In this document: one piece after another, positions 1-64,000 of the stretch | Numbering within the stretch: position 1 is the first letter of the stretch | Layout: each line of letters starts with the position of its first letter | NCBI RefSeq assembly: GCF_001484685.1 | Contig: NZ_CP012200.1 | Span: forward strand, 242,321 to 306,320 | Direction: 5' to 3' | DNA: 64,000 nucleotides | DNA from: Thermococcus sp. 2319x1 | GTDB taxonomy: Archaea > Methanobacteriota_B > Thermococci > Thermococcales > Thermococcaceae | Notes under the pieces: generated by a model | What the model was told of the DNA's origin: nothing | Database searches by the model: none | Seen by the model: only the letters and a program-made list of their open reading frames with translations | Position numbers and translations under genes: made by a program

Positions 1-47
1 GAAGGAGAGTTTGACTTCCCTTTATAACCTCTTTTTTGGTGAGAAAA

Positions 48-824
48 ATGCAAATAAAAATTCTTGAAAAAAGGGACAATGCAATACGGTTCATTTTAGA
101 GGGCGTTGATGTTGCATTTGCAAACGCGCTTAGAAGAACAATAATCGGGGAAGTCCCAACTTTTGCCGTTGATGAGGTGGAATTCTACGAGAACGATTCT
201 GCCCTTTTTGATGAGATAATTGCTCACAGGTTGGCGCTAATTCCCTTGACAACTCCTTCAGATAGATTTGAGCTTGATGCCTTGGAGTTAGATGACTATA
301 CCGTTACATTAAGTCTGGAAGCGGAAGGTCCTGCAATAATTTACTCCGGGGATTTAAAGAGTGACGATCCGGATGTAAAACCCGTGACTCCAGATATCCC
401 AATAGTCAAACTAGCTGAAGGCCAGAGACTTGTTTTTAACGCATACGCAAAGCTTGGCAGGGGAAAAGACCATGCGAAATGGCAGCCCGGCTTTGCATAC
501 TACAAGTATCTCACAAAGGTGCACGTAAGCAAGGGGATTCCTAACTGGGAAAAAATCAAAGAGCTGGCAACTAAAAAGAAGTTTCCCATCGAAGAAAACG
601 AGAGCGAGCTTATCATATCTACTCTAACAAGCCTTTATCTGCCAAGGGAATTTGATCAGTATTTGGGAGATAAAATTAAAGAAGAAGTAGTGCCAAATAC
701 ATTCGTCTTTACGGTAGAAAGCAATGGAGAACTCCCCGTTGAGGAAATGGTAGCTTTAGCGCTCAAAATTTTAATGAGAAAGAGCGATAAATTTATAAAC
801 GAGCTTCATAAATTAGCCGAATAG
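48..824 (+). CDS. rpoD: DNA-directed RNA polymerase subunit D (Rpo3)
   Basis: Archaeal counterpart of bacterial alpha and eukaryotic RPB3. It forms the assembly platform of RNA polymerase with subunits L, N and P. The N-terminal dimerisation region contains [20 protein letters not shown], typical of the family, and the 258-residue length is normal. An in-frame TTG lies at 36, but ATG 48 is preferred because the GGTGA ribosome site at 38-42 sits properly upstream of it. It heads the visible part of the operon that continues with tRNA-Leu, L18e, L13 and S9. The S11/S4/S13 genes usually found upstream would lie outside the window. Confidence 0.97.
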
Positions 825-825
825 C

Positions 826-913
826 GCGGGGGTTGCCGAGCCTGGCCAAAGGCGCGGGATTTAGGGTCCCGTCCCGCAGGGGTTCCGGGGTTCAAATCCC
901 CGCCCCCGCACCA
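826..913 (+). tRNA. tRNA-Leu (anticodon UAG)
   Basis: Acceptor arms GCGGGGG (826-832) and CCCCCGC (903-909) pair fully, with discriminator A and encoded CCA. The anticodon stem CGGGA/TCCCG closes a loop with TAG at 862-864. A long variable arm marks a class II Leu tRNA. It starts two bases after the rpoD stop codon and precedes rpl18e, so it is probably processed from the operon transcript. Confidence 0.96.
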
Positions 914-961
914 TAATGATCACCCCGTCCCTCGGTGCGAGAAATAAAAGGAGGAATGCTT

Positions 962-1324
962 ATGAAGAGGACTGGTCCAACTGATATTAACTTGAGAAGG
1001 CTCATTCGCTATCTGAGAAAGAAGTCCAACGAGGAGAATGTTAAGATATGGAAGGACATAGCTTGGCGCTTGGAAAGGCCGAGAAGGCAGAGGGCTGAGG
1101 TAAATATTAGCAAGATAAACAGATATACCAAAGAAGGAGACATGGTTGTGGTTCCAGGGAGCGTTCTTGGAGCTGGAAACTTGGATCATAAGGTCATAGT
1201 TGCGGCATGGAAGTTCAGTGAAAAGGCAAAAGAAAAGATCATTCAAGCGGGTGGGGAGGCAATAACAATCGAAGAGCTTGTAGAGAGAAATCCAAAGGGT
1301 AGTGGAGTAATCATAATGGAGTGA
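962..1324 (+). CDS. rpl18e: 50S ribosomal protein L18e
   Basis: Large-subunit protein shared by archaea and eukaryotes, 120 residues, starting MKRTGPTD. The Shine-Dalgarno GGAGG at 950-954 is well spaced for ATG 962. ATG 956 is too close to it and GTG 935 lies upstream of it. It sits between tRNA-Leu and L13, as in other Thermococcales. Confidence 0.95.
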
Positions 1325-1330
1325 TGGGCC

Positions 1331-1759
1331 ATGAGGATTATTAATGCTGATGGTTTAATACTCGGAAGGCTTGCTTCAAAAGTTGCCAAGATGCTCCTTG
1401 AGGGAGAAGAAGTGGTTATCGTTAACGCTGAAAAGGCAATCATCACCGGAAACAGGGAGTTCATCTTTGAGAAGTACAAGCAGAGAACGGAACTAAGAAC
1501 AAGAACAAACCCAAGAAGGGGACCATTTTATCCGAAAAGAAGCGACGAAATAGTTAGAAGGACCATTAGGGGCATGCTTCCATGGAAGACTGACAGAGGA
1601 AGGAAAGCCTTTAAGAGACTAAAGGTCTACGCTGGAATCCCAAAAGAGTTTGAAGATAAAGAGCTGGAGACAATTGCTGAAGCTCATATGTCAAGACTTA
1701 AAACCCCCAAATATGTAACTGTTGGAGAGGTTGCCAAATTCCTTGGTGGAAAGTTCTGA
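1331..1759 (+). CDS. rpl13: 50S ribosomal protein L13
   Basis: 142-residue archaeal L13 (uL13), starting [16 protein letters not shown], with the conserved region [20 protein letters not shown]. It starts six bases after the L18e stop and is followed directly by S9, the invariant L13-S9 pair of bacteria and archaea. It is a large-subunit rRNA-binding protein. Confidence 0.97.
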
Positions 1760-1769
1760 GGTGATGATA

Positions 1770-2177
1770 ATGAGGATAATTCAAACTGCAGGAAAGAGAA
1801 AAACTGCCATTGCGAGAGCTACCATAAAGGAAGGTAAAGGGAGAGTTAGGATAAACAACAAGCCCGTTGAGATTATTGAGCCAGAAATAGCCCGTTTCAC
1901 AATAATGGAGCCACTTGTTTTGGCTGGAGAGGAGATAGTTAGTAAAGTAGACATTGACGTCAAAGTCGAAGGCGGAGGTTTCATGGGGCAGGCCGAGGCT
2001 GCAAGGGTTGCGATAGCGAGGGCATTGGTAGAATGGACCGGTGACATGAACCTCAAAGAAAAGTTTATGAAGTATGACAGGACTATGCTCGTTGGCGACT
2101 CAAGAAGAACAGAACCACACAAGCCAAACCGCTCTACAAAGGGTCCAAGGGCAAAGAGGCAAAAGAGTTACCGTTGA
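1770..2177 (+). CDS. rps9: 30S ribosomal protein S9
   Basis: 135-residue archaeal S9 (uS9). The basic C-terminal tail [11 protein letters not shown] reaches the decoding site in the ribosome. The ATG at 1770 is chosen over ATG 1764 because GAGGTGA (1758-1764) overlaps the latter and has proper spacing to 1770. The gene follows L13 after 10 bases, so the two are probably co-translated. Confidence 0.96.
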
Positions 2178-2224
2178 TTTCCCTCAACTTTCCTTAAAAT
2201 TTAAAAACCAAAAAGGTGATTCGC

Positions 2225-2422
2225 TTGATAGTTCCCGTGAGATGTTTCACATGCGGAAAGGTGATTGGGGATAAGTATTACATCTTTAAAGAGCGTGTTG
2301 AAAAAGGGGAAGATCCCGAAAAAGTACTCGATGAGCTTGGCCTCGAGAGGTACTGCTGCAGGAGAATGCTCCTCAGCCACGTTGAATTGATAGATGAGAT
2401 AATGCACTACAGAGTATATTGA
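2225..2422 (+). CDS. rpoN: DNA-directed RNA polymerase subunit N (Rpo10)
   Basis: 65-residue zinc-binding subunit equivalent to eukaryotic RPB10. It has the atypical zinc motif CFTCGK followed by [16 protein letters not shown]. The likely start is TTG 2225 ([12 protein letters not shown]), served by AAAGGTGAT at 2213-2220. GTG 2216 lies inside that ribosome site. It follows S9 in the operon, with tRNA-Pro immediately downstream. Confidence 0.95.
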
Positions 2423-2442
2423 AAAACCACATTTCTTTAGGA

Positions 2443-2520
2443 GGGGCCGTGGGGTAGCTTGGCCTATCCTCCCGGCTTGGGGTGCCGGAGACCCGGGTTC
2501 AAATCCCGGCGGCCCCACCA
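2443..2520 (+). tRNA. tRNA-Pro (anticodon GGG)
   Basis: Acceptor GGGGCCG/CGGCCCC, anticodon stem CCGGC/GCCGG closing TTGGGGT, T arm CCGGG-TTCAAAT-CCCGG and encoded CCA. The first 28 bases are identical to those of the tRNA-Pro(UGG) gene at 39994. It lies between rpoN and rpoK. Confidence 0.95.
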
Positions 2521-2541
2521 AAATTTGCACGGGTGAGAAAA

Positions 2542-2715
2542 ATGTTTAGATACACGAGATTTGAAAAGGCGCGTATAATAGGGGCAAGGGCACTGCAGAT
2601 CGCTATGGGGGCTCCCGTGTTAATTGACGTACCTGAAGGGGCCACACCGTTAGAAGCTGCGATAATGGAGTTTGAGAAGGGTATAATCCCAATAACAGTT
2701 ATAAGGCCGAGTTGA
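2542..2715 (+). CDS. rpoK: DNA-directed RNA polymerase subunit K (Rpo6)
   Basis: 57-residue homologue of RPB6/omega, which helps fold and stabilise the largest polymerase subunit. The core [20 protein letters not shown] is typical. GGGTGA at 2531-2536 precedes ATG 2542. It follows tRNA-Pro and precedes the enolase-like gene, the standard Thermococcales arrangement. Confidence 0.96.
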
Positions 2716-2721
2716 TGTGGG

Positions 2722-3747
2722 ATGACAATAATTGAGAACATAGTCGGCAGGATTTCAATCCTCAAGGGTGGAAAGTATTCAATTGAAGTTGACGTTATAA
2801 CAACTTCCGGATTTGGCAGGTTTGCTGCCCCCATAGATGAGAATCCCTCCCTCTATATAGTGGAAGCCCACAGAGCGGTTAGTGAAGTCGATGAAATAAT
2901 AGGACCGGAGCTTATCGGATTTGACTCCCAGGAGCAAGAGCTCATAGACAGTTACCTTTGGGAAATAGATGGGACTGAAAATCTAAGCCACATAGGGGCG
3001 AATACTGCTCTGGCCGTTTCGGTTGCTGTGGCAAAAGCAGCTTCAAACGCCAAAAATATTCCCCTTTACAGTTACATAGGGGGAACGTTCACTACAGAGC
3101 TTCCAGTTCCGATACTACGGTTTGCAGAGGATGAAACCTTTGAGTACCTTGTCTTGGTTAAGGATTTAATGGAGATTTCAGATGTAGTGGATGCAATGGC
3201 AAAAATAAAGGAGCGTGTAAAGAGCATTAACCTTCAAGAGCTCTCAAGAGCTTCAGAGATAGTTGGAGATGAACTTGGTCTTGAGGTCTCTCTTGGGATA
3301 GTACAAAAGAAAGAAATGGACATCGAAGAAGTCCTCCAGAAAGTTGAGGATTACAACATCTCCTACATCAAGCCCTTGGGCGAAGAAGAGCTCTTCCTTG
3401 AACTTATAGCAGGAACACATGGGGTGTTTGTTGACGGAGAATATCTTTTCAGAACAAAAGACATCTTGGATAGGAGGTATTACAACGCACTTTCAATTAA
3501 GCCGATTAACTTAGGCACTCTCACGGATCTTTATAATCTGGTTAACGATGTCAAATCCGAAAGGATAACCCCAATTTTGGCAGAGGCGAAGTATGAATCG
3601 GCTGATGATGCCCTCTCTCACTTAGCAGTGGGACTTAAGTGTCCCGCCATAATGCTCCATGAGAACTCCATTGTTAAAATAAACGAACTTATTAGGATAG
3701 CGGAAGATTTGGGCGAAAGAGGAAGAATAATAACGTTTGAGGGGTGA
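2722..3747 (+). CDS. enolase-like protein lacking the canonical active site
   Basis: 341 residues, clearly of the enolase fold ([17 protein letters not shown] near residue 92; [11 protein letters not shown] and [16 protein letters not shown] in the C-terminal barrel) but about 90 residues shorter than true enolase. The canonical SHRSGETED loop reads [10 protein letters not shown] here. The NGG-HA-N and GDDLF signatures are also gone, although a Lys is kept in SIKPINLGT. It is therefore unlikely to catalyse the 2-phosphoglycerate dehydratase step. Its location between rpoK and S2 is conserved in relatives as far as I recall, suggesting a structural or regulatory role. Its stop overlaps the ribosome site of rps2. 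Confidence 0.85.
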
Positions 3748-3752
3748 AGAAA

Positions 3753-4358
3753 ATGGAAGAGTATTTGGTTCCACTCGACCAATATTTGGCTGCGGGTGTT
3801 CACATTGGAACACAGCAGAAAACAAAGGATATGAAGCGCTTCATATACAGGGTTAGGCAGGATGGTCTATACGTGCTCGATGTAAGGAAAACAGACGAGA
3901 GACTCAGGGCTGCAGGAAAGTTCTTGGCAAAGTTCGATCCAGAGAGTATACTAGCAGTAAGTGTAAGGCTCTACGGCCAAAAGCCAGTTAAGAAGTTTGG
4001 AGAAGTTACTGGAGCAAGGGCAATACCGGGAAGATTTTTACCCGGAACAATGACAAACCCGCAGGTTAAGAACTTCTTTGAACCCGATGTTCTCATAGTG
4101 ACTGACCCAAGAGCCGACCATCAAGCGATGAAAGAAGCAATAGAGATTGGAATTCCAGTAGTGGCCCTTGTCGATACGGAGAACCTTTTAAGCTATGTGG
4201 ACTTGGCAATTCCAACGAACAATAAAGGAAGAAAGGCTCTGGCTTTAATTTACTGGATACTTGCAAGGGAAGTTCTCTTTAACAGAGGGGACATCAACAG
4301 CAGGGAAGACTTCAAAATCCCTGTGGAAGAGTTTGAGATGAAAATAATCAGAGAATGA
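3753..4358 (+). CDS. rps2: 30S ribosomal protein S2
   Basis: 201-residue archaeal S2 (uS2/SA family). Signature segments include [17 protein letters not shown] near the N-terminus and [17 protein letters not shown] in the middle. ATG 3753 is chosen because GGGGTGA (3741-3747), which contains the stop of the enolase-like gene, lies six bases upstream. The in-frame GTG 3744 is within that ribosome site. It is the last gene of the operon, followed by a hairpin terminator. Confidence 0.96.
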
Positions 4359-4390
4359 AATCTGTTCTCTCAGATTTCTTCTTTTTCCCT
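4357..4390 (+). terminator. hairpin plus T-rich tract after rps2
   Basis: Perfect 8-bp inverted repeat GAAATCTG (4357-4364) and CAGATTTC (4371-4378) with a 6-base loop, followed by TTCTTTTTCCC. It begins inside the rps2 stop codon and fits the end of the first operon. Archaeal termination mainly needs the T tract, so the contribution of the hairpin is inferred. Confidence 0.6.
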
Positions 4391-4435
4391 TAAGTATATT
4401 AACCCGAATAAACATAAGTGTTTTTGGTGAGTTAG

Positions 4436-5044
4436 ATGAATCTCGATGGGGCGATACTCAACAGGATGTCCGTGAGATATTACGAAGAGAGAAGCGTAGA
4501 GGAAGAAAAGCTAGAAGACCTAATAAAATCTGCAATAAGGGCTCCTACTGCAAGTGGTCTTGAAAACTGGTTGTTTGTAGTTTATAAAGACGAGAGCATC
4601 AGAAAGCGAATCCACGAAATAATGTACGAAGCTCATGCAGAGTACTATCGTGCATACGGTTTACCTGAGGAAAAAATAGAAAAGCTAAAAACAAAGATAT
4701 TTGAAAAAGGGATGTACAGAGCTCCAGTTTATGTGGGAGTTTTTGTCGATAGAGAAACGCGCTTCTTAAAAGGAAAAGAATACGAGGAAATTGAATTCCT
4801 CTGGAGTGTTGAAAGTGCTGCAATGGCTATAGAGAACCTTATGCTCAAGGCGGTGGAACTTGGCCTGGGAACATGTTACATAGGAGTCACCAGCTTGGAG
4901 AAATACCAGAGAGAGCTTAGAGAAATGGCGGAACTTGGCGAGAATTGGTACCTCGTGGGGTTAGTTCCCGTAGGGTATCCTGCTGAAAAAATAGCCCCCA
5001 GACCGAGGAGAAAATCTCTGGAAAAAATCCTCAAAATAATTTAA
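4436..5044 (+). CDS. nitroreductase-family flavoprotein
   Basis: 202 residues of the FMN-dependent nitroreductase fold. NRMSVRYYEE at the N-terminus is the FMN-contacting RRSxR-like segment. RAPTASGLENW is the second FMN loop, and GLGTCYIGV the C-terminal one. Such enzymes reduce nitro compounds, quinones or flavins with NAD(P)H; the substrate cannot be read from sequence. It has its own promoter region with a TATA-like element near 4391-4400, and GGTGA at 4426-4430 before ATG 4436. ThiI follows 15 bases downstream and may be co-transcribed. Confidence 0.85.
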   Translation: MNLDGAILNRMSVRYYEERSVEEEKLEDLIKSAIRAPTASGLENWLFVVYKDESIRKRIHEIMYEAHAEYYRAYGLPEEKIEKLKTKIFEKGMYRAPVYVGVFVDRETRFLKGKEYEEIEFLWSVESAAMAIENLMLKAVELGLGTCYIGVTSLEKYQRELREMAELGENWYLVGLVPVGYPAEKIAPRPRRKSLEKILKII

Positions 5045-5059
5045 ATCCGGTGGATGAAG

Positions 5060-6208
5060 ATGTTAAATGCCATAATAGTCAGATACGGTGAGATAGGCAC
5101 AAAATCTCCAAAAACGAGGAGATGGTTCGAGAACATTTTAATCAACAACATAAAAGAAGCCTTAGTGAGTGAGGGCATAGAGTACAAGAACGTCTTTGCA
5201 AAGCACGGCAGAATTATAGTAAAGACAAACAAGGCTGGAGAGGGTGTGAGGGTTCTTAAAAGGGTTTTTGGTATAGTCTCGCTTTCACCTTCTGCCGAGA
5301 TAGATGCAGAGCTTGAGAAGATATATGAAACTTCTCTAAAACTTTTTAGGAGAAAGCTGAGGGCACTTGGAGTGGAAGAGCCGAAGTTCAGGGTAACCGC
5401 AAGGAGGATAACCAAGGAGTTCCCCCTTAAAAGCCAGGAGCTGGCTGCTAAAGTTGGTGAGTACATACTGAAAAACGAAGAGTGCAAAGTAGATTTAAAG
5501 AACTATGATATCGAGGTTGGTATAGAGCTAATGGAAGGAAAAGCCTATGTTTATGTTGATAAAGTCCAAGGGTTTGGTGGTCTTCCAGTAGGAACCCAAG
5601 GAAAGGTCGTGGCTCTTTTGAGTGGGGGTATAGATTCACCGGTCGCTGCTTTTCTGATGATGAAGCGAGGATGTGAAGTAATCCCTGTCCACATCTACAT
5701 GGGGGAGAGAACCCTTGAGAAGGTCAGGAAAATCTGGAACCAGCTCAAAAAATACCACTATGGGGGTAAAAGTGACCTAATAGTTATTAAACCGCAGGAA
5801 AGGGAGAAGGTTATTCAAACGCTAAAGCAGCTTAAAAAAGAAAACTACACATGTGTTTTCTGCAAGTACATGATGGTCAAAAAAGCCGACAAGATTGCGA
5901 GAGAATTTGGAGCAAAGGGTATCGTCATGGGGGACTCCTTAGGTCAGGTGGCCTCTCAAACACTGGAGAATATGTACATAGTAAGTCAAGCAAGCGATCT
6001 GCCAATCTACAGGCCATTGATAGGGCTGGATAAAGAGGAAATTGTGGAGATTGCCAAAAGCATTGGAACCTTTGAGCTCTCTACACTGCCGGAAGATGAG
6101 ATACCGTTTATTCCAAAACATCCGGTGATAAGGGGTTCTTGGGAGGAGTTCAAAAAGCTGTACAAAGCAGTCTTCGGTGAAGAACCGAAGAAAAGGGGAT
6201 GTCCATGA
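5060..6208 (+). CDS. thiI: tRNA 4-thiouridine synthase ThiI
   Basis: 382 residues: N-terminal ferredoxin-like and THUMP RNA-binding regions (about 1-170), then an ATP pyrophosphatase domain with PP-loop SGGIDSP at residues 188-194. A CVFC pair at 265/268 and a C-terminal GCP supply cysteines of the kind archaeal ThiI uses for an iron-sulphur cluster or persulphide chemistry. It adenylates and thiolates U8 of tRNA. ATG 5060 is preferred to ATG 5054 because GGTGG (5049-5053) directly abuts the latter. It overlaps the next gene by ATGA coupling, and a short paralogue lies two genes downstream. Confidence 0.93.
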   Translation: MLNAIIVRYGEIGTKSPKTRRWFENILINNIKEALVSEGIEYKNVFAKHGRIIVKTNKAGEGVRVLKRVFGIVSLSPSAEIDAELEKIYETSLKLFRRKLRALGVEEPKFRVTARRITKEFPLKSQELAAKVGEYILKNEECKVDLKNYDIEVGIELMEGKAYVYVDKVQGFGGLPVGTQGKVVALLSGGIDSPVAAFLMMKRGCEVIPVHIYMGERTLEKVRKIWNQLKKYHYGGKSDLIVIKPQEREKVIQTLKQLKKENYTCVFCKYMMVKKADKIAREFGAKGIVMGDSLGQVASQTLENMYIVSQASDLPIYRPLIGLDKEEIVEIAKSIGTFELSTLPEDEIPFIPKHPVIRGSWEEFKKLYKAVFGEEPKKRGCP

Positions 6209-6735
6209 AAAGGTGGGTTAGAATTTTGGGGCTCTCCTTTCCGTTTCTTACTTTTGGTGGAATCCTTATTGCAATTTACTTAAATCCTTGGTTTTCTTTA
6301 ACTGAAAATGCCCTCAGCGATATGGGTTCCATTAAAAACCCTATAGGGTATGTTTTTAATTCTCTCCTCGTTCTTCTCGGCTTTCTTGGCTTTGTATTTG
6401 GGGTTGAAATGCTGAAGGAGAAGAGAATCACAGTCCTTTTTCCCCTCGGGATGGTGTCATTGTTGCTTGTGGGAATTTTTCCCGAAGAATATGAACCCCA
6501 TTCGTTTTTTGCACTGGCCTTTTATGTCCTGCTCTTTGCGGACATCTTTATCTGTGGTTTAAAGAGAGTGAGAAAAAAGAAATCTGCTCTAATATGGCTT
6601 CTTGGTAGTCCGACGGTTTTTATGGTGATGGTTTATCTCACTAGGGTATTCGAGGGACTCGCTATTCCGGAGCTTGTAGGGGCACTTTTCATAAACGCCC
6701 GGATAGTCTACCTGACCCTGGAGGTGGAACAATGA
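6205..6735 (+). CDS. DUF998-family membrane protein
   Basis: 176 residues with about five or six hydrophobic segments. The motif SLTENALSDMG after the first helix is the hallmark of DUF998 proteins, which have no assigned function. The start overlaps the thiI stop (ATGA, 6205-6208), with GGGGA just upstream. The end overlaps the next gene in the same way, so the three genes form a translationally coupled unit. ATG 6199 is an alternative start. Whether it relates to tRNA thiolation is unknown. Confidence 0.8.
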   Translation: MKRWVRILGLSFPFLTFGGILIAIYLNPWFSLTENALSDMGSIKNPIGYVFNSLLVLLGFLGFVFGVEMLKEKRITVLFPLGMVSLLLVGIFPEEYEPHSFFALAFYVLLFADIFICGLKRVRKKKSALIWLLGSPTVFMVMVYLTRVFEGLAIPELVGALFINARIVYLTLEVEQ

Positions 6736-7325
6736 AGGCTGTTGCACTCTTAAGCTCGGGGATAGATTCACCTGTGGCTATCTATCTAATGCTCAAAAAA
6801 GGTTTTACAATATACCCGATACACTTCAAGCAGAGTGAACTCAATTATCAAAAGGTTAGAAGAATCTGGCAGAGGCTTAAGGAACTTTTTCCAGAGAGCT
6901 TGGAGGAGCTAATCGTCGTTGATGTTTTTGAATACCAGAAACCTGTCTTTGATAAATTGGTGGAGCTGAAAAAGGAGAAGTGGATATGTGTTTTTTGTAA
7001 ATTCACCATGTTCATGAAGGCCACTGAGATAGCAAAAGAAAAAGGGGCAATGGCTATAATCACGGGAGATTCCCTCGGCCAAGTTGCTTCTCAAACACTG
7101 GACAATCTTCTCATAATAAGCCTTGCAACAGATTTGCCAATATTCAGACCCCTTATAGGGCTGGACAAAGTAGAGATAGAAAGAATCGCAAAGGAAATAG
7201 GGACGTTTGAGATAAGCGTAGAGCCTGAAGAAGGCTGTAATTTTGTACCGAAGCACCCGATAATAAGGGGAACCCTTGGTGAGTTTAAGAAGATTTACAA
7301 GGAAGTGTTTGGCAGGAAATGTTGA
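6732..7325 (+). CDS. stand-alone ThiI-like PP-loop ATPase
   Basis: 197 residues matching the C-terminal catalytic domain of ThiI (GDSLGQVASQTLDN, RPLIGLDKVEIERIAKEIGTFE, PKHPIIRG) but without the THUMP region. The PP-loop reads SSGIDSP at residues 8-14 instead of SGGIDSP. Cysteines are CVFC (86/89), Cys169 and the C-terminal Cys197; the pattern resembles a three-cysteine cluster site. It overlaps the DUF998 gene by ATGA. It probably adenylates or thiolates an RNA or small molecule and may need a separate RNA-binding partner. Substrate unknown. Confidence 0.85.
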   Translation: MKAVALLSSGIDSPVAIYLMLKKGFTIYPIHFKQSELNYQKVRRIWQRLKELFPESLEELIVVDVFEYQKPVFDKLVELKKEKWICVFCKFTMFMKATEIAKEKGAMAIITGDSLGQVASQTLDNLLIISLATDLPIFRPLIGLDKVEIERIAKEIGTFEISVEPEEGCNFVPKHPIIRGTLGEFKKIYKEVFGRKC

Positions 7326-7402
7326 TTACACATTTTTGTATAAGATTGCCGCAAACGAAACATTTATAACGTGCGATTGGAATACCACAATGGTGATCAA
7401 AA

Positions 7403-8312
7403 GTGAACGTGTTTAACAGTGCGGTTGAGCTTTTCGAAAAGTTCAAACCTACCCCTCTGCTTAAGCTTTCCCTTTCAGATGAGAGAGGGGATGTATTTTG
7501 CCAAACTGGAGTTCTTTAATCCTTTCAGCAGGAGCATAAAAGACAGGGCTGTTTTTAATCTTATTATGAAGGCTATGGAGCGAGGAGACATTAACGGCAC
7601 GAGGAGGCTTTTTGAGGCAACCTCAGGAAATGTTGGCATAGCTATGGCAGCCATGTCAAACCTCTTTGGCATTGAATTCAGGGCTTATCTTCCAAAACCT
7701 ATCCCCAACACAACCCTGACTCTGCTGAGAGTTCTTGGTGCCGAGGTAGTAAAAACCGAATTTGAAACTATTGATCCAAAGATGATAGAGTTCGTCAAAA
7801 AAGAAGCAGAGAAGGCAAATGCAGTAAATCTAAATCAGTTTGAGAATGATGACAACTTTGAAGCCCATTACAAATACACTGCAAGGGAGATTGATGAGCA
7901 GCTTAGAAGCATAGGGCAGAAACCGGATGTAATCGTTGCTGGAATCGGGACTTCGGGACATATAGCAGGGATAGCAAAATACTTCAAGGAGCGCTATGAT
8001 ACGAAGATTGTTGGAGTTGTTCCAGCCGAGGGTGAGAAGATTCCCGGGATAAAGGGGCTTGAGACAAAGCCGAAGTGGTTTTTTAAAGTGGAAGTTGATG
8101 AAGTGGTCGAGGTAACTCAGAGGGAAGCAATCGAAGGCTCTATACAAGTGGCCAGAAGGGATGGTCTTTTAATAGGGCTGAGTTCAGGTGCGGTAGTTAA
8201 GGCCTTTGAGAGAATTCGCGACGGATATCCGGGAACGGCAGTCTTAGTTTTTCCGGACGATGGGTTTAAATATGTTGAGGCATTTGAAAGATACTTGAGT
8301 GAAAGCCGATGA
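7403..8312 (+). pseudogene. cysteine-synthase-like PLP enzyme, single frameshift
   Basis: Fold-type II PLP enzyme related to cysteine or O-phosphoserine sulfhydrylases. The coding frame opens at GTG 7403 (NVFNSAVELFEKFKPTPLL) after GGTGATC (7392-7398), and reaches a stop at 7517-7519. From about 7497 the following frame continues to 8312 with all the core motifs: SRSIKDRA (PLP lysine), ATSGNVGIAMA (substrate loop), GIGTSGHIAG (phosphate loop) and GLSSGA. Removing one T from TTTT (7496-7499) restores a single protein. So the gene is either broken, rescued by slippage, or carries a sequence error. A TATA box is visible near 7360-7368. Confidence 0.85.
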
Positions 8313-8626
8313 AAGTTGCTGTGTATCTACTATTCCTTCAATCATTTTTCCTTTTGTATTACTCAGCCAGCGCCTTTGGAAGCGAAAGGTATATGTTGCT
8401 TATTTTTGGCCTTCTGAACTTTCTCCTTGCCTGGGGAGTAGTTAGGGGTGAAAGAAGGGCTATAAAGGTAACAATCGCATACAAGGGTGTGGATTTTTTC
8501 TTTGCACTCTTAATGCTGATGGGAGGAGCGATTTTTCAATCATTAAACGCCGCAATAGATTTGGCAATACTTCATGATTTGATCGGGCTTTTTGGTAAAA
8601 AAGAAGAGCCTACGGAAGAAAGCTGA
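8309..8626 (+). CDS. small hydrophobic membrane protein
   Basis: 105 residues with about three or four membrane segments and a charged C-terminal tail (GKKEEPTEES). ATG 8309 overlaps the stop of the preceding PLP enzyme gene (ATGA), so the two are coupled. It ends convergently with the sugar kinase gene, sharing 17 bp. I do not recognise a named family. Confidence 0.65.
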   Translation: MKVAVYLLFLQSFFLLYYSASAFGSERYMLLIFGLLNFLLAWGVVRGERRAIKVTIAYKGVDFFFALLMLMGGAIFQSLNAAIDLAILHDLIGLFGKKEEPTEES

Positions 8627-9548
8627 ATTTTCTATGCTTCAAAACCTCTTCTAAACTCGGCACGCTCCAGGCTCCGCGTTTTGTAGTTGAGAGCGCAGCC
8701 ACCAGGTTTGCAAAGCTTCCCAACTCTTTTAGCTCTTCTTTGGAGAACTCCAGTATGTCAAGCTTGCCCATGTAGAAAAGAGATGCCAATAGGGCTGCCA
8801 TGAAGGCATCTCCTGCTCCAGTGGTATCTACAGGCTCAACTTTAAACGAAGGCACGTCAACCCTTATGTCTTTGTGGATAATTGTACTTCCTTTAGCCCC
8901 TCTTGTTATCGCAACAAGGGCAAAGTTGAAGTCCTCAAGTGCTATTCCAATTTTGTTGAGGTACTCCAGCTCCCCATCTCCAATTTTTACTATATCTGCG
9001 AGCTTAAGGGCTTCTTCTATGTCTTTGAGCATTTCTTTCTCTCTTCCTCTCCACAAATCGAGTCTGATATTAACGTCATAGCTGATGGGTATTCTTCCTT
9101 TAACCGCTCTAAGAACCTCGAACACCGTTGATCTGCTCGGCTCTCTCGCAAAGAGGACACTTCCAAAATGCAAAAGCTCAGCGTCTCTCATAAAGTCCCA
9201 TTGTATCTCTTCCTTTCTTAAGTTAAAGTAAGCCACACCATCGTACAGTATAAACTCGGGCTTTGCCCCTATGAGCTGAACAAAGACTATTCCTGTGTGT
9301 TTGTTACTGTCCTTTATTATGTATTTTGTTTTAACCCTCTCTTTTTTGAGTTCCTCTATAAGAAATTCACCAAAAGGGTCGGCACCGACTTTGCTTATCA
9401 GTGCGCTTTTTACTCCAAGCCTTCTCAGACCAACTACAACATTCGCTGGAGCTCCCCCGGGATGTTTTTCAAATTCTCTAACGTCTCTCAGTTTTCCCTC
9501 TTCTTTTGCAATAAAATCTATTAGAATTTCTCCTATTGCGTATATCAT
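8610..9548 (-). CDS. PfkB-family sugar kinase (fructokinase/ribokinase type)
   Basis: 312 residues. The N-terminal PfkB signature HPGGAPANVVVGLRRLG is followed by the C-terminal DTTGAGDAF with the catalytic Asp and anion hole. It phosphorylates a sugar hydroxyl with ATP; Thermococcus fructokinases look like this, but the exact sugar is unproven. ATG 9548 (MIYAIGEILIDF) is chosen over ATG 9602 and 9599 because a TATA-like element and inverted repeat lie at 9601-9616, which would place the transcript start near 9580. It diverges from the decayed sugar transporter operon, suggesting a former shared sugar pathway. Confidence 0.88.
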   Translation of the reverse strand: MIYAIGEILIDFIAKEEGKLRDVREFEKHPGGAPANVVVGLRRLGVKSALISKVGADPFGEFLIEELKKERVKTKYIIKDSNKHTGIVFVQLIGAKPEFILYDGVAYFNLRKEEIQWDFMRDAELLHFGSVLFAREPSRSTVFEVLRAVKGRIPISYDVNIRLDLWRGREKEMLKDIEEALKLADIVKIGDGELEYLNKIGIALEDFNFALVAITRGAKGSTIIHKDIRVDVPSFKVEPVDTTGAGDAFMAALLASLFYMGKLDILEFSKEELKELGSFANLVAALSTTKRGAWSVPSLEEVLKHRKFSFLP

Positions 9549-9605
9549 TCCAATCCCCAGGGAGTGTTGTTTAGGAGACTTAAAGTTTTGCTCTGGCATC
9601 ACTTA

Positions 9606-9616
9606 TACTTAAAGTA
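9606..9616. promoter_or_regulatory. inverted repeat at the sugar-kinase promoter
   Basis: TACTT-A-AAGTA, a perfect 5-bp inverted repeat overlapping the presumed TATA region of the divergent PfkB gene. It resembles in part the palindrome in front of the sugar-binding protein gene at 9739, which suggests a common TrmB-type sugar regulator. Inference only. Confidence 0.4.
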
Positions 9617-9738
9617 AACAACTCATATAATCGTAATTGCACCATGAGTATGAATTAGAAAGCGGAATTTAACATTCTGCTCGAGCCCAATAATGTGTTA
9701 TGATTGTTGAAATATTTGAGCTTTCTATCCGCAAAATG

Positions 9739-9756
9739 TATACTACTTTTAGTATA
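9739..9756. promoter_or_regulatory. operator-like palindrome before the sugar transporter remnant
   Basis: TATACTACTTTTAGTATA: two perfect 7-bp arms around CTTT, overlapping an AT-rich TATA-like stretch that runs to 9758. The core TACTTTTAGTA resembles TrmB sites described for Thermococcales maltose/trehalose promoters. ATG 9780 is only about 25 bases downstream, so the transcript would have almost no leader. Confidence 0.5.
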
Positions 9757-9779
9757 TACAAGGAATTGGGTGTCTCTAT

Positions 9780-11046
9780 ATGGATGTCAAGAAGGTACTG
9801 CTTGGTTTGTTTTTAGCTGGAGTTTTAGGTGTTGCAGTAGTGGCAAGCGGATGCATTGGTGGCCAACAGACTTCTACTCCAACTACGGTTACACAGAAAG
9901 AGACCGTTACAGAGACAAAGCCCGTAGAGCAGATTACTCTAAAAGTAATAGGTCCATGGTCTGGGCAGAGCTTGATGCCTTTATGGAGGTTATTAAGGCT
10001 TTTGAAGCTCAACATCCAAACATAAAGGTGGAATACAAAACATACAGAGCTGAAGACCTCTCTACGATTCTACCTCTCCAGTTTGAGTCGGGAGATACTC
10101 CGGCTGATGTAATAGCAATGTGGGGATGGTTCATTGCAGAGATGGACAAAAAAGGCCACTTAATGGAGTAATCAACCCAGACGAGTACGTTCCAGGAATT
10201 CTGGATACAGTTACTGTTGACGGAAAGATTTACGGTGTTCCATTTACAGCGGCAGCTAAGCCTGGTTTCTGGTATAGGAAGTCATTCTTCGAGAAATATA
10301 ACCTAAAGCCCCCAGAAACATGGGATGAATTTGTGGCATTGCTCGAGAAGATTAAGCAAATACCTGGAGTCAAGGCACCAATCGTTAGTGGAGACAGCGT
10401 TGGATGGCCCCTCTCTGATGTAACAGAGCACTTTATCCTAACCTTTGGAGGAAAGGACCTCCAGCTTAAGCTTATAAAGGGAGAAGTTAAGTGGGAAGAC
10501 CCACAAGTTAGAGGCATATTTGAGCAGAGACTTGTGCCTCTCCTAAAGGCTGGATACTTTAGCGATCCAATAGAGTGGACATCCGCAGTGGATCTATGGT
10601 GGAAGGGAGACTATGCATTGTACTTTATGGGAACCTGGATAACCGGAATGGTTGATGACCCAACTGATCTTGGCTTAATTTCACTACCGGGTGTCAAAGC
10701 AATGGTTCTTGCGCCGGACTACTTCATGGTGCCTAAGTACACAAGCCATCCAAAAGAAGCTATGGAGCTTGCTAAGTTCTTAGCAACAGAGGGGCAAAGA
10801 ATTCACGTGGGTACCAAGTCAGGAAAGCTGGCAACATGGAAGAAAGTATCCATCGATGACTACTGGGAGCCCATGAGGGATGTTGCTAAGGTAGTGGCTA
10901 ACGTTGAATCAGCGCCTGACCTCGATGACAGTGTTGGAGGAGAATGGCAAAAGGTATTCTGGGATCAATTAAAACTCTTGTGGGTACAGCCAGATAGATT
11001 GGATGACGTTCTAAGTACTTTGGATGCTAAGTTTCCAAAGAAGTGA
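9780..11046 (+). pseudogene. sugar ABC transporter binding lipoprotein, two frame lesions
   Basis: An extracellular solute-binding protein for alpha-glucosides or similar sugars. It starts MDVKKVLLGLFLAGVLG with a lipobox ASGC and a Thr-rich linker. The frame breaks first at GGG 9963-9965: one missing G would restore GPWSG-AELDAF. It breaks again at 10156-10170, where the reading GHLMEPLNGVINPDEY is recovered by assuming loss of 13 bases. The rest to 11046 is one clean frame (TWDEFVALLEKIK, WWKGDYALYFMGTWI, ending DAKFPKK). It is not the T. litoralis MalE type. It probably no longer makes a full protein. Confidence 0.85.
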
Positions 11047-11058
11047 AGGAGGGTCTTA

Positions 11059-11433
11059 ATGAGGAGGCCTAAATCTTTAACCCCCCTTTTCCTTTTACCA
11101 GCACTTGCTTTAATGGTTCCCTTTGTAATATACCCGGTGTTGAAGACGATATACTTAAGCTTCTTCCTTGACGGAAAGTTTGTTGGTCTGGAAAATTATA
11201 AGAATGTCCTGCTGAGTCCCGATATAATAAACCTAGATAGGTTCCCGGCCAAATCTCCTCCATGGGGAGCTCTGATCCACAACATAGTGTGGATAGCCAT
11301 TCATCTTCCAGCTACTGTCTTTCTAGGGTTGGGAATTGCCCTTCTCTTAAGACGAAAGGAGGTTAAGGGGAGTTCTATAGTCAAGTCTATAATCTTCTTA
11401 GGTATGGTCATACCAATGATCGTTGGTGGTTAG
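11059..11433 (+). pseudogene. truncated sugar ABC permease (MalF/AglF type)
   Basis: 124 residues covering only the N-terminal part of a MalF-like permease: a first membrane helix (PLFLLPALALMVPFVIYPVL), a periplasmic loop with LENYKNVLL, then one or two further helices ending IPMIVGG. The family is normally close to 300 residues and the cytoplasmic EAA loop is absent. The frame stops at 11431 exactly where MalK sequence begins, so the end is a deletion joint. GGAGGG at 11048-11053 precedes ATG 11059, and the gene follows the binding protein by 12 bases. Confidence 0.85.
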
Positions 11434-12075
11434 GTGTTTTTGATGGATGAGCCGTTGAGTAATTTGGATGCTAAGTTGAGGGTTAAGATGAGGGCTGAGT
11501 TGAAGAAGTTGCAGAGGCAGCTTGGTGTGACGACTATTTATGTGACGCATGATCAGGTTGAGGCTATGACGATGGGTGATAGGATTGCTGTGATGAATCA
11601 GGGTGTTTTGCAGCAGGTTGGTTCGCCGGATGAGGTTTATGATAAGCCTGCGAATACTTTTGTGGCTGGTTTTATTGGAAGCCCGCCGATGAATTTTTTG
11701 GATGCTAGTGTTACCGAGGATGGGTTTGTGGATTTTGGGGAGTTCAGGTTGAAGCTTCTTCCGGATCAGTTTGAGGTGTTGGGGGAAAAGAACCTCGTCG
11801 GCAGGGAGGTGATTTTCGGCATTCGTCCGGAGGATTTGTATGATGCAATGTTTGCCCAGGTGAAGATTCCTGGGGAGAATATGGTTCGTGCAATGGTCGA
11901 GATTGTGGAGAATCTTGGAAGCGAAAAAATCGTGCATTTGCGCGTTGGAGATGTGACTTTCGTCGGCTCCTTTAAGTCGGAGTCTAGGGTTAGGGAAGGT
12001 GTGGAGGTCGATGTGGTGTTTGATATGAAGAAGATTCACATCTTCGACAAGACCACAGGAAAAGCAATATTTTAG
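11434..12075 (+). pseudogene. malK: 3' fragment of the maltose/trehalose transporter ATPase MalK
   Basis: 213 codons matching about residue 160 to the end of MalK as I recall it from T. litoralis. Present are Walker B (VFLMDEP), D-loop (SNLDAK), the His switch ([10 protein letters not shown]) and the C-terminal OB-fold regulatory domain. Absent are Walker A and the LSGGQ signature, so ATP cannot be hydrolysed. The first codon, GTG 11434, directly follows the permease stop. The first half uses TTG for leucine and T-ending codons far more than its neighbours, pointing to a different origin. A protein fragment could in principle still be made. Confidence 0.88.
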
Positions 12076-12134
12076 CCCCTCCCCCCTTAAATTTTAAATC
12101 AATTCATGCATAACAAATGCCAAGGTGGTGTTGT

Positions 12135-13619
12135 GTGCTAGCCGTTATAACTTTCACAGATCCAAGGAAAACTGCCCTTTCGGTAGAGAGGGAAAAAGCC
12201 CTGCTGGAAAAACATAAAAATCTTGTAAAGGAACTGAAGTCCTCTAACTTTGAAGTTTTTGACGTTAATGGGGCTCTTGGGAAATATGAAGCCCTCGAAA
12301 GGGAAGAAAACTTTGGAGTTGATGATAAAGAGGAAGTCCTCAAAGCTTCCAGATTGATCGGATCAGGGGATATAAGTGGGATTATTCTTGGCCTGTGGCA
12401 CTGGACGGAAAGTAACCTTGTAACTTTGCTGGCAAAAGAAACCAACAAACCCATGCTTCTCTACGCCGACGATGATCCAGCTTGGGCTGGGAGTACATGT
12501 ATAACCTCTGTTGGAGCTTCCCTTTGGGAAAGTGCCGTAAACTATCATGCCCTGCACCATGTAAGGCTTAAGGGAGATGTGGAGAAAGTAAAAGCGTGGG
12601 CAAGGGCTGCAGAGGCTGTATCAAAGCTATCCAAAAAATCCTTACTTCTCTGGGGAGTTCCCTATACACTTGGAATGGAGCATTTAATGGACGACCTTCC
12701 AAGATTAAAAAGGTTTATAGGGGATTTTTTGATCCTCGATCAGTACACAATAATCAAGAGAGCGGATTCAATGATCAGTGATGAAAAAGAGCGTATTCGT
12801 GTTGAGGAGTTCTTTGACTGGCTGAATGAGAAGGTAAAGGTTAATTACGATAACAACATGCTAACTTCGGAGGTTTTAAGGAGACAGATAGCCATATACC
12901 TCGCCGCAAAGGATATCTGGAAGGAATATAAACAAGAAACGGCAGCTGTTTCGATTAAATGCCAGCCGGAGCTTAGTGAGATGTACGGAGTGACAGCATG
13001 TCTAATTCCAGCCCTCTTCCCGTTCAATGCCGATGCAAAAGGAGAAAAACCTGTTGTGCCAGCCACATGTGAGGGAGACGTGAAGGGAACTATAAGCTCT
13101 GCTTTACTCTTTTATTTGAGCGGAAAACCCCCGCTTTTTGGTGACATTAAATACGTTGACGATGAGATTATACTGATAGCAAACTGCGGTGCTTCATCTC
13201 TTTACTATGCAAAGCTCAGCGAAAACCCCGAAGAAAACCTCAAGGAAACAACCATACAAGGCCAATGCCAGGGAAAAAGCGGGGGAGCATTAACATATAG
13301 AACCCCACCAACTAAGCTCACCGTTGCAAGGCTTATAAGAAGAGGGGGAGAATACTATCTTTTATACTTCCTCGCAGAGGGAGTTGAGATCACTGAAGAA
13401 ATCGAATCCAAGTTAAAATGGGGCAAACAATGGCCCCACACAGCGATAAGGAATCCCCTCGACAAGGAGAAGTTCCTAAATATAATGGGGGCAAATCACC
13501 TCTCAGCAGTTCCGGGAGATTTCACGGAGGAACTTGAGTTCGTATCAAGAATGTGGGGTATCAAAGCGGTAAATCTGAGAAAGAGGGAAGAAGTTGAGAG
13601 TTTTTTGAGCTCTCTTTAA
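12135..13619 (+). CDS. L-fucose isomerase-like sugar isomerase family protein
   Basis: 494 residues with the FucI/AraA-like architecture. An N-terminal Rossmann-type half includes SGIILGLWHWTESNLVTLLAKETNKP. The C-terminal half includes IKCQPELSEMYGVTACLIPALFP and PVVPATCEGDVKGTISSALLFYLSG, the region that carries metal and substrate residues in fucose isomerases. The likely reaction is aldose-ketose isomerisation, but the sugar is unknown. GTG 12135 is preferred because AGGTGGTG (12123-12130) precedes it; ATG 12117 lies upstream of that site. It heads a set with a debranching-type glycosidase and a GH130 enzyme. Confidence 0.78.
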   Translation: MLAVITFTDPRKTALSVEREKALLEKHKNLVKELKSSNFEVFDVNGALGKYEALEREENFGVDDKEEVLKASRLIGSGDISGIILGLWHWTESNLVTLLAKETNKPMLLYADDDPAWAGSTCITSVGASLWESAVNYHALHHVRLKGDVEKVKAWARAAEAVSKLSKKSLLLWGVPYTLGMEHLMDDLPRLKRFIGDFLILDQYTIIKRADSMISDEKERIRVEEFFDWLNEKVKVNYDNNMLTSEVLRRQIAIYLAAKDIWKEYKQETAAVSIKCQPELSEMYGVTACLIPALFPFNADAKGEKPVVPATCEGDVKGTISSALLFYLSGKPPLFGDIKYVDDEIILIANCGASSLYYAKLSENPEENLKETTIQGQCQGKSGGALTYRTPPTKLTVARLIRRGGEYYLLYFLAEGVEITEEIESKLKWGKQWPHTAIRNPLDKEKFLNIMGANHLSAVPGDFTEELEFVSRMWGIKAVNLRKREEVESFLSSL

Positions 13620-13644
13620 TCTCAATTCTCTGGAGGTTGAAGGG

Positions 13645-15558
13645 GTGTCAGTTATTCTCTCTTATAACGGGGCTTTTGCCGTTACGAGACAAAATGGAGA
13701 TATGAAAGATAACTACGACGGTTTTTACATCTTCGATACCCGCTTTCTGAAGGGGATGAAGCTCAAGTTAGATAAGAACAGCGTGCTCATAGGAAGCTCC
13801 CAGGATGGCACAAGAAAGGCATATTCTCATTTTTCCATAGAAGGGGAAGTAGTTCTGTTGAGAAAGCGAGAAATAAAGGACAACTGGGCATATAGAGAGG
13901 AACTTCAGTTCTACAATACCTCAAAGAGGAAGGTGCACCTTAGGGTGGAGTACTCCTTTAAAGTTCCAATAGAAGATATTTTTGAAGTTAGAAAATTTGG
14001 AGGGCAGAAAATTAGACGCAGGATAAAGAGCCCTCTTGGAGACGAAAATGAGTATTCCTATACTGGAAAAGATAAAATCAAAAGAAATCTGAAGATCAAA
14101 ACAAACATGAAAACTGAAAAAGGACTTGCATTTGCAGAGATTACTTTAGAACCCCTTGAGAAAAAGGCCCTCTACCTTGAGTTCGTTCCCGAGATTTCGA
14201 AGGAAGGACTTGAAATATTTTTGACAGAAAAGTCTCTTTTGCTTCCAAATGTTGTTTCGACAAACTTAACATGGCTTGATAGAGTTTTTGAACGGGCTAT
14301 TGAAGATTTAACTGCCTTGACAGCGTACACCAACCATGGGGTTGTTCCATTTGCTGGGATTCCATATTATGCATGTCCTTTTGGAAGAGACAGCATTATC
14401 ACATCGTGGTTTCTGCTTCCATATTATCCCCAGTATGCCGAGGGCACTTTAAAGTTCTTTGCCAAGATTCAGGGAAAGAAGTTTGATCCCCTTAACGAAG
14501 AAGATCCCGGCAAGATTCCCCACGAGTTTAGGTTTGGCGAGTTGTCCCGTTCGAGAAAAATGCCTTTTGCCCCTTATTACGGAACCGTAGATGCAACCCC
14601 GCTCTACGTTATTTTAGCCGCTGAATACCTTCGGTGGACTGGTGATAGGGAGCTAATAGAAAGACTCAAACCAAATCTGACTGCTGCGGTGGAATGGATT
14701 TTGAGGAGACTTGATGAAGGAGGGGGATACATAAGGTATACGGGAGGGCTCTTGGCTAATCAAGGATGGAAGGACTCGAAGGAAGGCATTCCAACTGAGG
14801 AGGGCACTCCTACTAAACCACCTGTTGCCTTGGTGGAAGTTCAGGGGTATGCTTATAAAGCCCTCGTGGATGCCGCTTCACTTGGATTAACTTCACTGGA
14901 TCCCAAAATGCTTGAGAGGGAAGCGGAGGAATTAAAGAAACGCTTTAACAGGGATTTCTGGTGCGATGGCTTCTATGCTCTTGCCCTAGATGGAGACAAC
15001 GTTCCATCTAAGGTGGTCTCTTCCAACATGGGGCATCTCCTATTTACCGGAATAGCTGAGCATCAAGGAGAAATAGCTGAAAGGTTATTCGAGGAGGATA
15101 TGTTCTCCGGATGGGGAATTAGAACGCTCAGCTCAAAGGAAAAGGCCTATAATCCATTTAGCTATCACAATGGTAGCATATGGCCTCATGACAATGCGGT
15201 AATTGCCATTGGGCTTGCATCAATTGGAGAAAAGGAAAAGGTAAAAATGCTTGCAGAAGCGATATTTAAAGCTGCGAAGTTCCTTCCCAATTCTCAGCTT
15301 CCAGAACTCTTCAGCGGTCTTGAGAGTGAATATCCACTATTATGCCCTAGGGCAAATGCCCCACAGGCCTGGAGTGCTGCGAGTGTATTTGCACTTCTTA
15401 CAGCTTTGTTAGGTCTTAAAGCTGAAAAAGAACTAACTGTTTCCCCCCTATTGCCCAAAAACTTTAAGGTTTCAGCGTTGATTAGGTTTAGAAGGAAGGC
15501 ATACTTGATTGAATCTCAAGAGAAGGGGGTCGTTAGATTTGAAGAGCGAGATATTTGA
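13645..15558 (+). CDS. glycogen-debranching-type glycosidase (amylo-alpha-1,6-glucosidase family)
   Basis: 637 residues. The N-terminal beta domain (about 1-200) begins SVILSYNGAFAVTRQNGD, as in bacterial-type debranching enzymes. The C-terminal (alpha/alpha)6 barrel contains YACPFGRDS, GTVDATPLY, NQGWKDSKEG, VEVQGYAY and YHNGSIWPHDN, the acidic cleft motifs of the family. No signal peptide is seen, so it is cytoplasmic. It may remove alpha-1,6 branches or act on another glycoside delivered by a transporter. GTG 13645 follows GGAGGT (13632-13637). The end overlaps the start of the GH130 gene. Confidence 0.82.
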   Translation: MSVILSYNGAFAVTRQNGDMKDNYDGFYIFDTRFLKGMKLKLDKNSVLIGSSQDGTRKAYSHFSIEGEVVLLRKREIKDNWAYREELQFYNTSKRKVHLRVEYSFKVPIEDIFEVRKFGGQKIRRRIKSPLGDENEYSYTGKDKIKRNLKIKTNMKTEKGLAFAEITLEPLEKKALYLEFVPEISKEGLEIFLTEKSLLLPNVVSTNLTWLDRVFERAIEDLTALTAYTNHGVVPFAGIPYYACPFGRDSIITSWFLLPYYPQYAEGTLKFFAKIQGKKFDPLNEEDPGKIPHEFRFGELSRSRKMPFAPYYGTVDATPLYVILAAEYLRWTGDRELIERLKPNLTAAVEWILRRLDEGGGYIRYTGGLLANQGWKDSKEGIPTEEGTPTKPPVALVEVQGYAYKALVDAASLGLTSLDPKMLEREAEELKKRFNRDFWCDGFYALALDGDNVPSKVVSSNMGHLLFTGIAEHQGEIAERLFEEDMFSGWGIRTLSSKEKAYNPFSYHNGSIWPHDNAVIAIGLASIGEKEKVKMLAEAIFKAAKFLPNSQLPELFSGLESEYPLLCPRANAPQAWSAASVFALLTALLGLKAEKELTVSPLLPKNFKVSALIRFRRKAYLIESQEKGVVRFEERDI

Positions 15559-16498
15559 AAAGATCATCAAAATAGAGGGGAACAAAATTGATATAAAGCC
15601 TCCAAAAAAGATTCCTCAGCCTATTTTGTCTCCCTCTAAAGAAGGTTTTGATTCAAGAAACACTTACAATCCTGCGGTTATTAAAGAGAAGGACAGAGTA
15701 GTAATGTTTTACAGGGCAGAATCCAAAGAAGATAAGCTGACGGGCAGGATTGGACTTGCAATAAGTTACGATGGCATTAACTTTTTTAGGCATCCAGAAC
15801 CAGTAATTGAGCCCGAATACAAGTGGGAAAGTGTTGGGGTTGAAGATCCAAGGGTAGTGAAGGTTGGTAAGACGTACTATATGACTTACACCGGTTACGA
15901 CGGTAAAACAGCGAGGTTGTGTCTGGCGACCTCAAAGAATATGCTAACATGGAAGAAACACGGGCCAATTTTTGAAGGTTTTGAGTACAAAAAGAACAAC
16001 ATCAAAGGCTGGACAAAAAGCGGCGCAATTTTGCCAAAAAGGCTTGAAAAAGGCATTTTTAAGGGGAACTATTTGATGTACTTTGGCGATTCAAATATCT
16101 GGATGGCAGTTTCAAAGGACTTGGTCAACTGGGAGTACATAAAAGAACCCGTGCTATCTCCAAGAGAAGGATACTTCGATAACGTTCTGGTTGAACCTGG
16201 CCCACCTTTGTTTGAGACTGGCTATGGGATAGCTTTGATTTACAATAGCGCTGGCAGATACGGGGATAAGTTAGAGTACAAAGTGGGAGTTGTGATTTTC
16301 GATAAAGAATACCCGGATAAGGTTGTTGCAAGGACTGAAACTCCACTAATGGTTCCGGAGTATGAATGGGAACTTTATGGCCATGTTAACAACGTTGTCT
16401 TTGTTGAAGGCATGGTAGAGCACGAGAACAAGGTTTTGCTGTATTACGGTGGAGCTGATAGGCATATTGGTTTAGCCTACTGGACAACAGACTTATAA
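15539..16498 (+). CDS. glycoside hydrolase family 130 protein
   Basis: About 319 residues of the five-bladed beta-propeller GH130 type. Blade motifs include NPAVIKEKDRVVMFYRAE, GVEDPRVVKVGKTYYMTYTG (the EDPR segment holds the catalytic Asp in this family) and LLYYGGADRHIGLAYW at the end. GH130 members are mostly phosphorylases or hydrolases of beta-mannosides. The position next to a debranching-type enzyme makes the true substrate uncertain. The start is ambiguous: TTG 15539 after AGGGGGT (15524-15530), or TTG 15509. Either overlaps the preceding gene, implying co-expression. Confidence 0.82.
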   Translation: MKSEIFEKIIKIEGNKIDIKPPKKIPQPILSPSKEGFDSRNTYNPAVIKEKDRVVMFYRAESKEDKLTGRIGLAISYDGINFFRHPEPVIEPEYKWESVGVEDPRVVKVGKTYYMTYTGYDGKTARLCLATSKNMLTWKKHGPIFEGFEYKKNNIKGWTKSGAILPKRLEKGIFKGNYLMYFGDSNIWMAVSKDLVNWEYIKEPVLSPREGYFDNVLVEPGPPLFETGYGIALIYNSAGRYGDKLEYKVGVVIFDKEYPDKVVARTETPLMVPEYEWELYGHVNNVVFVEGMVEHENKVLLYYGGADRHIGLAYWTTDL

Positions 16499-16521
16499 AA
16501 CCTTATAACTCATTAAATTCG

Positions 16522-18153
16522 ATGAAAATGAAGTGGAGAAACTTCATAGTTTTCCTACCTCTTGTTTTCCTCTTCATGTTCTTTTATTTCCCTCTGATGA
16601 GCATATTGAAAGAGGGTCTGTGGGACAACGGGATTACGCTGAAGTATCTTCTCCGGGTAATCTCAAACAGCTATCACAGAAGGGTCATATTTTTCACTTT
16701 TTGGCAGGCACTTGTCTCTACACTCTTAACACTGTTGTTGGGTTTGCCTGGAGCGTATATCTTTGCAAAATATGACTTTCCGGGCAAGGGAATTTTAAAA
16801 GCCCTTCTAACGGTTCCCTTTGTAATGCCCAGCATCATGGTTGCCTTGGGCTTTATACTCTTATTTGGACGATCCGGAGTAATTGCACAGCTGATTGGAA
16901 GAGATCCGGGCATTCTCTATTCTTGGAAGGCAATAATTCTGGCTCACGCCTTTTACAACTTTCCCGTGGTTGTGAGAATGGTATCTTCATTATGGCAGCG
17001 CATAAACCCCCACTACGAAGAAGCCGCCATAAGCTTGGGGGCAAGGGGATTCACCCTCTTTAGGAAAATAACCCTTCCAATGCTCATGCCGGCTATATTT
17101 GCCTCCTCAATGCTGACATTTGTCTTCTGCTTTTTGAGCTTTTCAATCCCGTTAATCCTTGGCGGATACCAGTATGCTACAATAGAAGTTGACATCTTCA
17201 CATCAATAATGACCCTCTTGGACTTCAAAACAGGAGCGGCTCTGGCTATAATTCAAATCATTTTGAGCTTTATTTTTATGTACCTCTACTTAAAAAGCCT
17301 TGACCTTTATGCAAAGGCCGAGGAACAGAGGATATTTAGAAAGCCAGTCCCTCTAACCTTGAAAGAACTTTTGAGTGTTAATGGAGCTTTTATAGTCCTT
17401 TATTCTGCTTTGATATTCATCTTTATCCTGTCTCCTTTGATAGCTGTTGTTTACCACTCCTTCACCTATGGAGGCAGGTTTACCCTCGAATGGTACAGGA
17501 GGGTTTTCTCCCCGGAGTATAACCCCATATTCGGTGCAAACAGCATAACAGCAATCGGGAATTCCCTTCTCTTTGGATTTTCTACAGTTCTTATTTCCAC
17601 TCTTTTGGCCTTGAGCATAGCTTACATAATGTACAGATGGGAATTTAAAGGCAAAACCCTTTTTGATGCACTTGTGATGTTGCCCTTGGCATCTTCCGCA
17701 ATAACCCTTGGCTTGGGATACATAAGGGCTTTTCATAAGCCTCCTTTGAATCTCTTGGGCACCTGGTATCTGATAGTCTTCGCGCACACGATTATTGCCT
17801 ACCCCTTTGTTCTAAGGGCAATCTCCACGGTGCTGAAGAAGATAAAGCCCAGCCTAAAGGAAGCCGCCATGAGCTTGGGAGCCAACGAACTCAAAGCATT
17901 CTTGAAAGTTGAGCTTCCTCTCGCTTTTGGAGGAGTTATCGTGGGAGCGATATTTGCCTTTGCGATGAGCATAGCCGAGCTTGGAGCCACCTACATGATA
18001 TACAAGCCAGAATATACCACAATAACCATCGCAATATATCGCTTTTTAGGCTCACGGCAACTCGGTCCAGCATCAGCAATGTCCGTTATTTTAATGGTGG
18101 TCAGTACAATAGCCTTTATTCTAATTGAGAGAACGGGGGAGGAGATATGGTGA
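16522..18153 (+). CDS. thiP: thiamine-type ABC transporter permease
   Basis: 543 residues, about 12 membrane helices, a fused duplication of two binding-protein-dependent permease domains. Each half has an EAA loop for docking the ATPase: EEAAISLGARGFTLFRKITL and KEAAMSLGANELKAFLKVEL. This two-domain layout is that of ThiP/SfuB/FbpB permeases. The neighbouring ThiB-like binding protein points to thiamine. A TATA-like CTTATAAAA near 16493-16501 is about 25 bases before ATG 16522, suggesting a leaderless transcript. ATG 16528 is an alternative start. It overlaps thiQ by 7 bases. Confidence 0.82.
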   Translation: MKMKWRNFIVFLPLVFLFMFFYFPLMSILKEGLWDNGITLKYLLRVISNSYHRRVIFFTFWQALVSTLLTLLLGLPGAYIFAKYDFPGKGILKALLTVPFVMPSIMVALGFILLFGRSGVIAQLIGRDPGILYSWKAIILAHAFYNFPVVVRMVSSLWQRINPHYEEAAISLGARGFTLFRKITLPMLMPAIFASSMLTFVFCFLSFSIPLILGGYQYATIEVDIFTSIMTLLDFKTGAALAIIQIILSFIFMYLYLKSLDLYAKAEEQRIFRKPVPLTLKELLSVNGAFIVLYSALIFIFILSPLIAVVYHSFTYGGRFTLEWYRRVFSPEYNPIFGANSITAIGNSLLFGFSTVLISTLLALSIAYIMYRWEFKGKTLFDALVMLPLASSAITLGLGYIRAFHKPPLNLLGTWYLIVFAHTIIAYPFVLRAISTVLKKIKPSLKEAAMSLGANELKAFLKVELPLAFGGVIVGAIFAFAMSIAELGATYMIYKPEYTTITIAIYRFLGSRQLGPASAMSVILMVVSTIAFILIERTGEEIW

Positions 18154-19160
18154 GGTTAAGACTTGAGGACATAGAGTTTAAGCAGGCGAATTTCAGGCTC
18201 GATATTCCTTCCCTAGAGGCAAAACCGGGAGAGTTTTTAACCTTGCTCGGCCCGAGTGGCTGTGGAAAGACAACAACACTTAGGATAATAGCCGGCTTTG
18301 AGAAGCCGGACAGGGGGAAGATATACTTTGATGATACCGTTATGAACGATGTTCCTCCATATGAAAGGAACATAGGCATTGTCTTTCAGGATTATGCTCT
18401 CTTTCCGCATATGACGGTTTATGACAACATTTCCTTCGGTTTAAAGCTCAGAAAGCTCCCCAAGGAAGAGATTAAAAGACGGGTCTCATGGGCTCTTGAG
18501 CTTGTGGGTTTGAAGGGATTCGAAGACCGTTATCCTGAGCAGCTGAGCGGTGGTCAACAGCAGAGGGTTGCACTGGCAAGGGCTTTGGTGATAGAACCCC
18601 GGCTTTTGCTTTTAGATGAACCCCTTTCCAATCTCGATGCAAAAATAAGGGAAAGGCTTAGGGGAGAAATAAAAAGAATTCAAAAAGAGCTTGGAATAAC
18701 CACAATTTATGTTACCCACGATCAGGAGGAAGCTATGGCAATAAGCGATAGGATAGCAGTTATGAGCGTTGGAAAGATAGAGCAGGTTGGGAATCCGCTG
18801 GATCTCTATTACAACCCAAAAAATGAGTTTGTAGCCCAGTTTTTGGGTCTTTCCAACATTCTGGAAGTTATTGCAGAAGGGGGCAAGGCATGTGTGGGGA
18901 GCCTCTGCTTTGAAGTTAAGACAGAAGGGAGAGTAAAGATATTCTTTAGGCCGGAGAGCGTTTATATCGAAGAGGGAGACATGGGAGAAATAGTGGACTA
19001 CGAACTGCTCCCGGGTAGAATACGGCTCAAGGTTGATGTGGAGGGCAAGGTTATAATCGCAGAAAGGTTCTTGGATGAGGTTCCATTTTTAATTGAAAAG
19101 ATGCCAAAAAAAGTTGGAATAAAGGTGAAGAGTTTTTCGATACTTAGTTCATCCCCTTGA
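18147..19160 (+). CDS. thiQ: thiamine-type ABC transporter ATP-binding protein
   Basis: 337 residues. Walker A GPSGCGKTT, Q-loop FQDYALFPHM, signature LSGGQQQRVALARAL, Walker [15 protein letters not shown] and switch THDQEEAMA are all intact. A C-terminal TOBE-like domain (about 240-337) suggests regulation, as in MalK/PotA-type subunits. It is translated from within the 3' end of thiP. Its last 12 bases overlap the 3' end of the convergent binding-protein gene. It could in principle serve other importers lacking an ATPase. Confidence 0.85.
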   Translation: MVRLRLEDIEFKQANFRLDIPSLEAKPGEFLTLLGPSGCGKTTTLRIIAGFEKPDRGKIYFDDTVMNDVPPYERNIGIVFQDYALFPHMTVYDNISFGLKLRKLPKEEIKRRVSWALELVGLKGFEDRYPEQLSGGQQQRVALARALVIEPRLLLLDEPLSNLDAKIRERLRGEIKRIQKELGITTIYVTHDQEEAMAISDRIAVMSVGKIEQVGNPLDLYYNPKNEFVAQFLGLSNILEVIAEGGKACVGSLCFEVKTEGRVKIFFRPESVYIEEGDMGEIVDYELLPGRIRLKVDVEGKVIIAERFLDEVPFLIEKMPKKVGIKVKSFSILSSSP

Positions 19161-20222
19161 AGCTATTATCTCTTCTGGGCTCTTTCCTTCCACCATTAGA
19201 GCCGTCCATTCCTTAATCCAGCGTTCGAAGTTCTCCTTTACGTATTCTGGGTCAAGGGTTACGGGTTTTATCTCTTCTGGTTGAAGGGCATATTTAAACA
19301 CTTCTGGCAGTTCAACGTTCGGGTTTACGGGATACATCCACTGGTTGGTGGGAATAGCACTTTGGAAGTCTTCTGTGAGCATGAACTCTATGAACTTCTT
19401 TGCCAGTTCTTTGTTCTTTGCACCTTTTACTATTCCCGCTCCCTCTATCTGCATGTAGTTGCCCTCTTCGAAGGCTATAGCCTTAACGTAGGTTATGTTG
19501 TCGTAATACACCGTTGCAGCTGGTGATGTAGCGTAGCTAAGAACAAGGGGGAATTCACCGTTCATAAAAGCTGTCCATGCCTCTGTCCATCCTTTAACTA
19601 TGTGGACGTCATTTTCCTTAAGCTTCTTCCAGTAGTAAAGATAGCCATCGTCTCCATATACCGCTATCGTCCACAATAGAAATGCTGCCCCGGGGGAAGA
19701 TGTCCTGGGATCTTCAATAACGAGCTTTCCTTTCCACTCCGGTTTTGTAAGGTCTTCAAGACTCTTTGGTGGATTTTGGATCATATCTTCCCTGTAGTTT
19801 ATTGCAATATACCCATAATCATAGGGGGTCAGGTGGAACGTTGGGTCAAAGATGAGGTTTTCTGGGACAAGGTTTATGTTCTCTGGTTTGTAGGGTTCTA
19901 CTACTCCAGCTTCGATTGCCTTTGCTAAAAGACTGTTGTCTACTCCTATGACCAAATCGGCTCTTGGGTTATCTTTTTCCAAGATTAACCTGTTTAGAAC
20001 CTCTCCAGCATCTCCAATGAGCTGGAGTTCAACTTTAACTCCGTATTTCTCTTCAAACTTTGGAATTACTTCACTCGCAATATATTCAAAGCTATCGTAG
20101 GAGTAAATAACGAGCTTTTGTTCTTCTTCCACGGTGCTCTCTGTTGATGTTTGGCTCTGCGTAATGCATCCAAGGGTTGTTGCTATCAAGAGAAGTCCCA
20201 AAATGACCGCAAACCTTTTCAT
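19149..20222 (-). CDS. thiB: thiamine-binding lipoprotein (ThiB/TbpA family)
   Basis: 357 residues. A signal peptide with lipobox TLGC anchors it outside the membrane. The ThiB family is recognised by LVIYSYDSFEY, RADLVIGVDNSLL, TPYDYGYIAINY, EDPRTSSPGAAFLLW and KGWTEAWTAFMNGEFPLVLS. It should deliver thiamine to ThiPQ, encoded on the opposite strand and converging with it over 12 bp. ATG 20222 is chosen because GGTGAT (20226-20231) precedes it; two upstream in-frame starts fall in that site. A palindromic promoter lies upstream, immediately beside a transposon end. Confidence 0.87.
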   Translation of the reverse strand: MKRFAVILGLLLIATTLGCITQSQTSTESTVEEEQKLVIYSYDSFEYIASEVIPKFEEKYGVKVELQLIGDAGEVLNRLILEKDNPRADLVIGVDNSLLAKAIEAGVVEPYKPENINLVPENLIFDPTFHLTPYDYGYIAINYREDMIQNPPKSLEDLTKPEWKGKLVIEDPRTSSPGAAFLLWTIAVYGDDGYLYYWKKLKENDVHIVKGWTEAWTAFMNGEFPLVLSYATSPAATVYYDNITYVKAIAFEEGNYMQIEGAGIVKGAKNKELAKKFIEFMLTEDFQSAIPTNQWMYPVNPNVELPEVFKYALQPEEIKPVTLDPEYVKENFERWIKEWTALMVEGKSPEEIIASRG

Positions 20223-20269
20223 GCTCATCACCTAAAACCCGTTTCTATTCTTTCAAAACTGTGTTCTAA

Positions 20270-20289
20270 GGAGGGTTTAAAAACCTTCC
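20270..20289 (-). promoter_or_regulatory. palindromic promoter/operator of thiB
   Basis: GGAGGGTTTAAAAACCTTCC: two 9-base arms matching at eight positions. Read on the minus strand it contains the BRE/TATA-like GGTTTTTAAACC, about 25-30 bases before an expected start near 20252. Such placement suits a repressor site. The 8-bp target duplication of the mobile island begins at the last base of this palindrome. Confidence 0.5.
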
Positions 20290-20296
20290 CTCATCG
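20289..20296. repeat. left target-site duplication (8 bp)
   Basis: CCTCATCG immediately outside the left terminal inverted repeat. The identical octamer lies at 25363-25370 outside the right end. Eight bases is the duplication length usual for IS6-family insertion. Confidence 0.85.
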
Positions 20297-20319
20297 GGTT
20301 CTGTTAACTTATTGTTGGT
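20297..20319 (+). repeat. left terminal inverted repeat (23 bp)
   Basis: Begins GGTTCTGTTAACTTATTG and is identical over 23 bases to the reverse complement of 25340-25362. Beyond this the two ends diverge at once, so it is an end sequence and not a longer duplicated segment. Confidence 0.92.
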
Positions 20320-20391
20320 ATGGTAGGGTGGGGTAGTAGGGAGCAGTAAGCTTTAAAAACTTTAAACATATACTCTATTATGGTGTTTAAG

Positions 20392-20787
20392 ATGCTAAAA
20401 CTGGAGTTTTATGTTCCTCGTGCTTTGGAGGAAACTCCAGATGTTAAAGAGATAGAGGAATTATTGAATGAAGTGAAATCTTCACTTAACATAAATGTAC
20501 AGAAATTTGTTATTGATGAAAGTGGAGAAGAAGACCTAAAGTCTAAAATTCTTTGGGGATTATCTGTTGCCAAAAGAATAAGGATAAAACAAACAAGGAA
20601 ATCAAAATCTCTATACCCACAATTAGTTGTTTTTGGAAATAATAAACCGATAACATTTTATCCACAGGCAAGAGCTGGAGAAGAAATAACAATTAAGGAG
20701 TTTTTGGAAGGTTTGTTGAAAGGAGAGATTAGATGTTTGCATGAAAAGTTTGAAATTGAGGATGAGTTAAGAGGTGAAAGAAAATGA
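20392..20787 (+). CDS. hypothetical protein, first gene of the R-M-like operon
   Basis: 131 residues (MLKLEFYVPRALEE...), mixed alpha/beta, no membrane segment or signal. I do not recognise the family. The pattern of an N-terminal helical stretch followed by YPQLVVFGNNKPITFYPQA faintly recalls a thioredoxin-like fold without the CxxC, which is a guess. ATG 20392 or ATG 20380 could be the start. AT-rich promoter-like sequence lies at 20351-20374. Its stop overlaps the start of the nuclease gene (ATGA), so it is co-translated with the system and may be an accessory or control subunit. Confidence 0.6.
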   Translation: MLKLEFYVPRALEETPDVKEIEELLNEVKSSLNINVQKFVIDESGEEDLKSKILWGLSVAKRIRIKQTRKSKSLYPQLVVFGNNKPITFYPQARAGEEITIKEFLEGLLKGEIRCLHEKFEIEDELRGERK

Positions 20788-21920
20788 CTTCGCAAGACAT
20801 TTTAGATGTATTTGAAATTGAAAAAATCGAAAAGGATATTTTACTTAAATTCGGTTGGTTATTTAAAAACTCACTAGATGAATTTAGCACTTCTGTTGAT
20901 CGAAGCTTGGGCTATTTGGATAAGATCATTCTTCCGACAATAATGGCAAGTAAACAGGATAAATCGTATAACCCGTTCTCAGAAATAATTGAGAAATATG
21001 CCATTCATATCTTAACTCACAAATTAGAAAAAGAAGGTTATAAACTCTTACCTTTGGGGTATTCTGCAGACTTAACTCTTGAAAACAAAGACCACATTCT
21101 GAGTATCGACATAAAGACAGCCAATCTTGACAACCCATCCGATTTTAGGAAAACTATAAACGTGGGTATCAATCAAATGACACATATAGCTAAGTTACGC
21201 ATCAATAGAGAATTTTTACCCGGCCCGTTTTTCGTGTATCCTACAATTCCACCCTATTATAAGTTCCCAGATGGAAGAATAAAATTAATCCTTACCTATG
21301 GACTCCTATTTATCTATCCGTCTTATAGCGATTTGGTGAGAGAAATAAGACAAGACTACACAGAACTGTTCGAGTTTTTCGGAGATAAAGTAAGGAAAGC
21401 TCTGATACCCATACTGGTAAAACTATTAAGGGTAAATGAAAAGAAAGCAGAGCAAATTCTAAAGAGTAAACCCAAAAAATCAAGATATACACGCGAAGAG
21501 TTGATCGCAGAAAGTGTTATTCGTGGTATCTTCATTCATGAACAAGAGAGAGATGAATTACTAAAAAGCCTAGACATCAATTCAGAAGATAAGAAGATTA
21601 TAGAAACCTTTTCTGAAAAACTAAAAGAATTCACAAATAAATTGCGTGAAAGAGATGTTAAACCAATAGCTATAATCGCTATAGCAATACCTAATGGATT
21701 GCTAAAAGAAAAATACCTCGATAAATTTGTAAGCGGTAAAAATTACTCCAAATCCGCAAGATATCATTATGAGGATGGCATTTTTGAGATTATCAAAGAA
21801 AAAACAGGTGATAAGTTCCCTAGGGTTCTCTTCCTTGACGTTAACGAGGAATACCTTAGTGAGCTAAAGAGGTATTTTGACGAAATTGTAATTCTTGACT
21901 ATCAACTAAAGAGGGTGTGA
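20784..21920 (+). CDS. putative restriction endonuclease (PD-(D/E)xK-like)
   Basis: 378 residues. A candidate nuclease core is YSADLTLENKDHILSIDIKT, with Asp96 and D109-x-K111 in the spacing of PD-(D/E)xK enzymes, and Glu67/Glu70 upstream as possible further ligands. The C-terminal half is helical and basic (KSKPKKSRYTREEL). Position immediately before a DNA methyltransferase, three bases apart, supports a type II restriction role. I cannot name the family or recognition site. The start overlaps the preceding gene; GAGGTGA at 20771-20777 is the ribosome site. Confidence 0.65.
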   Translation: MTSQDILDVFEIEKIEKDILLKFGWLFKNSLDEFSTSVDRSLGYLDKIILPTIMASKQDKSYNPFSEIIEKYAIHILTHKLEKEGYKLLPLGYSADLTLENKDHILSIDIKTANLDNPSDFRKTINVGINQMTHIAKLRINREFLPGPFFVYPTIPPYYKFPDGRIKLILTYGLLFIYPSYSDLVREIRQDYTELFEFFGDKVRKALIPILVKLLRVNEKKAEQILKSKPKKSRYTREELIAESVIRGIFIHEQERDELLKSLDINSEDKKIIETFSEKLKEFTNKLRERDVKPIAIIAIAIPNGLLKEKYLDKFVSGKNYSKSARYHYEDGIFEIIKEKTGDKFPRVLFLDVNEEYLSELKRYFDEIVILDYQLKRV

Positions 21921-21923
21921 AAA

Positions 21924-23957
21924 ATGAGAGATATTATTCTACATGGAGATGTATATGCTTGCTTAGATCAACTTGAGGACAACTCAATAGCGGTAGCTAT
22001 TACCTCGCCACCTTATTGGAAACAAAGAGACTATGGATTTGATGGACAAATTGGACAGGAAAATACTCCAGAGGAATACATCGGAAGATTGGTTGTTGTG
22101 TTTAGCAAGTTAAGACAAAAAATGCGTGAGGATGGAGTATTTTTCTTAAATGTTGGAGATAAGTATCTACATAGAAGATATGGAAAATCCCATCTTTTGC
22201 AAATTCCGTACAGGTTAGCGTATCATATGATAAAAGATGGTTGGTATCTGGAAGATGTTATAATTTGGTATAAGCCAAACCACATGCCATCTTCTGTAAA
22301 AGACAGATTTACTAATACTTACGAACCTGTGTTTGTGTTTGCCAAAAGTAAAAATAACATATACAAAAAAGACTCGAATAACGTGGTTAAAATCCCATTA
22401 CAGCAAACACCCTGGAGACATACCGCAGTGTTCCCAGAAAAATTGGTTGAAGAAATGTTAAATAGAATCAATCTAAATGATGGAGACTTAATACTTGACC
22501 CTTTTGCTGGAACGGGAACTGTTGCTGTTGTTGTAAAAAAGATTAGGAGCGGTTTAGTTCCTAAAAGAATTTTCTCTATCATGATAGAGAAGGGAGACCA
22601 CTTCATTGACATAATTAAGAAAAGAGTAGGTATAACGGACATAAAAAAAGTTGGTGATGTACCTTATGAATGGAAACCCGTACAAGAGAAAAAATTGCCT
22701 AAGGATATAGAACCCAAAGAAATACTTACAGATAAACATGGAGAAGTTTTTATCGCTGATACGAGTGATGAGTTTCTTTCTGCTTTGAAAGGAATTACAA
22801 CAGAAAAATTCAAAGATTTTCATAGAGAGGATGCCCTCTACTTCTTTGGAGTCAAAAACTGGACTATACTCGACTTGTACTATATTCACTCAATTTACTA
22901 TGAGGGATATGTTTTAAGAAACATGTTAGTGGTTTCAAATGGAAAAAAATGGTATCCTATTTTTATGTTTGCAAAAGATAGTACAAGAACAGAATATAAG
23001 TTCTACCTTGATCGTGTTAGGATAAGATCAAAAACTAAAGAGAATAGAAATTGGTGGAATGAAGATTTCATAGGTGCAAAGGTAAGAGATATTTCTGGTA
23101 AAAAGACGAAAGAAGGAAGAATAGTTAAAATTATTGAAAGATACAAGGATGGTTTCCCAAAAATAGTTGTCGTTAAATGGGATGGATATGCGTCTATAGA
23201 ATTTGTTCTTCATCCTGAGGAAGATGAATTTATAATGGAAGGTTTAATATTCAAATGCCCTATATGTGGGCACAAATTAGAAGAACCTTATGATCCTGCT
23301 GGTAAAAACATATGTCCATCTTGTGGAAATGCATTATGGACAAATATCAAAACTGTACCTACGATAGAAGAACCGAAAGAAATTACTGAAGTAATTGTAA
23401 AGTTAGAAAATATAAATTACAACGTAGGTGAAGTAATTAAAATAGAGGAATTTGAAGAAATAAGAAAGAAAACAAAAAGCAAGTTTATAGAGTTGGAGAG
23501 AATAAATTGGGGAGCATCTCCTGGGGCAAGAAAACTCATGCTTGGTGAGTACTTCACAAAAATGAGGCTCTATAGAGTAGATCAACCAACAATAGCACAG
23601 TATCTTACAATTTTAAGGAAACATAAGGGTCTAAGTATTCAAGATATAATTAACAAACTTCCAAAGTCATACAAACATACTGTTGGGCATTGGTTTAGAA
23701 AAGACTTTGGTGGGTCAGTACCAATTCCAGAAGATATACCCTTGCTTAAGGAAATTTTTGGAGTAGAGAATAATTTACTAAATGTGTTGGAGAGAACAGC
23801 ACTAAAATTCCAAACAGTAAAAACATCAATAAAAGGCAAAAATCCAGGAGATTTTATCGAAGAACTAACTGATATAGATCTTATTCACTATCTAAAAAAA
23901 TTGTACATTCCTCCACAAAAATATACCAAACTTATAATGTTAAAAGAAAGAGGTTAG
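21924..23957 (+). CDS. DNA methyltransferase (N4-cytosine/N6-adenine, beta class) with long C-terminal extension
   Basis: 677 residues. Motif IV TSPPYW (27-32) precedes the AdoMet motif DPFAGTGT (192-199), the beta-class order. SPPY favours N4-cytosine methylation, though adenine cannot be excluded. Beyond the catalytic domain (about 1-240) there are over 400 extra residues: a possible recognition region, a zinc ribbon CPICGH...CPSCG (Cys 445, 448, 464, 467) and a helix-rich tail with IAQYLTILRKHKGLSIQDII that looks like a helix-turn-helix. It should protect host sites cut by the adjacent nuclease. The extension could determine recognition or autoregulate the operon; this is inference. Confidence 0.85.
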   Translation: MRDIILHGDVYACLDQLEDNSIAVAITSPPYWKQRDYGFDGQIGQENTPEEYIGRLVVVFSKLRQKMREDGVFFLNVGDKYLHRRYGKSHLLQIPYRLAYHMIKDGWYLEDVIIWYKPNHMPSSVKDRFTNTYEPVFVFAKSKNNIYKKDSNNVVKIPLQQTPWRHTAVFPEKLVEEMLNRINLNDGDLILDPFAGTGTVAVVVKKIRSGLVPKRIFSIMIEKGDHFIDIIKKRVGITDIKKVGDVPYEWKPVQEKKLPKDIEPKEILTDKHGEVFIADTSDEFLSALKGITTEKFKDFHREDALYFFGVKNWTILDLYYIHSIYYEGYVLRNMLVVSNGKKWYPIFMFAKDSTRTEYKFYLDRVRIRSKTKENRNWWNEDFIGAKVRDISGKKTKEGRIVKIIERYKDGFPKIVVVKWDGYASIEFVLHPEEDEFIMEGLIFKCPICGHKLEEPYDPAGKNICPSCGNALWTNIKTVPTIEEPKEITEVIVKLENINYNVGEVIKIEEFEEIRKKTKSKFIELERINWGASPGARKLMLGEYFTKMRLYRVDQPTIAQYLTILRKHKGLSIQDIINKLPKSYKHTVGHWFRKDFGGSVPIPEDIPLLKEIFGVENNLLNVLERTALKFQTVKTSIKGKNPGDFIEELTDIDLIHYLKKLYIPPQKYTKLIMLKERG

Positions 23958-24124
23958 ATTCCATTTAATTTTTCACTTTCCTTTATCCTTTCCTTAATCT
24001 TCTCCTCCCATTCTTCATACTTTAAAACTCCTTTCTCTTCAAGTAATTCAACTAATGCAGATAGCATATCATCTAATAACTCAATTTCTTCTTTTAGCTC
24101 TTTAACCTCTTCTTCTTTTGCCAT
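23954..24124 (-). CDS. small acidic coiled-coil protein
   Basis: 56 residues from ATG 24124 (58 if ATG 24130 is used), beginning MAKEEEVKELKEEIELLDD. Glu/Lys-rich with leucine spacing typical of a helix or coiled coil. GGGTGA, which contains the stop of the upstream RHH gene, serves as ribosome site. Its last bases overlap the 3' end of the methyltransferase gene on the opposite strand. Function unknown. Its pairing with a ribbon-helix-helix gene suggests a partner or antitoxin-like role. Confidence 0.6.
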   Translation of the reverse strand: MAKEEEVKELKEEIELLDDMLSALVELLEEKGVLKYEEWEEKIKERIKESEKLNGI

Positions 24125-24130
24125 TTTCAT

Positions 24131-24283
24131 TCACCCTTTCTTTTTCAAATAACCCTTTTCAGATAAATAAGCTAAAACGATATTCCTTACTATTTCTGAA
24201 TCTCTTTCTCCAATTTTTCCTTTAAGCTCTTTCTCTATTATTTCCCAAGCTCCATCTGGTATGCTGACCAATACTCTTTTCAT
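24131..24283 (-). CDS. ribbon-helix-helix (CopG/Arc-like) DNA-binding protein
   Basis: 50 residues starting MKRVLVSIPDGAWEIIEKEL. A short beta strand (RVLVSIP) is followed by two helices (WEIIEKEL, RDSEIVRNIVLAYLSEKG), the ribbon-helix-helix pattern of small archaeal repressors. GGTGAT precedes ATG 24283. It is divergent from the transposase gene and co-directional with the acidic small gene. It probably regulates the divergent promoter region, where an 11-bp direct repeat occurs. Confidence 0.75.
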   Translation of the reverse strand: MKRVLVSIPDGAWEIIEKELKGKIGERDSEIVRNIVLAYLSEKGYLKKKG

Positions 24284-24294
24284 TTCCCATCACC

Positions 24295-24413
24295 TATAAG
24301 ATATATTAGTATGTCATCTTTATAAAGTTTACGATACTTGTGTAATTCTCCAAAGCAATAAAACCGAAAACTTTAAATAACTTTTATATCATAAATATAT
24401 CATATAAGATATA
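24295..24413. promoter_or_regulatory. divergent promoter region with an 11-bp direct repeat
   Basis: TATAAGATATA occurs at 24295-24305 and 24403-24413, each just upstream of the start of one of two divergent genes (RHH protein and transposase). TTTATAAAG at 24320-24328 is a plausible TATA box for the leftward gene and the AT stretch at 24370-24400 for the rightward one. The repeats are candidate sites for the RHH protein. Confidence 0.45.
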
Positions 24414-24426
24414 CAGGTGATATAAA

Positions 24427-25311
24427 ATGAAGTGCAAGTACTGTGGCTCGGAAAATGTAATCAAATACGGAAAAAGCAAAGGAAAGCAATGCTACTTCTG
24501 CAAGGATTGCAGGCACAAGTTTGTTGAAAATGGTACTTTTGTTAAGATGAGAACAAAGGATAAAGTCATAGTCACTGCCTTGGATTTGTATTTTGAAGGA
24601 TTATCAGTTAGAAAAGTTCAAAGACAAATAGCAAAGATATTCGGAGTGAAAGTAAGCCAAGTAGCAATCTGGAAATGGATAATGAAGTATTCTAAGCTTG
24701 TTAAAGAATTTGTTGATAATCTGAAGGTTGAATTAAGCGGGAATTTCCATGTTGATGAAACTATGATAAAGTGCGATGGAGAATATAAATGGTTCTGGGA
24801 AATAATTGATAATGAAACTAAATTCTTAGTTGCCACTCACTTATCTGGAGAAAGAACGATAGAGGAAGTTATTAAGCTGTTTAAACAAGCAAAGAAAAGA
24901 TCTGCTGAGAGACCAAAAAGAATAGTTGTAGATGGTTTATGGGCTTATGAGAAAGGTTTCAAGAAAGTTTTCTACAGCAGGTATAAGGAGCATAGAGTTG
25001 AATTTGCGAGAAAAGCTGGAATAAGAGCAAGAGAAACAAATAATGTTGTTGAGAGATTGCATGGAACTTTAAAAGATAGGCTAAAACCGTTAAGAGGATT
25101 AAAAAGTGAAGAAACGGCTAAGATTTGGTTGGATGGTTGGTTTGTTTACTACAATTTCATAAGACCTCATTTAAGCTTAAAGGGTAAGACACTCGCTGAA
25201 GCTTGTGGAATTGATTTGGAAATGGAGAATGGTTGGGAAGACTTGATAAAAGAGGCTACCTCTTATCAAACCAAGTTGACAAGGTTTGTTTCTAACGAAT
25301 CGGAGATTTAA
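24427..25311 (+). CDS. IS6-like DDE transposase with zinc ribbon
   Basis: 294 residues. The N-terminal zinc ribbon has CKYC (3/6) and CKDC (25/28). A helix-turn-helix-like region (SVRKVQRQIAKIFGVKVSQVAIWKW) follows. The catalytic triad is Asp110 (FHVDET), Asp169 (VVDGLWAY) and Glu209 in ETNNVVERLHGTLKDRLKP, the layout of IS6/IS240-type transposases. AGGTGA precedes ATG 24427. It ends 28 bases before the right terminal repeat. It appears intact and could mobilise the whole 5-kb island. Confidence 0.87.
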   Translation: MKCKYCGSENVIKYGKSKGKQCYFCKDCRHKFVENGTFVKMRTKDKVIVTALDLYFEGLSVRKVQRQIAKIFGVKVSQVAIWKWIMKYSKLVKEFVDNLKVELSGNFHVDETMIKCDGEYKWFWEIIDNETKFLVATHLSGERTIEEVIKLFKQAKKRSAERPKRIVVDGLWAYEKGFKKVFYSRYKEHRVEFARKAGIRARETNNVVERLHGTLKDRLKPLRGLKSEETAKIWLDGWFVYYNFIRPHLSLKGKTLAEACGIDLEMENGWEDLIKEATSYQTKLTRFVSNESEI

Positions 25312-25339
25312 ACTCAATAAATTTTTTATTTTTCATCTC

Positions 25340-25362
25340 ACCAACAATAAGTTAACAGAACC
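25340..25362 (-). repeat. right terminal inverted repeat (23 bp)
   Basis: Reverse complement is identical to the left end at 20297-20319 over all 23 bases. It lies downstream of the transposase gene. CCTCATCG follows directly at 25363-25370. Confidence 0.92.
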
Positions 25363-25370
25363 CCTCATCG
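25363..25370. repeat. right target-site duplication (8 bp)
   Basis: CCTCATCG, identical to 20289-20296. Rejoining the two flanks at this octamer rebuilds a short spacer between the divergent promoters of thiB and tRNA-Gly. Confidence 0.85.
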
Positions 25371-25371
25371 C

Positions 25372-25384
25372 AAACTTTATAAAT
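25372..25384 (+). promoter_or_regulatory. tRNA-Gly promoter
   Basis: AAACTTTATAAAT is a good BRE-TATA match. Its TATA core at 25376-25384 would direct a start near 25409, a few bases before the tRNA at 25416. It begins two bases after the right target duplication, so the insertion left this promoter intact. Confidence 0.65.
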
Positions 25385-25415
25385 CCAACTCCACTCATGT
25401 TAAAACAGCTGGCAT

Positions 25416-25493
25416 GCGGTGGTAGTCTAGCCTGGTCTAGGACACCGGCCTTCCAAGCCGGTGACCCGGGTTCAAATCCCGGCCACCGCACCA
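25416..25493 (+). tRNA. tRNA-Gly (anticodon UCC)
   Basis: Acceptor GCGGTGG/CCACCGC, anticodon stem CCGGC/GCCGG closing CTTCCAA, T arm CCGGG-TTCAAAT-CCCGG, discriminator A and encoded CCA. Reads GGA and GGG codons. It is the nearest gene to the right end of the mobile element, but the element did not insert into it. Confidence 0.95.
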
Positions 25494-25566
25494 AATTGAT
25501 TTTGGAGTTTTGTGGCCATTGTTAACTCTTAAATATTTTGGGGCCTAAATTCTATGTGGTTGAATA

Positions 25567-26151
25567 CTACCCCCCATAACCTCCACAAATCTGTAGAATG
25601 ACGATCTTCACCGTGAGGATTCTGAGGTTCCTCTCAAACCCGATGCCACTGCACCTTATGTTGCCTCCCTTAAGGTAGTGGAGTTCAGTATCCGCAGGGT
25701 TCTCGGAGGCTATAATGCTTCTTACTGCCCCTTAGTTTGTCCATACCTTAAACGTAGGCTCTGCAAGTGTTTCCTTTGAGAATACTTCCGTTCTCGAGCG
25801 CTATCTCAAGGTCTCAGTTGAGGAAATAGCAATAAAAATCAGCGGGACCTTTAGTAGCTCGAACAGCGTTTTCTCCTCTTCCGGCTCTTCGATTTCCTCA
25901 AACTCAGCCTCCAGCTCGTTTATGCCACCGGTGCTGATGATGAGCCCTATAATCCGGTGCTTGCTCGTCCTTGTTCATCTTCTTGCTAACGTTAACCATG
26001 GCCTCATAGAGGGCCTTCTTGGTTCCCGGACCGTGGGGCCAAGGAAGTTTTGGGTTGTAACTATCTCCAATGCCATGATGGCTTGTTATGTTTTGAGGCA
26101 CTCATAAAAGTTGCGCCCCTGAGGTTCCTTATCAGCCAAATAAAATTTCAT
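25567..26151 (-). pseudogene. decayed gene, several frameshifts, family not recognised
   Basis: Minus-strand coding-like segments in alternating frames make up one protein of about 190 residues: MKFYLADKEPQGRNFYECLKT (stop at 26086-26088), then DSYNPKLPWPHGPGTKKAL and EAMVNVSKKMNKDEQ, then STGGINELEAEFEEIEEPEE and FELLKVPLIFIAISSTET, and finally NPADTELHYLKGG and GIGFERNLRILTVKIVI to a TAG at 25567-25569. At least three frame changes are needed, so it is a pseudogene, not one sequencing error. I cannot name the function. It fills the 700-base gap between tRNA-Gly and the BtpA gene. Confidence 0.6.
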
Positions 26152-26192
26152 CCTGACTGTATTGAAGAAATAAGAATTGAGGGAATGAATAT

Positions 26193-26981
26193 TTAACCTT
26201 TTTGTCCTTTTCGGAGTTTTTCCACCAGTTCCACTAACTTTCTTGCCCTTTCTAGGTCGATGTCCTTCTTTGTGTCTCCATTTTCTTTAATCCATGTCCC
26301 GACAATAAACCCATCTGCGTAGCTCCACAGTTTTGGTAAATTCTCATAAGTTGTCCCAGAGCCAATCAAGACGGGAACACTTGAAAGTTCTTTGGCAAGT
26401 TTTAGCTTATCTATCCCCACTTCGCTACCCGTTCTTTTTCCGCTAATTATGACGGCATCTGCCAACCCTCTTTCAATAGTATCCCTCAGAGTTTCCTCAA
26501 AATCTCCGAAGTGGTATGCATGCTTAACGTGAACGTCTGCAAACACCTTAATTTTTGAAGGGAGGAGCTTTCTGAGCCTTGCAAGTTTATGAGCTTCCCC
26601 CTCAATTATTCCCTGATCCGTGTATGCAACTCCACTTAAGACGTTCACTCTAATAAAATCCGCCTTTACAGAATATGCTATGGAATAAGCGGCTATGGCA
26701 TCATTTCTCAGGACGTTTATGCCAAGTGGGAGTGAAATCTCGTCTTTTATTGTTTTAGCAATGATGCTCATAGAGGCAACGGTTATAGGCTCAACAGTTT
26801 TCGGAAAGGGTACATCGTTAAAGTTCTCTATCATCACGGCATCAAATCCCGCTTTTTCCAATTTTTTTGCTTCCTTTAGGGCATGTTCGATAACATTATC
26901 GAGGTTATTTTGATAGAAGTATGAACCCGGCAAAGGCTTAAGGTGAACCATTCCGATGAGAGGCTTTTCCTCGAAGTTCAT
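26193..26981 (-). CDS. BtpA/SgcQ family TIM-barrel protein
   Basis: 262 residues starting MNFEEKPLIGMVHLKPLPGS, with AGFDAVMIENFNDVPFPK, FIRVNVLSGVAYTDQGIIEG, DAVIISGKRTGSEV and PVLIGSGTTYENL. These are the phosphate-binding barrel motifs of the BtpA family. Cyanobacterial BtpA affects photosystem I stability. Archaeal and other SgcQ-like members probably act on a nucleoside or sugar phosphate, and no reaction can be assigned here. GGTGG precedes ATG 26981. It stands alone, downstream of a 260-base gap in which I see no gene. Confidence 0.82.
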   Translation of the reverse strand: MNFEEKPLIGMVHLKPLPGSYFYQNNLDNVIEHALKEAKKLEKAGFDAVMIENFNDVPFPKTVEPITVASMSIIAKTIKDEISLPLGINVLRNDAIAAYSIAYSVKADFIRVNVLSGVAYTDQGIIEGEAHKLARLRKLLPSKIKVFADVHVKHAYHFGDFEETLRDTIERGLADAVIISGKRTGSEVGIDKLKLAKELSSVPVLIGSGTTYENLPKLWSYADGFIVGTWIKENGDTKKDIDLERARKLVELVEKLRKGQKG

Positions 26982-27240
26982 GAGACCACCGGAGGAAAAT
27001 GGTGGCGTGAATAGTTAAAGTTTTGGGTGCTCTAAGTCTTAGGAATTCCAATCTCGATAGAGCACATGATTGTGATCTCTGAAGTTATGGGGGATTCTTC
27101 TGGCTTTCGTGTTTGTCCCCCTCTTTTTGAGAGAGAAAGTGATTTTTTCATAATTCTGCCTGGTATATTGTTAAAGAAAACGATGGATGACGGGCAAATA
27201 TCGCCAATGCATGGGATAGACCCAAGCCTATCTTTTTCCT

Positions 27241-27828
27241 TTATCCTATTTTTTCCACGAGTTCATCGAGAACCTCCTTAAACCTTGCAGCATCTATCCA
27301 CTTGATCCCCATCTTTTGGGCCCATGTTAAAATCCCAATATCTGCAGAAACAATTGTTGCATCGAGTTCTTTGGCCAGAAGAATGAGCTCAAAATCTTCC
27401 TTACTGTCCACAATTCCCTCTCGTAGAGCCTTTCTGTAGTTTCTCCTAAGTCTCTGGATTATTGCGTCCACATTTTGCGTGTCTATTACACTCTCTCTCA
27501 CTGCCTTTTCAGCTACTCTAAGGCCTTTGTCTATCCTCCTCCTAATATCGTCAATGAGTTCATAAACGACAAAAGCAGGTATTTTGATGTCATGCACGTT
27601 GGGAGGTTTTTTGATTATATAAAGCTCAACATCGGGAGAAACTTCTTCGAGTTCAACAAAATGAGTTACCTCCTTGTAGATACCCGGAGGCATGTAGAAT
27701 TCAACCCTGCCAAAAAGCCTCTCCGCGTACTCTAAAAATTTTTTCATGGCTTCTGTAGGGTTTTCTCCAAACTTGTTCCTAATATCTGGATTAACAAAGA
27801 TGCTCGTGTCAAGCACAAAGCGGATCAT
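27241..27828 (-). CDS. HARP-type PIN-domain protein (RNA-free RNase P homologue, UPF0278)
   Basis: 195 residues starting MIRFVLDTSIFVNPDIRNKFG, whose LDTS supplies the first PIN acidic residue. Further acidic clusters are DSKEDFELILLAKEL and VSADIGILTWAQKMGIKWID. The length and the helical insertion (DDIRRRIDKGLRVAEKAVRE) match homologues of Aquifex RNase P (HARP), once called RNA ligase partner proteins. Aquifex protein removes tRNA 5' leaders alone; archaeal HARPs coexist with RNA-based RNase P, so the cellular role is open. ATG 27828 follows GGTGAAA. It is divergent from the gene at 27915. Confidence 0.85.
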   Translation of the reverse strand: MIRFVLDTSIFVNPDIRNKFGENPTEAMKKFLEYAERLFGRVEFYMPPGIYKEVTHFVELEEVSPDVELYIIKKPPNVHDIKIPAFVVYELIDDIRRRIDKGLRVAEKAVRESVIDTQNVDAIIQRLRRNYRKALREGIVDSKEDFELILLAKELDATIVSADIGILTWAQKMGIKWIDAARFKEVLDELVEKIG

Positions 27829-27914
27829 TTTCACCACAATCTATTATTGTTCATTAGGCTTTAAAACGGTAACCTTAAATTTCAGTGCTCTCAACCTTTA
27901 TTGGAGGTTGTAAA

Positions 27915-29111
27915 ATGAAAGTGGGGGTAGCCTTTGGAATTAGCGAACTGGCAAATCCAAAAGCCTTTGAAAAGAAAGCTTCCGAATTTCTAATGAGGCT
28001 TGCCAATGAGTTTGAAATTGAGGGAGGAGTGTTTGTATCCTCAAAGTCAGAGACTAGGGAAGTAGACTTCAAGGACGTTGATGTTATAGTTCTGTATCCC
28101 CTAACTGGAGGTACTGAAAATGCTCTCAAAGAGTTCGCATACTATAGAAAACCGGTAATCCTCTTTGGGGACCCCTTTAATAACTCAATTGCTGCGGCAA
28201 TAGAGCTTAGGGAGTATTTTAGGGACAGGCTAATTCCAGCAACGTTAGTGAAAAGCTTTGATGAGCTTAAAGCCGCTATTCTGGGTTATGATGATATGGG
28301 AGAAATCCTGAGCAAGTTTCTAAACCTCAGACTGGGATTGATTGGAAGAACTTCCATATGGCTCATAAACGAGAAGTTTGAGCTCCCCTATGTGCATATA
28401 AGCCTGAAGAAGTTCTACGAATACTACGAATCGACAACAGAGGCTGAAGGATGGAAAGCTATTGAGGAAATAATTGCAAAAGCCAAGGAGATCAAGGAGC
28501 CTCAGAGAGAAGACCTCGTGAGAGCAGGTAGGATATATGTGGCCCTTAAGAAAATAATTGAAGACTACAAGTTGGATGGGTTTGCAATAGGATGCTTTGA
28601 GATGCTGAACAGGCTTAAGGCTACTCCATGTTTGGCTTTAGCAATGCTTAACGCCGAGGGAATCCCTGCGGCGTGTGAAGGGGAGCTAAACTCCCTACTG
28701 GGAATGATTATAGTGAGAAAGTTCTTTGACAAACCGGCTTTTATGGGGAACATAGCAGACTATGGGGAAAATCATATAATATTGGCTCACTGCACAGCAC
28801 CTTTAATAAGCGACTACATTCTCAGATCTCACTTTGAGAGCGGAAAGGGGGTTGGAGTGGCTGTAAGCCTTCCAAAAGGAAAGGCATCTCTCTTAAAGAT
28901 TAGGGGTAAAAGAGCTGTAGTGGCAAGTGTTGAAGTTCTCGAGCAAGAAAAGAGTGAACACCGCTGCAGAACCCAGATGAAGCTCAAAATCGAAGAGGCA
29001 AAAGATTTCATCGACGGAACTCTTGGAAATCACCATCTTCTCGTCTATGTAGACAGTGAGGAGCTTGCTGATTTGCTAAGTGAGCTCGGCTTCGAAGTCA
29101 TACTTTATTAA
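27915..29111 (+). CDS. L-fucose isomerase-like family protein
   Basis: 398 residues. The C-terminal region (CFEMLNRLKATPCLALAML, AACEGELNSLLGMIIV, PAFMGNIADYGENHIILAHC) is of the FucI/AraA C-terminal type, with acidic and histidine residues where those enzymes bind metal. The N-terminal half (DVDVIVLYPLTGGTENAL) is a Rossmann-like domain. It is shorter than the paralogue at 12135 and only distantly similar. GGAGGT (27903-27908) sets ATG 27915. It may be a sugar isomerase; no sugar cluster surrounds it and the substrate is unknown. Confidence 0.72.
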   Translation: MKVGVAFGISELANPKAFEKKASEFLMRLANEFEIEGGVFVSSKSETREVDFKDVDVIVLYPLTGGTENALKEFAYYRKPVILFGDPFNNSIAAAIELREYFRDRLIPATLVKSFDELKAAILGYDDMGEILSKFLNLRLGLIGRTSIWLINEKFELPYVHISLKKFYEYYESTTEAEGWKAIEEIIAKAKEIKEPQREDLVRAGRIYVALKKIIEDYKLDGFAIGCFEMLNRLKATPCLALAMLNAEGIPAACEGELNSLLGMIIVRKFFDKPAFMGNIADYGENHIILAHCTAPLISDYILRSHFESGKGVGVAVSLPKGKASLLKIRGKRAVVASVEVLEQEKSEHRCRTQMKLKIEEAKDFIDGTLGNHHLLVYVDSEELADLLSELGFEVILY

Positions 29112-29176
29112 CCACTTCTTTCTTTTAGCTAAAGGTTTATTAGTCCTTTATGCATTATTTTAAAAGCGGTGATTGT

Positions 29177-29318
29177 ATGGAGCTAAGTGACAGGGAAAAA
29201 AGGATACTCGTTTACATTCTGGATAAGAACCATCTTAGATGCTGCTCAAAATATACAAAACCTCACTCAATCAATAATTGAGGAACTGCAAAAAACAAAA
29301 GAAGAAGTCAGTCCATGA
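29177..29318 (+). pseudogene. remnant of a small helical or winged-helix protein
   Basis: ATG 29177 opens MELSDREKRILVYILDKNH, like the first helices of an archaeal winged-helix regulator, and stops at 29279-29281. An overlapping frame continues the helical pattern (ILDAAQNIQNLTQSIIEELQ, ending KTKEEVSP) to a stop at 29316-29318. One frame change would join them into a protein of about 46 residues. The 3' end overlaps the convergent TRAP gene by 11 bases. It could also be two unrelated chance frames. Confidence 0.4.
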
Positions 29319-31608
29319 GCTTTCTATCAAAAATTCTAAGCCCTACGAGAGTTGCTACTCCAATTGCAACCGGGACTATGTGGAGACTCGCCGCGGCAAT
29401 GCCTATTGCTCCAATAACTGCTCTTATCTCCTTTCTGAGGTTTTTCTGGAACCAGCCAGTGAGTGCTATCGCCAAGAGATACATGACTAAAAGCGTAGCC
29501 CCAAAATCGTAAAGCACCTGGAGAGCCGTTGTTGCTGTCCAATTCTCCACGGTTATTAAGAACATCTCTGGATGGTTGAAATAAATGTATGGTCCAATGT
29601 ACCCAGCCAAGGCATATTTCACGGCATTCATGGCTGTCTTCCAGAAATCTCCTCCCGCTAAAGCTGAACCCGCATAAGAAGCCAAAGCTACCGGTGGGGT
29701 AACATCGGCGAGTATTCCAAAGTAGAATACAAAGAAGTGAGCTGCCAAAAGGGCTATCGGAGTCGTAAATCCAGGGACGGGAGAGCTATAGGGCTGTAAA
29801 CCTAAGACTGCATTATATATTGCTGGAGCAGCCACAAGAGATGTTATTATATAGTTTGCTGTAGTTGGTACTCCCATTCCTAAGATTAGGCTGAAGACCA
29901 TGGTCAACAGAAGCAGTAACCACAAATTGCCTGCGGTTAGGTCGATTAACCTGTAACCCAAACTTGTAACCAATCCCGTCATTGTAAGTACACCTTGGAT
30001 AAGTCCAGCGCTTGCTGCTGCCAACATTACACTTGTGCTTGTTTTCCCAGCATCGATCATGGATTCGTAGGTGGCTGAGTACATTTTCTTGCCATCCTCG
30101 CTTTTTGAGATATACCCAACTATTAGCGAGAAAGCTATCCCCATTACGCCGCTCATCAGTAGTATTTGCTCTTTTCTCATTCCCAGGTACTTGGTTAGGG
30201 CTATGAAGAGAATGAAGAGCAAGCTTATGTACAGCTTTTCGTTAAATTCCAGCAGTTTGGTTGAAAAAGACAATACTATTAAGGACAATGCAAGCAAAAT
30301 AAGGACTATTGTCACTGTTAATGCCATTTCTCTGCCGGTAAACATAAGGATCGTGGTTGTTATTACTGAAGCTACGTAAATTCCTTCATGCCCCCTAATG
30401 TTGTCCTTTGATATCCAGGCTATCCAGATTGCTATCCCTAAAGAAGAAATTGCAGATATGTGTGGGAGTATCCCCCAAACTAACGCCACCGTAATAACGG
30501 CTATTGGGAGTAGTATGTAGAGCTTTCTAATGAAATAGTTAAGAGGCGCGAATTTCTCCTTCGGCATTCCTTTTAGCCCGAGCCTTTTCGTTTCTAGGTC
30601 TATGAACAGATAAACACCCGAGTAGTAAACTAAAGCGGGTAGCACAGCGGCTATGATTAACTTGTTATAAGGAATCCCGAGAAATTCAGCCATAATAAAC
30701 GCGGCCGCACCCATTATAGGGGGCATTAACTGTCCACCAGTGGAGGCAACAGGCTCGACGGCTCCGGCAACTTCGAGGGGATAGCCGGCTTTTTTCATCA
30801 AGGGTATGGTAAAAGTCCCCGTGGTTAGAACGTTGGCAACGCTTGAGCCGCTTACAGTCCCCATTAGCCCACTTGAGACAACTGCTGATTTAGCAGGCCC
30901 TCCTGGACGGGAGCCAAAGAGAGATATCATGAACTCCGTTATGTAATCACTTATCCCAATTTTTAGCAAAAATACCCCAAAAAACACAAAAGCGAATACA
31001 TAAATTGTCATAACGAAAAATGGGATTCCGAAGATTCCCTCATCGAAATACAGCTGCTGGGTAAACCTGATCCAGTTAAACCCTATATTGTTTATTCCAT
31101 AAAGCAAAAACACAACCACAACAAGCGGAAGAACCCACCCGAGTACTCTTCTTGTTGCCTCCAGCACCAATATTATTGCCATTACGCCAAAAATAACATC
31201 GGTCATGTATACCTCCGCATATGTGGCGTACCTTTGATATACAAGGAATAGGTACATTGATGAGATAACCCCGAGTGCTGCCAGGATATAGTCATACCAC
31301 GGAACTTTTTTGAGATATTCTTTCTTTTTCTTTATGGGGTAGAGAAGGTATGTTATTAGGAGGATCATTGCAAGAACGAAGGCTTCTCCTTGCTTAGTTT
31401 GAAAAGTTGTCTTTAGCGGGCTGATGGTAATACCCATTCTTGAGAAGAGATCATACAATGTGTAATTGAAGTTGAATATGAAAAGGATCTCGTAGATACC
31501 TATTAAGATTGCGGCTATTTTTATCACGTTCTCAAGCTTTGGAGGAAGTGTTCTCGTTTTTTCCAGCACGATCTCCTCTACTTTTTCAGATTTTTCTTCG
31601 ATTTCCAT
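29308..31608 (-). CDS. TRAP transporter fused permease (DctQM type, TAXI class)
   Basis: 766 residues, about 18-20 membrane helices. The N-terminal part corresponds to the small 4-helix subunit and the rest to the 12-helix DctM subunit (GLMGTVSGSSVANVLTTGTF, PVASTGGQLMPPIMGAAAF, LILGMGVPTTANYIITSLV). Fused QM proteins go with TAXI-type binding proteins. Such transporters are secondary importers driven by ion gradients, often for carboxylates or amino acids. GGAGGTG precedes ATG 31608. It is the last gene of a three-gene operon with the DUF1850 protein and the TAXI receptor. Confidence 0.9.
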   Translation of the reverse strand: MEIEEKSEKVEEIVLEKTRTLPPKLENVIKIAAILIGIYEILFIFNFNYTLYDLFSRMGITISPLKTTFQTKQGEAFVLAMILLITYLLYPIKKKKEYLKKVPWYDYILAALGVISSMYLFLVYQRYATYAEVYMTDVIFGVMAIILVLEATRRVLGWVLPLVVVVFLLYGINNIGFNWIRFTQQLYFDEGIFGIPFFVMTIYVFAFVFFGVFLLKIGISDYITEFMISLFGSRPGGPAKSAVVSSGLMGTVSGSSVANVLTTGTFTIPLMKKAGYPLEVAGAVEPVASTGGQLMPPIMGAAAFIMAEFLGIPYNKLIIAAVLPALVYYSGVYLFIDLETKRLGLKGMPKEKFAPLNYFIRKLYILLPIAVITVALVWGILPHISAISSLGIAIWIAWISKDNIRGHEGIYVASVITTTILMFTGREMALTVTIVLILLALSLIVLSFSTKLLEFNEKLYISLLFILFIALTKYLGMRKEQILLMSGVMGIAFSLIVGYISKSEDGKKMYSATYESMIDAGKTSTSVMLAAASAGLIQGVLTMTGLVTSLGYRLIDLTAGNLWLLLLLTMVFSLILGMGVPTTANYIITSLVAAPAIYNAVLGLQPYSSPVPGFTTPIALLAAHFFVFYFGILADVTPPVALASYAGSALAGGDFWKTAMNAVKYALAGYIGPYIYFNHPEMFLITVENWTATTALQVLYDFGATLLVMYLLAIALTGWFQKNLRKEIRAVIGAIGIAAASLHIVPVAIGVATLVGLRIFDRKLMD

Positions 31609-31609
31609 A

Positions 31610-32059
31610 TCAGCACCTCCCGATTATTACAAGTATAAGCGGACATTTCCTCACATTAAAATTCACAGGGGTTTCTTTGGTTGGAGACAATATAACTTCT
31701 CCGTTCACACTAATTTTTGCGTGATTCAAGGGAATAAACCAAAAGCTGAGACTCTTTCCGAGGGGAATATTGACTTTTTTGACATAATAGCCGTTTTCCA
31801 AGTATTGGAGGTCCTCTGGAAGGCCCGCTCCAAAGTCCTTCCACCACATTCCAGTGACGTACAAGCCTGTTTTGTTGACTTTAAGCTCTTCTACGACTTC
31901 ACTTCTCTGAACACTGTGTATGTAGGCGATCTTTACGTCCTTCTCACCAAGAAGGCTCACATACGAGTGAGTCCCATCGCTTATTACAAGAACATTCGCG
32001 GGAAAAAGAAGTATTATAAGAGAAGGAAACAAAAAAAGAAACCTCTTCAAAAGGTTCAC
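31610..32059 (-). CDS. DUF1850 protein of the TAXI-TRAP operon
   Basis: 149 residues. A signal or anchor segment (FLFLFPSLIILLFPANVLVI) is followed by a soluble extracytoplasmic domain with IAYIHSVQRSEVVEELKV, the DUF1850 signature, and GMWWKDFGAGLPEDL. DUF1850 genes are regularly found between the TAXI receptor and fused permease genes, so an accessory role in uptake is likely, though undefined. ATG 32059 overlaps the stop of the TAXI gene (ATGA), and its own stop is one base before the permease start. Confidence 0.8.
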   Translation of the reverse strand: MNLLKRFLFLFPSLIILLFPANVLVISDGTHSYVSLLGEKDVKIAYIHSVQRSEVVEELKVNKTGLYVTGMWWKDFGAGLPEDLQYLENGYYVKKVNIPLGKSLSFWFIPLNHAKISVNGEVILSPTKETPVNFNVRKCPLILVIIGRC

Positions 32060-33048
32060 CCTTTAAGCTCTTCTGGAATGCTCAGACCTTTCTCTTCATA
32101 GTACTTTATTGCTCCGGGGTGCAGTGGTATGCTCATACCGTCAAGGGCTGTTTCTAGGCTTATAAGTTGGGCTTTCTGGTGAACTGCCCTAAGTTGGTCG
32201 ACGTTTTCGAACAATATCTTAGTCATCTTGTAAACTGTGTCTTCTGAAAGATCAGCACTCACGGCAAGCATTGCTTTAACGGCTAGGGTTGGGGTGTCCT
32301 CTTCAACACCATTGTAGGTTCCCTTTGGAACTACTTGCCTGACGTAGAATATGTACCCCTGTTGTTTGAGCTTGTTAAGAATGTCATCTGGAATTGGAAG
32401 GACTCTAACCGGTGTCTGGACGGCTATTTGGTTAACTGACGGGGTTGGAATTCCAGAAACAATAACGGCCGCATCAACTTGGCCGAGCTTAAGGCTTTGT
32501 GAAGCCTCGCTGAACTGTTGGTTCACCTTTTCAATGCTGTCCCAAACGCCAGCCGCTCTAAGTACTTGCTCCGCAGCAACGGCGGTTCCGCTTCCTGGGG
32601 CACCTATGGCCACTTTCTTTCCAGCCAGATCTTGAAGTGTTTTAATATCGCTATCTGCCCTAACGATGAATTGCACCGTTTCTGGATAAAGGGCGGCAAC
32701 TCCTCTAATGTTTTTTATTGCTTGCCCTTCGAACATGTAGAGACCGTTGTAGGCATAGTAAGCCACATCGTTCTGGAGGACTGCAGCCTGAGCGGTTCCA
32801 TCTCCAATTGCCTTTGCGTTTGCCACGCTTGCACCGCTTGTAACGGCCTTAGCTGGGACACCATTTTTAGTTAAGATCTCCGCATACTTAGAGCCGAGAG
32901 GGAAGTAAACTCCTCCGGTTCCACCGGTATAGATGGTTATTTCTTGGGCTTGGGTTGTTGTCTGAGTTTGTGTCGCTTTTTGAGTACAGCCCGAAACAAT
33001 CAAACCAAGGGCCAAAACCAATATCAAACCAATTGCTTTCCACTTCAT
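32056..33048 (-). CDS. TAXI-family TRAP transporter solute receptor
   Basis: 330 residues. The lipoprotein signal LIVSGC is followed by a Thr/Gln-rich linker. The mature domain begins ITIYTGGTGGVYFPLGSKYA, the TAXI hallmark, with ASVANAKAIGDGTAQAAVLQ, KVAIGAPGSGTAVAAEQVL and HPGAIKYYEEKG. It should capture a small anionic solute (glutamate or related acids in known cases) for the fused permease. GGGGATGT lies before ATG 33048. The 288-base gap upstream holds its promoter and shows no gene. Confidence 0.9.
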   Translation of the reverse strand: MKWKAIGLILVLALGLIVSGCTQKATQTQTTTQAQEITIYTGGTGGVYFPLGSKYAEILTKNGVPAKAVTSGASVANAKAIGDGTAQAAVLQNDVAYYAYNGLYMFEGQAIKNIRGVAALYPETVQFIVRADSDIKTLQDLAGKKVAIGAPGSGTAVAAEQVLRAAGVWDSIEKVNQQFSEASQSLKLGQVDAAVIVSGIPTPSVNQIAVQTPVRVLPIPDDILNKLKQQGYIFYVRQVVPKGTYNGVEEDTPTLAVKAMLAVSADLSEDTVYKMTKILFENVDQLRAVHQKAQLISLETALDGMSIPLHPGAIKYYEEKGLSIPEELKG

Positions 33049-33336
33049 TTTTTACATCCCCTTTTTTATACATTCAAAATATATTACAGCATTTGCCTCA
33101 TTATATACTTTACGGTTGTAAACTTTTACCTATCTGTAAATCATTAGTTTTTGAGTATTCCGGTCTGTTATTGAAAATTTTCTGGAAATTTATTCACTTA
33201 AATCAAGATAACACATTTAAGAGAGTGCCTTTAAAAGAACTTACCTCTTTTCCATGTCATATGTAGGGCTGAATGATTTTGATGGCAGAACGTTAAGGTT
33301 TTTATGCTAAAACTCAATGCTCCATAGGGGATAAGG

Positions 33337-34155
33337 ATGAAGGTTATAATGACGACCAGCGTTGATTTAGCATCCATGAACATTAGGCATAAGCTGATTG
33401 AGCATTTTGGATTTCGAGAGACAGAGCAGAAATTCGATGGAACTCAAGTTTATCATTGGAAAGACACTGTGTTATTAACAACTGACAGGGAAATGATATA
33501 CTATGATCATCTCGACAGGGAGATAACAAACCAGCTAAACATAACCCCAGAGATAATAATTTTCGCATCTAGGCATTCAAGTCAGCAAAAGCTTCCGGCT
33601 TTAACGACCCATGTAACTGGAAACTGGGGAAAGGCCATTTATGGGGGAAAAGATGAAAGCTTGGCTATTGCAGAACCCAGGGCAATGAAGCTTGCACTTC
33701 TAAAGTTGCGTGAATTAAACACCCTGGGGTGGACTGTATGCTACGAGGCAACACACCATGGGCCAAGTGAGCTTGGAGTGCCTTCCCTTTTTATAGAGAT
33801 TGGCTCCAGCAAAGAGGAATGGAAAAACGAGGAAGCCGGAGAGATAATTGCAGAGACGATTTTATACGTGCTGGAAAATTATCAAAAAAGCAAATTCAAA
33901 ACTGCAATTGGGATTGGTGGGGGGCATTACGCTCCCAAACAAACAAAAAAAGCGCTGACCTCTGATATTGCTTTTTCCCACATAGCCGCAAAATATGCGC
34001 ATCCGCTGTCTAAGGAAATGCTCCTCAAGGCCATAAAAAGAACTTCGGGAGAAGTTAATGCCATCTACGTCGACTGGAAAGGGAGCAAAGGAGAAACAAG
34101 GCAGATTGCAAGGGATTTAGCTGAAGAACTGGGCTTAGAATTTATCAAAGACTAA
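33337..34155 (+). CDS. dtdA: D-aminoacyl-tRNA deacylase (GEK1/DTD2 type)
   Basis: 272 residues. Signature segments are [40 protein letters not shown] and [16 protein letters not shown], typical of the archaeal and plant DTD2 family, a Zn-dependent enzyme unrelated to bacterial DTD. It hydrolyses D-amino acids wrongly attached to tRNA. A promoter-like TTTTTATGC lies about 40 bases upstream of ATG 33337. It stands alone ahead of ftsZ. Confidence 0.92.
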
Positions 34156-34288
34156 CAAAAGAAGCGAAATGCTTAAAGCTTTAAAAGTACACATTTAAAT
34201 ATCGGCTGAACTAATTTGGCTAAGGTTTATATATGTAGAGAATGTGAAAAAACATTTAGAACTGTTACCGATATGGGAGGGTGAAAAG

Positions 34289-35410
34289 ATGTTGAAACTA
34301 ATTGAAAACGCGATAGAAAGGACCTCCGTCGGGGCAAATGCTCCACTTGAAGTACAAGCTCCATCTTCTGACATTGATGAGGAGCTTAAGAGAATATTAG
34401 AGCAAGTGCAGGCAAAGATATATGTCATCGGTGTCGGTGGTGCGGGCTGTAACACCGTTAATAGAATGATGGATGTTGGAATTCAAGGTGCCAAGATAAT
34501 TGCTGTTAATACCGATGCTCAGGATCTTTTAAAGATAAAAGCTCACAAAAAGATACTCATTGGTAAAGAGCTTACGAGAGGACTTGGTGCTGGGAACAAC
34601 CCAAAAGTTGGCGAAGAGGCTGCAAAAGAAAGCGAGAGGGATATTAGAGATGCTCTTGAAGGAGCCGACATGGTCTTCATAACCTGCGGTCTTGGAGGGG
34701 GAACCGGAACCGGTGCCGCCCCAATAGTTGCAGAGCTGGCAAAAAAGATGGGTGCTCTAACGGTTTCTGTAGTAACGCTTCCATTTACCGTTGAAGGCAT
34801 AAGGAGAATTAAAAACGCTGAATATGGTCTTGAGAGACTTAGAAAGAACAGCGATACTGTCATAGTCATTCCGAACGACAAGCTTATGGAAGTTGCGCCC
34901 AATTTGCCAATTCATATGGCATTCAAAGTTGCCGATGAAATTCTTGTTCAGGCTGTTAAGGGCATTACAGAACTAATTACAAAGCCGGGTCTAATTAACC
35001 TTGACTTTGCGGATGTGAAGGCGGTCATGAAAGACGGCGGCGTTGCAATGATTGGTATTGGTGAGAGCGATAGTGAAAAGAGGGCTTTGGAAGCAGCAAC
35101 ACAAGCATTGAACAGCCCATTGCTTGACGTCGACATAAGCGGTGCTAAAGGGGCATTAATAAGCATTGCGGGAAGCGACGTTAAACTCGAGGAAGCCCAG
35201 CAGATAATCGAACTAGTCACCAGCAAGCTTGATCCAGAGGCTCAGGTAATATGGGGAATACAGCTTGATCCAGAACTCGAAAAGAGCATAAGGGTGATGG
35301 TAGTTGTGACCGGAGTCAGCTCTCCATATGCAGTAGTTGAGGAATCTGAAATCTCATATTCCCCAGAGGAAGAAAAGAAAGTTATTAAGCTCGACTTAAC
35401 CGAGCTTTAA
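34289..35410 (+). CDS. ftsZ: cell division protein FtsZ
   Basis: 373 residues. [13 protein letters not shown] is the nucleotide-binding start, [12 protein letters not shown] (about 134-145) the tubulin signature, and [15 protein letters not shown] the T7-loop catalytic region. It forms GTP-dependent filaments at the division site. ATG 34289 after GGGTGA (34280-34285) is chosen over the earlier in-frame start at 34244. TATA-like TTTATATATG at 34227-34236 would give a leader of about 30 bases. SecE and Spt5 follow in the same direction. Confidence 0.95.
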
Positions 35411-35535
35411 ATTTTGTTTTAATTTCTCTGGCTTTTTGTTCTCCCTTAAATTTATAAATAAACTGAGGGGATATAAGCACAACTTTTAAATAGTCGAGGA
35501 ATAGTCAAGTCTGAAAGTCGTGAGGGGTGTTAAAA

Positions 35536-35727
35536 ATGGCAGAGAGCTACACAGAAAAGTTTAAAAACTTCATATCTGAGTCAAAGAGAGTTTTACTTGT
35601 GACCAAAAAGCCAAGTTGGAAGGAGTATAAGCTTGCTGCCAAGATAACGGGCATTGGAATTATTTTAATAGGCTTTATCGGCATGCTTATCCACATTATT
35701 GGTACATTGATAGAAGGTGGAGCATAA
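35536..35727 (+). CDS. secE: preprotein translocase subunit SecE
   Basis: 63 residues. An amphipathic N-terminal helix ([22 protein letters not shown]) is followed by one membrane helix ([20 protein letters not shown]), the archaeal SecE/Sec61-gamma form. It clamps SecY in the membrane. GGGGTG precedes ATG 35536. The secE-spt5-L11 order matches archaeal and bacterial (secE-nusG-rplK) operons. Confidence 0.93.
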
Positions 35728-35744
35728 CTCCCTTGGTGGTAGAA

Positions 35745-36200
35745 ATGGACTCGAAGATATTTGCAGTAAGGGTAACAGTTGGACAGGAAGAGAACACTGC
35801 CAAGCTTATTTACAGTAAGGCAAAGACCTACAACCTGCCTATTAGGGCAATTTTAGCTCCTTCCAAGGTTAAAGGGTATATCTTTGTTGAGGCTGCGGAG
35901 AAAGCAGCGGTGGATGAGGCAATCAGGGGCATCAGACATGCAAAAGGAACCCTACCTAGAGAGATAGCCTTTAGCGAGATAGAGCACTTCCTTGAAGAGA
36001 AACCCGCAGTTAGCGGATTTGAACCTGGAGATATTGTCGAGCTTATTGCCGGTCCGTTTAAGGGAGAAAAGGCTAAGGTTGTCAGAGTTGATGAAGCAAA
36101 AGATGAGGTTGTTGTCGAACTCATCGGAGCTATAGTACCGATCCCCGTTACGGTTAGAGGGGAATACGTTAGGCTTATAAGCAAACGCTCAGAGGAGTAG
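35745..36200 (+). CDS. spt5: transcription elongation factor Spt5 (NusG)
   Basis: 151 residues: a NusG N-terminal domain ([20 protein letters not shown]) and a C-terminal KOW domain ([21 protein letters not shown]). It binds the RNA polymerase clamp with Spt4 and raises processivity. ATG 35745 is chosen because GGTGGT (35735-35740) precedes it; the in-frame upstream start at 35733 is at that site. Followed by L11 after 13 bases. Confidence 0.95.
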
Positions 36201-36213
36201 AGGGGTGAAGAGA

Positions 36214-36705
36214 ATGGCAAAAAAACAAATTGTTGAAGTGTTGGTTGAGGGTGGTAAAGCTACTCCCGGTCCTCCACTGGGTCCAGCAATTGGTCCCCTA
36301 GGGCTGAACGTTAAGCAAGTAGTTGATAAGATAAACGAGGCGACAAAGGATTTTGCGGGAATGCAGGTTCCAGTTAAGATTATTGTAGACCCAGTGACGA
36401 GACAATTTGAGATTGAGGTTGGTACCCCTCCAGTAAGCCAGCTTATAAAGAAGGAGCTTGGCCTTGAGAAAGGTTCAAGTGAGCCAACAAGAAACATTGT
36501 GGGAGATTTAACAATGGAACAGGTTATCAGGATAGCAAAGGCAAAGAAGCAGCAAATGCTTGCAGCTGATCTAAAAGCTGCTGTCAAAGAAGTCATAGGA
36601 ACGGCACTGAGCATGGGAGTTACCGTGGAAGGTAAAGATCCAAGAGAAGTGCAGAAGGAAATAGACGAAGGAGTTTATGACGAAGTATTTGCAAAGGTGG
36701 AGTGA
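36214..36705 (+). CDS. rpl11: 50S ribosomal protein L11
   Basis: 163 residues starting [20 protein letters not shown], with [19 protein letters not shown]. It binds the GTPase-associated centre of 23S rRNA with L10 and L12. GGGGTGA (36202-36208) sets ATG 36214; the in-frame GTG 36205 is inside that site. Separated from L1 by 81 bases that contain a TATA-like AGTTTAAAAAT, so L1 may have its own promoter. Confidence 0.96.
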
Positions 36706-36786
36706 GGGAAAAGTTTAAAAATCTCTCCTTTTACGAACTTTTGATTTTCCTTCCAGCTTAAATAAAAAAAGAAGGAGGTCAGAAAA

Positions 36787-37437
36787 ATGGCCTTTGACAG
36801 GCAAAAAATCGTGGAAGCGGTGAAGGAGGCTAAAGCCCGGGCTAAGCCGCGTAACTTCACACAGACCGTCGAAGTGGCAGTAAACCTCAAGGATATTGAC
36901 CTTAAAAAACCTGAAAACAGGTTTAAGCTTGAGGTTGTTTTGCCACACGGTCGTGGGAAGGAGCCAAAAATTGCGGTCATCGCTGATGGTGCCGTTGCCG
37001 AGGCGGCTAAAAAGCTCGGGCTTGATGTGATTAGTGGTGAGGAATTGGAGGAATTGGGGAGCAACCCAAGAGGCGCGAGAAAGATAGCCAAGAAGTATGA
37101 CTTTTTCATAGCAGCTGCTCCTCTAATGCCAAAGATTGGTAGACACCTTGGTAGATACTTAGGTCCAAGAAATAAGATGCCCACGGTAGTTCCACCCACA
37201 GTAACCGACCTTACACCATTTGTTGAAAGGCTTAAAAAGACTGTAGGGATACAGCTCAAAAACAACCCGGTAGTACATGCTCCAGTTGGCACAGAGAACA
37301 TGGACGATGAAAAGCTTGCAGAGAACATTGAAGCAGTGCTTAATGCAATAATAGGAAAGCTCGAAAGAGGAGAGAGCCAAATTAAGTCAGTATACGTCAA
37401 AACAACAATGGGTCCAGCTGTAAAAATAGAGGGGTGA
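36787..37437 (+). CDS. rpl1: 50S ribosomal protein L1
   Basis: 216-residue L1 (uL1), starting [16 protein letters not shown], with [20 protein letters not shown] and the C-terminal [16 protein letters not shown]. It forms the mobile L1 stalk. In methanogens L1 represses its own operon by binding the mRNA; whether that holds here cannot be decided from the short leader. GGAGGTCA (36774-36781) precedes ATG 36787. L10 follows after 5 bases. Confidence 0.96.
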
Positions 37438-37442
37438 TATAG

Positions 37443-38459
37443 ATGGCTCATGTCGCTGAGTGGAAGAAGAAGGAAGTTGAAGAACTTGCCAAGCTTATCA
37501 AGAGCTATCCAGTGGTTGCCCTTGTAGACGTGGCAGAGGTTCCAGCTTATCCCTTATCAAAGATGAGAGAAAGCCTTAGAGGCAAAGCCGTGCTTAGGGT
37601 TTCGAGAAACACCCTAATCGAGCTTGCAATTAAAAAAGCCGCTCAGGAGCTCAATAATCCAGATCTTGAAAAGCTTGTTGGTTACATCCAGGGTGGAGCG
37701 GGTATCCTTGTTACAGAAATGAACCCATTTAAGCTTTACAAATTCTTAGAAGAGAGTAAAAAGCCAGCTCCAGCTAAGCCCGGAGTTCCAGCTCCAAGAG
37801 ACATTGTAGTTCCTGCAGGACCAACACCTCTCCCACCAGGACCTCTTGTAGGTGAGATGCAGGCTTTAGGAATTCCCGCAAAGATTGAGAGGGGTAAGAT
37901 TTCGATTCAACAAGACACCGTAGTGCTTAAAGCTGGCGAGATTATAACTCCTCAGCTTGCTAACATTCTTAACCAGTTGGGAATTGAACCCCTTGAAGTG
38001 GGACTTAAGTTGCTCGCCGCTTACGAGGACGGCATTGTTTACACACCGGAAGTCCTTGCAATTGACGAGGAGCAGTACATCAGCATGATTCAACAGGCTT
38101 ATATTTATGCCTTCAACTTGTCCGTAAACGTAGCATACCCAACAAAACAAACAATCGAGGCAATCATCCAGAAGGCATTCCTTGGTGCAAAGAACGTTGC
38201 TGTGGAAGCGGGGTACATTACCAAAGAGACCGCTGGGGACATACTTGGCAGGGCATTCAGAGTTGCATTGCTCATAGCTCAAGAGTTGCCAGAGGAGTTG
38301 CTTGATGAGAAGACCAAAGAACTTTTAAACCAACAAGCACAAGTTATAGCGGCTCAGCCTCAGCCAGCTGAAAAGGCTGAGGAGAAAGTTGAGGAAGAGG
38401 AGGAAGAAGAGGAGAAGGAAGAAGAGGCTCTCGCTGGATTGGGAGCTTTGTTTGGTTGA
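37443..38459 (+). CDS. rpl10: 50S ribosomal protein L10 (P0)
   Basis: 338 residues. The N-terminal rRNA-binding domain ([34 protein letters not shown]) is followed by the archaeal insertion ([20 protein letters not shown]) and long helices that hold L12 dimers. The acidic tail ends [10 protein letters not shown], almost the same as the L12 tail, which recruits translational GTPases. Base of the ribosomal stalk. Confidence 0.96.
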
Positions 38460-38506
38460 TGCGCATCAAATAACAAAGAATAAAGATAACTCGGAGGTGT
38501 AAGGAG

Positions 38507-38821
38507 ATGGAGTATGTATACGCTGCTTTATTGTTACACGCCGCTGGTAAGGAAATAACCGAAGAGAACATAAAGGCCGTACTCCAAGCTGCTGGAGTAG
38601 AGGTTGATGAGGCAAGAGTAAAGGCTCTCGTTGCAGCCCTTGAGGGAGTCAACATCGATGAGGTTATAGAAAGGGCTGCAATGCCAGTTGCAGTTGCAGC
38701 TGCTCCAGCTGCAGCCCCAGCTGCTGAGGCTCCTGCAGAGAAAGCTCCGGCAAAAGAGGAAGAGAAAGAAGAGGAGAAGGAAGAAGAGGTTCTTGCTGGA
38801 CTTGGAGCCCTCTTCGGCTGA
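38507..38821 (+). CDS. rpl12: 50S ribosomal protein L12 (P1 type)
   Basis: 104 residues: a helical N-terminal dimerisation domain ([20 protein letters not shown]), an Ala/Pro-rich hinge and an acidic tail ending [10 protein letters not shown]. Several copies bind L10 and recruit elongation factors. GGAGGTG at 38492-38498 and GGAG at 38503-38506 lie upstream of ATG 38507. The last gene of the spt5-L11-L1-L10-L12 unit. The gene ends 15 bp from the convergent dCTP deaminase-like gene. Confidence 0.95.
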
Positions 38822-38836
38822 ACTCCCTTCATTTCT

Positions 38837-39343
38837 TTATATTTCAGTTTTTCCTGAGCCGATATTACAACCGGCTTTGGACTTTCTTTTGGATAAAACT
38901 AAGTGCTGGCTTCCCTGATAGCTACCCCTATAGGGGTTGCTTGACGGCTCTTCAAGCCTTATGAATGCTATCTGCACGAACCTCTCTCCGTAGTGGAGGA
39001 CCACTTCTTCTTCGGAGCTGTTGAATAATGCTAACGTAAGGTTCCCATCCCACCCCGGGTCAACCCATGCAAAACTTCCCAAGAGCCCTTCTCTTGCAAA
39101 AGTGCTCCTCAATCTCATGTCTCCCATAACATCATCTGGAAGCTTTACCCTCTCCAAGGTCAGAATTAGAGCATGTCCTTTGGGGGGAATGACTACTTTT
39201 CCCTCTCTTTCCACATCTACAAATTCCCCATTGACCATGGCCTCTTTTCCCACTCTTAGGTCATAGCCTGCCGGCTGAAGGGATTTTTCGTCAAACGGTT
39301 CTATTAGTATCTCCTTTCTAATTTTATGGTCTGGCAGCATCAT
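38837..39343 (-). CDS. dCTP deaminase/dUTPase family protein, probably dUTPase
   Basis: 168 residues. Family motifs are SLQPAGYDLRVG, RLRSTFAREGLLGSFAWVDP and GWDGNLTLALFN. In dCTP deaminases the last motif carries an essential Glu (as in LEF or LEI); here that position is Ala105. The fold and the Arg-Ser motif for triphosphate binding are kept. It more likely hydrolyses dUTP than deaminates dCTP. The C-terminal tail (QGSQHLVLSKRKSKAGCNIG) is a little longer than I expect for the family. GGTGAT precedes ATG 39343. Confidence 0.82.
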   Translation of the reverse strand: MMLPDHKIRKEILIEPFDEKSLQPAGYDLRVGKEAMVNGEFVDVEREGKVVIPPKGHALILTLERVKLPDDVMGDMRLRSTFAREGLLGSFAWVDPGWDGNLTLALFNSSEEEVVLHYGERFVQIAFIRLEEPSSNPYRGSYQGSQHLVLSKRKSKAGCNIGSGKTEI

Positions 39344-39389
39344 TTTATCACCGCAACTTTTATGTAGGCATGCATTATAACTCTTTTGA

Positions 39390-39465
<76 letters not shown>

Positions 39466-39650
39466 TATTCAGGAAACATCGCTTGATAGGAATCTATGCC
39501 GAGAATACCTTATAGAACCAAATATCCTCTCCGAGTGGGTTCATAAAAAGCCGTTAATCAAGCCTAAAATGGAACTTGGATGAGATTTCCTTCGTGGATT
39601 TCTGCCGGATTTGGAGTCCAAAGAAGAATGACTTATTGTTGAGAGAGAAG

Positions 39651-39728
39651 TGGTGGGCCCGGGGGGCTTTGAACCCCCGACCACGCGGTTATGAGCCGCG
39701 CGCTCTGACCAGGCTGAGCTACGGGCCC
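39651..39728 (-). tRNA. tRNA with CAU anticodon, probably tRNA-Ile2 (alternatively elongator tRNA-Met)
   Basis: Acceptor GGGCCCG/CGGGCCC, anticodon stem CGCGG/CCGCG closing CTCATAA, T arm GGGGG-TTCAAAG-CCCCC, discriminator A and encoded CCA. Not an initiator: it lacks the initiator-type acceptor (initiators in archaea begin AGCGGG). The GGGCCCGTAGCTCAG start is that of isoleucine tRNAs, so the C34 is probably converted to agmatidine to read AUA. Nine bases from tRNA-Asn on the same strand. Confidence 0.8.
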
Positions 39729-39736
39729 ACAAAGAC

Positions 39737-39812
39737 TGGCGCCGCCGGCCCGACTTGAACGGGCGACCACCGGATTAACAGTCCGGCGCTCTACCGACTA
39801 AGCTACGGCGGC
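39737..39812 (-). tRNA. tRNA-Asn (anticodon GUU)
   Basis: Acceptor GCCGCCG/CGGCGGC, anticodon stem CCGGA/TCCGG closing CTGTTAA, T arm GCCCG-TTCAAGT-CGGGC, discriminator G and encoded CCA. A minus-strand TATA (GCTTTATAAATTC, 39841-39853) lies about 30 bases upstream. Likely co-transcribed with the CAU tRNA. Confidence 0.95.
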
Positions 39813-39869
39813 ACGAACCCAATCATAGGGAGTATAAGTGAATTTATAAAGCTTACGGTGGCTCTGGGC

Positions 39870-39885
39870 GAAAAGTTTATATACT
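39870..39885 (+). promoter_or_regulatory. tRNA-Thr/tRNA-Pro promoter
   Basis: GAAAAGTTTATATACT, a strong BRE/TATA match with the TATA core at 39876-39884. It places a start near 39909, one base before the tRNA. The same string with one substitution (GAAAAGCTTATATACT) forms the rpoH promoter at 40173-40188. Confidence 0.75.
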
Positions 39886-39909
39886 AACTTAAGCCTTTCT
39901 TCATTCGGT

Positions 39910-39986
39910 GCCCCGGTAGCCTAGCCTGGTGGGGCGGCGGACTTGTAATCCGCAGGCCGCGGGTTCAAATCCCGCCCGGGGCTCCA
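39910..39986 (+). tRNA. tRNA-Thr (anticodon UGU)
   Basis: Acceptor GCCCCGG/CCGGGGC, anticodon stem GCGGA/TCCGC closing CTTGTAA, T arm GCGGG-TTCAAAT-CCCGC, discriminator T and encoded CCA. Followed after 7 bases by tRNA-Pro. Confidence 0.95.
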
Positions 39987-39993
39987 TTGCAAT

Positions 39994-40071
39994 GGGGCCG
40001 TGGGGTAGCTTGGCCTATCCTGCGGGCTTTGGGAGCCCGTGACCCGAGTTCAAATCTCGGCGGCCCCACCA
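39994..40071 (+). tRNA. tRNA-Pro (anticodon UGG)
   Basis: Acceptor GGGGCCG/CGGCCCC, anticodon stem CGGGC/GCCCG closing TTTGGGA, T arm CCGAG-TTCAAAT-CTCGG, encoded CCA. Identical to tRNA-Pro(GGG) at 2443 in the acceptor and D arms, differing in the anticodon arm and one T-stem pair. Confidence 0.95.
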
Positions 40072-40172
40072 TAATAATGATCACCTAAATACATCGATAA
40101 GATGTTAAGGCGTCCAGAAGAGTTCTTAAACTTTACGCAAACAATATAAACCCTCTTTCAGACTAAACTCAC

Positions 40173-40188
40173 GAAAAGCTTATATACT
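40173..40188 (+). promoter_or_regulatory. promoter of the rpoH-rpoB-rpoA operon
   Basis: GAAAAGCTTATATACT with a TATA core at 40180-40188. The expected start near 40213 gives a leader of about 40 bases before GTG 40254. This promoter would drive the long polymerase/ribosomal protein operon to S7. Confidence 0.7.
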
Positions 40189-40253
40189 CAAATTGAAAGC
40201 TGGAGGTAGTGAGAGGGTGTACCTTCTAAAAATTTTAAAGGGGGCAATTCTCT

Positions 40254-40502
40254 GTGACGGCGAAAAAAACCTTTACAATATTTGATCACGTGTTAGTTCC
40301 TGAGCACAGAATCCTCAGCGAAGAAGAAAAAGAAGAGCTGCTTAAGAAGTACAAAGTTAAGCTTTCTCAGTTACCCCAAATCAAAGCAAGCGATCCAGCG
40401 GTTCAGGCCCTTGGTGCCAAGCCCGGGGATGTTATAGAAATAAAGAGGAAAAGCCCTACTGCGGGGGTTTATTACTATTATAGAATTGTTGTGGAAGACT
40501 GA
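40254..40502 (+). CDS. rpoH: DNA-directed RNA polymerase subunit H (Rpo5)
   Basis: 82 residues starting [20 protein letters not shown], matching the C-terminal domain of eukaryotic RPB5, with [20 protein letters not shown]. It sits at the downstream DNA jaw. The start is GTG 40254 with GGGGGCA upstream. It heads the rpoH-rpoB-rpoA1-rpoA2 operon, the usual archaeal order. Confidence 0.96.
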
Positions 40503-40520
40503 AGTTTTTGAGGTGAGAAA

Positions 40521-43500
40521 ATGAGAGGCCCTACTGTTGTTGAGGTTACTCCGGATGATCTTTGGGAAGTTATGAAAAGCTACTGGGAAGAAAAGGGACT
40601 TGTAAGACAGCATCTCGATTCTTACAACGCTTTCATTGATCATGGAATGCAGGAAGTAGTTAACGAGTTCGGTGGAGTCAAGCCAGACATTCCAGACTTC
40701 GAGGTCAAATTCGGAAGGATAAGGCTTGGTGAGCCAGAGTTCCAAGAGGCCCACGGGCAGAGGAAGCCACTTTATCCAATGGATGCAAGAATTAGAAACC
40801 TTACCTACTCGGCGCCGATTTTCTTGGAAATGATACCCGTTGTCAAGGGGATCGAGCAAGAGCCCGTTGAGGTCAGAATTGGAGAAATGCCGGTAATGCT
40901 TAAGTCAAAAATATGCAGACTTTATGGGTTAAGTGATGAAGAGTTAATTGCCCATGGAGAAGATCCAAAAGATCCAGGAGGATATTTCATAATCAATGGT
41001 TCTGAAAGGGTTATTGTCTCTATCGAAGATTTAGCACCGAACAGAACACTTGTAGAAATTGATGAAAGACAGAGCAGATATATAGCGAAGTGTTTCTCCT
41101 ACAGACATGGCTACAGAGCTTTGATAACAGTGGAAAGAAGAAAAGATGGTTTGCTTTACGTTTCTATTCCAAACGTGCCCGGTGTCATAAAGTTCGTTTA
41201 CGTCATGAGGGCCCTTGGTCTTAAGAGTGATAAAGAGATCGTCGATGCTGTGAGCAACAACCCTGAGATTCAGCAGGTTCTCTTTGACAATCTGGAAGAC
41301 GCAAGCGATATACAGACTCAAGAAGAAGCTTTGGATTACATAGGAAAGAAGGCTATGCCGGGACAGCCAAGGGAGTATAGGTTGAGAAGGGCTCAATCAA
41401 TAATTGACAACAACCTTCTCCCCCACATGGGAGTCTCCCCAGAAGACAGAATAAGAAAGGCCTATTACCTTGGAATGATGGCTCTTAAGGTTATCGAACT
41501 CTCCCTCGGACTTAGAGGAGAGGATGACAAAGACCACTATGCGAACAAGAGGCTCAAACTTGCCGGCGACCTCTTGAAGGATCTCTTTAGAGTTGCCTTC
41601 GGTCAGCTCGTTAAGGACATGCAGTATCAGCTCACCAAAACCTACCAGAGAAAGGGTGAAAAATACACCTTCCAAGATATTCAGAAGTTTGTGAGAAATT
41701 CTGTGAGACCGGATGTACTAACGGAGAGAATTGAACACGCTCTGGCAACTGGAGCTTGGCCCGGGGGAAGAACCGGTGTCAGTCAGCTCTTGGATAGGAC
41801 TAACTTTATGTCAACTCTCTCTCACTTGAGAAGAGTTACTTCTCCACTAAGCAGAGAGCAGCCCCACTTTGAAGCGAGAGACCTTCACGGTACCCACTGG
41901 GGAAGAATCTGTCCAACGGAAACCCCTGAAGGTCCCAACTGTGGTCTGGTTAAGAATCTTGCTTTAATGTCCCAAATAACAACCGCGATTCCAGAGGAGG
42001 AAGTTTTGGAGTATCTGGAAAGCCTTGGCATAGTGCACATCGAGGAGAAGAGACCGGAGCCAGAGGACTGGAGAATATATCTAAATGGAGTTCTCATTGG
42101 GACCTATAAAGACGGTATTTCTTTGGTAAACAAGATAAAAAGCGACAGAAGGGCTGGAAGAATCAGCGATGTGATAAACGTTGCTTATTATGAAGACGTT
42201 AGGGAAGTATACATTAACAGCGACGATGGTAGGGTTAGGAGACCCCTCATCATTGTTGAAAACGGCATTCCAAAGCTTACAAGAGAGCATGTTGAGGCCA
42301 TAAAGAAGGGAACTCTCAAATGGAGCGATCTTGTGAGAACTGGGGTTATTGAGTATCTCGATGCTGAGGAAGAGGAAAATGCCTACGTGGCAACTTGGCC
42401 ATGGGAGGTTACTGAAGAGCACACCCACCTTGAGATAATGCCAGCTGCAATACTTGGATTGCCGGCATCACTTGTTCCATATCCAGAGCACAACGCCGCT
42501 CCAAGAAACACCTATGGGGCAGGTATGGCCAAGCAGAGCCTTGGTTTGGGCTGGGCGAACTTTAGAATAAGGGTGGACACGAGGGGTCATTTAATGCACT
42601 ATCCTCAAATTCCTCTCGTTAATTCGAGGATTATGGAGGCAGTAGGTTTTGAGCAGAGGCCGGCAGGCCAAAACTTTGTAGTTGCAGTTCTCAGTTATGG
42701 TGGATATAACATGGAAGACGCAGTTATCATGAACAAGGCCTCCATTGAGAGGGGATTGGCGAGATCAACGTTCTTTAGAACATATGAGGCTGAAGAAAAG
42801 AAATACATGGGTGGGCAGACAGATAAGTTCGAAATTCCAGATCCAACTGTTAGAGGATTCCTTGGTGAAAAATACTACAGGCATCTTGACGAAGATGGTA
42901 TAATATTCCCAGAATCAAAGGTGGAAGGGAAGGACGTTCTGGTTGCGAGAACTTCTCCACCGAGGTTCCTTGAAGAGCAAGCTAGCTTAGGCGCTGGTAT
43001 ACTCCAGGGAAGGAGGGAGACGAGCATAACTATGAGACCCGGGGAGGAAGGGATAGTTGATAAGGTCATATTGACCGAAACGGGAGATGGAACAAAACTT
43101 GTTAAAGTGACGGTTAGAGACCTTAGAATTCCAGAAGTTGGTGACAAATTTGCTTCAAGGCACGGACAGAAGGGTGTTATCGGGCTTATAGTGCCTCAAG
43201 AGGACATGCCGTGGACAGAGAGCGGAATAGTTCCGGATTTAATAGTTAACCCACACGGTATCCCAAGCCGTATGACTGTTGGACAGCTTATCGAAGCAAT
43301 AGGTGGAAAAGTTGCTTCACTTAAAGGAAGAAGGATAGACGGAACCGCTTTCATTGGAGAACCTGAGGAAAAACTCAGGAAGGAGCTCGAAGAGCTTGGC
43401 TTCAAACACAACGGAAGAGAAGTTATGTACGATGGAATCACCGGAAGAAGGTTTGAGGCGGATATATTTGTTGGTGTTATATACTACCAGAGACTCCACC

Positions 43501-43877
43501 ACATGGTAGCAGATAAGCTGCACGCACGTTCAAGGGGTCCGGTGCAGGTTCTCACAAAACAACCAACTGAGGGTAGGGCAAGAGAGGGAGGTCTCAGGTT
43601 CGGTGAAATGGAGCGTGACGTTCTCATTGGACACGGTGCATCGATGCTCTTGGTGGAGAGGCTGCTGGAGGAAAGCGACAAAACAGAGGTCTGGGTATGT
43701 GAGAGCTGTGGACATTTGGCAATCGAGGACAAGCGTAGGGATAAGGTCTACTGCCCAGTTTGTGGAGAGGAGGAGAAGATAAGCAAGGTAGAGATGAGCT
43801 ATGCCTTCAAGCTGTTGTTGGATGAGATAAAGGCCATGGTTATTAGACCATCGTTAAAACTCAAGGAGAGGGTGTAG
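40521..43877 (+). CDS. rpoB: DNA-directed RNA polymerase subunit B (Rpo2, undivided)
   Basis: 1118 residues, one unbroken second-largest subunit (no B'/B'' split and no intein). Landmarks are [69 protein letters not shown] (the Lys and Arg line the active centre) and a C-terminal zinc site CESCGHL...CPVCGE. GAGGTGAGAAA precedes ATG 40521. It follows rpoH after 18 bases. Confidence 0.97.
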
Positions 43878-43881
43878 GGCT

Positions 43882-46599
43882 ATGCACTCAATGAAAAAGG
43901 TTCTCGGAAGTATTGAATTTGGTATATTGTCCCCCCAAGAGATTAGAAAGATGAGCGCCGCCGAGATAACTGTGCCGGACACCTATTCAGAGGACGGTTA
44001 TCCAATTGACGGTGGATTAATGGATAGAAGACTTGGTGTTATAGACCCAAACCTTAGATGTGAGACCTGTGGAGCAAACTACAAAGAATGTCCTGGACAT
44101 TTTGGACATATAGAACTCGCGAGGCCCGTTATTCACGTAGGGTTTGCAAAGACGATATACAGAATCCTTGAAAGTACTTGCAGGGAATGCGGAAGAATTA
44201 GGCTAACCGATGAGGAAATAGAGGAATACATGACAAAGTTCAGTGTGAATGAAGCCAGGAAGAGTGAAATAGATGTTCTAGTGACAGAAATACACAAAAA
44301 GGCAAGGGAAAGAATGGTCTGCCCCCACTGTGGTGCTCCCCAATACCAGATAAAGTTCGAGAGGCCCACAATATACTGGGAGATAAGAAGAGACGAGGAA
44401 GGAAATGAGTATAAACATAGAATGATGCCAAGTGAAATTAGAGACAGACTGGAAAAGATTCCGAATAAGGATTTACCTCTTCTTGGCCTTGATCCCGAGA
44501 AGTCAAGACCGGAATGGATGGTTTTGACAGTTTTGCCAGTTCCCCCAGTTACGGTAAGACCCTCGATTACACTTGAAAGCGGTATAAGGGCTGAAGACGA
44601 TTTAACTCACAAGCTTGTTGACATAATAAGAATCAATGCCCGTTTGAAACAGAACATTGAAGCCGGAGCCCCGCAGCTCATTATCGAAGACCTATGGGAT
44701 CTCCTTCAATATCACGTGACCACATACTTTGACAATGAAACTTCCGGAATTCCACCTGCAAAGCACAAGAGTGGAAGACCACTCAAGACGCTCGCTCAAA
44801 GACTCAAGGGTAAAGAGGGAAGATTCAGGAAGAACCTCAGCGGTAAGCGTGTTAACTTCTCTGCAAGAACTGTTATCAGTCCAGACCCAATGATAAGTAT
44901 AAACGAAGTTGGCGTTCCCTTAGTGGTTGCAATGGAGCTAACGGTTCCAGAGAAAGTGACCGAGTTCAACATTGAAAAGCTTAGAAAGATGATCCTCAAC
45001 GGCCCTGAGAAGTATCCCGGGGCTAACTATGTAATAGACCCACAGGGAAGAAGAATACGCCTTATGGAAAGCAACAGAGAGACAATAGCCAACATGCTTG
45101 ATATTGGCTGGACGGTTGAGAGGCATCTTCTCGATGGGGACATAGTTCTCTTCAACAGACAGCCATCCCTTCACAGAATGAGCATTATGGCCCACAGGGT
45201 TAGGGTTATGCCCTACAAGACATTTAGGCTTAACTTGGCAGTCTGTCCTCCATATAACGCTGATTTCGATGGAGACGAGATGAACCTCCACGTTCCACAA
45301 ACGGAAGAGGCACAGGCTGAGGCCAAGATATTAATGGAAGTTCAAAACCACATACTCTCCCCAAGATACGGGGGACCGATAATAGGTGGAATTCAAGATC
45401 ACATATCCGGAGGCTATCTGCTGACCAGGGAAGGGGTGTATTTCACAAAATACGAAGTTGAGCAGATGTTGATGTTTGCGGGTGTTGATGTGAAGGAGCT
45501 TCCAAAACCGGATAAGGTAGAAAACGGCGTTGAGTACTGGAGTGGAAAGACTATATTCTCCCTCTTATTGCCGGATGACCTGACGATCTGGTACCGCAAC
45601 AAGCTTTGTGATGACCCGTCTCAATGTGAACCAATTGAAAGGCTCATTGAAGAGAAGCTGGTGCCCAGTGAAGAGGAAATTAGAAAAGTCGCCACAGATG
45701 GCTTTGTCTACATCCGCAACGGAAAACTGTTGAGCGGTGCAATAGACAAAAAGGCCTACGGTAGAGAGGATGGAAAGATTCTCGACATCATAGTTAGAGA
45801 GTACGGTGTTGAGAGGGCTAGGCAGTTCTTGGATCAGGTTACAAAGCTTGCGATATGGGTAATCACCCATAAGGGATTCACGACTGGAATAGACGACGAA
45901 GACCTTCCCGATGAGGCGAAGGCGAGAATTAGAGAGATAATAATGGAGGCAGAGGACAAGGTTCAAAGGCTAATAGAAGCATACAAGAACGGTGAACTTG
46001 AGCCATTGCCCGGTAAAACCCTCGAAGAGACCCTTGAGAGCAAGATAATGGCAGTGCTCTCTGAGGCGAGAGATAACGCGGGTAAGGTGGCCGAAAAGTA
46101 TCTGGGTATGAACAATCACACTGTTATAATGGCCAAAACTGGGGCAAGAGGTAAGATTCTCAACATCACTCAGATGGCCGCTATGCTTGGACAGCAGTCG
46201 ATTAGAGGTAAGAGACTTTACAGAGGATACAGAAACAGAGTGCTGAGCCACTTTAAACCCGGAGATCTTGGGGCGAGGGCAAAGGGCTTCATCGTGAACT
46301 CCTACAAGAGTGGATTGACTCCACAAGAGTACTTCTTCCACGCAATGGGTGGTAGGGAAGGTCTCGTTGACACAGCCGTTAGAACGGCACAAAGCGGTTA
46401 CATGCAAAGAAGGCTCATAAACGCACTCCAAGACCTCAAGGTAGACTACGATGGAACTGTGAGAGACCCGACTGGAATTATAGTGCAGTTCCGCTATGGC
46501 GAAGACGGAGTAGACCCAATGAAGAGCTGGGGCGGAAAAACAGTGGACGTTGATAGAGTGATAATGAGGACTTTAATAAAGCTCAGGGAGAAGGGGTGA
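43882..46599 (+). CDS. rpoA1: DNA-directed RNA polymerase subunit A' (Rpo1N)
   Basis: 905 residues, the N-terminal two thirds of the largest subunit. It has zinc sites (CETCGANYKECPGHFGH and CRECG), the RPSLHRMSIMAHRV region and the catalytic Mg loop YNADFDGDEMNLH, plus the start of the trigger/bridge region (GMNNHTVIMAKTGARGKILN). No intein is present. ATG 43882 is used, with GAGGGTG upstream; ATG 43891 (MKKVLGSIEFG) is an alternative. Overlaps the region just before rpoA2. Confidence 0.96.
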   Translation: MHSMKKVLGSIEFGILSPQEIRKMSAAEITVPDTYSEDGYPIDGGLMDRRLGVIDPNLRCETCGANYKECPGHFGHIELARPVIHVGFAKTIYRILESTCRECGRIRLTDEEIEEYMTKFSVNEARKSEIDVLVTEIHKKARERMVCPHCGAPQYQIKFERPTIYWEIRRDEEGNEYKHRMMPSEIRDRLEKIPNKDLPLLGLDPEKSRPEWMVLTVLPVPPVTVRPSITLESGIRAEDDLTHKLVDIIRINARLKQNIEAGAPQLIIEDLWDLLQYHVTTYFDNETSGIPPAKHKSGRPLKTLAQRLKGKEGRFRKNLSGKRVNFSARTVISPDPMISINEVGVPLVVAMELTVPEKVTEFNIEKLRKMILNGPEKYPGANYVIDPQGRRIRLMESNRETIANMLDIGWTVERHLLDGDIVLFNRQPSLHRMSIMAHRVRVMPYKTFRLNLAVCPPYNADFDGDEMNLHVPQTEEAQAEAKILMEVQNHILSPRYGGPIIGGIQDHISGGYLLTREGVYFTKYEVEQMLMFAGVDVKELPKPDKVENGVEYWSGKTIFSLLLPDDLTIWYRNKLCDDPSQCEPIERLIEEKLVPSEEEIRKVATDGFVYIRNGKLLSGAIDKKAYGREDGKILDIIVREYGVERARQFLDQVTKLAIWVITHKGFTTGIDDEDLPDEAKARIREIIMEAEDKVQRLIEAYKNGELEPLPGKTLEETLESKIMAVLSEARDNAGKVAEKYLGMNNHTVIMAKTGARGKILNITQMAAMLGQQSIRGKRLYRGYRNRVLSHFKPGDLGARAKGFIVNSYKSGLTPQEYFFHAMGGREGLVDTAVRTAQSGYMQRRLINALQDLKVDYDGTVRDPTGIIVQFRYGEDGVDPMKSWGGKTVDVDRVIMRTLIKLREKG

Positions 46600-46604
46600 G
46601 AGTT

Positions 46605-47780
46605 ATGACATCAAGTTCAACTATTAAAAAGCTTTTAGAGAGCAAAGCCTCCAATCTGCCGGAGAGACTTAAGGAAGAGCTCTTGGAGAAGCTCCTCATT
46701 TATAACGAGAAGTACAAGCTGAAAAAGGCAGAAATTGAGGCAATAATTGATGAGGTTGTGGCCGAATACGAAAAAGCTCTAATAGAACCCGGAGAGGCTG
46801 TGGGGACTGTTACCGCCCAGTCGATTGGAGAGCCCTCTACACAGATGACACTCAACACCTTCCACTATGCGGGTGTTGCTGAGATTAACGTTACCCTTGG
46901 TCTCCCAAGAATCATTGAAATCGTTGATGCAAGAAAGAACCCATCAACTCCAATTATGACCGTTTATCTCGATGAGGAGCATAGATACGACTCAGAAAAG
47001 GCCCGTGAAGTTGCAAGGAGAATTGAGGGAACAACCCTCGAAAGCCTTGCCAGAAGCATGACTCTTGATATACTCAACATGGAATTCGTGGTTGATGTTG
47101 ACCCGGAGCGCCTTGAGAAAAGCGGTTTAACGATGGAGAAGATTCAGGCAAAGCTTGAACGTTCATTCAAGTCGGCAGAAATAGAGGTTGATGGAAACAC
47201 ATTGATAATCAGAATGAAAAAGATTAAGGGTGTTTCAACGTTGAGAAGACTCGCCGATAAAGTTAAAAAGCATCGTCTAAAAGGACTGTCAGGCGTAGGA
47301 AAAACAATTATCAGGAAAGAGGGGGATGAGTACGTCATATACACAGAGGGATCAAACTTTAGACAGGTGCTCAAGGTTCCGGGCGTTGATCCAACAAGAA
47401 CAAGGACGAACAATATCCACGAAATAGCCGAAGTGCTTGGCATTGAAGCTGCAAGAAATGCTATTATCGAAGAAATAACAAGGACGATGCAGGAGCAGGG
47501 TCTTGAAGTAGACGTCAGGCATATCATGCTCGTCGCTGATATGATGACCCTTGATGGCGTTGTGAGACCCATTGGAAGGCATGGTGTGGTTGGTACAAAG
47601 GCGAGTGTGCTCGCTAGAGCTGCATTCGAGATTACCGTTCAACACTTACTCCAAGCTGCTGAAAGGGGAGAAGTCGATCCCCTCAACGGTGTGGTCGAAA
47701 ACGTATTAATCGGTCAGCCCGTTCCGGTTGGAACGGGTATCGTTAGACTGACAATGAAGTTACCGATTAAAAATCCATAG
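46605..47780 (+). CDS. rpoA2: DNA-directed RNA polymerase subunit A'' (Rpo1C)
   Basis: 391 residues, the C-terminal third of the largest subunit, with the trigger loop region GTVTAQSIGEPSTQMTLNTF and RHIMLVADMMTLDGVVRPIG near the end. It is uninterrupted. GGGGTGA (46592-46598), which includes the rpoA1 stop, sets ATG 46605. In-frame GTG 46596 is inside that site. Followed by L30e. Confidence 0.96.
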   Translation: MTSSSTIKKLLESKASNLPERLKEELLEKLLIYNEKYKLKKAEIEAIIDEVVAEYEKALIEPGEAVGTVTAQSIGEPSTQMTLNTFHYAGVAEINVTLGLPRIIEIVDARKNPSTPIMTVYLDEEHRYDSEKAREVARRIEGTTLESLARSMTLDILNMEFVVDVDPERLEKSGLTMEKIQAKLERSFKSAEIEVDGNTLIIRMKKIKGVSTLRRLADKVKKHRLKGLSGVGKTIIRKEGDEYVIYTEGSNFRQVLKVPGVDPTRTRTNNIHEIAEVLGIEAARNAIIEEITRTMQEQGLEVDVRHIMLVADMMTLDGVVRPIGRHGVVGTKASVLARAAFEITVQHLLQAAERGEVDPLNGVVENVLIGQPVPVGTGIVRLTMKLPIKNP

Positions 47781-47801
47781 AAGAGTAGGGAGGTGTAGGT
47801 A

Positions 47802-48104
47802 ATGGATCTGGCATTTGAGCTTAGAAAAGCCCTTGAAACAGGAAAGGTTATCATTGGTTCAAACGAAACAGTTAGGCTTGCCAAGGTCGGGGGTGCAAAG
47901 CTCATCATCATAGCCAAAAACGCACCAAAAGAGCTTAAGGATGACATCAACTACTATGCAAAGCTCAGCAATATTCCAGTTTATGAGTTCGAGGGGACAA
48001 GCGTTGAGTTAGGCACAATGCTCGGTAAGCCCTTTGTAATTGCATCACTGGCAATAGTAGAACCTGGAGAGAGCAAAATACTGGCACTGGCTGGAGGTAA
48101 GTGA
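47802..48104 (+). CDS. rpl30e: 50S ribosomal protein L30e
   Basis: 100 residues of the L7Ae/L30e fold: [44 protein letters not shown]-like [13 protein letters not shown]. It binds kink-turn RNA in the large subunit. GGGAGGTG at 47788-47795 precedes ATG 47802. Its stop (48102-48104) lies two bases before nusA. Confidence 0.95.
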
Positions 48105-48106
48105 GC

Positions 48107-48544
48107 ATGCCACTCAAGCTAAACACCGAGCAGATAAAGTATATAGCACTCTTTGAGAGCTTTACAGGAGCAACAGTGCTCGATTGCTTGATCGACTCAT
48201 CGAGGAATCGCTTAATATTCGTCATCAAGAAGGGAGAGATGGGCTTGGCATTAGGCAAAGGAGGCAGCAACGTTAAAAGGATACAGGGGATGTTGGGAAA
48301 GGACATTGAGCTCATAGAACATTCGGAGAATCCGGAAGAATTCCTCAAGAACATTTATAAAACAATGGGCGTAAAGATTAAAAAAGTCCACATAACTGAA
48401 AAGAAAGATGGAAAAAAAGTTGTCCTCCTTGACGTGAATCAAAGGGATAAGCCCCGGGCGATAGGTAGAGGGGGGCAAAACATAAACCTCGTCAAAGAAT
48501 TAATGGAGAGGCATCACGGGATTGAGGAAGTTGTGGTAATTTGA
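48107..48544 (+). CDS. nusA: archaeal NusA-like KH-domain transcription factor
   Basis: 145 residues with two KH domains and none of the N-terminal or S1 domains of bacterial NusA. The KH signatures are [14 protein letters not shown] and [16 protein letters not shown]. It probably binds RNA emerging from polymerase. GGAGGTA (48094-48100) gives good spacing to ATG 48107; GTG 48101 is too close. Its place between L30e and S12 is conserved across archaea. Confidence 0.93.
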
Positions 48545-48554
48545 GGTGATGATC

Positions 48555-48998
48555 ATGGCTGGAAAAAAGGCTCCTCACGGTGAATTTGCTGGAAGAAAGC
48601 TCAAACTCAAGAGAAAGAAGTTTAGGTGGAGCGACATAACCTACAAGAGAAGGGTACTTAGGCTCAAGGAGAAGAGCGATCCACTTGAAGGTGCACCACA
48701 GGCGAGGGGAATTGTCCTTGAAAAGATTGCGGTTGAAGCTAAGCAGCCAAACTCAGGTATGAGAAAAGCGGTTAGGGTTCAGCTCATCAAGAACGGTAAA
48801 GTGGTTACCGCTTTCACCCCCGGTGACGGTGCTATCAAGCACATTGACGAACACGATGAGGTCATCATAGAGGGGATTGGCGGTCCAAAGGGTGGATCCA
48901 TGGGTGACATTCCAGGAATTAGGTACAAGGTTGTCATCGTTAACAAGACTTCCCTTAAAGAGATAGTTAAGGGTAGAAAAGAAAAGCCAAGAAGGTGA
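48555..48998 (+). CDS. rps12: 30S ribosomal protein S12
   Basis: 147-residue archaeal S12 (uS12). It contains the decoding-centre loop [20 protein letters not shown] and the segment [28 protein letters not shown] (48543-48550) sets ATG 48555, not ATG 48546. S7 follows; the S12 stop lies inside the next ribosome site. Confidence 0.97.
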
Positions 48999-49003
48999 TG
49001 CTC

Positions 49004-49651
49004 ATGGCCAAACCATTAGAAGAGAGATTTTTTATCCCAAAGGATTTCAAGGTTTTCGGGAGATGGAGTGTTGAGGAGGTAGTCGTTGAGGACCCATCGC
49101 TCAGACCTTACATTAATCTCGAACCAAGGATTCTTCCCCACAGCCACGGAAGGTATGCTAAGAAGCAGTTTGGTAAGGCAAATGTGCATATTGTTGAGAG
49201 GCTAATAAACAAGGTAATGAGAAGCGGTGCTTCAAGCTACAAAATCGGCGGGCACTTCATGAGAAGAGAACACCGCTCATTGATGAGCAAGAAGACGAAG
49301 GCTTATGAGGTCGTAAAAGAGGCTTTCAAGATCATTGAACAGAGAACAAAGCAGAACCCAATTCAAGTTCTTGTTAAGGCAATCGAAAACTCCGCCCCAA
49401 GGGAAGACACCACAAACGTCATGTTCGGTGGAGTTAGATACCACATTGCAGTTGATATCTCTCCACTGAGAAGGCTTGATGTTGCCTTGAGAAACATCGC
49501 CCTCGGTGCCTCAGCAAAGTGTTACCGCAACAAGATTAGCTATGCCCAGGCTTTGGCAGAGGAAATAATAGCCGCGGCAAACAAGGATACAAAGAGCTTC
49601 GCATACAGCAAGAAGGAAGAAATCGAGAGGATTGCACAGTCCTCAAGGTGA
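49004..49651 (+). CDS. rps7: 30S ribosomal protein S7
   Basis: 215-residue archaeal S7 (uS7), with [40 protein letters not shown] and the basic C-terminus. It nucleates assembly of the small-subunit head. AGGTGATG sets ATG 49004. Last gene of the operon; the T-rich stretch CTTTTATTTCTTTTTC after the stop may terminate it. Confidence 0.97.
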
Positions 49652-49734
49652 GCTCTTTTATTTCTTTTTCAATTGTATGTTAAGCACGGTCTCTCCTTTG
49701 TATCTTTTAATTCCTTCAGAGCAGAGCCCCCACG

Positions 49735-50856
49735 CTATTTAATTAAACTTTTCCCTACCATATCTTCAGGCTTCTCAACTCCAAAGAACTTCAAGATTGT
49801 GGGTGCAATATCGTAGAGGCTGGCATTTTCAGTGTCCACATCCTCAAACCCCCAGAGGATAAGAGGTACTCTCATCACTGGCTCGTTCATTGATCCATGC
49901 ATCCCCTTTACCCAGTAACTTTTGCCTTTAATTCCATTACAAAACCTATGAGAGCAGAACCAGTAGCCTTCCTTGGCCGAGACTATAATTTCTCCGCTGT
50001 TTGGGGTATTTAGGTGTGGCAAATCCTCTCTAAAAAAGACGTACTTTACACCGGAGGCTCTCTTTAATAGTGAATACGCCTCCTCTGCTTCTTTTGGGTC
50101 TTTTAGATAAACGTGCACTCCCCCTCCAGATGAGACCCTCAGTGTTTCAATACCGTGTTTTTTGAGATAAGCCCTGAGGTTTATCCACGTGTGGACTTTT
50201 TCCTGTCCATGGTCTGCAAAGATTATAAATGCGTATTCGTCATTAAGCCTTTCCCACAAAACGTTTAATGCTATATCCACCGTTTCAACGGCTTTCATGG
50301 CTTCATGGCTTAAGGGAGCATAATCGTGTTGCATACCATCAATCGAGCAGAAGTGAACTAAAAGCAAATCCGGTTTGCACTCTTCATAGAGGTAAAGGGC
50401 GGAATTTAAAACCCATTTATCTTTCCTCCAATCTCTTCCGTGTTGCCTATAGAGGTCATCGTCGCTGAAAAACGGGGGGAAGATCCTAACGTGGGTACCA
50501 CTGAAGGGAGGCATTGTATAACCGCTAACTGAAGCACTCCTTATTCCCTTTTCCCTGAGAATATCAATCACAGTTCTTGCCTTTATAACTTTGTGCGGAT
50601 TAAAAGCTACCTCATAGTCGTAAAAATTCACCTTTCTGTCGGCTATCCTGTCATAATAACCATTTTCAACAACGCCGTGAATCCATGGAGGAACTCCGGT
50701 AACTACACTCGTATGAACTAAATCCGTAAGCGTTGGGAATATCGACTCCACAACTTCAAAGAACCCCTCCTCCGCCAGCTCACTTAAAAATGGCATGTGT
50801 TTTAAATTGTAAACCCCATTGCCGTCGATGCTTATGAGCGCGAGTTTTTTTCTCAT
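49735..50856 (-). CDS. nucleotide pyrophosphatase/phosphodiesterase family protein
   Basis: 373 residues of the alkaline-phosphatase superfamily. SIDGNGVYNL gives the first metal Asp. PTLTDLVHTSVVTGVPPWIH carries the nucleophilic Thr. VHFCSIDGMQHDYAP, FADHGQEKVH and KGMHGSMNEP provide the other two-metal ligands. No signal peptide is evident, so it is probably cytoplasmic. It would hydrolyse phosphodiester or pyrophosphate bonds; the natural substrate is unknown. It stands alone, downstream of and convergent with S7. Confidence 0.85.
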   Translation of the reverse strand: MRKKLALISIDGNGVYNLKHMPFLSELAEEGFFEVVESIFPTLTDLVHTSVVTGVPPWIHGVVENGYYDRIADRKVNFYDYEVAFNPHKVIKARTVIDILREKGIRSASVSGYTMPPFSGTHVRIFPPFFSDDDLYRQHGRDWRKDKWVLNSALYLYEECKPDLLLVHFCSIDGMQHDYAPLSHEAMKAVETVDIALNVLWERLNDEYAFIIFADHGQEKVHTWINLRAYLKKHGIETLRVSSGGGVHVYLKDPKEAEEAYSLLKRASGVKYVFFREDLPHLNTPNSGEIIVSAKEGYWFCSHRFCNGIKGKSYWVKGMHGSMNEPVMRVPLILWGFEDVDTENASLYDIAPTILKFFGVEKPEDMVGKSLIK

Positions 50857-50918
50857 AGACTAAGCTACGGGAGATTGGTTAAAAAGTTTAAGTTTAGAAT
50901 GCTAGATTGAAAGAATTG

Positions 50919-52169
50919 TTATTGATGTTGCCGCTCCTTTTGGGTTATATGGAAAAGGTAATAGTCGAGTGTCCTCTGCTTTCTCGTTCGCAAAATCCAG
51001 CTTTTTTCTATATATTTCTCAAGCTTTAGCTCAAGGAACTTTCTTAGTTCATTGAAGGCTTCCTGAAGCGTGTTAAATCTCCCTACTGGGCTCTCCATGG
51101 CTTTCTTTACCCCCACCCTTATTTGCCACACGCCCACAGGAGCGTAGTACTTTGGGGTTACTTCCCTGAACACTATTATTCTCGCCTGCCTTCTTCTTCT
51201 CCTGAGACTTTCAAGAACGCTCAAACGGGCGGCATAATACGCCCCAGTGGTCTCTTCAGCGTAGCCCTTGATACCGCAAAAGTCCTCATAGTCATGGATA
51301 ACTTCCGGTTCGTCGCTTCCAAACAGAGAGCCCTTAAGCCAGACCTCTAAAAGTTCAAAGGCGTAAGTTTCGGGCATTAGAAGCACAGCATACCTGTTCC
51401 CCAAGAATTCGTAAAAGTAGAGCTCAAAATCGTTTATAGGTTCATAATGGAGGATTTCTTTCCTTAGTTTTTTACCTATAGTATCCTGCACAGCTGTGAT
51501 GCTCCACCTTGTCGGAACGAGCTTTCTGTTAATGCCCAAAAGTCCTGCAGAGAGGAGTCTTATTATGTAGTACTCATCAAAGCCCCAGCTGTAGAGTCTC
51601 ATTATTGCCTGTTCGGCTTTTAGTTCATCACTAACTATGTAGTCCGTTTTCCTCGGTATTTTTGGGTTTTCCGTGAGCTCAAAGTCGAGAAGTTCTGCCT
51701 TTGGCCCTATTGGGGGAGCAAATTCACTTGGGAGAACTTTTAGAACTGGTCTCTTCTTGAGGAGAATCTCACTGTCCACGGGTCTTATGCTCATTGCCAG
51801 CTCCTGAACCTCTTCAAGGATTCTTTCGCTTTTTCTCACGTTGACATCAGCCTTCATCTCCCCCATGACAAGAAGGGAGCGATAGTAGAGGATATCCCTT
51901 ATTGTTTTGTTCTCCCATTTTAGAGGACTGTCGAGGTGGGAAGTGTTTCCCTCTATTGGAGGAACAAGGGGTCCGATACGGACTTTGGGGTAGCCGTATT
52001 CGCCAACAAATATGCTGGGAGGAGAGGAGCCGAAGATCTCTCTGCGGTTTATCTTCTGCTCCACATTCTTGGCTACCCTAAATCGTTCGAGAATCGGGCA
52101 TGTGGGCCTTCCACAAAGCAACTTTCTTCCTTTGCATAGGGCACAGAGTTTTGAGTTAAAGAACTCCAT
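50919..52169 (-). CDS. nre: Nre-family DNA repair protein
   Basis: 416 residues. The N-terminal zinc-finger-like CALCKGRKLLCGRPTCP and the body (GPLVPPIEGNTSHLDSP, FAPPIGPKAELLDFEL, MRLYSWGFDEYYIIRLLSAG, PTRWSITAVQDTIGKKL) define the archaeal Nre family, genetically linked to DNA damage repair in Haloferax. QRTLDYYL near the C-terminus looks like a PCNA-binding box. ATG 52169 is chosen because a TATA element lies about 28 bases upstream (52191-52202), giving a leaderless mRNA. The longer TTG 52247 start would include that promoter. Confidence 0.87.
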   Translation of the reverse strand: MEFFNSKLCALCKGRKLLCGRPTCPILERFRVAKNVEQKINRREIFGSSPPSIFVGEYGYPKVRIGPLVPPIEGNTSHLDSPLKWENKTIRDILYYRSLLVMGEMKADVNVRKSERILEEVQELAMSIRPVDSEILLKKRPVLKVLPSEFAPPIGPKAELLDFELTENPKIPRKTDYIVSDELKAEQAIMRLYSWGFDEYYIIRLLSAGLLGINRKLVPTRWSITAVQDTIGKKLRKEILHYEPINDFELYFYEFLGNRYAVLLMPETYAFELLEVWLKGSLFGSDEPEVIHDYEDFCGIKGYAEETTGAYYAARLSVLESLRRRRRQARIIVFREVTPKYYAPVGVWQIRVGVKKAMESPVGRFNTLQEAFNELRKFLELKLEKYIEKSWILRTRKQRTLDYYLFHITQKERQHQ

Positions 52170-52190
52170 CGGTTTTAAATAGAGGGCGGA

Positions 52191-52202
52191 GGTATTTATA
52201 CC
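52191..52202 (-). promoter_or_regulatory. TATA box of nre
   Basis: GGTATAAATACC on the minus strand, a strong Thermococcales TATA. Spacing to ATG 52169 is what a leaderless transcript needs, and no ribosome site precedes that ATG. Confidence 0.6.
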
Positions 52203-52266
52203 TATCCTCGGCGTTTCCCTTTGCGAAAGATTTAAATACCCTCCCAAACTCCTTAATGTTGGACGT

Positions 52267-52353
52267 GCCGCGGTAGCCTAGCCTGGTAGGGCGCCGGCCT
52301 GCTAAGCCGGTGGGCATAGTCCCTCCGGGGTTCAAATCCCCGCCGCGGCGCCA
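52267..52353 (+). tRNA. tRNA-Ser (anticodon GCU)
   Basis: Acceptor GCCGCGG/CCGCGGC, anticodon stem CCGGC/GCCGG closing CTGCTAA, a long variable arm, T arm CGGGG-TTCAAAT-CCCCG, discriminator G and encoded CCA. Reads AGC/AGU. Followed by tRNA-Cys after 22 bases. Confidence 0.95.
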
Positions 52354-52375
52354 AAATATCTTCTTCGGGTAAAAT

Positions 52376-52450
52376 GCCGGGATAGCCTAGAGGTGAGGCG
52401 GCGGACTGCAGATCCGCTTTACGGGGGTTCAAATCCCCCTCCCGGCTCCA
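52376..52450 (+). tRNA. tRNA-Cys (anticodon GCA)
   Basis: Acceptor GCCGGGA/TCCCGGC, anticodon stem GCGGA/TCCGC closing CTGCAGA, T arm GGGGG-TTCAAAT-CCCCC, discriminator T and encoded CCA. Its final A directly abuts the stop codon of the convergent threonine synthase gene. Confidence 0.95.
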
Positions 52451-53497
52451 TTAAACGCTTTTCAGCCCAGAACCGGTAAGGGGAATGAGGACTTTTGTGC
52501 CTTTTTCAAAATAACCATCCCCTAAGAGCAACTTAAATGCAGCGTAGGCTGTTGCTGACGTTGGTTCGACTAAAAAGCCCATAGAAATAAGTTCTTTTAT
52601 AGCCTCCACTATCTCTTCATCTCCCACAGAAACACATGCTCCATCGCTCTCTTTTAGGACTTTGAGCATCTGCCTTCTTCTGGGAGGTTCTGGAATGGCT
52701 ATCCCTTCTGCAAGTCTGCTTTTTTCTTTACTTCTCTTGCACAGGCTTTCATATCCTCTCCCTTGGACGGCAATCATTCTTGGAATTTTTGTTCTTCCAA
52801 GCTTTTCTAAATCTTTAAACCCCTTATAGAGTCCCAAAAATAGAGTCCCACTTCCAGTAGCTGCTAACGTGTAGTCCACACTTCCTATCTGCTCATAAAC
52901 CTCATAAGCTATTGTTTTTGTGCCTTCGATGAAGTAGGGGTTGTACCAGTGAGATATATACATCCCTTTCCGAAAACCCTTTGCCCTTTCGTGCACTTCC
53001 ATTCGTGATCCCTCAACCTCATGAACCTCCGCCTCTAATAGTTTTAGAAGCCTCTTTTTTCCTTCGCTTGTGTGTTTTGGAATGAAGATATGGGCTTTTA
53101 GCCCTTCACTTTTTGCGAAGAGCGCCAAGCTTAACGCTGCATTTCCGGAAGAGTCAAGTGTTACCTCCCTTATGCCTTCTTCCTTCAGTTTTGCAACGGT
53201 CACATAAGTACCCCTGTCCTTGAAGGAGCCGCTGGGCATCAGGTATTCAAGCTTGAAGAAAACGTTGATCCCTTCGATTTTTCTCCCAACTATTGGAGTT
53301 ATTGGAAGAGTCAACTTTGGCAAAAACTCCTCTTTTAGGGGTAAAAAACTGAGGTACCTCCTTACGTCCAGGAATTCTCCTCTCAGCAACCCTCTAAAAC
53401 TACCTTCTTTTTCCCCGATGTATTCAAGAACTCCTCCGCATTCGCACATAATTTTAAAGCCTTCATAAGTCCTTCCGCATCTCAGACACTTTAACAT
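52451..53497 (-). CDS. thrC: threonine synthase
   Basis: 348 residues. It begins with a zinc-ribbon-like CLRCGRTYEGFKIMCECGG, common in archaeal threonine synthases. The PLP lysine is in PSGSFKDRGTYVTVAKL. DSSGNAALSLALFA and AATGSGTLFLGLYKGF are the substrate and phosphate loops, and LTGSGLKSV ends the protein. It converts O-phosphohomoserine to threonine. GGTGAGG precedes ATG 53497. The 3' end touches the tRNA-Cys gene with no spacer. Divergent from the uridine phosphorylase gene. Confidence 0.92.
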   Translation of the reverse strand: MLKCLRCGRTYEGFKIMCECGGVLEYIGEKEGSFRGLLRGEFLDVRRYLSFLPLKEEFLPKLTLPITPIVGRKIEGINVFFKLEYLMPSGSFKDRGTYVTVAKLKEEGIREVTLDSSGNAALSLALFAKSEGLKAHIFIPKHTSEGKKRLLKLLEAEVHEVEGSRMEVHERAKGFRKGMYISHWYNPYFIEGTKTIAYEVYEQIGSVDYTLAATGSGTLFLGLYKGFKDLEKLGRTKIPRMIAVQGRGYESLCKRSKEKSRLAEGIAIPEPPRRRQMLKVLKESDGACVSVGDEEIVEAIKELISMGFLVEPTSATAYAAFKLLLGDGYFEKGTKVLIPLTGSGLKSV

Positions 53498-53567
53498 CTC
53501 CTCACCCTTTGCAGTAGGGATTTCGTTTATATATCACTTTCCCAAAATCCATGTAGAGGTGGGAGAA

Positions 53568-54401
53568 ATGAAAAAGTTTATGCCCGCTGATAGGCCTCAA
53601 ACGGAAGAGGGGTACCAATACCACATAGCCTGTAAGCCCGGTGATGTTGCCCGCTACGTTCTCCTCCCGGGCGATCCTGAGAGGGTTCCCAAGATAAGTT
53701 CCCTCTGGGATGAAGCAAAGGAAATAGCATTCCACAGGGAGTACAGAACCCACACGGGTAAGTATAAAGGCGTTCCTATAAGCGTAACCTCAACGGGAAT
53801 AGGAGGGCCTTCAACGGCAATAGCAATAGAGGAATTAGCAGCAATAGGTGCCGACACTTTCATTAGGGTAGGCTCGACGGGAGCAATCCAGCCCGGGATA
53901 GAGATTGGTGATTTGATAATAGCGAAAGCAGCTGTTAGACTTGAAGGGACGTCGAAGCAGTATGTTAGAGTTGAATATCCAGCAAGTGCCGATATTGAGG
54001 TTACCTTGGCCTTAATCGAAGCTGCGGAAACATTGGGGGTTAGCTACCACGTTGGAATCACGGCCTCTACTGACAGCTTTTATGTGGGCCAAGCAAGGCC
54101 CGGATTGAACGGCTATTTCCCGAGCTTTGCAAAGCACCTCATAGAGGATTTGAGGCAGGCTAAAGTTACGAACTTTGAGATGGAAGCTGCTACACTTTAC
54201 ACCCTCGCGAACATCTATGGTCTTAGAGCAGGCTGTGTCTGTGCGGTCTTTGCAAATAGAATAACCAATGAGTTTGGAAAAGCCGGAGAAAGGGAGGCGG
54301 CATTGGTTGCAAGTGAAGCTGTCAAAATTCTACACGAATGGGATGAAGAGAAAGAGAAAAAAGGTAAAAAATACTGGTTCCCAAGTTTGAGGAAGCTTTA
54401 A
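53568..54401 (+). CDS. udp: uridine phosphorylase
   Basis: 277 residues of the NP-I nucleoside phosphorylase family. YVLLPGDPERV is the phosphate loop, STGIGGPSTAIAIEELA and RVGSTGAIQPGIEIGDL follow, and NFEMEAATLYTLANIYGLRA is the ribose/base site of uridine phosphorylases. It splits uridine with phosphate, releasing uracil for salvage. GAGGTGGGAG at 53553-53562 supports ATG 53568; GTG 53559 is in that site. Overlaps the end of the DUF257 gene by 4 bp. Confidence 0.92.
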   Translation: MKKFMPADRPQTEEGYQYHIACKPGDVARYVLLPGDPERVPKISSLWDEAKEIAFHREYRTHTGKYKGVPISVTSTGIGGPSTAIAIEELAAIGADTFIRVGSTGAIQPGIEIGDLIIAKAAVRLEGTSKQYVRVEYPASADIEVTLALIEAAETLGVSYHVGITASTDSFYVGQARPGLNGYFPSFAKHLIEDLRQAKVTNFEMEAATLYTLANIYGLRAGCVCAVFANRITNEFGKAGEREAALVASEAVKILHEWDEEKEKKGKKYWFPSLRKL

Positions 54402-55099
54402 TCCCTTTTTAATTTAATTAGAGAATCTTGGAGCTCTTGGGCTTCGATGCTGGAGGTTTTTCCATAGTCCTCGAAATCAACTGACCTTACTACTTGGAAG
54501 TTTATCCTCTTTTCTGATAGCTGAACGAGGAAGCTTCTGCTTGAGTGCTCTCTAAACTCTTGGAGAATTTTTTCGTTTAGGAGGGATGTGTTAACCAACG
54601 TTACCAGCACTCTCTTCTCATCCCCAAGGAAAGGTCGTATTATTGTTCCGAAAAACGTTTCCAGTGCTCTGGGGTCATCTTCATAGAGCTTTATAAGCTT
54701 CTCTATCCCCACAACAATTCTTATAGCGAATTCACTCTCTTCTTCTCTTTGGAACTCCTTGAGAGCTTCCAGATACTGCTCTCTCCACACGGGGATCTCA
54801 CTTTTTAGCTCTATCCTCTTGAGGATTTTGCCCGTTTTCATAATTCCGCCAAACTTAATTACTGGCAGGTTTTCTATAAAAGACGGGTCAATACCTGCAA
54901 GTTCAAGGTGGGCCTTTAAGATGTGGAGCTGGTCAAGTACATCTATAAGGAGCACCTTAGTGTTGCTCTGCTTTGCATAGTTAATGACGATGCGGAATAT
55001 TAGATGGATTGGTTCCGAAGAGGTGTATTCCACCAGAATGTCCTCCCCTCTTCTTATTTTTCTAAGCTGATTGAAAACGTCTCTCTCAAAAATCTCCAT
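54398..55099 (-). CDS. DUF257 family protein
   Basis: 233 residues starting MEIFERDVFNQLRKIRRGED, with ILVEYTSSEPIHLIFRIVIN and TKVLLIDVLDQLHILKAHLE. This is the Thermococcales-restricted DUF257 family, which resembles a RecA-like fold without a clear Walker A, and has no known function. ATG 55099 is used after GGGAGTGGGA; in-frame GTG 55108 is upstream. The 280 bases between it and tRNA-Leu show TATA-like sequence but no convincing gene. Confidence 0.75.
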   Translation of the reverse strand: MEIFERDVFNQLRKIRRGEDILVEYTSSEPIHLIFRIVINYAKQSNTKVLLIDVLDQLHILKAHLELAGIDPSFIENLPVIKFGGIMKTGKILKRIELKSEIPVWREQYLEALKEFQREEESEFAIRIVVGIEKLIKLYEDDPRALETFFGTIIRPFLGDEKRVLVTLVNTSLLNEKILQEFREHSSRSFLVQLSEKRINFQVVRSVDFEDYGKTSSIEAQELQDSLIKLKRD

Positions 55100-55388
55100 G
55101 TTTCCCACTCCCCTGTGAATTTCGTCGTATGAACATTCCTAAAATTAAAAATTGGAATAATTCACCATATGTGCGGATAGTTATGGGACTATAAAAAGCT
55201 TTTTGCGAATATTTTTAGTTTATACCTTGAACTTATTAAACTTCATCCTCCTTACATCCGGAAGCGCCAAAATCCCTAAGGGAGAATTTGTTAGAATAGT
55301 TCTTGGAACTGAACTTATAAAACTCCTATCTGAAGGCCCGGCAGTTTTGAATCTAAAGCTTTTTAGAAGAAAGCGGATTTTACAAAGG

Positions 55389-55476
55389 TGGTGCGGGGGA
55401 CGGGATTCGAACCCGCGTAGCCCTACGGCACCGGATCTTAAGTCCGGCCCCTTTGGCCAGGCTCGGGCACCCCCGC
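55389..55476 (-). tRNA. tRNA-Leu (anticodon UAA)
   Basis: Acceptor GCGGGGG/CCCCCGC, anticodon stem CCGGA/TCCGG closing CTTAAGA, long variable arm, T arm CGGG-TTCGAAT-CCCG, discriminator A and encoded CCA. Shares its acceptor and D arm with the tRNA-Leu(UAG) at 826. Confidence 0.94.
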
Positions 55477-55588
55477 TCATAAGTGAAAGAGCAAAGTTCG
55501 AATAAAAAGCTTTCGGTAATTCAAAAAAGGTAAAGCTTAAAAAGAAATGCTTGTAAGTGAACACAGTCAAGATCATGGAGGGATTAAA

Positions 55589-55747
55589 ATGGCAAGGTTT
55601 CCTGAAGCTGAGGCAAGAATATTTAGGAAGTACATCTGCATGAGGTGCGGTGCCACTAACCCATGGAGAGCAGAGAAGTGCAGGAAGTGCGGATACAAGG
55701 GACTAAGGCCAAAAGCTAAAGAACCAAGAGGAGGAGCAGGACGTTAG
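55589..55747 (+). CDS. rpl40e: 50S ribosomal protein L40e
   Basis: 52 residues starting [20 protein letters not shown]. Two CxxC pairs ([17 protein letters not shown]) form a zinc ribbon, followed by the basic tail [15 protein letters not shown]. Unlike eukaryotes, no ubiquitin fusion. GGAGGGATT sets ATG 55589. Its last 4 bases overlap the convergent padR gene. Confidence 0.95.
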
Positions 55748-56073
55748 AGGTACTTAAGCTTGTTTAATATTTCTTCTATAAATTTTATTCCCTCTTCGAG
55801 GAGTTTTTCCCCTTTTTCTGTAAGCTTGTAGTATTTCCTCGAGGGTTTTCCGGTTTCGCTTTCGTGCCATTCTGAAGTTACGTATCCATCGTGTTCAAGC
55901 TTGTAAAGCACCACATAGCTGCTTACCGTGGCAGGTTCAAATCCGAATCTCTCTCTTATCTCATTTTTGAGTTCATATGCATACATAGGCCTGTCTTTTA
56001 GCAATCTCAGTATGTAAACCCACAGAACTTCCTTTGTTATCTTCTCCTTGAGTCTCTCCATGGGGGTTGTCAT
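55744..56073 (-). CDS. PadR-family transcriptional regulator
   Basis: 109 residues. A winged helix begins [20 protein letters not shown]. The recognition region is [21 protein letters not shown], then the wing [20 protein letters not shown] and a C-terminal helix for dimerisation. ATG 56073 follows GGGTGAT; in-frame GTG 56082 overlaps it. The AT-rich upstream DNA contains TGATACATATTGTCA (56089-56103), an imperfect inverted repeat that could be its own operator. Target unknown. Confidence 0.85.
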
Positions 56074-56225
56074 ATATATCACCCTCGATGATACATATTG
56101 TCATCCTTAAAACTTTTATGCTTATAAATATTGGGTTTTCATATAATTTAAACATTTTGCCGCTATAAAATCCAAAAGCAAAAGGGTTTTAACTGCAAAA
56201 ACTCAAAGACAAATGGTGAGCTACC

Positions 56226-56525
56226 ATGAACCTTGACTTCGGTGGAATAATGGGAGATATGGGAATTGGAGCCGTTGTTGGCTTTATAACGGGCTATGCG
56301 CTTAAAAAGTTCATAAAAATAGTGCTTACCTTGATAGGCGTATATCTGCTGAGTCTCTTCTGGCTTCAGCAAAAGGGGGTTATAACAGTAAACACCGATG
56401 CTCTCTTCAACCTTGCAGAAAGCGCAACTGCATCAACTTTAACTTTGGCCGATAAAGTAGTGGGGATTTTACCGGGGACTGGGGCATTTGTTGCAGGCTT
56501 CTATTTAGGGTTCCGCAAAGGTTAA
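56226..56525 (+). CDS. FUN14-family membrane protein
   Basis: 99 residues with three hydrophobic segments. The glycine-rich first segment (IGAVVGFITGYALKKFIKIV) and LPGTGAFVAGFYLGFRKG at the end match archaeal FUN14 proteins, relatives of mitochondrial FUNDC1. Function in archaea is unknown. GGTGAGCTACC precedes ATG 56226. The flippase gene follows 25 bases downstream. Confidence 0.82.
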   Translation: MNLDFGGIMGDMGIGAVVGFITGYALKKFIKIVLTLIGVYLLSLFWLQQKGVITVNTDALFNLAESATASTLTLADKVVGILPGTGAFVAGFYLGFRKG

Positions 56526-56550
56526 ATTCCGCTTTATTTATTTTTCTTTC

Positions 56551-57873
56551 ATGAGTTACGAGAAGAAGGTCATGTTACGGCATTCAATAGCGAGTATAGT
56601 GGCTCTTGTCCTCTTCGGTCTCAGCAGGCTTGTCTACAGCATAGTTATCTCAAGAAGATTTGGCATTGAAGTTCTGGGAAAGGTGAATTCGCTGATATCA
56701 CAGGCATTTTTACTGGCCATTCCGTTAAGCTTTTTTGCCGTTGCTTTGGGGAAATATGCCTCCGAGTTTCTGGGAAAAGGGGAAATAGAAAAAATAAAAT
56801 CCATGGCAACGTTGGGATTTTCTTTTCCTTTTATTGGCTTGATTTTGATTCCCTTTAACTTTTATTTGGCTTTTCTGGCGGTTTTAAGGGCGCTTCAGTT
56901 AACGTTTCGTAGCTTTATTTATGGTCTCCATCGGGGTGAGATTTATGCCTATGCAATGCTGGGAGCGTTTGTGCTATTTATTGGAGGATTTCTGTCGGAA
57001 AACTACTATCTGCCCTATATCGGCCTTCTTTCTGGTGTAACCCTCTTCGGGTTTTTGTATCTCCTTAAAGAAAAGCTCTTTGGAAAACCTACCTCTGAGA
57101 CCTTTAAAATCCTCCTAGGATATTCCAGCTTTGCATTCCTTGGGACAATTTCGGGAGTTTTTCTTGTTCAGGCTCCGTATTTTCTAAGCGAGAGGCTTGC
57201 TTCTCCCAGAGTCGCCGGTGTTGTTTCTGCCTCACTCTCTGCGGCATTTTTGTTGACGTACATGCCCCAGGTGTTTCAATCAGCCATAATGCCTCTGTAT
57301 TCCTATAAATATGGGAAAGATGAGATGGAATATGTAAAGTGGCTTGCCGAGGAATCCACAAAGTTGCTATCCCTTTTGGTGGCTTTGATGGTCTTTCTTC
57401 TTCTACTTGTTGGTAGGGAGATTTTGTCGTTCTTTTTTGGGTTTAGTCTGGGCAGTGAGTTCTACCTAACTCTTGTAGCTGTGGAAACGTATATTGCCTA
57501 TAATCCCAGCATAGTGGCACTGAATTCAACAAGGTATGTGAAAGAAGGGACTATCATTGCACTCTTGGGCGCTATGTTTTCTCTCGTTGCTTGGTTGCTT
57601 TTGATAACTTCCTTTGAAGAATATGGAACTGTTTTCGGGCTCTTTTTGGGATACCTCTCGATATTAATTGGCACATCAATCGTGGCAAACAAGAAGCTGG
57701 GGGTTTCGTTCGCCTCTTATGCCCAATTTGTTGTGGCTGTTTTACTGCAGTTCACGGTATTCCTATCAAAAGCCCTCTTGCTGTTGGCTTTTGTAGTATA
57801 CGTTGGAATATTCAGAAAAGAAATAAAAAGGGTGTTCAAGCTCTTTAAACTTTTCCGTGATAGAGGATTTTAA
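56551..57873 (+). CDS. polysaccharide/oligosaccharide flippase-like membrane protein
   Basis: 440 residues with about 12-14 membrane helices, of the MOP (Wzx/RfbX) exporter superfamily. It begins LRHSIASIVALVLFGLSRLV, has the family-like VYSIVISRRFGIEVLGKVNS, and ends in a basic cytosolic tail. It probably moves lipid-linked sugars across the membrane for glycan or glycoprotein assembly. No glycosyltransferase genes are adjacent. No good ribosome site is seen before ATG 56551. It overlaps the 3' end of the convergent phosphoesterase-like gene by 29 bp. Confidence 0.75.
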   Translation: MSYEKKVMLRHSIASIVALVLFGLSRLVYSIVISRRFGIEVLGKVNSLISQAFLLAIPLSFFAVALGKYASEFLGKGEIEKIKSMATLGFSFPFIGLILIPFNFYLAFLAVLRALQLTFRSFIYGLHRGEIYAYAMLGAFVLFIGGFLSENYYLPYIGLLSGVTLFGFLYLLKEKLFGKPTSETFKILLGYSSFAFLGTISGVFLVQAPYFLSERLASPRVAGVVSASLSAAFLLTYMPQVFQSAIMPLYSYKYGKDEMEYVKWLAEESTKLLSLLVALMVFLLLLVGREILSFFFGFSLGSEFYLTLVAVETYIAYNPSIVALNSTRYVKEGTIIALLGAMFSLVAWLLLITSFEEYGTVFGLFLGYLSILIGTSIVANKKLGVSFASYAQFVVAVLLQFTVFLSKALLLLAFVVYVGIFRKEIKRVFKLFKLFRDRGF

Positions 57874-58600
57874 TGAGCTCCTCTGGCAATCCTTCTGCTT
57901 TGATTTTGTCCTCTATGATTTTCTTGTCATATTCAACTTCTACGAATTTCGTGTGCAGATTGTCAACATTTATGAGGGCAAAAGTTGCCTTGTGCTCTTT
58001 TCCTGCTGGGAATCCAATGCTGCCGGGGCATACTACCCTTCCGTACCTCGTCATGGCATTAAGGGGAAGTTTTGGTGATGCTACTAATAGAAGTTCGTAG
58101 TCTTTTACCGGTCTCATGACGGCTTCGTAATATGAGGTGGGCTGTTCTGGAAGAACCTTGCCCTCGAAGGGGTTTAATGGGCTTCCATAGACCCCGAAAA
58201 TGTCGTTCTTGCCGATTTTGTCAACAAGATATATAGGCAAATCTCTTATGAACTCCCTTCCTTCATGGCCAAGCTTCTCCCAGGTGTATTTTAATGCCTC
58301 TTTTACGTATGGCTCGAGTGCAAGTTCATTAATATACTCTGGCCCTTCAGCGTGTGGGTCACTCATAGCTATTATCTGGTCGAATTCTCCGCGGATTACC
58401 TTTACATGGTTGTTTTTCACCAGATCATCGAGAACATCGAGAACTTCCTCTGGATAGGGGAACAATCCAACTATGTTTCCGAGGATGTAGTATTTTTCAA
58501 TCTCATAACCTTCTTCCTTAAGCTCCTCAATTCTTCCGAGGGCTCTTACGAGGGCGGGGAGGTTTCCATTGATGTTCGCCAACACTGCCACGTATGTCAT
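57845..58600 (-). CDS. metallophosphoesterase-fold protein without metal ligands
   Basis: 251 residues aligning along their length with YfcE/MJ0936-type phosphodiesterases, but each ligand motif is changed. SDIHGN reads ANINGN (8-13), GDIVG reads GNIVG (41-45), GNHD reads GEFD (71-74), HGSP reads YGSP (138-141) and GHTH is replaced around 173-177 (VASPK). The fold-defining residues PGSIGFPAG and the alternating helices remain. It is therefore probably a binding or regulatory protein, not an enzyme. GGTGGTGGA precedes ATG 58600. A possible 29-residue reading frame lies just upstream on the same strand. Confidence 0.82.
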   Translation of the reverse strand: MTYVAVLANINGNLPALVRALGRIEELKEEGYEIEKYYILGNIVGLFPYPEEVLDVLDDLVKNNHVKVIRGEFDQIIAMSDPHAEGPEYINELALEPYVKEALKYTWEKLGHEGREFIRDLPIYLVDKIGKNDIFGVYGSPLNPFEGKVLPEQPTSYYEAVMRPVKDYELLLVASPKLPLNAMTRYGRVVCPGSIGFPAGKEHKATFALINVDNLHTKFVEVEYDKKIIEDKIKAEGLPEELIKILYHGKV

Positions 58601-58672
58601 TCCACCACCCCCCTTAATTTTTCTAACTTTAATTTACTAAAAGAGGTATTTAAGCTTTTCGAAATTTGGGGG

Positions 58673-58762
58673 TCAAAAAGAGAGGAATCTCCTTTTCTTT
58701 CTCCCATCTTGTTTAGTTTTTGCATTGGTGAGCAGGTAGAGTATAAGTGCATCCTCTATCAC
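58673..58762 (-). CDS. possible 29-residue small protein
   Basis: GTG 58762 is preceded, four bases away, by a perfect nine-base ribosome site GGAGGTGAT (58767-58775). The frame begins VIEDALILYLL, continues with a basic stretch (GRKKRRFLSF) and stops at 58673. A minus-strand TATA-like ATTTTTAAATAAC lies at about 58835-58848. It could be a real small protein or a leader peptide for the phosphoesterase-like gene 72 bases downstream. I do not recognise it. Confidence 0.45.
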   Translation of the reverse strand: MIEDALILYLLTNAKTKQDGRKKRRFLSF

Positions 58763-58890
58763 CGCTATCACCTCCGTCAAAACAGTGCTGTGTTCTGATG
58801 GGTGAGAAACGTTCTGTATTTTAATTACAAGGAGTTATTTAAAAATTTTTGGTTTACTTTTTAAGTGCGGGTTGTTCGAGAACAAATATA

Positions 58891-58968
58891 TGGCGCCCCG
58901 GCGGGGATTTGAACCCCGGACCTCGAGGTCCGCAGCCTCGCGCCCTATCCAGACTAGGCCACCGGGGC
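58891..58968 (-). tRNA. tRNA-Arg (anticodon GCG)
   Basis: Acceptor GCCCCGG/CCGGGGC, anticodon stem CGAGG/CCTCG closing CTGCGGA, T arm CGGGG-TTCAAAT-CCCCG, discriminator G and encoded CCA. Divergent from the Xaa-Pro peptidase gene. Confidence 0.94.
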
Positions 58969-59033
58969 ATCCAAGGAACTTTTTGGGAGAGACCTTATAA
59001 ATTTTGCTCGCAAGCTTCTTTATGGTGGTATAC

Positions 59034-60107
59034 GTGAATAGAATGGAGAAATTCCTAAGATTCCTTATGGAGTATAATTACGAGGGTGCATTAATAACTC
59101 CCGGCAGCAACCTCTATTATCTGACCGGAATGAGCCCTCAAGCAACTGAAGAAAGGCTTTTTCTCCTTGTAGTCAATAAAGAAGGAGAAAGCGTTCTAAT
59201 AGCACCCAAGCTTTATGAAAATGAAGTTGAGTGGGAAAATTCAGTATTCTGGAGTGACGAGGAGAACCCCTATGAAATCCTTGAAAGAGTATTGGCTTCT
59301 CTGAATTTGAAGGGCGGTAAGATTCTGGTGGAAGATACGATGAGAGCAAGCTTTCTAATCCACATTGAGCGGCTTTTGAAAGATTACACTTTCTATCCGC
59401 TGAGCGTTGTTGCAAGAGAACTAAGAATGCGTAAAGACGAAAAGGAACTAAGCCTGATGAAGAAAGCCGCTGAAATTGCAGATAAAGTTTTCTACGAAAT
59501 AATAAGCAGGGAATTGATTGGGAAGAGTGAAAAGCAGGTTGCTCTGGAAATTGAGTTTCTCATTAGGGAACTGGCAGACGGTGTCTCTTTCTCTCCTATA
59601 GTAGCTTCCGGAAAAAACGCTGCAAATCCTCATCATACGCCGGGTAATAGGAAAATAAGGTCCGGAGACTTCGTGATACTTGACTTCGGGGCAAGGTACA
59701 AAGGTTACTGTTCCGATATTACGAGAACCATAGCTGTAGGCCACCCGAATGAAAAGCTCAAAGAAATCTATGAAATTGTCAAAGAAGCTCAAGAAAGAGC
59801 TTTTCAGAGCGTCCGCGAAGGAATAAAGGCAAAGGAAGTTGACAAAGCAGCGAGAGAGCATATATTCGAGAAAGGTTATGGTAACTACTTCGTTCACAGA
59901 ACGGGACACGGAATTGGTCTTGAAGTGCATGAAGAGCCCTATATAAGCCAAACAAATGAGCGGATTCTTGAGCGCGGCATGACGTTTACCATTGAGCCGG
60001 GCATTTACATCCCCAATCTCGGAGGCGTGAGAATAGAAGACGATGTGGTGGTGGAGAAAAAAGGAAAAAGGCTTACAAAAGCTGAAAGGGAGTTAATAAC
60101 ACTTTGA
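59034..60107 (+). CDS. pepQ: Xaa-Pro dipeptidase/aminopeptidase (M24 family)
   Basis: 357 residues. The pita-bread C-terminal domain has all five metal ligands in FVILDFGARYKGYCSDITRT (two Asp), HRTGHGIGLEVHEEPY (His), FTIEPGIYIP (Glu) and GGVRIEDDVVV (Glu). The N-terminal domain (about 1-125) aids dimerisation. It cleaves X-Pro dipeptides or N-terminal residues before Pro. GTG 59034 is favoured because GGTGG (59024-59028) precedes it; ATG 59043 is possible. A TATA-like CTTATAAATT lies at 58994-59003. The 3' end overlaps the convergent amidohydrolase by 15 bp. Confidence 0.9.
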   Translation: MNRMEKFLRFLMEYNYEGALITPGSNLYYLTGMSPQATEERLFLLVVNKEGESVLIAPKLYENEVEWENSVFWSDEENPYEILERVLASLNLKGGKILVEDTMRASFLIHIERLLKDYTFYPLSVVARELRMRKDEKELSLMKKAAEIADKVFYEIISRELIGKSEKQVALEIEFLIRELADGVSFSPIVASGKNAANPHHTPGNRKIRSGDFVILDFGARYKGYCSDITRTIAVGHPNEKLKEIYEIVKEAQERAFQSVREGIKAKEVDKAAREHIFEKGYGNYFVHRTGHGIGLEVHEEPYISQTNERILERGMTFTIEPGIYIPNLGGVRIEDDVVVEKKGKRLTKAERELITL

Positions 60108-61610
60108 GCCTCCTACGTAGACTTCCAGAACTTTTATGTTCTTCAGTTCTTTCTCTTCAACTTCAAACGGGTCTCTGTCCACTACAATGAAGTCCCCGAA
60201 TTTGCCCTCTTCAAGGCTTCCAAGTTCATTTTCGGCATGCATTATGTAAGCTGAGCCATATGTGTAGCCGTGGAGGCTTTCCTCTATGGATAGGCGTTCG
60301 TCTTTTGTATAGTGATAGGTCTCAACATTCTCAAATTTTCCCCTAGTAACTGCAGCGTAGATTGTTTCCCATGGATTTACGGGCTCTATTGGGGCATCAG
60401 TTCCAAAGCCTATCACAATTTGCTCAAGCATGCTCTTGAAGGGGTAAATCCATTTTGCCCTCTCTTTTCCGACCCTCTTCACTGCCCACCAGTCGCTTAT
60501 TACGAACCTCGGCTGAACCGAGGCAACAACCCCGAGTTCTTTCATCCTTTTTATCTGATCTTCCCTCAAAATTGATGCGTGTTCTATACGGTTCCTCTCT
60601 CCTCTGAACTTTTCATAAACGTCTAAGACCATATCGGTGGTTTTATCGCCTATTGCATGGACTGCCATCTGGAGATTCAGCTTATGGGCTTCTCTTACTA
60701 TCTCTTCAAGCTCTTCCTTGCTTATGTTGGGATGCCCAGTCATAGGGGCGTCTGCATAGGGCTTGGAAAGCCATGCTGTCCGAGCGCCGAGGCTTCCATC
60801 CGCAAGAACTTTTATTCCCATGATCTTTACCCTCTCGCTCCCGACCCCTCTGGTAAGGCCAAGGTTCTTCAACTCCTTTAGGAGGGAGGGATTTAGGTAT
60901 ACAAACACTCTAATGGGAAGCCTCCCTTCGCTGTCAAGCTCCAAAAGTGCTCTGAGGCTTTTATTATTCACACTCACGAAGCCAACAGCCGTTACGCCCT
61001 GAGAAAGAACGAACTTGGCCCCCTCTTCGATAAAGTGTTTGTAGTCGTCGAACGTTAAAGTTTTGCTGATAACATCTCTCACCTTTTCTAGGGCGTTTTC
61101 TCTTATTATCCCGGTTTCAAGGTCTACGTCTTCATCCTTTTCCAAACCTACAATTTCTATAGCCTTCGTGTTCAGCACAGCAGCATGGAAGCATGTTCTA
61201 TACAAAAGAACCGGTTTGTCATCGACAGCTTCATCCAAATCTGCTCTTGTGGGGTATCTTCCGAGTTCTTCCTGATCCCATCCAAAGCCAAGAATCCAGC
61301 TTGTGCTTGTTTTGGCGGCGTAATCTTTAAGTTTTTCTTTCAACTCCTCTATACTTCTTGTTCCCTTTAAATTGAGCATTTTCAAGGATTGTCCAAGGGA
61401 GTTTAGATGAATGTGGGAATCTATGAATCCCGGCAGAACAGTTTTTCCGCCCAAATCTACTACTTCTCCTCCAAGCTCTTTGGCAATTTTTTGGACTTTT
61501 TCGCTCTTTCCTGCGTAAATAACCTTCTCGTTGGCTACCACAATGGCTTCTGCAACCTTGAGCGGTTTAAAAGAGATGTAAATTTTCCCATTCACAAAAG
61601 CCCTGATCAA
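60093..61610 (-). CDS. metal-dependent amidohydrolase (YtcJ/LAF3-like)
   Basis: 505 residues. PGFIDSHIHL is the first metal motif, VHAIGDKTTDMVLDVYE and RIEHASIL supply further His ligands, and IGFGTDAPIEPVNPWETIYA the catalytic Asp. LGSLEEGKFGDFIVVDRDPF is the typical C-terminal composite domain. This is the Amidohydrolase_3 group; substrates are mostly unknown. The frame begins at TTG 61610 with AGAGGGGGAA upstream. Convergent with pepQ, sharing 15 bp. Confidence 0.85.
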   Translation of the reverse strand: MIRAFVNGKIYISFKPLKVAEAIVVANEKVIYAGKSEKVQKIAKELGGEVVDLGGKTVLPGFIDSHIHLNSLGQSLKMLNLKGTRSIEELKEKLKDYAAKTSTSWILGFGWDQEELGRYPTRADLDEAVDDKPVLLYRTCFHAAVLNTKAIEIVGLEKDEDVDLETGIIRENALEKVRDVISKTLTFDDYKHFIEEGAKFVLSQGVTAVGFVSVNNKSLRALLELDSEGRLPIRVFVYLNPSLLKELKNLGLTRGVGSERVKIMGIKVLADGSLGARTAWLSKPYADAPMTGHPNISKEELEEIVREAHKLNLQMAVHAIGDKTTDMVLDVYEKFRGERNRIEHASILREDQIKRMKELGVVASVQPRFVISDWWAVKRVGKERAKWIYPFKSMLEQIVIGFGTDAPIEPVNPWETIYAAVTRGKFENVETYHYTKDERLSIEESLHGYTYGSAYIMHAENELGSLEEGKFGDFIVVDRDPFEVEEKELKNIKVLEVYVGGSKCY

Positions 61611-61701
61611 TTTGTTCCCCCTCTTCTGGTTTGTTGTTCGTCTTTTATATTTTCTTTGGTCGACATATCAAAAAGCCCTTAAACTGTGGAGCATAAGAGG
61701 T

Positions 61702-61763
61702 AGTAGCCGATGAAGAACGGTTTCGGAACTGAAGGGTGATGTAACCAGCTATCGCTGAGGCTC
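61702..61763 (+). ncRNA. probable C/D box guide RNA (archaeal sRNA)
   Basis: Ordered boxes: C-like CCGATGA (61706-61712), D' CTGA (61728-61731), C' GTGATGT (61735-61741) and D CTGA (61754-61757). The C'-D spacer is 12 nt, as archaeal sRNAs require. Flanking AGCC (61704-61707) and GGCT (61758-61761) can pair. The D guide AACCAGCTATCG is complementary to 5'-CGAUAGCUGGUU, which nearly matches the highly conserved GAUAGCUGGUU of 23S rRNA domain II. By the five-nucleotide rule it would direct 2'-O-methylation at the second A of that segment. The C box is a weak match. Confidence 0.7.
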
Positions 61764-61775
61764 ATATTTATAAAT
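61764..61775 (+). promoter_or_regulatory. ftsY promoter TATA region
   Basis: ATATTTATAAAT with a TATA core at 61766-61774, about 33 bases before ATG 61808. It follows directly after the putative guide RNA, so the two transcripts abut. CCGGTGAGGG (61795-61804) is the ribosome site. Confidence 0.6.
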
Positions 61776-61807
61776 TCGTTTGGTGATCATAACCCCGGTG
61801 AGGGCAA

Positions 61808-62710
61808 ATGTTTGGGAAACTCAAGGAAAAATTAAGCTCATTTGTTGATAAGGTTGCTCAGACTGAAATAAGTGAAAAAGACGTTGAGAATGCACTCTGG
61901 GATCTTGAGCTGGAGCTCTTAGAGGCGGATGTGGCTTTAGAAGTTGTAGATGAGCTTAAGGAAAAAATAAAACAGAAGCTTGTTGGACAAAAGGTTAAAA
62001 TAGGCACAAACAAGAGGGAGATTGTAGAAAAAGCTGTTAAAGAGGCTGTTCTTGAAGTTCTAACACCCGAAAGACACATAGACCTCTTAGGGATGGTCAA
62101 ATCAAAAAAAGAAAAGCCGTTCGTGATAGTTTTTGTTGGCTTTAACGGAAGTGGAAAAACCACTACAATAGCTAAGCTTGCCAGCTGGCTTAAGAAAAAT
62201 GGTTTAAGCGTTGTTATAGCCGCTAGCGATACCTTTAGGGCGGGAGCAATAGAGCAGGTGGAGGAACATGCGAAGAGAATTGGTGTTAAGCTCATCAAAC
62301 ACGGTTACAAATCTGATCCAGCTGCTGTGGCTTACGATGCCATAGAGCATGCAAAAGCGAGAGGAATCGACGTGGTTTTAGTTGATACAGCCGGAAGAAA
62401 CGAGCTTAACAGAAATCTCATGGATGAAATGAAAAAAATAGTCAGGGTTACAAAGCCGGATCTGGTTATATTCGTAGGAGATGCTCTTGCCGGAAATGCA
62501 ATAATAGAGCAGGCAAGGCAGTTTAATGAGGCGGTTAGGATTGACGGAGTTGTTCTAACAAAGCTTGACGCGGATGCAAGGGGAGGTGCCGCATTAAGCA
62601 TAGCCCACGCCATTGGTGCGCCAATACTTTTTGTTGGGGTTGGTCAAGGATATGACGATTTAATGCCCTTTGATGAAAAATGGATGCTGGAGAAAATTTT
62701 TGGTGGGTGA
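61808..62710 (+). CDS. ftsY: signal recognition particle receptor FtsY
   Basis: 300 residues. A helical N domain (about 20-95) precedes the GTPase G domain: P-loop [10 protein letters not shown] (111-120), the insertion box [33 protein letters not shown] and [12 protein letters not shown]. It docks ribosome-SRP complexes to the membrane. The N-terminal acidic extension of bacterial FtsY is absent, as usual in archaea. It starts [12 protein letters not shown] and ends three bases before the MarC gene. Confidence 0.95.
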
Positions 62711-62712
62711 AA

Positions 62713-63339
62713 ATGTTTTTTAAGACATTCCTTTATGTGTTTGGCACCCTCTTTGCAGTGATGAACCCCATTGGAGCTGTTCCGGTATTTCTTTCTATTA
62801 CCCAGCACTGTAAATCTCGCGAGGCAAGGATCAGTCTGGCAAAGAGAACATCAGCGGCCGTTTTTGTTACCTTGGTAACCTTTGCACTCTTGGGGGAGTG
62901 GATATTCAAGTTCTTTGGCTCCACAATAGATGCCTTTGCAATTGCAGGAGGAATTTTGCTCTTCAGAATGGCATTGGAAATGCTAAGTGGTAGTCTCTCT
63001 ACTATAAAAATAACCCATGAAGAGGAGGAAGAGGCCGTAAGTTTAAGCGAGATTGCCATAATCCCCTTGGCAATTCCCTTGATTTCTGGTCCGGGTTCAA
63101 TAACAACTGTGATGATACACATGGCAAAGAGCAGCGACTATCTGGGAAAAATGGCCGTTATTCTTGCGATTTTTGTGGCAAGTCTTTCAGTTTACTTGGT
63201 GCTTAGGTCTGCAGAAAAGGTGCAGCGGAAGCTTGGTAGAGTGGGAATAAGAGTTACCACAAGAATGATGGGTCTTATACTGGCTTCAATGGCCGTTCAG
63301 CTTGTAATCAACGGAATTAAAGGAGCATTTGGACTTTAA
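62713..63339 (+). CDS. MarC/SnatA-family membrane protein (possible amino-acid transporter)
   Basis: 208 residues with six predicted helices in two inverted halves. Motifs: FGTLFAVMNPIGAVPVFLSI and AIIPLAIPLISGPGSITTVM, the repeated NPxG/GPG signatures of MarC/SnatA. A Thermococcus homologue, SnatA, was reported to carry glycine and alanine; the role here is inferred. GGTGGGTGAAA around 62701-62711 sets ATG 62713 and contains the ftsY stop. Confidence 0.87.
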   Translation: MFFKTFLYVFGTLFAVMNPIGAVPVFLSITQHCKSREARISLAKRTSAAVFVTLVTFALLGEWIFKFFGSTIDAFAIAGGILLFRMALEMLSGSLSTIKITHEEEEEAVSLSEIAIIPLAIPLISGPGSITTVMIHMAKSSDYLGKMAVILAIFVASLSVYLVLRSAEKVQRKLGRVGIRVTTRMMGLILASMAVQLVINGIKGAFGL

Positions 63340-63386
63340 TCGCAATCTTTTTAAATTTTTTAGGAAACCCTAATTGTGGTGAGAAA

Positions 63387-64000
63387 TTGATACTGGCTGA
63401 AAACCTAACGATTTACTACGACAACTATAAAGCAGTTGAGGATATAACCTTCAAGCTGGATAGTGGGGAGACTCTTCTTTTGCTGGGTCCAAATGGTGCT
63501 GGAAAAACAAGCCTTCTTAGAACAATTGCAGGGCTTCATAAATCCTATGAAGGCAAGCTTCTTGTTTTTGGAAAACCTCCTACTGAAGTGAAGGATTCAA
63601 TCTCATATGTTCCCCAGAGTCATTCTTTAAACGAACGTGTGCCTTTGAAGGCTATTGAAGTAGTTGCAATGGGGGCCCTTTACAAAAAGGGTCTCATTCA
63701 CTTCAATATTCCAAAATCAATCCTAAAAGAAGCTGAAGAAGCTTTGGACTTTGTGGGGCTTGGAGAGATAAAAAACAAAAGGTTTGCAGAGCTTAGCGGT
63801 GGACAAAAGCAGAGGGTTCTATTGGCCAGAGCACTCGTTTCAAAACCCCAACTTCTCCTTTTGGATGAGCCGTTATCGGCTCTTGACCCAAGTGCGAGAG
63901 TGGAGGTGGTTTCAGTCCTTGCAAAAATAAAGCGGGAAATGGGATTGACAATGATAATAACCACCCATGACCCAAATCCCCTAACGGAAATAGGTGACAA
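63387..64000 (+). CDS. ABC transporter ATP-binding protein, metal (Zn/Mn) type, cut by the window end
   Basis: About 204 codons visible, open to the window end. TTG 63387 (ILAENLTIYYDNYKAVEDI) follows GGTGAG (63378-63383). Walker A GPNGAGKT, Q-loop VPQSHSLNERVPLKAIEVVA, signature LSGGQKQRVLLARALVS, Walker B LLLLDEPLSALDPS and switch TTHDPNPLTE are intact. The VAMG sequence after the Q-loop resembles ZnuC/MntB subunits. A permease and metal-binding protein would be expected just beyond. TATA-like TTTTTAAATTTTTT lies at about 63348-63361. Confidence 0.85.
   Translation, partial: MILAENLTIYYDNYKAVEDITFKLDSGETLLLLGPNGAGKTSLLRTIAGLHKSYEGKLLVFGKPPTEVKDSISYVPQSHSLNERVPLKAIEVVAMGALYKKGLIHFNIPKSILKEAEEALDFVGLGEIKNKRFAELSGGQKQRVLLARALVSKPQLLLLDEPLSALDPSARVEVVSVLAKIKREMGLTMIITTHDPNPLTEIGD

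Follow-up and report, generated by a model that had tools for sequence, protein, structure and literature searches.

A complete cargo transposon of 5,066 bp was recognized in the Thermococcus sp. 2319x1 chromosome, at positions 20297-25362 of the window, i.e., the whole stretch of 64,000 nucleotides that was analysed. With a probability of about 80%, it is one transposon with 23-bp ends and an IS6-type transposase, in which a restriction-modification (R-M) operon occupies the slot that holds cassettes in related elements. The features were assigned as follows.

20289..20296, no strand: target-site duplication, left copy CCTCATCG, single copy in the empty site of nine species
20297..20319, plus strand: left terminal inverted repeat (TIR) GGTTCTGTTAACTTATTGTTGGT, 23 bp, perfect
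20380..20787, plus strand: orf135, first gene of the cargo operon, no family assigned (single-sequence structure model with pLDDT 49)
20784..21920, plus strand: type II restriction endonuclease (REase), 378 aa (PADLOC REase_II PDLC03522, E 1.7e-77, nearly full length)
21924..23957, plus strand: type II DNA methyltransferase (MTase), 677 aa (PADLOC MTase_II PDLC03303, E 8.9e-264; Pfam N6_N4_Mtase, 1.5e-37)
23954..24124, minus strand: orfA, 56 aa, charged, coiled-coil-like, with homologues beside a recombinase or TIR in L095, L007/L008, and L106
24131..24283, minus strand: orfB, 50 aa, with homologues in L060 (95% over 20 aa) and L095 (about 70%)
24427..25311, plus strand: IS6-family transposase, 294 aa, intact (NCBIfam transpos_IS6 NF033587, 144.3 bits, cut-off 125; Pfam DDE_Tnp_IS240 PF13610, 9.1e-21)
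25340..25362, minus strand: right TIR, 23 bp, perfect
25363..25370, no strand: target-site duplication, right copy CCTCATCG, adjoining the tRNA-Gly(TCC) gene at 25416-25493

Boundaries and insertion site

A preliminary description of this DNA had reported the perfect TIRs and their identical 8-bp flanks, and all of these coordinates were confirmed. No further perfect 23-bp inverted repeat with arms 1-12 kb apart was found elsewhere in the 64-kb window. Shuffled sequence gave a mean of 0.2 seed pairs at 16 bp and zero at 18 bp, and a perfect 23-bp inverted repeat at such spacing is far beyond chance. Exactly two copies of the TIR were present in the 1.96-Mb host genome with up to three mismatches allowed.

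The 8-mer CCTCATCG alone is not rare, i.e., 8 copies in the window versus 1.45 expected. It is meaningful because it lies flush against both TIRs and because relatives have single-copy empty sites. The empty CCTCATCG site, proposed earlier as a check, was searched with a query in which the left and right flanks met at one CCTCATCG. The query was matched continuously, at 78-93% identity and with the target in single copy, in nine other species of the genus. Since the site is empty in these nine relatives, the 5,066 bp were inserted here, with duplication of an 8-bp target. Compared with the genus relatives, the insertion upstream of the tRNA-Gly gene was found in this species only. R-M genes at this locus in relatives without the repeats, which had been named as evidence against a mobile unit, were looked for in the genus and were absent. 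The G+C content of the element is 0.333 versus 0.441 in the remaining window, and it is equally low in cargo and transposase (0.32-0.35). All principal genes are uninterrupted, and therefore the insertion looks recent.

In a sister species (L175, G078:C1:523000-524600), an unrelated IS of roughly 870 bp, with the ends GGGGCGTGTTTA.../...TAAACACGCCCC, was found in the same CCTCATCG target, which is also duplicated. Two different transposons, i.e., the window element and this IS, thus occupy the same 8 bp just upstream of a tRNA-Gly gene. In several copies of the element, as seen at window 25371-25384 and in the right flanks of L003, L007, and L059, a TATA-box-like sequence follows the insertion by a dozen or so bases, with the transposase end facing this box. 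A target preference of the element family for promoters is possible. Outside the element, a gene of RNA-free ribonuclease P (HARP), close to the solved structure 7e8j, was found at 27241-27837.

Restriction-modification cargo

The cargo operon, orf135-REase-MTase, reads from the left end towards the right. The structure model of orf135 was rejected as unusable, its quality being too poor. The REase and MTase belong to known type II families and are adjacent, i.e., they have the make-up of a type II R-M system in PADLOC. In the REase, SADL...DIK, read by eye, fits a PD-(D/E)XK site. The MTase has a TSPPYW motif, a zinc ribbon, and a C-terminal extension. The earlier assignment as an IS6-type element with R-M cargo is supported by these PADLOC families and by the transposase score above the IS6 cut-off.

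The closest relative of the R-M genes is an REase-MTase pair at L010 (G059:C29) in another genus of the family, with an MTase 68% identical. No TIR or other transposon end was found beside this pair; it is located outside any such element, and therefore the R-M genes and the vehicle are not obligatorily linked. In 384 Halobacteriota genomes, the MTase gave partial matches of 48-50% only. Plasmid searching gave weak matches for the MTase, at best 45% (a Picrophilus plasmid), and none for the REase or the cargo DNA. The cargo DNA had no significant match to related elements and found only itself and one 66-bp stretch elsewhere. A second copy of the R-M-bearing version of the element was not found.

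Transposon core

The preliminary description had listed an R-M operon, two small genes, and one transposase between the ends, and this content was confirmed. The small genes, orfA and orfB, both lie on the minus strand and diverge from the transposase; they are part of the transposon core, outside the R-M cargo. As the first gene of this conserved core, orfA is placed tail-to-tail with the MTase. OrfB is ribbon-helix-helix-like by eye, had no Pfam match, and is proposed as a candidate regulator. The transposase has an N-terminal CxxC...CxxC zinc ribbon, and its DDE residues were located by sequence and by eye at D110, D169, and E209, followed by K216.

The core, i.e., orfA, orfB, transposase, and right end, was also found in elements of other archaeal phyla. 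The core DNA is 78-90% identical across phyla over hundreds of bases, the similarity beginning at window position 23960.

A broken transposase of the same branch is present elsewhere in the host genome (L039 1501-1959, G000:C1:1083939-1084397), with 45% identity and one stop. No recognizable 23-bp ends were found beside it.

Complete relatives and distribution

Three more complete copies were identified, i.e., L059 (4,729 bp, duplication AATTATCG/AATTATCG), L094 (4,920 bp, TAAAAAAG/TAAAAAAG), and one in G083 (1,817 bp, CATAATCT/CATGATCT, imperfect with 7 of 8). Each has its own duplication, and together these copies show that the family as a rule carries its cargo between left end and transposase. 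The TIR-bearing ends are of two types. Right ends run into the transposase 3' end or its remnants. Left ends mostly run into ATAACGTTTKGCGGGTAT..., the start of an attC-like site, and never show subterminal sequence of the transposase side. The proposal of a single transposable unit is supported: relatives that share these ends and this asymmetry have different cargo within their own duplications, and empty sites exist. As a point against it, frameshifts or contig ends interrupt the transposases of most relatives.

A 322-bp MITE-like unit with both family ends, one attC-like site, and no genes was also seen (L112 3789-4110, G270).

An ordinary IS6 element under 1 kb that captured cargo had been suggested as the origin, and this was rejected because the short copies differ in their ends and this lineage has cargo in every complete copy seen. 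The short Thermococcaceae IS6 copies are not the parent; they start with GATACTGT[TC]AGGATAA at their ends, and their transposases share only 30-34% identity with the one here. No other Thermococcaceae genome had this transposase above 45% identity, and the other genomes of the family carry mainly such ISPfu-like elements with differing ends.

Near relatives of the transposase were searched in a collection with one genome per species. Matched segments of 67-90% identity were found in metagenome-assembled genomes (MAGs) named Geoglobus, Candidatus Methanoxibalbensis, Thermoproteales, Thermoproteota, Methanobacteriaceae, and Micrarchaeota, and a Heimdallarchaeota MAG had a relative at 60%; MAG contigs can be misbinned, but the matches stem from many separate genomes. 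With up to two mismatches, the TIR was present in 4/115 genomes of the host's phylum, 12/394 of the Geoglobus phylum, 5/398 of the Thermoproteales phylum, and 1/152 of the Methanobacteriaceae phylum, counts that take in the seed genomes. The identical 23-mer was found at both ends of L059 and as single ends in G275, G417, G374, G266, G548, G115, G118, and G120. Neither the transposase nor the TIR was matched in viral contigs, and transposase matches on plasmids reached only about 31% identity. The range is therefore not limited to Thermococcales, as had been assumed, since near-identical cores are also present in MAGs named Geoglobus, Methanoxibalbensis, Methanobacteriaceae, and Thermoproteales. 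The search with the 23-bp repeat, suggested earlier, gave the same ends in other archaea but no second R-M-bearing unit with different flanks.

Integron-like cassettes in the relatives

In most relatives, the cargo comprises cassettes together with an attI-like hairpin and a tyrosine recombinase resembling XerA. A strict text-grammar scan for attC missed most sites, and a covariance model was therefore derived from six sites at left ends. Many more intergenic sites were recognized inside the cargo of L059, L094, L095, L096, and L097, with E-values down to about 1e-15, and the attC-like stem covaries. In the control, 169 kb of mostly Thermococcaceae DNA, the best match had E 0.19. By this model, putative attC sites lie between the cassettes of same-end relatives, as in an integron. 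A conserved hairpin, TTTCCCGCAATGYTTTCGGGAAA, was found beside the tyrosine recombinase gene in L095, beside its remnant in L007/L008, and also in L059. It is attI-like in position.

The recombinase query was read through a pseudogene, i.e., the broken L095 copy. Its top NCBIfam model was XerA_Arch with 160 bits, below the cut-off of 220, and it scored 129 against a cut-off of 265 with integrase_gron. In the alignment, the IntI-specific insertion near patch III, by which an IntI is recognized, is absent. Because the recombinase is XerA-like and lacks this insertion, the system is termed integron-like. A role of the recombinase as cointegrate resolvase is another possibility.

The gene order in L095 is cassettes, hairpin, recombinase, orfA, radical-SAM gene, orfB, transposase, and right end. 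Several relatives carry R-M genes: two R-M type gene sets are among the L095 cassettes, and the cargo of L094 includes an N6 DNA methylase. The cassette genes of the relatives share a common polarity.

Two further observations concern the content of the relatives. A radical SAM mobile pair protein B, by match or resemblance, is encoded at L095 1530-2414, with a fragment at L059 2019-2192, and the family name already hints at mobility. In L096 (5588-12974, G509), a type III-C CRISPR effector operon (Cas10, Cmr1, Cmr3, and Cmr4), possibly cargo, is placed directly inside the left end and an attC-like site; the second transposon end was not found there.

DNA similarity of the window element to L095, L094, and L007 starts at 23960-23970, just past the MTase stop, and there is none in the R-M cargo. 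In L095 the recombinase stop is directly beside the orfA stop, and the stop codons of MTase and orfA overlap in the window element. Thus, the R-M operon fills the exact slot of cassettes, hairpin, and recombinase. Remnants of attC, the attI-like hairpin, or the recombinase were not found in the window element, which by itself is not an integron.

Comparison with known systems

The element resembles the IS6 family (IS26, IS257, ISPfu-type) in the transposase above the model cut-off, the DDE residues, the inverted ends, and the duplication, which is 8 bp here and in L059 and L094, and 7 of 8 in G083. It differs in size, i.e., 5,066 bp and six genes, whereas IS6 elements are short (about 0.7-1.8 kb, single gene) and ordinary ones under 1 kb. 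It also differs in a transposase of 294 aa with a zinc ribbon and in ends of 23 bp. In the IS6 review, zinc-finger transposases were reported for clades h (Clostridia) and i, not for archaea (PMC7986276).

The same review names ISDsp3 as the only IS6-family transporter IS (tIS), with one hypothetical gene as passenger (PMC7986276). Like a tIS, the window element has passenger genes and one transposase between one pair of ends, and from their gene families the passengers would be dispensable for transposition. Unlike ISDsp3, it carries an R-M operon, and in its relatives the cassettes vary and are accompanied by attC-like sites and a recombinase.

With archaeal integrons (Ghaly et al. 2022, PMC9668308) and transposon-borne bacterial integrons, the relatives have in common the attC-like sites, a shared polarity of the genes, and, next to the tyrosine recombinase, an attI-like hairpin. 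However, archaeal IntIs are reported to carry the IntI-specific insertion that the XerA-like recombinase lacks, and the window element has no attC, attI, or recombinase. A search of that paper found no description of a transposon or insertion-sequence vehicle. IS-linked R-M systems are also tied to an IS transposase, but in those systems two IS copies border the genes, or the genes move in cointegrates (PMC3031569), whereas in the window element they lie between the two ends of a single unit with one transposase. No such archaeal cargo or cassette transposon was found in the open-access literature, and the window element is best regarded as a derivative, carrying R-M genes, of an archaeal IS6-type cassette transposon that is apparently undescribed.

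Alternative explanations

The whole unit was probably transposed by its own transposase, with the R-M genes probably aboard when it landed. The movement of these genes within the unit was not directly seen, because the R-M version turned up only once. For the same reason, the intact duplication, taken earlier as a sign that the unit moved whole, indicates that a TIR-bounded unit landed once and is no proof that the R-M genes were inside at that time. The element could instead have landed with cassettes and a recombinase, the R-M operon replacing them later in place by recombination without ever travelling. The single copy, the exact filling of the cassette, attI, and recombinase slot with a boundary three bases past the MTase stop, and a target duplication that would look identical all agree with such a replacement. 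It is nevertheless improbable, since R-M type genes inside attC-bearing relatives indicate that such cargo rides in the family, the rest of the element keeps no trace of cassette, hairpin, or recombinase, and cargo and transposase are equally low in G+C. An arrival of the operon as a single integron-type cassette that has since lost its attC is a sub-case compatible with the single cargo transposon. The R-M slot is the cassette slot, and L095 has R-M cassettes with attC sites. This route is unlikely, as no attC-like site is present in the window element, the R-M genes point to the core, opposite to the cassette polarity of L059 and L095, and cassette insertion leaves the missing recombinase unexplained.

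A two-IS compound with a left IS shrunken to its end had also been considered earlier, and it is now very improbable. IS6 elements often form pseudo-compound transposons (PMC7986276), and the left end here is indeed the 23-bp repeat only. However, there are not two flanking IS copies but one transposase, and the left end has no subterminal IS sequence; the same holds for the left ends of relatives, most of which enter an attC-like site directly. Complete relatives are equally asymmetric, with a single transposase and their own duplications, and a partner IS copy is absent from the genome.

Proposed mechanism and significance

For the single cargo transposon, the transposase (24427-25311) would bind the two 23-bp ends, 5 kb apart, and everything between them would be inserted with an 8-bp target duplication. 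Both end binding and such insertion are established for IS6 as a family. The orfB/orfA pair, which shares a promoter region with the divergent transposase gene, probably regulates transposition, and OrfB may repress the transposase. The R-M pair would methylate the host genome and cleave invading DNA that lacks this methylation, and it probably helps to retain the element by post-segregational killing. Host defence and stabilisation by killing cells that lose the genes are established for type II R-M systems in general.

The spread of R-M and defence genes between archaea has so far mostly been inferred from patchy distributions. The window element provides a concrete vehicle: its ends are defined, its target is duplicated, the site is empty in relatives, and its transposase is intact. 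The core identity of 78-90% in other phyla points to recent inter-phylum transfer. Unexpected in the relatives are integron-like cassettes on an archaeal IS6-type transposon, whose recombinase does not pass the test generally applied to IntI. It is plausible, with the odds evenly poised, that these elements are archaea-wide mobile integron-like transposons, in which an IS6-type transposase and 23-bp ends move a platform of attC cassettes, often with defence genes and with a XerA-like recombinase in place of a canonical IntI. The window element would then be a derivative whose platform was wholly taken over by the R-M operon. Two questions thereby become testable, i.e., the identity of the enzyme that moves archaeal cassettes, and transposition as a possible explanation of their scatter.
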